Assembly (NCBI GenBank): GCA_009781635.1
Contig: WQXU01000025.1
Coordinates: 1-35,948, forward strand
Length of the DNA: 35,948 bases
Reading direction: 5' to 3'
Source: Treponema sp.
GTDB lineage: Bacteria; Spirochaetota; Spirochaetia; Treponematales; Breznakiellaceae
The notes beneath the pieces were generated by a model that was not told the DNA's origin, ran no database searches, and saw nothing but the letters and a program-made list of their open reading frames with translations. A program made the translations under genes and the position numbers. Below are positions 1-35,948 of the stretch, piece after piece (within the stretch, counting starts at the first letter, position 1; the number at the start of each line of letters is the position of its first letter).

Positions 1-44
1 CTTGCTTCGCGGCTGTTCTTGTTCTCTAAAAGTGAGAATTTAAT

Positions 45-209
45 CGACCGTTTTTTTCAGGCGTTTTGCGTTCTTTGCAAGAGAAATTGTGAATAATCTA
101 TAATGGTAATCTTTATAAATTTTCCTTGCGCAAATGAAGTAAATTAACATATAATGTAATAAAACAGGTAATTCATATTAACTAAACAACTGCCTGAAAA
201 AAACGGTCG
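45..209. repeat. MITE-like inverted-repeat unit
   Basis: Arms at 45-62 and 192-209 are perfect 18-bp reverse complements, each built of CGACCG, a run of seven T (or A) and CAGGC. The interior is AT-rich and has no gene. The size (165 bp) and terminal inverted repeats resemble a miniature inverted-repeat element, but no target-site duplication is evident (flanking bases differ), so this remains a structural description. A long-range RNA hairpin is the alternative. Confidence 0.4.
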
Positions 210-272
210 TATATTTTTAGCGATTTGGTAGCAGCTACCGGTTTTTCAACAACCCCGCGAGCCCCCAACCCC

Positions 273-297
273 TATTCCCTAAACCCCAGCCCCCACT
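273..297 (+). repeat. C-rich direct repeat, copy 1
   Basis: Twenty-five bases built on CCCTAAACCCC match 1316-1340 with one difference (g versus a). The two copies bracket the VapBC pair and the surface-protein remnant. The repeat resembles dispersed C-rich intergenic repeats; its role is unknown. Confidence 0.65.
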
Positions 298-364
298 TGC
301 TCTGGTAGCACGTTTTACGTAGTGCCTCGATTCTTTTTCTCCTTTGTGCTATATTTGAGGTATG

Positions 365-634
365 ATGACTATTGAACAAACGGTTACCATACCGGCTGAC
401 TATCGGATTTTTCTCGAATTGCCCCGTTCCATTCCCATTGGCGCAAGGGCTAAAGTTTCTGTAGCCATTCCTACTGTATTTGACAGCCAAAGTTCCAGCA
501 GTCCTAATAAAAAATCGTTCAGGGGAATATTGAAAGGCAAAGGCATTACCGTTGATCAATTCCGGGAAATGCAAAACGAAGATAAAACCCTTGAAGAAGC
601 GGCAGAAAGCCGTTTGTATTCTGAAATAAGGTAA
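365..634 (+). CDS. putative VapB-type antitoxin
   Basis: An 89-residue protein if the second of two adjacent ATGs is used (362 or 365); GAGG at 357-360 lies only one base before the first ATG and four before the second, so the second is preferred. The N-terminal part (MTIEQTVTIP, then LPRSIPIGARAKVSVAIP) looks like a short beta-rich DNA-binding/dimerisation region, and the acidic, polar C-terminal half (around residues 55-89, ending EEAAESRLYSEIR) is the kind of tail that wraps a PIN toxin. The assignment rests largely on the gene that follows nine bases later, which is a clear PIN-domain toxin. Antitoxins of this sort usually repress their own operon, but no operator palindrome stands out. 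The exact antitoxin superfamily is not certain. Confidence 0.7.
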   Translation: MTIEQTVTIPADYRIFLELPRSIPIGARAKVSVAIPTVFDSQSSSSPNKKSFRGILKGKGITVDQFREMQNEDKTLEEAAESRLYSEIR

Positions 635-643
635 ACTCAATAA

Positions 644-1054
644 ATGAATTATGTTCTTGACGCTTGCGCACTCATTGCTTTTCTTGATGATGAAGAAGGA
701 GCAGATATTATCGAAGATTTGCTTGATAAATCTGCTGCCGGTGATGTTTCTGTTTACATGAGCATTGTCAATCTTCTTGAAGTCTATTACGCCGAATTGC
801 AGGCAAAAGGTTCTGCAATCGCTCAAATTGTTCTTGATATGGTCAACAATTATTCCATAAAAATTGTAAATACAATTTCCGAACAGATTTTCAAGGAAGC
901 CGCCCGCCTTAAAACCACATTCAAAATGTCGCTTGGCGATTGTATCGGTATCGCTACAGCCATTGAGCTTTCCGGACAATTTGTTACATCCGATCATCAC
1001 GAAATTAATCCAGTTGCGGCGAAAGAGACTAATCTTATTTTATGGTTTAGATAA
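644..1054 (+). CDS. PIN-domain toxin (VapC-like ribonuclease)
   Basis: A 136-residue PIN-domain protein. The acidic residues expected to hold the metal in the nuclease site are all visible: D6 in VLDACALIAF, E46 in NLLEVYY, D99 in SLGDCIGIATA and D117 in VTSDHHE. Length and spacing are standard for VapC toxins, which cut tRNA or rRNA when freed from the antitoxin. It follows the putative antitoxin by nine bases with a weak AAGG ribosome binding site, so it is probably translated less than the antitoxin. The active-site acids are intact, which argues for a functional toxin. A perfect 8-bp hairpin lies just after the stop. Confidence 0.88.
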   Translation: MNYVLDACALIAFLDDEEGADIIEDLLDKSAAGDVSVYMSIVNLLEVYYAELQAKGSAIAQIVLDMVNNYSIKIVNTISEQIFKEAARLKTTFKMSLGDCIGIATAIELSGQFVTSDHHEINPVAAKETNLILWFR

Positions 1055-1056
1055 AT

Positions 1057-1075
1057 CAATTAACATTGTTAATTG
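1057..1075 (+). terminator. hairpin after the toxin gene
   Basis: CAATTAAC / GTTAATTG form a perfect 8-bp stem with a 3-base loop, three bases after the toxin stop. Only a short T-rich stretch follows, so as an intrinsic terminator it is weak. Confidence 0.4.
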
Positions 1076-1076
1076 T

Positions 1077-1318
1077 TCACTGTCCTCCCATCAATTTTCC
1101 ATCTGCGTCATTCAACAGCGGATAACCCCTGCCTTCGATACCGGCGAAGTTCCATGTGTTGGTGATACCGCCAAAGCCGCCGGAGACATTGTTAAAGTTC
1201 AAAGTGTGAAGCCAGAAATTAGCGGTCAATAATGTTGCAAATGATAAGTCCTCGCCGTCTCTGTTAGCAGCAAGCCTTTCTGTGTGAGTACCGGTAATAT
1301 CAGCAGGGCTTTCTATAT
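1077..1318 (-). pseudogene. C-terminal remnant of a repeat-rich surface protein
   Basis: Read on the minus strand, the stretch is open from about 1318 to a TGA at 1077-1079 and encodes about 80 residues without a start codon or signal peptide. It contains AANRDGEDLSFATLLT, FWLHTLNF, FGGITNTWNF and AGIEGRGYPLLN. The pattern of an aromatic-rich line ending in GI.GRGYPLL is familiar from the last repeat of large GLUG/leucine-rich repeat surface proteins that are abundant in treponemes. The coding sense ends upstream at the C-rich repeat, where a stop follows, so the gene is truncated. Family assignment is from pattern recognition, not alignment. The plus-strand frame over 933-1232 is its antisense shadow. 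Confidence 0.55.
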
Positions 1319-1340
1319 TCCCTAAACCCCAACCCCCACT
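1316..1340 (+). repeat. C-rich direct repeat, copy 2
   Basis: It matches 273-297 over 25 bases with one substitution. It marks the point where the surface-protein remnant loses coding sense, suggesting the repeat is a recombination junction. Confidence 0.65.
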
Positions 1341-1350
1341 CTAGCAGCTA

Positions 1351-2199
1351 TCACTTTTCCCAGAGGCGCAATTCGGCTCTGAAAGCAGTTTGTCCATTTT
1401 CTTTTTTACGGCCTTCAAAAGCAAAAGCATAATCAGCGCTTGCATTTTCCGGACCTTCTTCGTTATAAATGGGTACCGAGAAAAGCTCTACAGTTTCACC
1501 TTCCAAAACTTCGTTCAGGTAATTGATATCAAACCGCATTTTACCCGACTTTTCCAGAAGTCCAGGTTCCAGAGTATCTTCTATCCATTGGATATAGCGG
1601 ACATTGTTAACATGCCCGTTGAAATCAATATCGGTGTAAAGCGCTTTTCTCTCCGCGCACTTGTGCAGACTGCTGCGCTCAGGAAGGCCTGAAGCTCCGC
1701 TGTCTTCCGGTCTGAGCGCTTCCAGCCCTTCGTTACCGGGCAGACCGCCCATTACAGCCTGCGGCCTTAGAGGACGGCGTTTTTCAATATCTACTATTAA
1801 CCAGGCGCTGCGTGCAGAAACACATGCAGTATCATTTTCATCCCTTATATCATAATCACGGATAGCAAAGAGTTTATCCCATCCTCGGGGCCAGCTCCGG
1901 ACAGCGACCGTTTCACAATAGCCCGGGCGTTTGTTTACAATTACAGACATCCGCGAAAGGATCCATACCTGGCCTGTTTTGGCCATAGCCTCGCGTCCTA
2001 CCCCCAAATTCTCGGCATGACTTATTGCCGCTTCCTGGAAATAGTTAAAAATCGTGTCCAGGGTTAAACTGTCCGATTTATCTATCGCGCCAAACCGCAC
2101 AGTGACAGCTTCGCGCCAAACATCAACAATTCCTGAACCAGCCGCCGAGCCGACAAACGGCGTAAGATCCCGACAGGTGCTTTTTATATTTTCCGTCAT
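1351..2199 (-). CDS. acyl-ACP thioesterase
   Basis: A 282-residue protein of the plant-FatA/FatB-like bacterial acyl-ACP thioesterase family, which releases fatty acids from acyl carrier protein in the cytoplasm. The first hot-dog domain runs from about residue 28 (TVRFGAIDKSDSLTLDTIFN, then WILSRMSVIVNKRPGYCETV). The second starts near 185 and carries the signature TDIDFNGHVNNVRYIQW at 189-205, in which D192, N194 and H196 match the D-x-N-x-H catalytic motif of the family. Length is normal for the bacterial type (about 240-290). The ATG at 2199 has no clear ribosome binding site. The gene is divergent from the DUF2804 gene, 83 bases away, and is transcribed alone. It could supply free fatty acids for lipid remodelling; the chain-length preference cannot be read from sequence. 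Confidence 0.88.
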   Translation of the reverse strand: MTENIKSTCRDLTPFVGSAAGSGIVDVWREAVTVRFGAIDKSDSLTLDTIFNYFQEAAISHAENLGVGREAMAKTGQVWILSRMSVIVNKRPGYCETVAVRSWPRGWDKLFAIRDYDIRDENDTACVSARSAWLIVDIEKRRPLRPQAVMGGLPGNEGLEALRPEDSGASGLPERSSLHKCAERKALYTDIDFNGHVNNVRYIQWIEDTLEPGLLEKSGKMRFDINYLNEVLEGETVELFSVPIYNEEGPENASADYAFAFEGRKKENGQTAFRAELRLWEK

Positions 2200-2268
2200 A
2201 ATTGGATATTAACGAAAAAACCTGCCGGCATCAAGGTTTTTGCAGGATAAATCCCGCGTATTTTTGCA

Positions 2269-2291
2269 AATAACTGCAAAATATGTTAAAA
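2269..2291 (+). promoter_or_regulatory. candidate promoter of the DUF2804 operon
   Basis: TTGCAA, then 16 bases, then TTAAAA. The -10 box lies inside the codons that would follow an ATG at 2283, so transcription would start near 2298-2300, at the next in-frame ATG (2301). Confidence 0.35.
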
Positions 2292-3350
2292 TTTACATTG
2301 ATGTACACAAGGGACATTTTATCCCCAAGAGCCTCGCCTGTAGAAGACGGGAACCCTGTAATAGGAACATGGGACAGGGCTTTTGAGAAGGTTGACTTGC
2401 TTGAAATTCGCAAACCCTATGGGTTTCCCCTGCCGCGCTGGGCGAGGTACTGCCGGATAAAAGAATGGCAGTCTTTCAGCGCCCATGACGATTCCTATTC
2501 CCTGGAAGCGATCTTTTGCAATGTAAAATTTTACAGAATGGCTCAGGTTATTCTATATGACAAAAAAAACGAGCAGTACTTTATTTGCAGGAAGATAATA
2601 CCCGGTACCGGCTGGCAGCTTCCGCTTAGTCTTGCGAATTCTTCCGTGGACAGCCATTCATCAGGTTTTTTCTTCCGCATTCACAGCTGGCTGGATGCCG
2701 ACAGCATAAGTCTGGACATTAATATAGAAGCAACTCGCAAAAGACCCTCCTTAACTGTTCATCTTGCATATAACGTAGGAGCCAAGAATGTTACTCCGAT
2801 GGCAGTTTCACTTGGTTTTTCGCACAGGCGCACTATGTATGCCTATAAAACGCTTGCTCCGGTGCGCGGTGACATTGTTTTTGCGGGGAAACATATCAGC
2901 GTAAGAAGGGAAACATGCTCGGGATTTTTCTGCGATTACAAGGGTTTTTTCCCCTACCGCATGCACACGGCAATTTGCAAGGCAAGCGGTTTTGACGGCA
3001 ATAACAGGCGTTTTGGCTTTCATATTGCCGAAAATCAAACAAGGGAAACAAACAAGAATAACGAGAATGCATTTTGGCTGGACGGAAAATTAACGCCGCT
3101 GCCGCCTGTTCTAATCACAATGCCTAACGGCCCGGATGCAAAATGGGTTATTCAGGATGTTGAGGGAATGGTAGATTTGACATTTACTCCAAAACATTTA
3201 AGTAAAAGCGGAGCAAGGCTAGTTTTTACAAAAGCGGATTTTATCGCTCCGCTTGGTTACTATAACGGGGTACTGGTCAATTCCGCCGGAGAGAAAACAC
3301 AGTTTAAAAATCTGTTTGGAATGGGAGAAAAACTTTATTTACAGGTGTAA
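2283..3350 (+). CDS. DUF2804 family protein
   Basis: Up to 355 residues. The order of conserved stretches fits DUF2804: an N-terminal segment with DGNPVIGTWDRAF, then a block with WARYCRIKEWQSFSA, strand-rich middle and the C-terminal FTPKHLSKSGARLVFT / GYYNGVL. The biochemical role of the family is not established; the beta-rich fold and tryptophan content have led others to suspect a lipid or hydroxysteroid-type ligand, but nothing here proves this. Start choice is open: ATG 2283 has no ribosome binding site and overlaps a probable promoter, whereas ATG 2301 would be nearly leaderless. The stop is two bases before the next gene, so the two are translationally linked. Confidence 0.75.
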   Translation: MLKFTLMYTRDILSPRASPVEDGNPVIGTWDRAFEKVDLLEIRKPYGFPLPRWARYCRIKEWQSFSAHDDSYSLEAIFCNVKFYRMAQVILYDKKNEQYFICRKIIPGTGWQLPLSLANSSVDSHSSGFFFRIHSWLDADSISLDINIEATRKRPSLTVHLAYNVGAKNVTPMAVSLGFSHRRTMYAYKTLAPVRGDIVFAGKHISVRRETCSGFFCDYKGFFPYRMHTAICKASGFDGNNRRFGFHIAENQTRETNKNNENAFWLDGKLTPLPPVLITMPNGPDAKWVIQDVEGMVDLTFTPKHLSKSGARLVFTKADFIAPLGYYNGVLVNSAGEKTQFKNLFGMGEKLYLQV

Positions 3351-3352
3351 CA

Positions 3353-4093
3353 ATGGCTAAAAAAAATAACGCGTCTTCGAAGAATGCAATTTACGCTCCT
3401 GGAGAACTTGGCCGTGTCCGCGATAAGCTGGGCGTAACAAGTGATGCGGAAGCCAAAAGAATGGCTCAGCTTCTTGGCGGCGAAGTAGGCACTGAAAAAG
3501 CTGCAGATACCGATTCGGCGAAAAATAAAAAGAACCCCGTGGTTGGCGGATCGAAAAGAAGCATCCGCAGGGTGGATACTGCAGCGGATGATGATGCAGG
3601 CTTTGGGAGGTCTAAATCTAAACGCTCAGGACCCTTCCCCGGAGACGATCCTTCGGTTCCGGCAAGACTGAGTTACGGAGAGAGGGTAAAAATTGATCAA
3701 TATGCAGGCCAGGTTGTATTTGAGATAAAAAATTCCATGCAGGTTCTTGCTTCAATTTTTTCATTTTTTAAGGAGCCTGTTGATTATGTCAATCCGCGTT
3801 TTGTAACAGTGCGGATGAACGAATACTACGGCAAACTTGAGCGGCTTGTAACAGCGTCAAGGAGCCTGTTCCCAAAAAGCAATAAAAGAAGAAACAATCA
3901 GTTAAAAAGAGCGTCTATATTTGTGTATAAAATACTTGATACAATCCGCAGCTGGGATATTGAAAATATTGCAAAATGCATTGCGGAAATACAGGCGCAT
4001 CCGCGTTCCGTTAAAGTTACTGATTTTTCCGATATCCTGCGCGGGATATATAAACCCATGTTTATTCTGGAAGAATTAAATATAGAAATATAA
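3353..4093 (+). CDS. unrecognised protein, probably lineage-specific
   Basis: A 246-residue soluble protein. Residues 1-115 are low-complexity and charged (Lys, Ala, Asp, Ser rich: AKKNNASSKNAIYAPGELG, KRSIRRVDTAADDDAG), predicted disordered. Residues from about 118 to the end are helical and folded (IDQYAGQVVFEIKNSMQVLA, YYGKLERLVTASRSLF, FSDILRGIYKPMFILEEL). There is no signal peptide or membrane span. It is the second gene of the operon, starts two bases after DUF2804 with an AGGTG ribosome binding site, and is followed by another unknown gene. No family is recognised; the context says only that it is co-expressed with DUF2804 and the next gene. Confidence 0.8.
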   Translation: MAKKNNASSKNAIYAPGELGRVRDKLGVTSDAEAKRMAQLLGGEVGTEKAADTDSAKNKKNPVVGGSKRSIRRVDTAADDDAGFGRSKSKRSGPFPGDDPSVPARLSYGERVKIDQYAGQVVFEIKNSMQVLASIFSFFKEPVDYVNPRFVTVRMNEYYGKLERLVTASRSLFPKSNKRRNNQLKRASIFVYKILDTIRSWDIENIAKCIAEIQAHPRSVKVTDFSDILRGIYKPMFILEELNIEI

Positions 4094-4140
4094 AATCCGC
4101 ATTTAAATTGATATACAAGGTTTTGTATATAGAAAGCCCG

Positions 4141-5439
4141 ATGGATGCAAAAGAAAAGTATCAGGATGTTATCCGCAATGTTATCGCGTCTCTTGCTGAT
4201 GTACGTAAAAATGTTCATTTCGGCCTTTATCCGCTTATAATGAAACTAATCTCTGATCGTTATATTGTTTACGAACGTTTCTTTACAGAGAGGCGCAGGC
4301 GTTATATTGCTTTTCTGAATATCGCCGAGACCGAGCAGTTAAATGCTGAAGATTTAAGCCCCCAGCAGATTGAAAACCTTGATGTTGAATCTCTGCAGAA
4401 AAATATAGACGAAAATGATACCGAAGATGATGAAGAATCCGGAGAAGACAGCAAAGAAATCGAAGAAAAAGAAGAAGATCCAAACGATCCAAAAACAATC
4501 GAACGCAAAGCAAAAGAAGAAGCCGCAAGGGCGGAGCAAAAAGCGTTTGAACAGGGAAAGACAGCGCTTAATATTATTTATCCCAAAGCAGGCTGGGAAA
4601 AGCTTGATGAATATCCGGATTTATATCCTTATTTTGCAAATGTTTACAGCATGAGACACGGTTATGACTTAATTGCTCCGACAGATCCGGTTCAGCTGGT
4701 TTCTGTTTTAATGCACATACTGGAAGATCTTTTTATCGGCATGCGTTATGTTAATTTCGGCATTATTACAGGCGCGGACGGAAAGCCTGTAAAGGTAAGC
4801 GATGAACTTTCAGACATGCTTAACAACTGGCGGCGGTACATAGAAGACAGTTTTACAAGAACTTATCTTCCGCGCCTTGCTGCATATTGCAGGATACTGG
4901 AAAACTCGGAGGAATCACGGGCATCGCCTTACGCAAGAAAAAACCTGAATGAACTTCACTGGATTAAAAGACTTTACTTTCTTCCGTATTACAAGTTTGA
5001 ATCGATAGGGCCACCTCCGTTTCCAAAACAGGATATTATCCCCATTTACGCTGAAGTAAGAAAGCTGCGTAAATACCTCACCGCAGTTGCCGTTGGCATT
5101 GAACAAGGCACGCGCGCCGGAGGGCCTGCGGCGAAGGCTCTCTGCAACGGAATTAATAATCCGTGGGAATCATATAATTTCCAGGTTCCAAACCCTGTTT
5201 CCAAAAGACTTGATATGGCCCTGCCGCCGGAGAAAAGACTTAACGCTACACTGGTTTACATTACCCTGTCCACTGTTACTGTTTTGGATTACCTTATAAA
5301 CAACGAGAACAGCTGGGCATACGGCAGCCGCCCTGGGCCTCTTTTCAGAAGCGTCAAGAACGAGGGAATAACGCCTATGTTCGGAGTAGACGAGAAACTT
5401 GATGCGGATCAGATATTTAAAGATTCGCTGAAAAAGTAA
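4141..5439 (+). CDS. unrecognised cytoplasmic protein with acidic linker
   Basis: A 432-residue protein from the ATG at 4141, preceded by AGAAAG five bases upstream; a TTG 33 bases earlier is possible but less likely. Residues 1-70 form a helical domain, roughly 75-140 are a very acidic then Lys/Glu-rich linker (EDDEESGEDSKEIEEKEED, then KAKEEAARAEQKAFEQGK) that may be coiled coil, and 150-432 form a larger helical domain (PYFANVYSMRHGYDL, LLNNWRRYIEDSFTRTYLP-like stretch, FLPYYKFESIGPPPFPKQD). No enzyme motif or membrane span is seen. It ends the operon begun at 2283 and converges on the M16C gene with a 36-base gap. It probably forms a functional pair with the preceding protein, by co-occurrence only. 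Confidence 0.8.
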   Translation: MDAKEKYQDVIRNVIASLADVRKNVHFGLYPLIMKLISDRYIVYERFFTERRRRYIAFLNIAETEQLNAEDLSPQQIENLDVESLQKNIDENDTEDDEESGEDSKEIEEKEEDPNDPKTIERKAKEEAARAEQKAFEQGKTALNIIYPKAGWEKLDEYPDLYPYFANVYSMRHGYDLIAPTDPVQLVSVLMHILEDLFIGMRYVNFGIITGADGKPVKVSDELSDMLNNWRRYIEDSFTRTYLPRLAAYCRILENSEESRASPYARKNLNELHWIKRLYFLPYYKFESIGPPPFPKQDIIPIYAEVRKLRKYLTAVAVGIEQGTRAGGPAAKALCNGINNPWESYNFQVPNPVSKRLDMALPPEKRLNATLVYITLSTVTVLDYLINNENSWAYGSRPGPLFRSVKNEGITPMFGVDEKLDADQIFKDSLKK

Positions 5440-5475
5440 AGTAATTAGTTTCTCATATCTAACTATAATCCGTAA

Positions 5476-8436
5476 TCACACAGGCAGAATTTTTACATCT
5501 GTACAAAGCGCCTTTGCCGCCTCCTGCGCCATTTTTTCTCCGGCGATAATTACAGGGTATGATTGCTTTTTGGAACCAAGAGCGGCAAAGGCCGCCGCCA
5601 CATTTTCCTGCGTTACAGATATAAGCCTCTCCAGCTTGTTTCTTCTGTAAGAGTCTTCTACGCCGTAAAGGAATCTGTAAAAATCAACAAGACCGTCTTC
5701 GGCGGCAGTGCGCGGCCGCGTTACTTTCGAATAACAGCCGATGATGGATTTTTCAAGATAGCTCTCATTGCTGCTTTGCCGTAAATAACTGGGCGAATCA
5801 TTTTTAAGTAACCCTGAAAATATATCAAGAGAACGCAATGGATTTGGATCGCGGTATGTGGCAAAGGACATGGAATTTTCAAGACAATCACTGTTCACAA
5901 AAGCGCCGTATGCTCCGCCCTTCATGCGGATATCTTCCCATAACGCTCCGGTACTCAATTGATGCGTCAAAACCATTTCTGCGACTTGCTCTACAGTGTC
6001 AAAGGGCGCAGAATTAAGAGTTAATGCCGCAAAACCCACCTGCAGGGTTCTGGAAGCAAAAACTTCAGCCTTCGGCGCGATTTCGCCTGTTTCTGTCTTT
6101 TTAATTGAAGGTACAGGCGGCCCGAATTTGCCGAATCTTTGCGCAATTTCTCTTCCTGCAATATCCAGAGCGTTCCCCGTAATATTTGCAATCAGCCCCG
6201 CTGCATTAATTTTTTTCTGAATATCTTCCAGTTTTTTTATTATCTCATCTGTTTCCAGTTTTGCAAGATAGTGAACAAATTCAATCTGCGATATGCCGCT
6301 CCATTTTTCTTCCGCTTTTTTTGAATGTGAATTAAAGCGGCCCGCCCTTGATGATGAATAAACATGACCTGCAGGCGCAAGGCTGGAATTAATTTCATTT
6401 TTCATTTCCAGAACAAGATCGTTTATCCGCCTGCGATCTGTAAAATCAGCCTCGCTTATAAAACGCAGGGCAAGATCCAGAGACGGCGCAATTTTTTCAT
6501 CCAGACATTTAATGCGGAAAAGAATCCAGTCACGCCCTGCAAGTTCAAAGCTGCCTGAAGCTGTCTGTAAATTAGCAGGCGTACCCTTTACCGCCGAGCC
6601 TGTATGCAGAACTGCAAGAAACCCTCCGGCAGTACGCGCCAGTAAACTTGACGCTTCGCCGTAATCCATTCCCGGAAGACCGACTGAATTAACAGCTCTG
6701 GAAAAAAACTGCAGCCATGGATACTCATCATACGAAAAAATATCTACAGGGAATGACAAGTCCATATATGTAATGCCGTTTGTATAAAGATCATGGCAGA
6801 GAGCCGGAACACCGCGAAGATCGTCATGGCGGCGGTGAATGCTATCACGCCGGGCGCTAAGGTCTTTCCTTGAAAGGTGCGGAATTGATGCAAGCGCCTG
6901 CGGACTGTCGGCTTCACTTTGAATTTTTTCAAGAGCCTGCGATTTTTCGATTATTTGCTTGCGTTCGCTCTGGCTTAAATTTTTCTCCCTGTCTTCAAGC
7001 ATCAGCAAAAGACGTTCATCCTGCTGATGCAGGAAATCTTCTTTCGGTTCGAGTATTACAAGCGCGCGGTGAGGGTTATCAAGAAAATATTTTTGAATCA
7101 GCTTTTCAAAATATCTTTTGTCATTTGCAAGATTTTCCTTTAACCTTTCAAGCGCAGGCTGAATTAAAAGGCTTCCCCAGGGCTTGCTGCCGTGCATCCA
7201 CGCCCGCAGGGAGCGGCGCATCCAGACAAGCGAGAAAGGGCCGCCGGAACGCCGTATCTCACGCTGTGAAAACTCCAGAGCCAAAAGCGCCGCTTCTATT
7301 TCATCCGGCGGGATACCTTCATCAAATAAACGGCGCAGCTCTCCCATTACTAAATTTTCAACTGCAGCGCTCATTTTTTCCGGATCGCCTTCTATGCCTC
7401 TAAGACCTGCGGCAAAAAGTACTTCGCGTATCTCTCCTTCCAGCCCCGATACCGGCGTAATATCTTCGCCTATGCCGGATTCAATTAAAGCCCTTGTTAA
7501 AGGCGAGCCGTCATGCCCAAAAAGAATTTCTGTAAGCGCTGCCAGAGCAATATTCTCGTTTAAATCTATAATATCCGAACAAAGCCATGAAAGAAAAATT
7601 GTTAGTTTACGTTCGTTTCCCGCAGGGCATGGTATATGGTATTTTCTGGGTTCATTCCAGCGCTGCGCCTTATTTATCGGATCGCAGGCCTTGCCGCCTG
7701 CAAGTTTGGAAAAAAATTCATCGTTTAAAAATGCAAGCTGTTTTTCTGTGGGAATATTTCCCGCCAGAAAAATTTTACAGTTTGCAGGCGAATAACGGCT
7801 GCGGTGAAACTCTTTTAAATCTTCCCATGTCAGATCAGGAATTTCCAAAGGGGCGCCTCCCGATTCAAAGCCGTACGGCGTGTCAGGCATTATTGCCTTT
7901 ACAGACCAGTGCCCGGCATATGTATCAAGCGAAGAGTACGCGCCCTTCATTTCGTTGTATACAATTCCTGTAACGGCAAGTTTTCCGTTTTGATACTCCA
8001 GCCTGTGCCCTTCCTGCATAAATGTCCACTCCGGAATCAACGGGTGAAAAACAGCATCGCCGTATACGGACATCAGATTAAAATAATCGTGTTCATTGGT
8101 GGAGCTTGCGGGGTAAACCGTTTTATCCGGAAACGTTATCGCATTTAAAAAAGTCTGCAGGCTTCCCTGGGCAAGGACAATAAAAGCATCCTTTAGCGGA
8201 TAACGCTCTGAACCGCAGAGCACCGAGTGCTCAAGTATGTGAGCCACACCTGTGTTGTCCTGGGGAAAAGTTGAAAAAGCAAATGCAAAAAGATTTTCAG
8301 CGTCATCATTCAAAACATGAAAAACTTCTGCGCCGGTTTTTTCATGTCTTGCCCAAATGCCGCTTGCTTTTAATTCATCCAAATCAATAACATCAAGGAT
8401 TACAAACCCGCTGTCCAAACATTGTCCCTTTTTCAT
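5476..8436 (-). CDS. M16C zinc metalloprotease (presequence-protease/Cym1 type)
   Basis: A 986-residue pitrilysin-family peptidase of the single-chain M16C class (PreP, Cym1), which encloses and degrades short unstructured peptides. The inverted zinc motif HxxEH is H66-E69-H70 in NTGVAHILEHSVLCGSERYP, and the distal zinc ligand is E162 in GIVYNEMKGAYSS. The C-terminal half carries the family's R/Y substrate loop region, for example MRMKGGAYGAF-like text at about residue 835 (IRMKGGAYGAFVNSD). Length is typical (about 970-1000). There is no signal peptide, so it is cytoplasmic. Its ATG overlaps the stop of the upstream FliG-like gene by four bases (ATGA), meaning translational coupling with a motility-related gene. 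The gene symbol is not standard in this group. Confidence 0.93.
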   Translation of the reverse strand: MKKGQCLDSGFVILDVIDLDELKASGIWARHEKTGAEVFHVLNDDAENLFAFAFSTFPQDNTGVAHILEHSVLCGSERYPLKDAFIVLAQGSLQTFLNAITFPDKTVYPASSTNEHDYFNLMSVYGDAVFHPLIPEWTFMQEGHRLEYQNGKLAVTGIVYNEMKGAYSSLDTYAGHWSVKAIMPDTPYGFESGGAPLEIPDLTWEDLKEFHRSRYSPANCKIFLAGNIPTEKQLAFLNDEFFSKLAGGKACDPINKAQRWNEPRKYHIPCPAGNERKLTIFLSWLCSDIIDLNENIALAALTEILFGHDGSPLTRALIESGIGEDITPVSGLEGEIREVLFAAGLRGIEGDPEKMSAAVENLVMGELRRLFDEGIPPDEIEAALLALEFSQREIRRSGGPFSLVWMRRSLRAWMHGSKPWGSLLIQPALERLKENLANDKRYFEKLIQKYFLDNPHRALVILEPKEDFLHQQDERLLLMLEDREKNLSQSERKQIIEKSQALEKIQSEADSPQALASIPHLSRKDLSARRDSIHRRHDDLRGVPALCHDLYTNGITYMDLSFPVDIFSYDEYPWLQFFSRAVNSVGLPGMDYGEASSLLARTAGGFLAVLHTGSAVKGTPANLQTASGSFELAGRDWILFRIKCLDEKIAPSLDLALRFISEADFTDRRRINDLVLEMKNEINSSLAPAGHVYSSSRAGRFNSHSKKAEEKWSGISQIEFVHYLAKLETDEIIKKLEDIQKKINAAGLIANITGNALDIAGREIAQRFGKFGPPVPSIKKTETGEIAPKAEVFASRTLQVGFAALTLNSAPFDTVEQVAEMVLTHQLSTGALWEDIRMKGGAYGAFVNSDCLENSMSFATYRDPNPLRSLDIFSGLLKNDSPSYLRQSSNESYLEKSIIGCYSKVTRPRTAAEDGLVDFYRFLYGVEDSYRRNKLERLISVTQENVAAAFAALGSKKQSYPVIIAGEKMAQEAAKALCTDVKILPV

Positions 8437-9638
8437 ACAACCACATCCTCATCACTGTAAAGCAGAATATCTCCGTTCTCACGGGCAGTTCGAAACCACG
8501 CAAGAAAATCCTTTGCGCACGCATCGCAATCGCGCTTTGGAACAGCGCCGAGAATTTCCATTTCCTCCCGAATCATTTTTCTGCGGCCTGCAGAAACATT
8601 GGAAAGAATTTTTTCGTAGAATTCATTTTTCCGCCCTTTTAATAAAATTGCTATTTCATTATCTGTCATTGTTTTTAATTTATTCTGAATGGGACGATCT
8701 TCTGCGCCTGTAATATCATCGAGCGTGTACAGTCTCTCTTTCAGGCTCTGGCCAATTTCAGGATCGTCTTCTTCAATTTCGTTTAAAAGCCTGTCGCCGA
8801 AGGAATAGTCTCCCTGTTTTAAAATTGCCGCCAGCGTCTGCATTCCGTCAATTTTAACATCGCCTGAGCTGCCTGCTATGTGCCTTACCTTTTCTTTTAA
8901 TGCTGCAGAAACCTGTTCAAGCACTTCAGGGGCAACTTCTCTCTGGTGCGCAATACGTTTTAATATTTCTGTCTTGCGTTCCGGCGCAGCGCTTCTTAAA
9001 ATATCCGCAGAGAGTTTCGGAGGAATTCTGGAAATTATAAGCGCTGCCGTTTGAGCGTTTTCGTCTTTTAAAAGCATTGCAAGCTGTTCTGATGAAAACT
9101 CCTCAAGAAAACCAAACAGGTTTTCTTTTGATTCAGGGATGGCTTTGTTTAGAAGCTCCTCGCCTTTTTCCGGCCCTTTGGCGGCATAAAGAATGCGGCG
9201 CGCAGCCTCGATGCCTCCCCGGGATGAGCCGTAAAAATTGCACGGCTGCCTTATAAGCCCATAACTGGAAAACAGTGAGTGAAAATCAGAAAGTATTTCA
9301 TCTTTTTCTTCGGGTTTGATTGTTTTTACAAGGGCAATTTCTTTTGATATTTCTTCTACCTGTTTTAAATCAAGCTGGGAAAGAATGCCGGCCGCCTGTT
9401 CGCTGCCAATCAATATTAGAAATTTTGCAACTCTCCGGTATTTTGACTCGGCGGATTTATGCGTTTTTGTTTTATCAGTTCCGTAAGAAGGCAGCGGTAA
9501 TTTTGTTTCTTTATAAAAGGCGGGATCTTTGCCTTGCCGGCGGACGGGAATCTTCGGCTCCTGCGCCGCTTCATTGTCAGGTTGCAGGTTCATGGTTTGT
9601 TTATACATATTTATACCGTGCCGCAGTATATTTCCCAT
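8433..9638 (-). CDS. FliG-like flagellar motor switch paralogue
   Basis: About 401 residues from ATG 9638 (other in-frame ATGs lie at 9608 and 9593; none has a good ribosome binding site). The first 65 residues are polar and unlike FliG. The FliG core follows: KYRRVAKFLILIGSEQAAGILSQL (N domain), DENAQTAALIISRIPPKLSA and TEILKRIA (middle domain, where the usual EHPQ motif is DENAQ), and the torque-type C domain MTDNEIAILLKGRKNEFYEKI ... GRRKMIREEMEILG. Spirochetes carry two FliG proteins; the divergent one with a longer N-terminus (FliG1) affects assembly at one cell pole in Borrelia, and this gene resembles that class more than the canonical rotor protein. It is co-transcribed with the M16C protease. 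Confidence 0.82.
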   Translation of the reverse strand: MGNILRHGINMYKQTMNLQPDNEAAQEPKIPVRRQGKDPAFYKETKLPLPSYGTDKTKTHKSAESKYRRVAKFLILIGSEQAAGILSQLDLKQVEEISKEIALVKTIKPEEKDEILSDFHSLFSSYGLIRQPCNFYGSSRGGIEAARRILYAAKGPEKGEELLNKAIPESKENLFGFLEEFSSEQLAMLLKDENAQTAALIISRIPPKLSADILRSAAPERKTEILKRIAHQREVAPEVLEQVSAALKEKVRHIAGSSGDVKIDGMQTLAAILKQGDYSFGDRLLNEIEEDDPEIGQSLKERLYTLDDITGAEDRPIQNKLKTMTDNEIAILLKGRKNEFYEKILSNVSAGRRKMIREEMEILGAVPKRDCDACAKDFLAWFRTARENGDILLYSDEDVVV

Positions 9639-9691
9639 ATGCAAATATTGTATTATAATAAAGTAGTAATTAATAGGTGGACAGGATAAAA

Positions 9692-10684
9692 ATGAACAAG
9701 AGGTTGACAGCTATATCTTTAATTATTCTGTTAGTGAATGTCTATTCCTGCGGAAGCAAGCAAAATTTAATAGTAGATGAAACAGATAAAAATCTTTCCG
9801 TCATAACAGTCCAGGATGAGCCTGTAATGCTTGAGCCTATAATGCCCGAGCCTGAAATCCTGGAGCCCGAAATTACCGAACCTGAAATTGTCGAGCCAAC
9901 TAGAGAAGAGCTTATTATGAGGGCATTGCATGAAGCATACCCCGATAAAATAAGACAAGTTGAATTCCGTAATGATGACTGGGCAATTCTTTTGGATAGA
10001 AGCTGGTTTTATTTTGCCGAAGGAAGGATGCTGCCGGAGCAAAGAAAAGACAATGCCGGTAATTACAGAGCCATGCAGTTCTACTTTTACCCGGCGGAAT
10101 TACCTCCATGGACGGAGCGCTCTCCGGAAGAAGTTACAAGGTTTCGAAGCTGGACACAAAGCAGAAGCCAGGGCACATTAAGACGATCATCGTATTTTCT
10201 GGATGCGCTTTGGCAGGCGGCAACCAGGGCGGAAGTGGAAAGCAGGCTTGTAAGAGTCGTTTTCTTTGGAAGACGCATAAGGGTTCACAGATCGATTCAG
10301 GATATACTGGCATCTGTTGAAACGCAGATAAGAACGCTTGGAAGATCAAATCCCCAGGTTCAGGAATGGATAAACAGTATAGGACAGGTGGAAGGGTATG
10401 GGTGGAGAAACATTGCAGATACCCAGGCCAGATCATATCATTCATACGGACTTGCCGTTGATGTCCTGCCAAGAACGCTGGGAAGAAGGCAGACTTACTG
10501 GCTTTGGACTTCGCGGCACAGGGAAGACTGGTGGAATGTTTCGTATAACGAAAGGTATCATCCTCCGGTACCTGTAATAAAAGTGTTTGAAGAACACGGT
10601 TTTGTCTGGGGCGGGAAGTGGCCCTTATTTGACACCATGCACTTTGAGTACCGCCCGGAGATACTGATATTTAACGGCTTTTAA
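9692..10684 (+). CDS. lipoprotein with M15 (D-Ala-D-Ala carboxypeptidase-like) domain
   Basis: A 330-residue protein from ATG 9692, preceded by AGGA with five bases spacing; a GTG 15 bases upstream is less likely. Residues 1-19 form a lipoprotein signal (MNKRLTAISLIILLVNVYSC, C20 lipidated). Residues 43-70 are a proline/glutamate repeat built on EPEI and similar units, a probable wall-spanning spacer. The M15 peptidase core is at 235-325, with the zinc motif SYHSYGLAVDV (H250, D257) and the third ligand H317 in MHFEYRPE; the acidic residue at 300/301 is the likely catalytic base. Peptidases of this type trim peptidoglycan peptides. It acts at the cell envelope, facing the periplasm. Divergent from the FliG-like gene and convergent with ftsH (15-base gap). 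Confidence 0.87.
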   Translation: MNKRLTAISLIILLVNVYSCGSKQNLIVDETDKNLSVITVQDEPVMLEPIMPEPEILEPEITEPEIVEPTREELIMRALHEAYPDKIRQVEFRNDDWAILLDRSWFYFAEGRMLPEQRKDNAGNYRAMQFYFYPAELPPWTERSPEEVTRFRSWTQSRSQGTLRRSSYFLDALWQAATRAEVESRLVRVVFFGRRIRVHRSIQDILASVETQIRTLGRSNPQVQEWINSIGQVEGYGWRNIADTQARSYHSYGLAVDVLPRTLGRRQTYWLWTSRHREDWWNVSYNERYHPPVPVIKVFEEHGFVWGGKWPLFDTMHFEYRPEILIFNGF

Positions 10685-10699
10685 ACAGTTAAAAGGATA

Positions 10700-12628
10700 T
10701 TATAATCCTATCAGTGTCTTGAATTCTCTTTCGTCCAGGGTTTCCTTTTCCAGTAATGCGGATGATACACTGTCGAGAATTTCGCGGCGTTCTTCCAGGA
10801 TTTTTTTTGCCTTGGCATATTCTGTTTCTATTATTCGCGCAATTTCTTCATCTACATATTGCTGAGTGCTTTCGGCATACTCGCGCTGGAAAGAAGGCTC
10901 CTGCCGTTCCTGCCCTGTCATACTCATGCCCCGCGACGTAAGCGCAACGTTGCGGAAACGCTCGCTCATTCCGTAATCTGTGATCATCTTCCGGGCAATG
11001 TCCGCCGCCTTGGTCAGATCGTTTGCCGCGCCTGTTGAATATTCGCCGGAGAGCATTTCCTCGGCAATCCGCCCGCCGAGTAAGATATCTATCCTTCCCA
11101 AAAGATCCGACTTTGTGACGGTATAACGGTCTTCAAGCGGAAGCTGCAGCGTATAGCCCAGCGCAAAACCGCGGGGAATAATCGAGATTTTCTGAACAGG
11201 GTCTGCGTTAGGTGTAAAGGCGGCAACCATGGCATGTCCCGCTTCATGGTATGCCGTCAGTTTTCGTTCTTCCTGCTTTAATACGCGCGTCTTTTTCTGC
11301 AAGCCGGCTACGGTTTTTTCGATTGCCTCGTCAAAGTCAATCTGGCTTACCATTTTCCGTCCCGCTCTAACTGCCAAAAGCGCAGCCTCGTTTACAATGT
11401 TTGCCAAATCTGCACCGGAAAAACCGGATGTTATACGCGCTACTTTTTCAAGGTCTACAGCCGGATCCAGCCTTACAGGCCTTGAATGAATTTTTAAAAT
11501 TGCTTCCCTGCCTTTCAGATCCGGCCTGTCTACAAGCACCTGACGATCGAATCTGCCGGGACGAAGAAGCGCAGGGTCAAGAACATCGGGGCGGTTTGTA
11601 GCGGCAAGAATAATAAGCCCGCTTGTGCCGTCAAAGCCGTCCATTTCTACAAGCAACTGGTTTAGAGTTTGTTCGCGCTCATCATTGCCGCCTGCTATGT
11701 TATTAATCCTGCTCTTGCCGATGGCGTCAAGTTCATCGATGAAAATAATGCACGGCGCCTTGCCTCTTGCCTGTTTGAATAAGTCCCTTACACGGGCTGC
11801 ACCGACACCGACAAACATTTCAACAAAGTCCGCTCCGCTCATGCGGAAAAAAGAAACACCGGCCTCTCCTGCGACAGCGCGGGCAAGAAGAGTTTTTCCG
11901 GTTCCCGGAGGCCCCACAAGAAGTACGCCTTTGGGAATTTTACCGCCTATCTCCTTGTACTTTTCAGGGCTCTTCAGGAAGTCAACAACTTCGACGAGTT
12001 CTTCCTTTGCTTCATCAACGCCGGCAACATCGCTGAAGCGCGTTACAATGTCACCTTCCGCCACAATGACTGCCCGGTTTTGCCCGACAGACAAAACATT
12101 GCTGCCCATATTTCCAATGCGCTTGATGACAAAACGCCAGATAAGAATAAAAAAAGCAATGGGCAAAACCCAGCTTAAAATAAAGCCAAGAACCGCGCTT
12201 CCCTCCCGCGAAACCGCGCCGTATGAAACATTATTTGCATCCAGAAACGCAATGAAATTTTCATCATAAATTGAGACTGTGCGGTATACCCTTTCCGGCT
12301 GGCCTGTATAATTTTGACGTGTAACGGCAGCTCTGGAAGAATCCCTTCTTTCGGGGTTGGTGTAACCTGTAAAATAGGAATCGGTCATTACTACCCGCTT
12401 TATTTCCCCAGAAGAAATACGCGCCTTAAATTCAGAGAAATCTATGGCCGGGTTCAACCTGTTAAGAAAGACATAGTTAAAGAGGCTTATACCGACAAAG
12501 AGAACAGCAAGATAGATAAGAAGATATTTCCAGCCCCCAAACCCCTTAAAATCCGGGAAATTGCCTCCGCCAAACGGAAACATGGGTCCGTCCTTTTTTT
12601 CATTCTTGTTATCGGGATTCTCGTTCAT
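10700..12628 (-). CDS. ftsH: ATP-dependent zinc metalloprotease FtsH
   Basis: A 642-residue membrane AAA+ protease. Two transmembrane segments (about 35-55 and 147-168) flank a periplasmic domain. The AAA module has Walker A GPPGTGKT at 239-246, Walker B with D298-E299 in [11 protein letters not shown] and the second region of homology around 340-362 ([20 protein letters not shown]). The zinc motif HEAGH is at 461-465. Length matches the family. It degrades misassembled membrane proteins and selected regulators. The ATG is preceded by AAAGAGG. The likely promoter (TATAAT on the minus strand at 12661-12666, with TGTTTT 17 bases upstream) falls inside the 47-bp repeat copy at 12663-12709, so the repeat appears to carry the ftsH promoter. 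Confidence 0.98.
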
Positions 12629-12882
12629 TTAAACCTCTTTGAAAAGTTCTATATAAGTATATTATATTGAAAAATGTAAAATGAAAACATACCTGTTTGG
12701 GGTATTAAATGAAGGAAATATGGCTTACATTATAAAGCTGTCCGCAAGGCGTAGGCGCAAAGCCGCGCTGGCTCTTGGCGGCTGTGATATAAATGCGGGT
12801 TTTATACCCTGTTGAACCTCCTGGTTCCACTTCAGTGGTTTGAACAACTTAATATTTTGTATATTCAAAATTAATGAAAACT
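12629..12882. other. ftsH upstream region with repeat copy A
   Basis: No gene is seen. It holds the ftsH promoter, the 47-bp repeat at 12663-12709 and further matches to the element at 15412-15511: 12728-12751 matches 15476-15499 at 21 of 24 positions. Copy A has about 45 extra bases (12752-12796) with self-complementary GCCGC / GCGGC text. Confidence 0.6.
12663..12751. repeat. direct repeat element, copy A
   Basis: Bases 12663-12709 are identical to 15412-15458 (47 of 47). After a divergent spacer, 12728-12751 resembles 15476-15499 (consensus CATTATA.A.CTGTC.GCAAGGCG). The element then ends near TTATACCCTGTT in both copies. It is intergenic, directly 5' of ftsH. Confidence 0.9.
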
Positions 12883-12908
12883 GCTCTTGTACAATGATGT
12901 ACAAGAGC
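12883..12908 (-). terminator. terminator of the repeat lipoprotein gene
   Basis: GCTCTTGTAC / GTACAAGAGC form a perfect 10-bp stem with a 6-base loop, 22 bases past the stop of the minus-strand lipoprotein gene. On that strand a T-containing tail (AGTTTTCATT) follows. Confidence 0.7.
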
Positions 12909-12930
12909 TAAGGATAATTGACTTAATTTC

Positions 12931-14589
12931 TTATTCCAATGGTGGAGGCATACTTGAGGTATTAAATGCCACTTGATAAGTTCCATTGACGATCCAACTA
13001 GGCAGCCATACTTCAAAATAATATACATTACCATAAATTACAGGTATATAGGTAAGTTTATTACCCACACCTGTACTACTGCCATAAACCATTATTCCAT
13101 TAGCATCGTATACTTTTATACCAAGATTAAAGACAGGAGGATTAAAAATAAAATGCATGCTATTATAATATGTATCTGCAGAAGCAGTAAAACTAAACCA
13201 TTGCCGTCCAGAAGAAATTATTTCACCATCAAACCAGATATCTTCAAGAAGATGATTAATATTTTCTGATGGTAATATAATGGAAGGAGGTAAATTTGAT
13301 TCTGTAAACGCTATTTGGAATTCCCCTCTTAAGCCAGGGTGAGACTCAAACACACAAATATAGTATTCATTACCAATTGTTACTAACCTTGAAAATGAAC
13401 CTGGAAACCACATAATAGATTCTAAATCGCCTGTTCTAATTCCATTGCTGTCAAAAAACTGCACATTTCCCTGATGCATTATCCCATCACTATCATTTGT
13501 ATGTATATATTGTGTATCCGATGTTGCAATAAATTTGTACCATTTAATTTCACCAACATCAACAATTTCACCATTTGTCCAGGTATTTAAAACAAGCTGT
13601 GTAACATTTTCAGTTGGCAATGTTATAGGCGGTTGTGTATTTGATGAATTGTATGCAATTCTATATGTAAAAGATCCTGTCCCCATGCTAGACCATATTT
13701 TTATATAATAAAGTTGACCGCTGACTACATTCTTTGAAAAAGAGGCAGCATAATGTATGATATTACCATTCTCAATAGAAATACCATCGTGATTATATAT
13801 TCTTATACCTAATCTATTGCCGTTTTCGTTAAAGCTTGTACAATGAAAAAATTCCATATCTGAAGCGGCAGTAAAATTATACCATTGAACCATAGTATTT
13901 GATCCGTCCGAGGTAAACTCACCATCATTCCAGGTATTGTGATTGAGTTGTATAATACCATTATCAGGCAGAGTGACTGCTGGAGGAATAGTTGAATCAT
14001 TGAAAGTAATTATAAATGTGTCATTACCATCAACCTGAGACATATTAATATAATATACTTGATCTATTATTACATCCCGTGAGGCAAAACCACCGGAATA
14101 TACATATGATATTGATTGAATAATATTATTCTCACTATCATAAACAGAAAATCCTGGATAAATTGCAGTACCGCAGTCAATGTGAATATATTGTGTTGTT
14201 GCAATCGCGGTAAAATAAAACCATTGGTTCCCTGTACCTTCTGTCCAATCGTTATAGCTTAGCGGTATAGCTCTTTCTCTTGTCTTTCCATCAGGCGCCC
14301 ACTTTGCTTTTAAAGTGACATTAGAAGTAATTATTGTGTTAAAATCCCATTCTGTACCTGTGTCTTCATTAAACCAATAGATAAAATTAAAGTCGCTTTT
14401 CTCTGGATTTTCAGGTTTGTTTGCCTTGCTTCCCTCAGTTATCGTTTGGGAAGTATTTTCAATTCCGTTATCTGCATTAAAAATTACAGTATAATTTATA
14501 GTAGCCTCGCCATTATCACCGTCTTCGCAGGCTGTTATTGAAAACCCCATAACAATAATAATGGTGACAATAATCAATAATTTTTTCAT
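12931..14589 (-). CDS. lipoprotein with four tandem repeats
   Basis: A 552-residue exported lipoprotein from ATG 14589, which has GGAGG six bases upstream; a TTG 12 bases earlier is unlikely. Residues 1-20 are the signal and C21 follows GFSITA. Residues 33-97 form one Listeria-Bacteroides (InlB B-type) repeat: YTVIFNADNG, EGSKANKPENPEK, WDFNTIITSNVTLKAKWAP. Four tandem units of about 110 residues follow (roughly 104-210, 211-325, 326-440, 441-552). Each opens with a line such as L..NTW..GE....QWY.FTA and ends with YY....G.F.IAFN.S..PP..LP. The unit resembles bacterial pre-peptidase/jelly-roll beta-sandwiches. It is a probable surface adhesin or sensor; no catalytic motif is seen. Base composition is more AT-rich than ftsH next to it, suggesting acquisition. 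Confidence 0.85.
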   Translation of the reverse strand: MKKLLIIVTIIIVMGFSITACEDGDNGEATINYTVIFNADNGIENTSQTITEGSKANKPENPEKSDFNFIYWFNEDTGTEWDFNTIITSNVTLKAKWAPDGKTRERAIPLSYNDWTEGTGNQWFYFTAIATTQYIHIDCGTAIYPGFSVYDSENNIIQSISYVYSGGFASRDVIIDQVYYINMSQVDGNDTFIITFNDSTIPPAVTLPDNGIIQLNHNTWNDGEFTSDGSNTMVQWYNFTAASDMEFFHCTSFNENGNRLGIRIYNHDGISIENGNIIHYAASFSKNVVSGQLYYIKIWSSMGTGSFTYRIAYNSSNTQPPITLPTENVTQLVLNTWTNGEIVDVGEIKWYKFIATSDTQYIHTNDSDGIMHQGNVQFFDSNGIRTGDLESIMWFPGSFSRLVTIGNEYYICVFESHPGLRGEFQIAFTESNLPPSIILPSENINHLLEDIWFDGEIISSGRQWFSFTASADTYYNSMHFIFNPPVFNLGIKVYDANGIMVYGSSTGVGNKLTYIPVIYGNVYYFEVWLPSWIVNGTYQVAFNTSSMPPPLE

Positions 14590-14619
14590 TAAACCCTCCA
14601 AAAAATATCAATTTCTACA

Positions 14620-14668
14620 ATCTAATAGCATAGTTTTTATTATATCCTATCTAATAACACAGTGTCAA
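14620..14668 (-). promoter_or_regulatory. lipoprotein promoter with paired octamers
   Basis: On the minus strand TTGACA (14668-14663) and TATAAT (14644-14639) are both perfect, with an 18-base spacer. ATCTAATA occurs twice in direct orientation (14620-14627 and 14649-14656), 29 bases apart and flanking the -10 box. This could be the operator for the divergent XRE regulator that starts 87 bases away. Confidence 0.7.
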
Positions 14669-14754
14669 GTATTTTATAGGCTTATAACATATAAAAATGG
14701 TGTTTTCAATTAATTGCAATCTAAAAATATGTAAGAAAGGAGGCTCGTAGAGAT

Positions 14755-15072
14755 TTGACAATACAAGATATTTTTATAGTAAATTTGAAAACATACCGAA
14801 AATTACGTCATATTTCACAAGCAAAATTGGCTGAATTATGCGATTCTTCTACCGGTTATATAGGAGAAATTGAGTCTGGCAAAAGATTTCCTTCTGTAAA
14901 TATGATTGAACGGATAGCAAATGCATTAAAAATAGAGTCTTGGTATCTATTTATGAATAAACCGATAAGTTCTTCAAAACCTGGTAATCCTACAGGCCTT
15001 TCTCCTACACAAAAAAATGAATTTTTGCAAATGGCAAATACAGCTCTCTCAAAAATCATTTCAAAATTTTAG
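14755..15072 (+). CDS. XRE-family helix-turn-helix regulator
   Basis: A 105-residue protein. Residues 8-62 are an HTH_3 domain: NLKTYRKLRHISQAKLAELC, STGYIGEIESGKRFPSVNMI, ERIANALKI. The remaining 40 residues are polar with a short amphipathic helix (KNEFLQMANTALSKIISKF) that may mediate dimerisation. The start is a TTG at 14755 with AAAGGAGG about 11 bases upstream, slightly long spacing. It is divergent from the repeat lipoprotein gene, so it likely controls that gene and itself, and it converges on the small peptide gene at 15104. Confidence 0.88.
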   Translation: MTIQDIFIVNLKTYRKLRHISQAKLAELCDSSTGYIGEIESGKRFPSVNMIERIANALKIESWYLFMNKPISSSKPGNPTGLSPTQKNEFLQMANTALSKIISKF

Positions 15073-15103
15073 TTTATACAATTATATTAAATGTCACTTT
15101 GTT

Positions 15104-15214
15104 TTAAGTATAAGCCAATAGAGGCCCACACGCCATACTGCTGCCTATTGCAGATAAAACATTAAAAAATGAAAAACTTATCAATATTAACAGTTTGTTT
15201 TTTTGTTTATCCAT
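15104..15214 (-). CDS. 36-residue hydrophobic peptide
   Basis: A 36-residue peptide starting MDKQKNKLLILISFSFFNVL and ending MACGPLLAYT. GGAGG (minus strand, at 15224-15220) sits five bases before the ATG, one of the best ribosome binding sites in the window. The body is one hydrophobic span followed by a cysteine and a short tail, so it could be a lipoprotein-like leader, a membrane peptide, or a signalling-peptide precursor. The same frame stays open upstream to 15478 and encodes a second membrane span (SIPLAIFFAIAAFLTYFFSV), but no start with a ribosome binding site exists there and the open frame runs into the repeat. So the peptide may instead be the end of a truncated membrane protein. 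It converges with the XRE gene, 31 bases away. Confidence 0.5.
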   Translation of the reverse strand: MDKQKNKLLILISFSFFNVLSAIGSSMACGPLLAYT

Positions 15215-15411
15215 ATGTACCTCCTTCAAAACTCTACAATTTTCATCGTTTGTTGGACGACTAGATCCCTTATTACTAATCATTACTGAAAAGAAATAAG
15301 TTAAGAAAGCTGCAATGGCAAAAAAAATGGCAAGAGGAATTGAACCCCAACCTATTGACTCTAATCGCTTATACTCAAAACCTCCAGTGCTTATTAATCT
15401 ATTATAAATTA

Positions 15412-15511
15412 TATATTGAAAAATGTAAAATGAAAACATACCTGTTTGGGGTATTAAAAATAGGAGCATTTCCTGCATTATATAACTGTCTGCAAGGCGG
15501 ATTTAATACCC
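15412..15511. repeat. direct repeat element, copy B
   Basis: Bases 15412-15458 are identical to 12663-12709. GGGTATTAAA (15449-15458) and TTTAATACCC (15502-15511) are perfect inverted repeats closing on 43 bases, giving a hairpin-like unit just downstream of the chemoreceptor stop at 15515. It may also end chemoreceptor transcription. Confidence 0.9.
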
Positions 15512-15514
15512 TGT

Positions 15515-17575
15515 TTACCCATGGTTTTTATTCATCCCCATATTTCTTACATTGCCTAAAAACGAAGCAATGCTCGCACTGGACGAACGGACTTCAGTTA
15601 CTTTCTCGGTTACTTCTGCGGATATTTCACGCAGTTTTTCCATGTCGTTATGGATTTCCGCGCTTCGTTTAAACATTGCTTCAGCGCCGGTTCTTACTTC
15701 TCCTGTCATCTTCTGTACATTTTTTAGTATAGAAAGAGTTCTGGCGCTTCCCAAAGCCTGCTCTTCTACAGCACAGTTTACTTTGGCAAAAGAAGAATCA
15801 AGTTTTTTAATCATATTAAAAATAATATTCATGGCCGATACTGTCTTTTTGGAAACATTATCTATTTGAGATATTGTCTGCTCCATTTTTTTTATTTGCG
15901 CAGAAATTGAATCTGATTCTTTACCGGACAGCTCAGCCAGTTTGCGGACTTCCCCCGCAACAACTGCAAATCCTTTTCCGGCTTCTCCTGCATGAGCCGC
16001 TTCAATTGCCGCATTCATAGCAAGTATATTTGTTTGAGCTGTAATATCAATAATAGCTTCATTTGCTTTTCGTAATGTTTCAGACTGTTCTGTTATTTTG
16101 AATAGTTCTTCGGTAAGTTTATACAGTGTTTTTTGGCCTGCTTCCGAAGATGTGCTTAGTGTTCCTGTTGTTTCATTTGTACTTTCTGCAGCAAGACGGA
16201 TTGTATTTATAAGACCTGCAAGCTGTTCAATTGCAGAAGATGATTCAATTATATATGCCGCCTGGTTTTGCACGATTTTTTCAAAGGCTTCGGATTTATG
16301 ATGTATTTCAGTTGCTGATTCCGCCGCATTTTCCACTGCCATCATCTGGGATTTAACTTTGGCATCCATAACATCGATATTTACGGAGATAGATTCAAGC
16401 GCGCCGAATGAATCTACTACAATTGTATTCAACTTTCTGCTTTCATCCTCACTTTTGGAAAGATGATTTTGCAATGAATCGATACTTGCGCGTAAACTGT
16501 CCCTGATTTTAATAAGTGCGTGCTGAATATCTCCTATTTCATCTGTTCTGTACTTGCCTATATCCACAGTAAAATCCATAAGCGCAAGTGATTCTGTAAC
16601 CTGCAGAACGCCTTTTAAAGGAACTGTAAGCATTCTATTTGTAAACAACACAGAAATAATAACAACTCCTGCCAGCATTGCAAAACTTAAAATAATTAAA
16701 CGCTGTATTAATATATTTGAATCAGTATATATTACAGATACCGGAATTGTTGATACAAGAATCCAATCAGTACGAGGTATAACAGAAGAAAAAATTATAT
16801 TATTTTGATCGATAATAAAATAATCGTCAGAACCCAATATTGAATTACGGTACTGGTTCAAATTTAATTCAGTAAAAAAGTCCTTTTCCATAATTGCATT
16901 TATATCATCATGAGTAATGAATAAACCGCTTTTATTAATTATATAAACATCTTGTTCAGGAAGTTTTATTAACGATTTAAGTACGTCTCTTAAATAATAA
17001 ACTTCAACATCATTAGCTGCTACGCCAATATCTTCTCCCTTGCTGTTATAAACATTCATGGAAAGCGTTATAACAATTTCATTTGAATCTGCATCCACGT
17101 AAGGTTCAGAAAAAACGATATTGCCGTTTGCATTTTTTGCTTCAATAAACCAGGAACGCAGTGTATTATCCCAGTTATCATCAGGAACCCAGAAATCTCC
17201 AAAAGCCGCAAAGCCATCCGGTTCATTCCATTTTCTGTTATTGGTAAAATAAATACATAAACTATTAGGAACATTTTCCATTATGTCGGCCATAAAACCC
17301 GACATTGAATCAGGGGATACTATTCCATGTTCAAAAAAATGCACGATACCTGCTGCGGTAAGCCTTATAGCGGCTTCCTGTTTATATATTTCTGAAATAA
17401 CCAAATCCCTTGAATGAGAGATATTTTCTCTTGTATTTACTTCTATTAAATTAGAAACTATATTTCTTAAGTTATAAAAGAAAATAATAGAGAACGGTAA
17501 AGTAATGAATAAAATCAATATCAACGAAACCGTGGTAAACGGTTTTGCAAAGGATGTTTTTTTTCCGGGTTTCAT
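15515..17575 (-). CDS. methyl-accepting chemotaxis protein (Cache-type chemoreceptor)
   Basis: A 686-residue transmembrane chemoreceptor. TM1 is at about 14-34 and TM2 at 291-311. Between them residues 45-285 form a dCACHE-type periplasmic ligand domain ([54 protein letters not shown]). HAMP is at about 312-365. The cytoplasmic signalling hairpin includes the conserved tip [20 protein letters not shown] followed by [13 protein letters not shown]. The Cache core D-x-N and G.F-type residues suggest an amino acid or small carboxylate ligand, but that is not determined. The ATG has AAAGGAGA five bases upstream. It signals through CheA/CheW to the flagellar motor; those genes are not in the window. 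Confidence 0.96.
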
Positions 17576-17965
17576 GGTTTCTCCTTTCTGTCAATTAAGT
17601 ACGCTAACATTTCCATAAATATCTTTTATACTTTTAGCAAGCTTCAAACCGTTCATTCCTGCCATCTCTATATTAAATATACAAAAAATTACACAAGGCA
17701 TGTACAACAATATTGAAGGAATCAAAAGAGTTTTGCGCCATTTTTATCAAAATTTTACTATATTATTAGCCATAAATCTGACAGAACAAAACGGTTATGA
17801 TTTGATTTTTATGGTATTCTTTTTCATAACGGCTCTCCTATAAGATTTGTGTGGTAACAAAACCTTCCAGGTTAAAACCGTTTTCATGTAGGGGGTATGT
17901 TTTACACTGTAAAACTATCGGCGAGGCGGAAGCGTAAATGACTTTTATTAATAAGGAATTAATTT
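17576..17965. other. intergenic region with partial repeat element
   Basis: No gene is seen. It holds the upstream region of the chemoreceptor gene and, near 17891-17934, a hairpin plus GC-rich text resembling part of the repeat at 12663 and 15412. TTATGA/TCATAA-type short inverted text around 17790-17840 is seen but not assigned. Confidence 0.5.
17891..17934. repeat. partial third relative of the repeat element
   Basis: GGGGGTAT, then GTTTTAC-act-GTAAAAC (7-bp stem, 17899-17915), then CTATCGGCGAGGCGGAAGCG. The order of a G-run plus TAT, a TTACA/TAAA core and CTRTCSGCRAGGCG follows copies A and B. Similarity is partial and judged by eye. Confidence 0.4.
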
Positions 17966-18619
17966 ATGGAAATTGAATTGAGGCTCGAAGAAGAAAGAGA
18001 CTATTGGGAAGTAGAAAATTTGACAAGAGAGGCATTCTGGAATATGTATTTTCCCGGTGCAGACGAACACTACCTTGTTCATAATTTACGCAAGGCAAGT
18101 GAGTTTGTTAAAGCGCTTGATTTTGTTGCCTGTTTGCCTGCCTGCGGGCAGATCGTTGGAAATATAATGTATGCAGAATCAAGGATTATCAATTCCGGAA
18201 ACGGACATAGCTCTCAGGAGCATACTGTTTTGACATTTGGCCCTGTCAGCGTGCTACCCGAGTATCAAAATAAAGGTATTGGTGCAAAATTGATAAATCA
18301 TACGATATCAATAGCAAAAAAGATGGGATATAAAGCGATATTAATTTACGGCGCGCCGGAATATTATAGAAGGTTTGGATTTGCAGCATCAAAGAATTTT
18401 AACATAACAAACAAAGACGGAAAGTTCCCTGCTGCCTTATTGGTTTTGGAATTATTTCCCAATGCGCTGGATGGCATTCATGGGGTTTTTGACGAGGGGC
18501 AGGCATATCAAATTAATGCGGATGATGCTGCGGAGTTTGACAAGAAGTTCCCTGCAAAAGAAAAGTTCAAAACAGAATCGCAGGAAAGGTTTCTGGAGAT
18601 TGCAGGCAAATTTTTGTAA
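17966..18619 (+). CDS. GNAT-family N-acetyltransferase
   Basis: A 217-residue GNAT acetyltransferase of the YhbS-like type. It begins with MEIELRLEEERDYWEVENLT and has the strand-4 to acetyl-CoA loop TFGPVSVLPEYQNKGIGAKL at about 89-113, where Q/RxxGxG/A appears as QNKGIG, followed by helix LINHTISIAKKMGY and YGAPEYYRRFGF at about 137-150. The C-terminal 60 residues form a smaller extension (LELFPNALDGIHGVFDEG). AAGGA lies eight bases before the ATG. The acceptor substrate is unknown. It is followed after a 105-base gap by a membrane-protein gene, probably a separate unit. Confidence 0.92.
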   Translation: MEIELRLEEERDYWEVENLTREAFWNMYFPGADEHYLVHNLRKASEFVKALDFVACLPACGQIVGNIMYAESRIINSGNGHSSQEHTVLTFGPVSVLPEYQNKGIGAKLINHTISIAKKMGYKAILIYGAPEYYRRFGFAASKNFNITNKDGKFPAALLVLELFPNALDGIHGVFDEGQAYQINADDAAEFDKKFPAKEKFKTESQERFLEIAGKFL

Positions 18620-18742
18620 AGCAGGTTATAAAAATTCCTATTGTGAGACTTCTATCTATAAATTTAGCTTGTGAAAAAAGCAAACTGAGTATATAATAAG
18701 TAAGGTTTTCCAGCACAAATTTAATTGAAAAAGAGTATCAAT

Positions 18743-19552
18743 ATGAATTACAAAGCAATTTCAGATTTACATAAACGTAACAAACCATTTTCCATGTTCA
18801 ATTTTATCATGTTTGTTATTGGCCTTGGCCAAACAGCCGGAGCAGCCGCAATTTTTGTGTTTGGGATTGTACCAGTCATACAAGGCAAAAACAGCTTTGA
18901 AATCATTATATTACCCATGTTTCTTCTTTTCGGCGCAGCAGGCCTTGGTTTACTTTCCTTTGTAGTAATTCAAATAGTAAAATATAAAAGATGTTTTATT
19001 TTGCTGAAAAACGGCAGCAATGGCAGAGGAACATATTTAGCCAGTGATCACATCCTGATCAACCACGATCCGTTCTACAGGATAAAATACTCCTTTAGAG
19101 ATGAAAACAACAGGCAGCATGAGGTAAAAACACGTTATATCTACTTCGAACATGAAATGCAGGAATTACAGCAAATGAGCACTTTCCCCGTAAAATATCA
19201 CGGCAAACATGCGGTAATCGCATGGGTTGATGAGCAGCTAACATATGACGATGCCGCAGCCGGTTGTTTTGTTACACGCAAAAGGCGCGTAGTAATTACA
19301 TTGAACATCATCTTTGGCGTTATAATGCTTGTTTCCTTAATCGGAACAATAGCAGGGCTGGGCACCAGGCTCTTTAACAACAGCTCAATTGACACAGCGT
19401 TTATTATCGTATTTATATTTAGTATTTTCGGCATAGCTTTTACCAACGTTGCTGCCGCAGTCATACGCAAGATGCTATTAATTAAAGATGCTGTTCTGGA
19501 CATCAAAAATTCCGGCACTAAACCAACAATTTCCAAACACAATTTTTTCTGA
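18743..19552 (+). CDS. polytopic membrane protein, DUF3592-like
   Basis: About 269 residues from ATG 18743 (AAGAG seven bases upstream); an in-frame TTG at 18725 adds six residues. Four hydrophobic spans are seen: FNFIMFVIGLGQTAGAAAIF, IILPMFLLFGAAGLGLLSFV, VVITLNIIFGVIMLVSLIGT and TAFIIVFIFSIFGIAFTNVA. Between spans 2 and 3 lies a strand-rich cytoplasmic or periplasmic domain with RIKYSFRDENNRQHEVKTRY and FPVKYHGKHAVIAWVDEQ. This pattern of a beta domain asking whether a value is in range between TM pairs is typical of DUF3592. Function is unknown. It ends against the convergent 4Fe4S gene with no gap. Confidence 0.7.
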   Translation: MNYKAISDLHKRNKPFSMFNFIMFVIGLGQTAGAAAIFVFGIVPVIQGKNSFEIIILPMFLLFGAAGLGLLSFVVIQIVKYKRCFILLKNGSNGRGTYLASDHILINHDPFYRIKYSFRDENNRQHEVKTRYIYFEHEMQELQQMSTFPVKYHGKHAVIAWVDEQLTYDDAAAGCFVTRKRRVVITLNIIFGVIMLVSLIGTIAGLGTRLFNNSSIDTAFIIVFIFSIFGIAFTNVAAAVIRKMLLIKDAVLDIKNSGTKPTISKHNFF

Positions 19553-20266
19553 TTATGTATAGCCAAGCGCACTCATGGTAAATGGGCAATTTGATACGCA
19601 TAAACTGCATAATGTAGATTCCAACCCTAACAGAGTTTTTGCGCGGGCGCGGGCCGCTTCATGGCAGGCATTAGCGTCAAAAAAATTATCCCTGTCGATA
19701 TTATTTTCCCATAATCCGCCGAGCGGCGCTTTTCCTGGACAAACTTCTGCGCAAATATTGCAGTTTGCAGGACATTTTGATTTTGTAAAAGGCGTGCCGC
19801 ATTCAAGAGGCGCATTAGTTAAAACCGCAGTTAATCTGAGCGCCGAGCCGGCTTCCTTTGTAACGAGCATTGCGCACTTTCCAATCCAGCCTAACCCTGA
19901 CAATGTCGCTACAGTTTTATAAGGTAAAACTGTACGCAATTTATCGCTGTAAACTGCCGTTGAAGATTTCTTTGCAAAAGCCTTAAATCCCTTATTTACA
20001 AGATATTGTTCTGTTATCTCTGCAAGCTCATCAAGCCGCGCAGGCTTTGGTTTCCATTCCTCGTAATACTTCAGCATATTGCCGTTTTTTAATTCATGCA
20101 TTGCTTCTTTGGAAAATGTCAAAGCCATTACAATACCATAATCAAAATATTGCCTTGTCTCTTTTGGAAGACTTCGTAAATCTGCAAAACCGACAATATT
20201 GCAGCCCTCTTGCTTCATAAGTTGGAGGATTTCCACATTTAAGTTATTTATTTTATTCTCATTCAT
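19553..20266 (-). CDS. 4Fe-4S double-cluster protein, epoxyqueuosine reductase-like
   Basis: A 237-residue cytoplasmic protein resembling the C-terminal half of QueG-type epoxyqueuosine reductases. Residues 95-150 have the cobalamin/radical-chemistry-like core seen in that family (TVLPYKTVATLSGLGWIGKC and then LTAVLTNAPLECG). The iron-sulfur part has KCPANCNICAEVCPGKA at about 165-181 and STLCSLCVSNCPF at about 219-231, i.e. two CxxCxxCxxxC-type ligand sets. It is shorter than QueG (about 310-380 residues), so it is better called a 4Fe-4S double-cluster protein than queG. The start ATG has no clear ribosome binding site. It diverges from the TetR gene, separated by 274 bases, and may be its target. 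Confidence 0.8.
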   Translation of the reverse strand: MNENKINNLNVEILQLMKQEGCNIVGFADLRSLPKETRQYFDYGIVMALTFSKEAMHELKNGNMLKYYEEWKPKPARLDELAEITEQYLVNKGFKAFAKKSSTAVYSDKLRTVLPYKTVATLSGLGWIGKCAMLVTKEAGSALRLTAVLTNAPLECGTPFTKSKCPANCNICAEVCPGKAPLGGLWENNIDRDNFFDANACHEAARARAKTLLGLESTLCSLCVSNCPFTMSALGYT

Positions 20267-20484
20267 AATATATATTTATAAGTAATTGATAAATATTAAT
20301 GAACATTTCTAATCATAGTTTTACTAAATCCTTAACCCATTTTAAATATTCCATTATTCCCTTTTTTTCGTTTCTCAAGTTTTTGCTCCTATTATAATCA
20401 TATTTCATTATTATCATTATTAATAATTAATTACAGCACGGCAAACGTATGAAAAAGAAATAAATTGAAAAAATAAAAAAACCC

Positions 20485-20513
20485 TTGACAGAAAAACATA
20501 ACAACGTTATAAT
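20485..20513 (+). promoter_or_regulatory. consensus sigma70 promoter of the TetR gene
   Basis: TTGACA (20485-20490), a 17-base spacer and TATAAT (20508-20513). All twelve box bases match the consensus. It drives the TetR gene, whose ribosome binding site is AAGGGGG upstream of ATG 20541. Confidence 0.9.
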
Positions 20514-20524
20514 AACAATGTTAT
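20498..20524 (+). promoter_or_regulatory. tandem operator palindromes
   Basis: ATAACAACGTTAT (20498-20510) and ATAACAATGTTAT (20512-20524) are two 13-base sequences, each ATAAC-N3-GTTAT, separated by one base, so centres are 14 bases apart. They cover the -10 box. This fits autorepression by the TetR protein encoded just downstream, possibly by two dimers. Confidence 0.8.
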
Positions 20525-20540
20525 CTATAAGGGGGTAATT

Positions 20541-21179
20541 ATGGGAAAACCAAAGACTGATTTAGCGCCCAGGATAAGGGAAAAAACGCTGGAATTACTT
20601 ATGGAAAAAGAGCCTGAGGAGATCTCTACAAGGGATATAGCAAAGGCTTGCGGAGCAACGACAACATGTATTTATTACTATTCTAAGGATAAAGAAACGC
20701 TATATATGGAAATAAAAATTTATTGTGTAGGAGAAATGGATAAGTTTATAAAGAATCAAATTGAAAAAAAGATAAAAAAACAACAAAAGTCAGGTAAAAA
20801 ATCTGACCCATTAATGGAGATTAGAGCAGGATTGGAAGCATTCAGAGATTGGGCAGTTTTAAATCCCAGAATAGCGTTATTGGTGATGGGACGTCTAAAA
20901 GCAGACACCTTAGCTGACCCTGAAAAAATGGAAAAATACTACAAAAGCACTGTTTTTGCGAAAATTGTTTTGGATAATGCTGTTAAAGCAGGGATTATAA
21001 ACAGTAAAGATACTTTACTTGATGCAAGCCTTTGTATATCCGCTCTTTGGGGCGCAATTGAATCAGTACTTCTAAACCGGACCATACCGCAATATTGGAC
21101 AAAAAAAGGCGGTGAATATTTTACAAATAAAATGATCGATTTGCTTTTAACGTCTCTAACGAGGAAATCTTCTTTATAA
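20541..21179 (+). CDS. TetR-family transcriptional regulator
   Basis: A 212-residue TetR protein. The N-terminal HTH runs about 8-55: RIREKTLELLMEKEPEEIST, RDIAKACGATTTCIYYYSKD, KETLYMEIK; the recognition helix is around ATTTCIYYY. The rest is a helical ligand-binding and dimerisation domain (LEAFRDWAVLNPRIALLVMG, DASLCISALWGAIESVLL) of the usual size. AAGGGGG lies eight bases before the ATG. Two palindromic half-site pairs overlap its own promoter, indicating autorepression. The only neighbour that could be a target is the divergent 4Fe4S gene; no efflux pump is adjacent. The ligand is unknown. Confidence 0.94.
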   Translation: MGKPKTDLAPRIREKTLELLMEKEPEEISTRDIAKACGATTTCIYYYSKDKETLYMEIKIYCVGEMDKFIKNQIEKKIKKQQKSGKKSDPLMEIRAGLEAFRDWAVLNPRIALLVMGRLKADTLADPEKMEKYYKSTVFAKIVLDNAVKAGIINSKDTLLDASLCISALWGAIESVLLNRTIPQYWTKKGGEYFTNKMIDLLLTSLTRKSSL

Positions 21180-21382
21180 ATATCATTAATCTGCTTCATT
21201 TTATTACAATATAGATTATTACAGGTGAGAACAATACACTATGGATTATCTGAAGAACAATAGCACAAACAGCAGGTAAAACATATTGTGAAATATAATA
21301 GAATCTAGCCGAACAATAGCAGAATACTAATTTTTTTATCCATATCTTTAAAAACTTTCACATAGACGATGACGTCTTTTTG

Positions 21383-21418
21383 TGCCCGGTAAGGAAAATG
21401 CGAAGCATTTTTCGGGCA
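21383..21418. ncRNA. compound hairpin, possible structured RNA
   Basis: Outer stem TGCCCG (21383-21388) with CGGGCA (21413-21418) and inner stem AAAATGC (21395-21401) with GCATTTT (21405-21411), separated by small internal loops. It lies in a gene-free stretch between the TetR gene and the phage-like element. There is no known family match by eye. Confidence 0.3.
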
Positions 21419-21607
21419 TAAAAAATGTGGTGAAAGAAATCGCCGCAAAGGCGCTTGCGCCGGCTGGCAATTTCTGGAAACCGAGCCGCTGAACAGGAGC
21501 GCAGCGTTAATCGTGTGCTATATGATCCACTATCTGTAAATCTATACCTGATAAGGAATTACGCTGGAATTTTACCTTTTTTAGGTAATTTTTTAGGTAA
21601 TTTGGCA

Positions 21608-21630
21608 TGGCAGAGCTGGTTCGTCTGCCA
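21608..21630 (+). other. 7-bp hairpin ahead of small ORFs
   Basis: TGGCAGA (21608-21614) pairs perfectly with TCTGCCA (21624-21630) around a 9-base loop. It is 78 bases upstream of the first small ORF. Confidence 0.4.
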
Positions 21631-21707
21631 TTAATCATGCGCCTATTGGCTGCCTTGGGGAAATGAACCACCCCTTGTGCAGCTTTTTTGTTTTATGGAG
21701 GTTCAGC

Positions 21708-21806
21708 ATGAAACAAAAGTTCTGCTATATAACATCAATACTCAACAGCACATGCGAAGTCAAATTTTGTATGACTCATTCGGCTTTTATTTGGAGAGCG
21801 GCATGA
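21708..21806 (+). CDS. small ORF, 32 residues
   Basis: A 32-residue reading frame (begins MKQKFCYITSILNSTCEVKF, ends THSAFIWRAA) with GGAGG eight bases before the ATG. It has three cysteines and no similarity I recognise. Its TGA overlaps the ATG of the next frame by four bases, an arrangement that supports real translation. Confidence is limited by size. Confidence 0.4.
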   Translation: MKQKFCYITSILNSTCEVKFCMTHSAFIWRAA

Positions 21807-21997
21807 AAGGCTTTATATACCGTATGGGAATAAAAATCAGAGATATTGGTGAAAGATTAAACCGTATAAAAATATGTAACATCTATATTTTTTATTATCT
21901 GTCTTATTTGTTGAATCTAACTGGATTAGTGATAAAAGATTCAGCTTTAAAAGATACGTCTGTTTTCCGGAGCGGAAAATATAAATACGAATCATGA
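21803..21997 (+). CDS. small basic protein, 64 residues
   Basis: A 64-residue protein, MKGFIYRMGIKIRDIGERLN at the start, with GGAG seven bases upstream of the ATG and a four-base overlap with the preceding frame. The first 25 residues form a basic amphipathic helix, the middle (IYIFYYLSYLLNLTGLVI) a hydrophobic one, and the tail is basic. Short proteins with an MK.FIYR.G..I...GER start are common next to phage and conjugative-element modules, but no function is known. It lies just upstream of the tRNA-like sequence. Confidence 0.5.
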   Translation: MKGFIYRMGIKIRDIGERLNRIKICNIYIFYYLSYLLNLTGLVIKDSALKDTSVFRSGKYKYES

Positions 21998-22074
21998 ATA
22001 AAAAAGCGTAGGAGGGCCAATGTCAATAACATAAAAAAACCAGGGCAGTTGAAAAAGGAGATTGTATAAATAAC

Positions 22075-22133
22075 GGGGTGATGGTATACGCTATCCCCAA
22101 CCAGCGTAGCAGGTTCGATTCCTGTACACCCCA
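22075..22133 (+). tRNA. tRNA-like sequence lacking a D-arm
   Basis: Acceptor halves GGGGTGA (22075-22081) and ACACCCC (22126-22132) pair at six of seven positions, followed by an A at 22133. The T-arm is canonical: GCAGG-TTCGATT-CCTGT (22109-22125). A perfect 6-bp stem TACGCT / AGCGTA (22087-22092, 22103-22108) closes a 10-base loop in the anticodon-arm position. There is no room for a D-arm and the loop is three bases too long, so this is not a normal tRNA gene. It may be a degenerate tRNA, an attachment-site fragment or an element-encoded mimic. The minus-strand frame covering it (MGCTGIEPATLVGDS) is the usual antisense artefact of tRNA genes. Confidence 0.45.
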
Positions 22134-22136
22134 TTG

Positions 22137-22400
22137 ATGAAAATAAAAGTTAAAAGTCACATTTTAATGAACAATACTCCACTGCCTGATGATTTTACAG
22201 AGTCTGGTACTTCCGGCGAAGCATCAGGACATCCCGGCTATATGGATATGTTCACAAATACCTGCAATGACAATGACAGATTTAAAGAAGATGCGGCAAG
22301 ATACTCAGCTGCAGGTACATGGGATGATATTAGAATTTACAATGTGCTGCCGTTACCTTTTGATATGAATACCGGCATTAAATTACAGGACGGGATATAA
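22137..22400 (+). CDS. unrecognised small protein at the element's left end
   Basis: An 87-residue protein from ATG 22137, four bases after the tRNA-like sequence. There is no ribosome binding site, so leaderless or coupled initiation is possible. It is acidic and polar (DDFTESGTSGEASGHPGYMD, NTCNDNDRFKEDAARYSAAG) with no membrane span or motif I know. It ends one base before the replication-initiator-like gene, so the two are in one operon. Confidence 0.6.
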   Translation: MKIKVKSHILMNNTPLPDDFTESGTSGEASGHPGYMDMFTNTCNDNDRFKEDAARYSAAGTWDDIRIYNVLPLPFDMNTGIKLQDGI

Positions 22401-22401
22401 C

Positions 22402-23238
22402 ATGAAAGATAACAATTATTGGACTGTTTTAGGCTGGATGAGAAATAAATTAAAGCTGTCAGGCTATGAAGTTGAAGTATATGCAATAATTTACGGATTT
22501 TCTCAGGACAAAGATTCTCAATTTAAAGGTTCATGTCAATATCTGGCTGATGCAGTAGGAGTTTCAAAGAGAACTATTATATCAATTCTGGGTAAACTGG
22601 TTGAAAAAGGTTATATTCTAAAAACTAAAAGAGGAAAATTTTTTGATTATCAGGCAAGCTCCATTCATTTTCCCGGCGGAGATAAGAGTGAAGAATCTTC
22701 ACCGTCCATTGGTGAAAAAATTGCACCGGTGAAAAAATTGCATCATAAAGGTGAAGAATCTTCACCGGTCACCGGTGAAAATATTTCACCCCATATTACT
22801 ATAAGAGATATACCTAGTCATAATAAATTCAGCGGGTCAGAGGAGCCGCTGAAAAAAAGCTTAATTTCAAAACCAAAAGATAACTTTGAACTAACAATGG
22901 AGCAGTTAAAGCTCTACCGCTCAGCCAAGGACTGCTTTGAGATGTCAGAAAAGTCGAAAGCATTGATGTATCAGGATAAATTATCAACAGCCAGGGAAAT
23001 GCAGCATTTAAAAACTCTTGTAATCCGATGCACTAACATGGCTCCAGGAATAACGGCTGATTTTATGCTGAATGTTCTTGAACACTTTAAAATAATGTGT
23101 AACGGCAAATATCGCAGCAAGATGGTTTTTACTCCGCAATCGTTAATTACTCCGTGGATATGGGCTTTAGTAATAAATTCATTGCCTGAAAATGAATCAC
23201 CGGAAGTAAAAGAAATTATAAGGGGGTTATTTAAATGA
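22402..23238 (+). CDS. phage replication initiator-like winged-helix protein
   Basis: A 278-residue protein. Residues 15-75 form a winged helix-turn-helix (YEVEVYAIIYGFSQDKDSQF, SCQYLADAVGVSKRTIISIL, GKLVEKGYILKTKRGKFFDY) like those at the N-terminus of phage replication initiators. Residues 90-135 are a repetitive linker with EESSP and GE..APV units whose DNA forms a cluster of GGTGAA/TTCACC repeats. The C-terminal half is helical and ends in a segment typical of helicase-loader-type regions (MLNVLEHFKIMCNGKYRSKM, SLITPWIWALVINS). The architecture parallels lambda O, whose origin iterons lie within its own gene. It is translated from AGGA ahead of ATG 22402 and overlaps the next gene by four bases. 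No replicative helicase is seen nearby. Confidence 0.72.
   Translation: MKDNNYWTVLGWMRNKLKLSGYEVEVYAIIYGFSQDKDSQFKGSCQYLADAVGVSKRTIISILGKLVEKGYILKTKRGKFFDYQASSIHFPGGDKSEESSPSIGEKIAPVKKLHHKGEESSPVTGENISPHITIRDIPSHNKFSGSEEPLKKSLISKPKDNFELTMEQLKLYRSAKDCFEMSEKSKALMYQDKLSTAREMQHLKTLVIRCTNMAPGITADFMLNVLEHFKIMCNGKYRSKMVFTPQSLITPWIWALVINSLPENESPEVKEIIRGLFK
22688..22790 (+). other. iteron cluster, candidate replication origin
   Basis: Seven perfect GGTGAA or TTCACC motifs occur within about 103 bases (TTCACC at 22698, 22761, 22785; GGTGAA at 22711, 22728, 22750, 22774), arranged as alternating palindromes, e.g. GGTGAAGA-a-TCTTCACC (22750-22766) and TTCACCGG-tca-CCGGTGAA (22761-22779). They lie inside the initiator-like gene. 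Confidence 0.65.
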
Positions 23239-23612
23239 CAGTAAGGGGATTATTGGATTTTTTTGAAAATTATTATGGTGAAAAATATTCAGGTGTATTT
23301 TTGGATGTTATGACGGAATACTTTGCTGATTGTTCAGATGAGTTTATGAAAGCATCAGCGGCTGTAATAATTAAAAGATTTTCAAGATCATTTAATAAAG
23401 CGCCTGACCTGGCTGTTATTGAAAATAACATTAATGAAATATACAATGAAATGACAAAACTGCAGACAAGGAATGCATTACCGGAACCTCCGCAGGAAAA
23501 ATGTGATTTTAAAACAGCTAAAAAATATATAACAGAAATTAACGAATTATTTAGAAAACTGGATGGAGATGTATTAGCAAAAAAAATTGAGAAAGTTATA
23601 GACGGATTATAA
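23235..23612 (+). CDS. unrecognised helical phage protein
   Basis: A 125-residue soluble protein, mostly helical (LLDFFENYYGEKYSGVFLDV, FMKASAAVIIKRFSRSFNKA, KKYITEINELFRKLDGDVLA). Its ATG overlaps the stop of the replication-initiator-like gene by four bases (ATGA). Position directly after an initiator suggests a helicase loader or a replication accessory, but no motif such as a Walker box is present. AT-rich like its neighbours. Confidence 0.7.
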   Translation: MTVRGLLDFFENYYGEKYSGVFLDVMTEYFADCSDEFMKASAAVIIKRFSRSFNKAPDLAVIENNINEIYNEMTKLQTRNALPEPPQEKCDFKTAKKYITEINELFRKLDGDVLAKKIEKVIDGL

Positions 23613-23712
23613 GATGCGCAATTAAATGTCCTCATTGAAAATTGCATTTAAAAAACTGGCTTAGAAATGGAGTTAATTTACATAGTTTTTAAAAATATTT
23701 TTATAAAAGCTA

Positions 23713-23741
23713 TTGACAAAAATATTAAGATCTGATATCTT
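23713..23741 (+). promoter_or_regulatory. promoter ahead of the tail module
   Basis: TTGACA (23713-23718), 17-base spacer, TATCTT (23736-23741). It is 28 bases before the ATG at 23769, which has GGAGGAG six bases upstream. It probably starts transcription of the tail genes. Confidence 0.7.
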
Positions 23742-23768
23742 TAATAAAGTTGGGGAACTGGAGGAGCT

Positions 23769-24107
23769 ATGTCCTTTAAGTCACCCCATCCCTGCCTGTA
23801 TTCTGGCTGTAGTAATACAGTTCCGTCCAGTTATTTCCAAACACATTTTTATTATCCCCCTGTAAGAACAATTAATAAAAAACCGTCCGTTTCAAAAAGA
23901 AGAAATCATTCTCATGCATACAGGTTCCCTCTTAACTATAATGTAGAGGAAACAATGGATGCTGGAGGAGCATTAAAAGGAAAAAAGAAAGAGGAGGCAG
24001 GAGATAATGCAAATAAATATTTAAACCTGCTGAAAAATCCAGTAAATATCCGCCTGTGCGGTTATTTATACCGCTCTCATGTCGGGAGACAGTATGAGCG
24101 GATTTAA
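23769..24107 (+). CDS. broken HNH-endonuclease-like N-terminus
   Basis: A 112-residue protein. The first 28 residues (MSFKSPHPCLYSGCSNTVPS, then SYFQTH) resemble the zinc-binding start of phage HNH endonucleases, usually HPC.YPGC.N followed by .YC..H. C9, C14 and H26 remain, but the third cysteine is replaced by F24. The HNH catalytic part that should follow is absent; the rest is basic and low in conserved features. In tailed phages such an endonuclease sits beside terminase at the start of the packaging and head genes. Here the next genes are tail genes, so the frame may span a deletion junction. Gene overlap with the following frame is 14 bases. Confidence 0.5.
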   Translation: MSFKSPHPCLYSGCSNTVPSSYFQTHFYYPPVRTINKKPSVSKRRNHSHAYRFPLNYNVEETMDAGGALKGKKKEEAGDNANKYLNLLKNPVNIRLCGYLYRSHVGRQYERI

Positions 24108-24339
24108 ACTACTGCCGAGATGGCAGAATTATACGCCACTATTTCCGGCACAATATCAGGAGGCTTTTTTGAACTCTCTTACAGAATTTTATAAGGGACA
24201 TGCAAAAACAGGTTCAGGAAAAACTTTCAACTATGCAGATCCAGGAGTATCAGGACGGCGTTATTTTGGAGGTGATATCAGATTAAGAACTGTATTTAAA
24301 AACGAATTAAGAAAAACGGAGGGTAAACTTGCAGATTAA
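24094..24339 (+). CDS. small phage protein, probable head-tail connector or tail completion protein
   Basis: An 81-residue protein from ATG 24094, six bases after GGGAGA; an ATG 15 bases upstream is possible. It is polar with a PRWQNYTPLFPAQYQEAFLN start and a basic tail (GRRYFGGDIRLRTVFKNELR). Size and position just before the tail-terminator-like gene and the tube gene fit connector or neck proteins of siphoviruses. No specific family is recognised. Confidence 0.55.
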   Translation: MSGFKLLPRWQNYTPLFPAQYQEAFLNSLTEFYKGHAKTGSGKTFNYADPGVSGRRYFGGDIRLRTVFKNELRKTEGKLAD

Positions 24340-24724
24340 GGATATATTTGACAGTACAAAAGATGCTCTTTCTATAAACGTTCCGGAACTTGGTAATATT
24401 ATAACACATTGGGAAGATCCATTTACGGCTTCTATAAATCAAACTGTTATACTGCCGGATAAAAACAAAGTTGAAGAAAATAAACTATTTTTTTCAATCA
24501 GGCTTTTAATATCAACGGTTGAAAATAATATTGACCTCATTCCATATATACAAATGGATATAGTCAGTAAATTAACATCTATTGTTTGTTCAAATGCGAT
24601 TCCCTTTTCTGCAGCAGGAATTGAATGCATTTACCTTGATCCTGTTCCGCAGGCGCCGGTTACCGGCGTTATTGATATAACTATTGACCTGGTCATTGAT
24701 TATATTGACGATTGCGGTATTTAA
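24329..24724 (+). CDS. tail terminator/completion-like protein
   Basis: A 131-residue protein starting at a TTG, with GGAGGG five bases upstream, and overlapping the previous gene by 11 bases. It is mixed alpha/beta: IKDIFDSTKDALSINVPELG, then FFSIRLLISTVENNIDLIPY and PVTGVIDITIDLVIDYIDDC. The final strand with alternating hydrophobics resembles tail-terminator (gpU-like) proteins that stop tube polymerisation. This is inferred from position before the tube gene and fold-like pattern only. Confidence 0.55.
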   Translation: MQIKDIFDSTKDALSINVPELGNIITHWEDPFTASINQTVILPDKNKVEENKLFFSIRLLISTVENNIDLIPYIQMDIVSKLTSIVCSNAIPFSAAGIECIYLDPVPQAPVTGVIDITIDLVIDYIDDCGI

Positions 24725-24748
24725 TCACAAAAATTACAGGAGGTTTTT

Positions 24749-24898
24749 ATGGCAAAAATAAAAACACATGCGGCAACTGCAGCCGCAAAAGAAAAATTAA
24801 AGAACGGTTATAAGCCGTTTAACAAAAAAACGGCTATTTGCTGCAGCGGTAAAAAAGAATGCGCAGCCAATAGTAAAGGCTCAAACAGCAGCAAATAA
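24749..24898 (+). CDS. small Ala/Lys-rich protein, possible frameshift
   Basis: A 49-residue frame from ATG 24749 with AGGAGG seven bases upstream. The first 27 residues are MAKIKTHAATAAAKEKLKNG and YKPFNKK. At a run of seven A (near 24822-24828) the frame may slip: the +1 frame carries on in the same Ala/Lys-rich style (FAAAVKKNAQPIVKAQTAAN) to near 24990, while the 0 frame turns into an unlikely cysteine-rich end. Either a programmed slip, a mutation or chance. It lies between the terminator-like and tube genes. Confidence 0.5.
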   Translation: MAKIKTHAATAAAKEKLKNGYKPFNKKTAICCSGKKECAANSKGSNSSK

Positions 24899-24912
24899 AA
24901 TGCTGTTAATAA

Positions 24913-24936
24913 TTAATACACGGTATCGTGTATTAA
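24913..24936 (+). other. 10-bp perfect hairpin in the tail-tube leader
   Basis: TTAATACACG (24913-24922) and CGTGTATTAA (24927-24936) pair perfectly around a GTAT loop. It is followed by A's, not T's, so it is more likely an RNA processing or stability element than an intrinsic terminator. Confidence 0.65.
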
Positions 24937-24940
24937 AAAA

Positions 24941-24965
24941 ACTAACGTCGGGAGACGCAAGGAGA
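24941..24965 (+). promoter_or_regulatory. ACTAACGTC leader hairpin, copy 1
   Basis: ACTAACGTC, a GGGA tetraloop of GNRA type, GACG and then CAAGGAG form a 4-bp hairpin immediately before the ribosome binding site of the tube gene. The same ACTAACGTC start with a compatible hairpin recurs at 35641-35664. Confidence 0.6.
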
Positions 24966-24970
24966 AAAAA

Positions 24971-25642
24971 ATGAAAATAACAGGCTCGCAAGCACATGTC
25001 TTTTTTGACAGCTTTGATGAATCAAAAATGATTTCCTATTCAGGAACCCCGCAATTAACCGCTGCCAATAAATGGTATCTGGTTTTTGACAAGGGAGCGG
25101 CAAGTAATTTACCTGTAGAAAAGGGCTTTCCTTTTCGCGCTCCGCAGGGAACAGATCAGATTGCACTCGTTGCAGGTGACAGAATTTTCCCAATTAATGA
25201 AAAACGTTTCTGTAAAACAACAGCGAGTTTTTCAGCAGAACAGGGCACTGTTGATGTATCTGACGACTGTGATCCGGGAGCAACAATTCTTGACGGTATC
25301 ATAAAAATTACAGGAAGCCTTGCAGGGCTGTTCCGGTATGATGATCAGTCGGGAGAATTTGACGATGTAACAGATGAAATGATAAACCGTTTCTTCGAAA
25401 TTATCGAAGATGACGGAAACGGTATTTACTCGTTAAAAGAGCGCAATGATACTCCAATATATATTCTTACCTGCCTCAATTCAAATGCCAAGGCCGGGCA
25501 GACGGAAAATTGGCTATTCGTGCCGATTAATATTTCAAGTATGAGTATGAATCTTGGCAATACGGATGCTCAAAATAAAGATCTTTCATGGTCAAAGGGT
25601 GAAGGAAAACCTGTAATTTACAAGAGGCCCAAACCGGTATAA
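24971..25642 (+). CDS. major tail tube protein
   Basis: A 223-residue protein. It is beta-rich: MKITGSQAHVFFDSFDESKM, TAANKWYLVFDKGAASNLPV, FPFRAPQGTDQIALVAGDRI, KTTASFSAEQGTVDVSDDCD, ATILDGIIKITGSLAG. Its size, its glycine/aspartate turns and its position directly before the tail assembly chaperone identify it as a non-contractile tail tube subunit of siphovirus type; no sheath gene is seen. It has the strongest ribosome binding site and leader hairpins of the region, as expected for an abundant structural protein. The 60 bases before the next gene contain hairpin-forming text. Confidence 0.72.
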   Translation: MKITGSQAHVFFDSFDESKMISYSGTPQLTAANKWYLVFDKGAASNLPVEKGFPFRAPQGTDQIALVAGDRIFPINEKRFCKTTASFSAEQGTVDVSDDCDPGATILDGIIKITGSLAGLFRYDDQSGEFDDVTDEMINRFFEIIEDDGNGIYSLKERNDTPIYILTCLNSNAKAGQTENWLFVPINISSMSMNLGNTDAQNKDLSWSKGEGKPVIYKRPKPV

Positions 25643-25702
25643 TCTTAACGCCCTGAAAGGAAAAACTCTCGCCGAGTAGGGGCAATTTTATAGGAGAGAA
25701 AA

Positions 25703-26152
25703 ATGGCAAGATTAAAAAGCTTAAATCCAAAAAGCAAAACATTTATTTTTACATCTTTTGGCAATGACAAAGAACAGAATCCTGTAAAAGTAATATTTAA
25801 AAGCTTTCCAAGATTAAATGAAATTTACATGATAAAAGCAGATAACAATATTTTTGACGGGATAGACTTTTCAAAAGCTGCTGATGAAAACATAAAAAAT
25901 AAAATTATTGAAACAATATTCAGCGCAATGATGGAAAACCTTACAAAAGGCAATTATGATTTTAAAGCTTTTTTTAAGGAATGTATAGAACATTTTGAAA
26001 ATTTTGAATATGAGCAGTCAATGATTATTACCGTTGATGATTTTTGGCAGGTATTAGCCGGCGTTCCGCAGGCAGCTGAAAAAATTGCTATGGAAATATA
26101 CGAATATGCCATGCAAAAAGAAGAATTTACCATGGGGGAATTGACAGCCTAG
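25703..26152 (+). CDS. tail assembly chaperone (G-like, 0 frame)
   Basis: A 149-residue protein. It starts MARLKSLNPKSKTFIFTSFG, is helical in the middle and ends MGELTA at a TAG. Size, position between the tube gene and the tape measure, and the slippery heptamer six bases before a stem-loop (26134-26181) identify it as a siphovirus tail assembly chaperone. A -1 slip would fuse it to the following frame. RBS is AGGAGAG four bases before the ATG. Confidence 0.85.
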   Translation: MARLKSLNPKSKTFIFTSFGNDKEQNPVKVIFKSFPRLNEIYMIKADNNIFDGIDFSKAADENIKNKIIETIFSAMMENLTKGNYDFKAFFKECIEHFENFEYEQSMIITVDDFWQVLAGVPQAAEKIAMEIYEYAMQKEEFTMGELTA

Positions 26153-26181
26153 CAACGGGACTGCGCCTGCTGCTGCTGGGC
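26134..26181 (+). promoter_or_regulatory. programmed -1 ribosomal frameshift signal
   Basis: Slippery G-GGG-GAA at 26134-26140 (0 frame GGG GAA). Six bases later GCCTAGCA (26147-26154) pairs with TGCTGGGC (26174-26181), eight pairs with one G-T wobble and a 19-base loop. The 0-frame TAG (26150-26152) lies inside the stem. After a -1 slip the frame is open to 26455. Confidence 0.85.
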
Positions 26182-26457
26182 AAAATAAAAGATGAAGGTA
26201 TAAATGATCCATTTCCTGTGGTAATTCCGGGAGAAGCAAAACCAGTACCTTCAAACAGGGTGTCAAAATATGTAAATAATGATTTTATTCATTATTACAA
26301 TTTTTACACTGACTTTAAAGCAGCGGGAGCCCCTCCCTATACAACGGGATGGCTCGAATGGCCTGAATGGATTTTACAGTTAATAAAAACTTTTGACCAT
26401 GTTATTGAACAGATCAAAAGGCATTATGAAAAAGAAGCGTATAGGAGTTATAAATGA
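26140..26457 (+). CDS. tail assembly chaperone -1 frame extension (T-like)
   Basis: Read after a -1 slip at 26134-26140, this adds 105 codons (IDSLATGLRLLLLGKIKDEG, ending RHYEKEAYRSYK) to the 0-frame chaperone, giving a 251-residue fusion. The frame has no ATG until late; a GTG at 26218 is a weak alternative start without a ribosome binding site. In lambda and many other siphoviruses the G and GT proteins are made in such a ratio and bind the tape measure. The content fits: WPEWILQLIKTFDHVIEQIK is helical and the gene ends four bases into the next. Confidence 0.85.
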   Translation: MDSLATGLRLLLLGKIKDEGINDPFPVVIPGEAKPVPSNRVSKYVNNDFIHYYNFYTDFKAAGAPPYTTGWLEWPEWILQLIKTFDHVIEQIKRHYEKEAYRSYK

Positions 26458-26702
26458 TTTTTTATTTTTTGTTTTTTTTGTTTTCTTTAATTATTTTTAT
26501 ACATTTAACTATTACGGCTATACAGAGTATAAATACAATTATTCCAAGGACAACCGGAATCCATGGGAATTCAACAATCAGAACGGCGATTAATACAAAT
26601 ACAAGAAAAACAGCAATAAATTTAATTATTTTTAAAATAAAAGCACTAATTATTCCCATACTTTCAGTATTATCAGAACTACAAGAGGTTGTCAATGGCT
26701 AA
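26454..26702 (+). CDS. small hydrophobic phage protein
   Basis: An 82-residue protein. The first 30 residues (MIFYFLFFLFSLIIFIHLTI) form a strong membrane span; a second hydrophobic stretch (INLIIFKIKALIIPILSVLS) lies at 60-80. The ATG overlaps the stop of the frameshift product by four bases (ATGA) and its end overlaps the tape measure start by eight bases, both typical of tightly packed phage genes. Function is unknown. The minus-strand frame over the same stretch is also hydrophobic but lacks such linkage, so the plus strand is preferred. Confidence 0.6.
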   Translation: MIFYFLFFLFSLIIFIHLTITAIQSINTIIPRTTGIHGNSTIRTAINTNTRKTAINLIIFKIKALIIPILSVLSELQEVVNG

Positions 26703-29256
26703 TCTGACATTCATTATAGAAACTGATTTAGACGAAGCTGCAAAGCAAATGAATAATCTTGCCAGAGCATCTGAAGAATTACAGAAAAAAATTGAAAAAC
26801 TCGGCGAAGATATGAGAAAAACCGAGGTTGGTAATTTTATACAACAACAAAAGTTATTAACAATGGTTATGAAATCAACAGGAAAAGAGTTTGAAGGATT
26901 AATAAAGCAAAATGATGCATATGAAAAAAAAATACAGTCTCTTAAAAATAAAGGTGTAGATCCCGCTTCTGAATCAATAAAAATGCTTCAGGAGGAAATT
27001 GATAATACAAATACTAACCTGGCAGAACTCAGTACAAATACAGACAATGCCGCCCGGAGTGTGGAAGAAATAGGCAATGCTGCAGTTTATGCTGCAAAGT
27101 TAACTGTCGCGTTAGGTACAGCAATTTTCTCGATGACGCAGGAAACGGCAGAGATGGGAAGTGAAACAGCAAAAACAGCGCGTTCAATAGGAATGACAGC
27201 AGAAAGTTTCCAGGAACTGGATTATGCGGCAAAGCAAAGTGGCGTTAATAATCTGGGCGGATCTCTTCAAAAATTAAATAAAAATATGTCAGATTTAAGA
27301 AGAGGCTCCGGCTCTCTTGCCGCAGCAATAACAGGTACAAATAACGCGTTATTAAATCAATTAGAGTCCGCCAAATCAAATGAAGAAGCATTTGATTTAT
27401 TAATGAAAGCCATAAAAGAAGCGCCGGATGATTTTACAAGAGCAGAGATAGCAACAGCGGCTTTTGGAGAATCCGGTCATGAAATGATTAACATGGCAAT
27501 GAGGGGAGCTGATGGCATAACAGCGTTACGCGAAGAAGCAAAAAAATACGGCATAATGTCAAACGAAACAGCCGAAAACTCTGAAAAATTCATGCATGCC
27601 CAGACAAAATTAAAAACCGCTTTGGAAGGCGTTCAAATTCAATTAACAGAAAAATTATTACCTGTGATCACAGATATTATAATAAAAATTGCTGATTTTA
27701 TTGCAGGTATAGATAACTGGGACATGTATTTAAAAATATTAGCTGTATCACTTGGAATAGTAACAGTAGTACTCGGCGCTTTTATGTTAGTAGTGAAAGG
27801 CGCAGCAATAGTAAAGATATTTTCTGAGGCGATTTTATTTTTATCTGGCGCATTTAAAGCGCTTACTTTAGCAATGACAACAAATCCAATAGGAGCAATT
27901 ATCGCTGCAATAGCAGTAGCAATTACCATGCTAATAGCGGGAATAACAGCATTAGTGAAAAATTGGGATTATGTACAGTTGTCTATACAAAACGGACTTG
28001 CGCATCTTGAATATGGATTTAAGTGGCTTGCAAGCGTAATTAAAGAAGTTTTATTAATTACATTTGCCTATGTAAAAGCAGCCGGAGCTTCATTATTTGA
28101 TTTTATACACGGAAGTATTATTAGATTTGTAGGCTTTATGCTGGATGTTATGGGGAAGATTCCAGGAATAGGTGATTCATTCAAGATTGCAGCAGATGCT
28201 GTTAATAAATTTGGCAATGCTATAGGAGATATGGCAAAGGAAGCCAGAAACTCAATTGACGATACTATTGCTGCAGCCAAAGCCGAGCAGGATGCAACAG
28301 AAGCCGTATTGAATGACAAACTAGAAGCATCAAAAAATGCTATGGCTGCAAGAAGAGCAGAACTGGATGCGAGAAAAGCGGTAATTGAAGAAGAGCAACA
28401 AGCGGAGTTTGAAGCCGGACAAGAAAGAATTGCTATGGCTCAAAATACAGCAAATCAAATAGCAAAAATAGATGCAATAACATTACGTGAAAAAGTGGAT
28501 TTATTCCGCGCCGCATTGAGTAAAGAGGATATAACAGAAAAGCAGGCGCAGGCGGATAAAATAGCAAGCGTTGAACAATTTTTATTACTCCGGACCGAAA
28601 TTGAGCATGAAAAATTAGATGAACGTATAAAATATATGGAAGAGCAGGCACGTATATTACTTGAAAATGAAGAGCTTGCAGCTGATGGAAGGCTTGCTAT
28701 TGAAGAAGCTTTAAAAAACTCAATTGATAAAATGAGGAAAGATTCTGTAAAGCGTGAGCAGGAATTGCTTGAAGAACGCCTCAAGCCAAAGGCTGAACTT
28801 TTGAAAGAATCCAGTGAGTTATTTAAAACACTTAGCAAAGAGAACTGGGAGCTTGCAGTGCTGGGAAAGACAACAGCCGCAGCGGAGGCCGGGATAAACT
28901 CTTATCTTGCGTTTACAAAAGCTCTTGCTTCATCACCACCGCCTGGTAATTATGCAATTGCATCTAGTGTGTTAGCTGCAGGTTTGTCAAAACAGATGAA
29001 AATATGGCAAACAGATATCCCTCCCTTTGAAACGGGCGGCCGTTTTATCGTTCCTGATTTATCATCCAGAGTTGACAATATCGGCTTGCGGGTTAATGCA
29101 GGCGAAGAAATAAACATAACTCCCCGCGGTGAAGAAGGCGGGCAGGCAATTCATCAAATATTTAAAATTGAAAATCAAACTATATTCGAAATCGTAAACA
29201 GGGGGCTGCGCTCCGGAGATATATACGAGTATTCTCCAGCGTGGAATATGCAATGA
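26695..29256 (+). CDS. tail tape measure protein
   Basis: An 853-residue protein from ATG 26695 (AGAGG seven bases upstream); a TTG at 26689 is less likely. N-terminal coiled coil (about 10-125: EELQKKIEKLGEDMRKTEVG), then glycine/alanine and hydrophobic blocks with several membrane-like segments (about 345-430: LKILAVSLGIVTVVLGAFML, IGAIIAAIAVAITMLIAGIT) and a second coiled coil (about 530-700, rich in RRAELDARKAVIEEEQQAEF). The end (GGRFIVPDLSSR, GLRVNAGEEINITPRGEEGG) is the usual tape measure C-terminus. Length would set a siphovirus tail of roughly medium length. It follows the chaperone genes as expected and overlaps the next gene by four bases. Confidence 0.9.
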   Translation: MANLTFIIETDLDEAAKQMNNLARASEELQKKIEKLGEDMRKTEVGNFIQQQKLLTMVMKSTGKEFEGLIKQNDAYEKKIQSLKNKGVDPASESIKMLQEEIDNTNTNLAELSTNTDNAARSVEEIGNAAVYAAKLTVALGTAIFSMTQETAEMGSETAKTARSIGMTAESFQELDYAAKQSGVNNLGGSLQKLNKNMSDLRRGSGSLAAAITGTNNALLNQLESAKSNEEAFDLLMKAIKEAPDDFTRAEIATAAFGESGHEMINMAMRGADGITALREEAKKYGIMSNETAENSEKFMHAQTKLKTALEGVQIQLTEKLLPVITDIIIKIADFIAGIDNWDMYLKILAVSLGIVTVVLGAFMLVVKGAAIVKIFSEAILFLSGAFKALTLAMTTNPIGAIIAAIAVAITMLIAGITALVKNWDYVQLSIQNGLAHLEYGFKWLASVIKEVLLITFAYVKAAGASLFDFIHGSIIRFVGFMLDVMGKIPGIGDSFKIAADAVNKFGNAIGDMAKEARNSIDDTIAAAKAEQDATEAVLNDKLEASKNAMAARRAELDARKAVIEEEQQAEFEAGQERIAMAQNTANQIAKIDAITLREKVDLFRAALSKEDITEKQAQADKIASVEQFLLLRTEIEHEKLDERIKYMEEQARILLENEELAADGRLAIEEALKNSIDKMRKDSVKREQELLEERLKPKAELLKESSELFKTLSKENWELAVLGKTTAAAEAGINSYLAFTKALASSPPPGNYAIASSVLAAGLSKQMKIWQTDIPPFETGGRFIVPDLSSRVDNIGLRVNAGEEINITPRGEEGGQAIHQIFKIENQTIFEIVNRGLRSGDIYEYSPAWNMQ

Positions 29257-29912
29257 AAATATTATTTAACGATGTAATTCAATACTCAGATGCGCCCAAG
29301 CAGATTAAATCACCTGCGTTATCGGACGTATACCATTTTGGCGCAGGCCTTGTTATCAATTGGACAGAGCCTGTAAAAATTAATTCTATTGGCATTGGAT
29401 ATACCGATGCAAATCAATTTACAGTCACATTTAATGACGGTTCTGTATTTAATATCAATTTTACAGGTAACGGCCTTTATATGCTGAATAAAACGGTAAC
29501 TGCTTTGCAAATGACAATATCAAGCAGCGCATCGTTTGCAGGAAGGATTGGCGCAGGGATTGGCTGCGATATTCCTACATCTGTTACAAAAGAGCCTTCC
29601 TTTCACTCGACATCAACATCAAGAGTTACCCTCGCAGGGCAAACGATACCGGGAGCCGGCGGGTATAATTTCCGCACGGTATCCCTGGATGCAAGATATA
29701 AGATAACTCAAAAGATAATGAGCGAAATTGACGCCGGGTATAAATATACCGGCATGGACTATCCTTTCTTCCTTGATCTTACAGACGAGAGTTATAAACT
29801 CTTATTTTCAAAATTATACGCAGCGGAAAAAACCCAGCAGAGCATGACTTTTCAATCGGGAGTTCGCAGGTTTCTTTATTCACGCAAGTTTAATTTTGAG
29901 GAGCGTTTTTAA
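29253..29912 (+). CDS. distal tail protein-like
   Basis: A 219-residue protein from ATG 29253, overlapping the tape measure stop by four bases; a GTG 12 bases upstream is less likely. Beta-rich: MKILFNDVIQYSDAPKQIKS, YHFGAGLVINWTEPVKINSI, FNDGSVFNINFTGNGLYML, then PGAGGYNFRTVSLDARYKIT. Position after the tape measure is where the distal tail (Dit) protein is encoded in siphoviruses and in many tail-like particles. Assignment is by order and composition, without a specific motif. Confidence 0.62.
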   Translation: MKILFNDVIQYSDAPKQIKSPALSDVYHFGAGLVINWTEPVKINSIGIGYTDANQFTVTFNDGSVFNINFTGNGLYMLNKTVTALQMTISSSASFAGRIGAGIGCDIPTSVTKEPSFHSTSTSRVTLAGQTIPGAGGYNFRTVSLDARYKITQKIMSEIDAGYKYTGMDYPFFLDLTDESYKLLFSKLYAAEKTQQSMTFQSGVRRFLYSRKFNFEERF

Positions 29913-31723
29913 TGATCAGGTTTTTAGCGGAGATTTCAAGCAGATCCGATATTGCAATACAGCCCACTCCGTCAAATGACTTTTCAAGACTAAGAAATAT
30001 TTACTATCTTGATATATCACCTCACCCGGCAGGCACGTACTGGGAAGAATGGGGCGGCATATATGATAATTTTACAGGAACGCAGATTGAATTATACTAC
30101 AGCAGATTTTTATCCAAGGCGTCATCCGAACAGGAACTGCTTGATACACCCTTTTCATTATTAATTACAAATGATTTTAAAGTATTAATAAATCTTCCTG
30201 TTCACCCCTGGTTATACCCTAATTATGCAACTGAATCGTCAAATGTTATTCCTTTTTTGTCTGCATTCCTTAATCCTGACAATCCGTCTAATAATATATT
30301 GCACGACGCTCCGGCGCAAGTCAGGCTTGAAATACCAAACTTTAATGTAAAATTATCAGAAAATATAAGCGGCATGGTTTTAAATCAGGGCTTTTCGATA
30401 TCGCTTTTGAACAATGACGGCTTTTTTGACGATGAAGATACATGGAATTTATTCAATACGCCCTTATATCTAAAAAAGGCAGTAAACGAGAATCCCTCAT
30501 ATGAGGATTTTAAAACAATAAGATACGGTTTAATCGAAAATTCGCAGACAGATTTTGATTCTTTTAAAATTGACATTGCCGACAGGTTAAAGTCAATGGA
30601 CGAGCCTGCGTGTAATTTAATATCAAGAAGTAATTTTCCTGTAAATATTGAAATTAATGACGATGCGATAAATAAAAATATTTCAATTGTATACGGTACA
30701 AAGAAGGTAAGCTTACAAAAATTAAATGATTCTATGTATCTTGCAGCCGAGCATGTATCGCAGGTTTCGGGCGTATTCGATGCTGACGATGAAGAATTAA
30801 TATATACCTTCGATACTGATACAGGAATTATAACGATTCTGCCTGTTTTCGAAGAAGACGATAAAGAAAAAGAAAATCCGATAATACCGGAGGCCCGAAC
30901 CGCTTTAATTACAGGTTATACGGATAATAACATGTGTGATGTCATTATAGACATTATTACACGTAAAACTGATATCCGGTTTAATGAAGTACACTGGAAT
31001 ATTGACGAAATAAACAGATACAGAAATATCTCGCCTGTTATCAACATTATAATAGATCAGGGAAGCATAAAAAATGCTGTTCAGGATATATTAAAGAATG
31101 ATGTTGCGTTTTTTATTCAACAATCAGACGGCAAATTTACAATAAGAAAATACGGCGAAATATACAGAGAGCATAATATACAAGCCTGGACCATAACAAA
31201 AAGGCCTGAAAAAACCTGGAGTTCCGCGCAGCAAAACTATTTTTCATCATGTGTAATTAATTACGGTTCTTTAGACAAGGATACATTTAAAACCTTATTG
31301 TACCAGGAACGCGCAAGCGAAGCCGAAAAAAAATACAGAAGAAGGGTTACAAAAACATTTGACACCGACCTTGTTAATGAAGATGACGCAAAAGCGCTTG
31401 CAGAACTGCTTGCAAAAAGGTTTCTTATAATGAGGCAGTCAATAAAACTGTCTGTCGGCATTGATACATCCGGATATGAATTAATGGATATCATAAATTT
31501 ACATATCGAAATTAATGATAGAAAGTTCAGCAGGGCAAGCAGATTCATTATTAAAGAGATAAACCCGGCTCAGGATATATTAACTCTGGAAGAAATATAC
31601 GATGACAGACTGGACATTGACGGCGGATATGCGCATACAAAATATTTTGATTTTGAGTTTGACAATATGCACGCATCAACTGCGGATAATGAATATAAAT
31701 TAATACTCGATGGAGGCTCATAA
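29912..31723 (+). CDS. tail hub/baseplate protein
   Basis: A 603-residue beta-rich protein (MIRFLAEISSRSDIAIQPTP start). The middle (about 315-420: TALITGYTDNNMCDVIIDII, INIIIDQGSIKNAVQDILKN, VAFFIQQSDGKFTIRKYGEI) and end are like tail-associated hub proteins that follow the distal tail protein. The ATG shares one base with the previous stop (TAATG). No lysozyme or peptidase motif is seen in the C-terminal part. Function as hub is inferred from order. Confidence 0.65.
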   Translation: MIRFLAEISSRSDIAIQPTPSNDFSRLRNIYYLDISPHPAGTYWEEWGGIYDNFTGTQIELYYSRFLSKASSEQELLDTPFSLLITNDFKVLINLPVHPWLYPNYATESSNVIPFLSAFLNPDNPSNNILHDAPAQVRLEIPNFNVKLSENISGMVLNQGFSISLLNNDGFFDDEDTWNLFNTPLYLKKAVNENPSYEDFKTIRYGLIENSQTDFDSFKIDIADRLKSMDEPACNLISRSNFPVNIEINDDAINKNISIVYGTKKVSLQKLNDSMYLAAEHVSQVSGVFDADDEELIYTFDTDTGIITILPVFEEDDKEKENPIIPEARTALITGYTDNNMCDVIIDIITRKTDIRFNEVHWNIDEINRYRNISPVINIIIDQGSIKNAVQDILKNDVAFFIQQSDGKFTIRKYGEIYREHNIQAWTITKRPEKTWSSAQQNYFSSCVINYGSLDKDTFKTLLYQERASEAEKKYRRRVTKTFDTDLVNEDDAKALAELLAKRFLIMRQSIKLSVGIDTSGYELMDIINLHIEINDRKFSRASRFIIKEINPAQDILTLEEIYDDRLDIDGGYAHTKYFDFEFDNMHASTADNEYKLILDGGS

Positions 31724-34700
31724 TGGAAACAATTAAAGCAAGAATACGAGTAAGGCGCGATAATGCGAACAACTGGAATACAAATAACCCAATCCTTGCA
31801 GACGGCGAAATTGGTGTAATTTCTTCAGGAGAAAACGCAGGACGGCATAAAGTAGGCGATGGCGATACGCCATGGAATAACTTAATTTTTTCAACGTACA
31901 CCCTGCCTCCCGGCGGTATACCGCGAAATGATTTGTCGCAAAATGTAGTTGACTCTCTTAATAAAGCGGATTCGGCATTGCAGCAAAACGCATTATCGGG
32001 GATTAATCAAAATATTACACAGGCTGTTAATTCCCATAACACAGCGGCATCTTCGCATGAGGATATAAGAACATTAATTGCGGATGAAACAAGCGCAATA
32101 AACCAGCAAATTCAAGATGAAGTTGCCGACATAATTAAACAAATAGAAAATGAGGCGGCTGCATTGCAGAAAGCAATAGACGTAGAAGCATTGGCAAGAC
32201 AACAGGCTATTGCAGATGAAGTTATTGCACGTAATCAGGCTATTTTTACAGCCATAAATGAAGAAGCTGAAATATTGCTACAAGCTATTGAAGATGAAGC
32301 GGTTGCAAGAGACCAACAGATATCGGATGCAATTAGATTAGAGGCAATTGCACGTCAGGATCAAGTTCAATTTTTAAACTTACAGATACAAGCTACAAAT
32401 GATGTACTGGAAGGCGTGCATAATACAAAATTAACCGGAGCTACGCTGACTAGAACGTTAAACGGCACTACAGAGATACAAAAAAGTTTATTTGCGGCCG
32501 GTACTGTTTTTATCGCAGGAAAAACCTCAATATTCGACACAAACGGAACGATGGGAGTTTACATTGGGGATGCTAATAGTTCAACTATTATAATTGCAAC
32601 AAAAACAATAAGCCCTATAGGAACTACAGAGACACCCTTATTAGGGCAAGTACCAACAAATGCCGACTTGCCGCAAACAGCCGCTGCTGTTGAAACAAAA
32701 TTCGGCAGAACGCCTTCACTGGATAATTATGTTCAAGTGATGACGGATGAAACTTTTGGCGGCGCAAGGGTTGAATGGTACATAACAAATATTGACGCAT
32801 CCGGAAATATAACATGGGGGAACCCTGTCCCCATGAATACGGGTGATTTCCAGGTGCAAACAACTGCTGCTGATGCCGGGAAAATATTAATCGGCGGCGC
32901 GGTTCCCGGAACGTTTGGAGAAAGTAAAACCATCGACACGCTGCCAGTCCAAAACAGCAATAACTTGATAAGCTCCGGCGGCGTGTGGTCATGGTTTGGA
33001 GCTGCCGTATCTGCATTAAAGACAAGCGCAAAAACTGTTGTAAATGCGGTTAATGAGTTATTTGATAATAAGGCAGATAAAACCGATTCAAGGTTTCAAG
33101 AAACAGAACCTAAATCTGTTCTTAATGCAACCTTAAATAATACAACGTTACAGACATGGTTAGATTCAAGAATGACTAATAATAGTACGCAAAGATTTAT
33201 TCTTACTTTAACTTCATCATGTACAGATGCACCTTTTCAAACAGGAGCTTTATATTGCACAGTTACTTATGCATCAACTAATAGAACGCTTATTGGCGTT
33301 TATTCAACTAATGGCAGAGTTTATTCTGCAAGATGGGGTTCAACAAATCCGCTAACATCTGCATCATGGACACCAATATTATATAAAGGTGATGCAATAC
33401 CTATAACGGAATCATTTACAACAGGAGATTTAAATAACTATATTAGTAATGGAACATGGTGGATTGGCACTGGAGGGACATTACAGAATATGCCCAGCGG
33501 TGTTACAAATGGTTATTTGTTTGTAATTTCAAGTGCTGCAAATATTGTAAAGCAAATATTATACAGACATGGAACCATAAACTCAAATGATCATCAGCAA
33601 TTTACAAGAACATTAGCGAGTACCGGATGGTCAGATTGGATAAGAATTCTTACTTTTAATGATATTGGAACTGGATCAAGTTCAGTAGCTGCAGGAAATG
33701 ATAATAGATTTACATCACAGGTTAGAAAGGTAGGAAGGCTATGGCCGAATCCTCCGGTCCCGGGACAAAGAGAATTTACCGACTTAGGTGAATTTTTATT
33801 GGCAATATTAGGCACATCAACTACTAGCAATACAACGTTAAGCTCTTCTAGCAATAACTACAGTACAGTTAAAGGCTTCATTGATGAAAGTGTATACAAT
33901 AATGTTTTATCAGAAAATAAACCTCCTGTAGTAACAGCAGTATCGGGAAGGGTTTTATTTGAAGTATCTTGTTTGAGCGGTGCACTTAATATTAACGCTG
34001 CTGGGAATTTTTCTTCAAAATTTGAATTTAGGGTGATTCTTCAATTCCGAGGCGGTGAAATATGGCATGGTACTGCATTAGGGAATAATAATGGCAATAT
34101 ACAAGTTATCACATGGAGAATGGGTGGAATTAGCTCACTTGACCCTGCAAGAATCGCACAAAATGCTTCTAATAGATTTGTAAGCGATACAGAAAAAAAT
34201 AACTGGAATGGAAAATCTGAATTAAATATTGGAACTGGAGCTTCCAATGCAGCCGCTGGAAATCATACCCATACAGTCTCATCCGGAATAAACGCTGCCA
34301 ATATCAATGCCGTTCCTGCTGCTTCCGATGAAAATACAACCAAGTTTGCAAATGGTAATATCAGCAGTAATTTACAGGCATGGATACAGAATTTTGCAAG
34401 AAAAATAAATGGAATAATATCAGAATTAGCAAAAAAAGCAAACTTATCACACATTCATTTAGCTTCTGATATAACACAAAATGCAACTAATAGATTCATA
34501 ACAGATTCAGAAAGAACCGTATGGAACGGTATGGCTGCCGGAAGCATAAATAATTTTAAAGCGACTGTAATTAGAACACATGGTTCTCTTACTGGCACTA
34601 ATACTGTGACTAGTACTATTTATGGCTCGCAAACTCCAACGGCAGGAGTATCTAATACTTCTTTTAGAATTGTAATTGATGATAATACTAGAGTGTATTA

Positions 34701-34920
34701 TGTTCATAATCATACATCGGATACAATAAGACGATTATGTGTACACAATCAGAGCGGAAGACAAATTGCGTATATGTTTTATGCGATGCGATCAAACAAT
34801 GTTTCTTCAATACGCGGAGTTGCTAACAATACTATAGACAATTGGTGGGACATAATGGCTGATGATCATATTATGATTTATATAATAGACAGAGACCCTC
34901 AAGTTCCGGTTAATCCATAA
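31723..34920 (+). CDS. long tail fibre with Mtd-N-like start
   Basis: A 1065-residue protein. Residues 5-65 resemble the Mtd N-terminal type domain: RIRVRRDNANNWNTNNPILA, then DGEIGVISSGENAGRHKVGD, then GDTPWNNLIFSTYTLP. Residues 90-235 are coiled coil. Two near-identical collar segments are seen at about 806-830 (IAQNASNRFVSDTEKNNWNG) and 913-935 (ITQNATNRFITDSERTVWNG), the common S.I.QNA.NRF..D.E...WNG module of phage fibres. A glycine/serine-rich head ends at VPVNP. The start overlaps the previous stop by one base. It is the probable receptor-binding fibre. No reverse transcriptase or template repeat was seen, so no evidence that the C-terminus is diversified. Confidence 0.86.
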   Translation: METIKARIRVRRDNANNWNTNNPILADGEIGVISSGENAGRHKVGDGDTPWNNLIFSTYTLPPGGIPRNDLSQNVVDSLNKADSALQQNALSGINQNITQAVNSHNTAASSHEDIRTLIADETSAINQQIQDEVADIIKQIENEAAALQKAIDVEALARQQAIADEVIARNQAIFTAINEEAEILLQAIEDEAVARDQQISDAIRLEAIARQDQVQFLNLQIQATNDVLEGVHNTKLTGATLTRTLNGTTEIQKSLFAAGTVFIAGKTSIFDTNGTMGVYIGDANSSTIIIATKTISPIGTTETPLLGQVPTNADLPQTAAAVETKFGRTPSLDNYVQVMTDETFGGARVEWYITNIDASGNITWGNPVPMNTGDFQVQTTAADAGKILIGGAVPGTFGESKTIDTLPVQNSNNLISSGGVWSWFGAAVSALKTSAKTVVNAVNELFDNKADKTDSRFQETEPKSVLNATLNNTTLQTWLDSRMTNNSTQRFILTLTSSCTDAPFQTGALYCTVTYASTNRTLIGVYSTNGRVYSARWGSTNPLTSASWTPILYKGDAIPITESFTTGDLNNYISNGTWWIGTGGTLQNMPSGVTNGYLFVISSAANIVKQILYRHGTINSNDHQQFTRTLASTGWSDWIRILTFNDIGTGSSSVAAGNDNRFTSQVRKVGRLWPNPPVPGQREFTDLGEFLLAILGTSTTSNTTLSSSSNNYSTVKGFIDESVYNNVLSENKPPVVTAVSGRVLFEVSCLSGALNINAAGNFSSKFEFRVILQFRGGEIWHGTALGNNNGNIQVITWRMGGISSLDPARIAQNASNRFVSDTEKNNWNGKSELNIGTGASNAAAGNHTHTVSSGINAANINAVPAASDENTTKFANGNISSNLQAWIQNFARKINGIISELAKKANLSHIHLASDITQNATNRFITDSERTVWNGMAAGSINNFKATVIRTHGSLTGTNTVTSTIYGSQTPTAGVSNTSFRIVIDDNTRVYYVHNHTSDTIRRLCVHNQSGRQIAYMFYAMRSNNVSSIRGVANNTIDNWWDIMADDHIMIYIIDRDPQVPVNP

Positions 34921-34928
34921 TATATAAC

Positions 34929-34953
34929 TTTTAGAACGATTAAAACTCTAAAA
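34929..34953 (+). terminator. weak hairpin after the fibre gene
   Basis: TTTTAGA (34929-34935) pairs with TCTAAAA (34947-34953) around an 11-base loop. No T-run follows on the plus strand, so it may only be partial termination between the fibre and the next gene. Confidence 0.3.
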
Positions 34954-34958
34954 AAACA

Positions 34959-34987
34959 TTGACAATCTTAATAATATATAATAAAAT
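34959..34987 (+). promoter_or_regulatory. own promoter of the PH-SHOCT gene
   Basis: TTGACA (34959-34964), 17-base spacer, TAAAAT (34982-34987). It lies inside the late gene train, a mark of a moron-type insertion. Confidence 0.75.
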
Positions 34988-35052
34988 AAATTATTGAGTT
35001 GCTTTACTTTTTATATAAAAAGTAAAAATTAACGGCCAATAGAGGGTATAAA

Positions 35053-35565
35053 ATGGACTTCAATATTATTGAGGAAAAAGTTAAAGAAAACAAAGAAAAA
35101 ATTGGTTGGACTAATAAAAGACCTTTTATGGAATTGACAAAAATAATTCCTGATAATGAAACATTGTTTTTTGCAATCAGCGGGCTAATGAAGAAAAATG
35201 GGGTTACTGTTATTGGTATTACTGAAACTAATATATATATTGTTGCAGAACCCATGGCGGGAATGGCTTTAACAAATTCAATAATCCCGCTTGACAGGGT
35301 AACAAGCGTAGCTTCAAAAGGCGGTGTTTTTGGATCATTACAAATAGCAGAAGGAACTGTAGTGCATGTTTTAGAAAATATTTCGCCTGCGAATGCATCT
35401 AATGCTGTTTCTGCTTTTAACAAAGCTAAAATGGCTCAACCAAAACCTCAACACAGCCAGGTATCTGAGGCTGATGAATTAATAAAATTTAAAAAACTAT
35501 TGGATGATGGGGTTTTAACACAAGAAGAATTTGATAAAAAGAAGGCTCAGATACTTGGTTTATAA
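35053..35565 (+). CDS. bacterial PH-domain protein with SHOCT tail
   Basis: A 170-residue protein. Residues about 18-115 are a bacterial pleckstrin-homology-like domain (YozO-type: TLFFAISGLMKKNGVTVIGI, NIYIVAEPMAGMALTNSIIP, LDRVTSVASKGGVFGSL). Residues 139-168 are a SHOCT motif (ADELIKFKKLLDDGVLTQEE, FDKKKAQILG), a short helical interaction module. Such proteins are common on chromosomes and phages, but roles are mostly unknown. It has its own promoter and lies between two structural genes, so it is probably a moron gene expressed in lysogens. AGAGGG lies eight bases before the ATG. Confidence 0.88.
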   Translation: MDFNIIEEKVKENKEKIGWTNKRPFMELTKIIPDNETLFFAISGLMKKNGVTVIGITETNIYIVAEPMAGMALTNSIIPLDRVTSVASKGGVFGSLQIAEGTVVHVLENISPANASNAVSAFNKAKMAQPKPQHSQVSEADELIKFKKLLDDGVLTQEEFDKKKAQILGL

Positions 35566-35640
35566 TCATAATATTCTGCTTTGCATTATATGCGATTAAC
35601 ATTATGCCGTTATTCGGCTTAGGTTTAATCTTAAATAAAA
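35566..35640 (+). other. leader region of the last gene
   Basis: AT-rich, no gene. GCCG-TTATT-CGGC near 35612-35624 can form a short hairpin, followed by an A-rich tract leading into the ACTAACGTC leader. Confidence 0.4.
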
Positions 35641-35665
35641 ACTAACGTCGTGATGACGTGAGGAG
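35641..35665 (+). promoter_or_regulatory. ACTAACGTC leader hairpin, copy 2
   Basis: ACTAACGTC (35641-35649), loop GTGAT, GACGT, then GAGGAG. The 4-5 bp hairpin sits directly before the ribosome binding site of the gene at 35671. It shares ACTAACGTCG and the hairpin plus AGGAG layout with copy 1. Confidence 0.6.
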
Positions 35666-35670
35666 TTAAC

Positions 35671-35948
35671 ATGTTTGAAAAACTACTAAACCCTGATAAC
35701 GTACCCAAAGAGGTAACATCTGGTTATCAAAGACAAAACACAAATATATACGCAATTCAGATGGGTATTGACACTACAGAGCCCTATGATAATGGCGCTG
35801 GAATAATTACAATCCCTGCCGGCGACATTGTTGAAATGAATGGCGCAATGTTTAAAATTATTACCACTATTACTCTGCCAAAACCTGACCCTTCTATTGC
35901 TTACTGGATTGCAATTTCAGATAACGGTAACGCTTCCCTTGTAACAAG
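35671..35948 (+). CDS. further tail-appendage protein, cut by window end
   Basis: At least 92 residues, starting MFEKLLNPDNVPKEVTSGYQ and running off the window. It has strand-rich text with PAGDIVEMNGAMFKI and LPKPDPSIAYWIAISDNGNA, of the kind found in short phage tip or fibre-like proteins. A strong ribosome binding site (GAGGAG) and a leader hairpin shared with the tube gene suggest it is an abundant structural component. Full assignment needs the sequence to the right. Confidence 0.55.
   Translation, partial: MFEKLLNPDNVPKEVTSGYQRQNTNIYAIQMGIDTTEPYDNGAGIITIPAGDIVEMNGAMFKIITTITLPKPDPSIAYWIAISDNGNASLVT

Follow-up and report, generated by a model that had tools for sequence, protein, structure and literature searches.

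A −1 programmed ribosomal frameshift very probably allows one tail gene in a Treponema sp. contig to encode two proteins, as judged by comparison of sequences. The gene lies in a stretch of 35,948 nt of contig WQXU01000025.1 (GCA_009781635.1), here called the window, whose source is akin to the termite-gut Treponema spirochaetes. Comparison with homologous loci argues that the frameshift signal is real, selected and conserved. The lambda-type mechanism is already well known; the proteins belong to a new, sequence-orphan family of putative tail chaperones from spirochaete phages.

The frameshift signal in the window

The 0-frame codons across the site read ATG GGG GAA TTG ACA GCC TAG, and the downstream stem is built by eight base pairs between GCCUAGCA and UGCUGGGC (Table 1). 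The −1 frame is open from position 26080 to its TGA, which shares a 4-nt overlap (ATGA) with the start codon of the next ORF at 26454. A shift at the heptamer is predicted to produce a fusion of 146 + 105 = 251 residues. An earlier note on this DNA had placed the heptamer, a six-base spacer and an 8-bp stem holding the 0-frame stop, all of which are correct to the base; the reading frames likewise bear out its −1 frame of 105 codons up to a four-base overlap, its 149-residue protein and its 251-residue fusion. A Shine-Dalgarno-like stimulator upstream of the site is weak in the window (−2.0 kcal/mol); such an element is also present in the homologous loci L004, L021 and L015, and the family overall is near background. 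A long outer pairing between the heptamer region and positions 26211–26228, seen in the window fold, is not kept in relatives and was dropped.

Table 1. Coordinates of the frameshift signal and its flanking tail genes in the window.
Feature	Coordinates	Strand	Basis and remarks
Major-tail-protein-like gene (upstream context)	24971..25642	+	Weak match to PHROG 1407 (major tail), E 0.14; homologue in L021, E 0.012
ORF1, 0-frame, tail-assembly-chaperone-like, putative gpG analogue	25703..26152	+	149 aa; ATG 25703, TAG 26150-26152; 13 homologues aligned
Slippery heptamer G_GGG_GAA	26134..26140	+	0 frame ATG GGG GAA; sequence read
ORF2, −1-frame extension, putative T-domain analogue	26137..26457	+	About 105 codons; TGA 26455-26457; without a start codon of its own
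Spacer, heptamer to stem (6 nt)	26141..26146	+	Sequence read
Predicted stimulatory stem, 5' arm GCCUAGCA	26147..26154	+	Holds the 0-frame stop TAG; folding and covariation
Predicted stimulatory stem, 3' arm UGCUGGGC	26174..26181	+	Folding and covariation
Tape measure protein (downstream context)	26695..29256	+	PHROG tape measure families, best E 5.6e-32; listed ORF from TTG 26689, ATG at 26695

Taken alone, the window is mildly unusual. A stem of at least 8 bp at the same spacing occurs at 4.7% of random positions, and the fold energy of the window is unremarkable against shuffled sequences (z −0.4 to −1.15) and uninformative. Base rates were drawn from 400 kb of the same genome, which holds 646 open stretches of at least 100 aa; in this sample, 116 ORF ends are followed by at least 60 open −1 codons beyond the stop. 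GGGGGAA in slip phase near the stop was found at none of these 116 ends, and some X_XXY_YYZ heptamer at about eight of them. The single genome thus lends only moderate support to a frameshift signal, and the case becomes decisive because the signal is conserved in relatives.

Conservation of the reading frames, heptamer and stem

Single-sequence scans of viral contigs, genome contigs and annotated phages returned no relatives, which were instead recovered by searching whole genomes and by scanning viral contigs with alignments. Nineteen distinct homologous loci are complete enough across the site, with L009 (at a contig end) and L016 (a weak, chance-like match) left out. One homologous locus lies in a Treponema sp. 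metagenome-assembled genome (MAG) and one in a Spirochaetaceae MAG, in keeping with the spirochaete host that the earlier note had proposed; overall, the 18 distinct relatives that keep the two-ORF layout come from treponeme genomes and viral contigs. The ORF1 proteins of 13 aligned homologues are 34–52% identical to that of the window, and the −1-frame domains are 26–51% identical, with nine invariant residues across 15 sequences. Beyond the 0-frame stop, the −1 frame stays open for approximately 101–119 codons in all members, and each of the 18 relatives in the correct frame has a −1 ORF that is open and similar in length and sequence.

The phase relation between the two ORFs is the same in 18 of the 19 loci. 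The exception, L025, has an A8 run and is off by one base, probably owing to a homopolymer indel; at L025 5423–5445, ORF2 occupies the +1 frame instead of the −1 frame, and a perfect stem of about 15 bp follows downstream. That resemblance to an indel, together with a tail cluster in the window that lacks recognisable head genes and is perhaps a degraded prophage, could be taken as a sign that the frame is split by an assembly error or by pseudogene decay. However, 18 further sequences, assembled independently, change phase in the same way at this codon, and they show conserved protein on both sides and compensatory changes in the stem. We give this explanation almost no credence, and for the family it is excluded by the recurrence.

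It is also conceivable that ORF2 is a separate gene, translated from its own start or by re-initiation past the ORF1 stop, since the ORF1 stop and the ORF2 frame overlap closely and an annotation program would call GTG 26218 as the ORF2 start. Yet the −1 frame of the window contains no ATG, GTG or TTG from −54 to +60, and the ORF2 starts available in relatives are scattered and unconserved. GTG 26218 itself falls inside the conserved domain, and starting there would remove a conserved N-terminal helix. Independent initiation is highly improbable, and the absence of start codons excludes it in practice.

Three types of slippery site occupy the same codon in the family: GGGGGAA in eight members (window included), GGGAAAC in five and an A9 run in six. 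The GGGGGAA heptamer is identical in L004, L005, L008, L014, L015, L017 and L021, at 34–52% protein identity, and the 0-frame stop directly follows GAA in six of the eight members with this site. Stops close both frames outside a short interval around the heptamer, which confines the frame change to positions −9 to +7 in L005 and L017 and to positions 0 to +7 in L022, L024 and L035. The pattern X_XXY_YYZ, typical of canonical signals, is matched by the GGGAAAC and A9 (AAAAAAA) relatives, whereas the heptamer of the window departs from it: XXX is GGG, but YYY would be GGA. The description of the signal as 'textbook' in the earlier note is therefore loose, since G_GGG_GAA is not an X_XXY_YYZ heptamer.

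The stem was analyzed in the 13 non-A9 sequences, comprising the GGGGGAA and GGGAAAC members. Across these, 96.2% of the cells are paired and five of the eight pairs display double compensatory changes. Covariation amounts to 0.601, as compared with 0.260 ± 0.037 after shuffling, and none of 500 shuffles reached as high a value. Sliding either arm destroys the covariation, every slid register being far lower, and a set of ten sequences gives the same result. In the 13 sequences, the covarying stem, with its 6-nt spacer, lies within the range of 5–9 nt downstream of the slippery site. The A9 members have equally strong stems, located ~20–30 nt downstream of the run; the 8-bp stem of the window is among the weaker ones in the family. 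Conservation had been set beforehand as a check on the proposed frameshift, and it was found at each level: seven relatives keep GGGGGAA, the stem covaries, and 18 relatives keep the −1 ORF.

The heptamer and stem also bear on whether the frame change is made by the ribosome at all, as RNA polymerase slipping on a homopolymer would generate mRNA with an extra or missing base. A9 is a run length at which bacterial polymerases slip, and such a run is present at the site in six relatives. The run in the window, by contrast, is just G5, and the five GGGAAAC relatives have no run longer than three. The covarying stem that follows the heptamer after 6 nt fits a stimulator acting on the ribosome, and stems are retained even in the A9 members, where they lie further downstream. 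As a general explanation, polymerase slippage is very unlikely; it is possible on the A9 branch and unlikely at G5 or GGGAAAC.

In a tree of the ORF1 and ORF2 proteins, rooted by midpoint only, GGGGGAA members fall on either side of the midpoint, A9 arose once (support 96/94) and GGGAAAC arose once (100/99). In the simplest reading of this midpoint-rooted tree, GGGGGAA looks ancestral and was replaced twice. A fuller scenario, which we put forward tentatively and regard as rather unlikely, holds that ancestral G_GGG_GAA was replaced twice at one codon, by G_GGA_AAC and by A9 with the stem moved downstream, and that on the A9 branch transcriptional slippage may have taken over from ribosomal slippage without loss of the fusion protein.

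Genomic context and the putative chaperone role

The order major tail protein, ORF1/ORF2, tape measure is conserved in relatives, and because of this gene order we consider a lambda G/GT-type tail assembly chaperone to be a supported, analogy-based assignment for ORF1/ORF2. The ORF1 and ORF2 proteins have no sequence match in Pfam, PHROG or PDB. The ORF1 model (pLDDT 77) finds a tail assembly chaperone as its best fold match in BFVD, at an E-value of only 0.17, followed by further chaperone and tail proteins; the predicted resemblance is suggestive only. The ORF2 domain is modelled as helical (pLDDT 88), and its fold search gave no usable match, as did the fold searches against PDB. The tail-chaperone label given in the earlier note thus agrees with the gene order and, weakly, with the fold, and finds no counterpart among sequence profiles.

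Relatives carry a lambda-like head operon upstream, with head protease, decoration and major head genes. The corresponding region of the window (22402–24724), upstream of the tail cluster, has no recognisable head genes but instead a DnaD-like replication gene and small ORFs; L019 and L021, in contrast, have the protease, decoration and major head genes. The major head protein of L021 has no match in the genome of the window; the tail cluster there may lack a head module or belong to a prophage in decay. Within this region, two overlapping ORFs of 112 and 86 aa (23769–24339) possibly represent a broken or frameshifted gene, since the 86-aa ORF corresponds to the C-terminal portion of a connector-like ORF that is longer in L017 and L018. 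A hydrophobic ORF of 82 aa with a good ribosome-binding site (26454–26702), which separates the frameshifted pair from the tape measure gene, has no family match. Further downstream, positions 31723–34920 encode a tail fibre-like protein of 1065 aa, whose N-terminal match to an Mtd domain is weak (E 1.9e-5) and falls short of the curated threshold; a SHOCT-domain protein comes next (35053–35565).

Proposed mechanism and relation to known systems

We infer the slippage itself and how efficient it is, together with the tRNA steps and the role as chaperone; these would combine as follows. The majority of ribosomes would stop at TAG 26150 and yield the 149-aa chaperone, and a minority, paused by the stem while GGG and GAA occupy the decoding sites, would move back by one base along the G5 run. 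The P-site tRNA-Gly would re-pair perfectly, GGG to GGG, and the A-site tRNA-Glu would re-pair from GAA to GGA with a middle G-U; because of this G-U pairing, the event would differ from textbook tandem slippage. Slipped ribosomes would then unwind the stem and read 105 more codons, giving the 251-aa fusion. Because the heptamer departs from X_XXY_YYZ, slippage could be inefficient. By analogy with lambda, the N-domain would coat the tape measure protein, the fused C-domain would bring the major tail protein, and tail assembly would need a low ratio of fusion to short form. The lambda model assigns coating of the tape measure protein to the short form, and recruitment of the major tail protein to the fusion (PMC5009743).

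Lambda G/GT and the pair described here both sit between the major tail protein and tape measure genes of the tail operon, and both combine a −1 shift (predicted here) close to the 3' end of ORF1 with a long C-terminal extension in the −1 frame. The heptamers differ: lambda has G_GGA_AAG, as opposed to G_GGG_GAA here. The pair also differs from lambda G/GT in its strong conserved stem directly downstream, and from the known chaperone families in that protein sequence similarity is undetectable.

GGGGGAA itself is a recorded motif, assigned by annotation in approximately 1000 actinophage tail chaperones (the 'fivetwo' motif of the SEA-PHAGES set in PRFect; PMC10885494), and its use has been proposed in corynephage phi16 (PMC5506516). 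The family described here resembles these phages in having the identical heptamer in the same gene and, as in phi16, a predicted downstream RNA structure. In contrast, the hosts of the actinophages and phi16 are high-GC Gram-positive bacteria, and their proteins are unrelated to this family as far as profiles show. The structures also differ, with a pseudoknot and an internal Shine-Dalgarno site predicted in phi16 and a simple hairpin 6 nt downstream here.

Gene finders would break the coding region of such chaperones in two, a short gene followed by a truncated one. The family provides strong covariation evidence for a stimulatory stem beside a non-canonical GGGGGAA, and a natural series of slippery-site replacements, G5AA, G3A3C and A9, at one codon.
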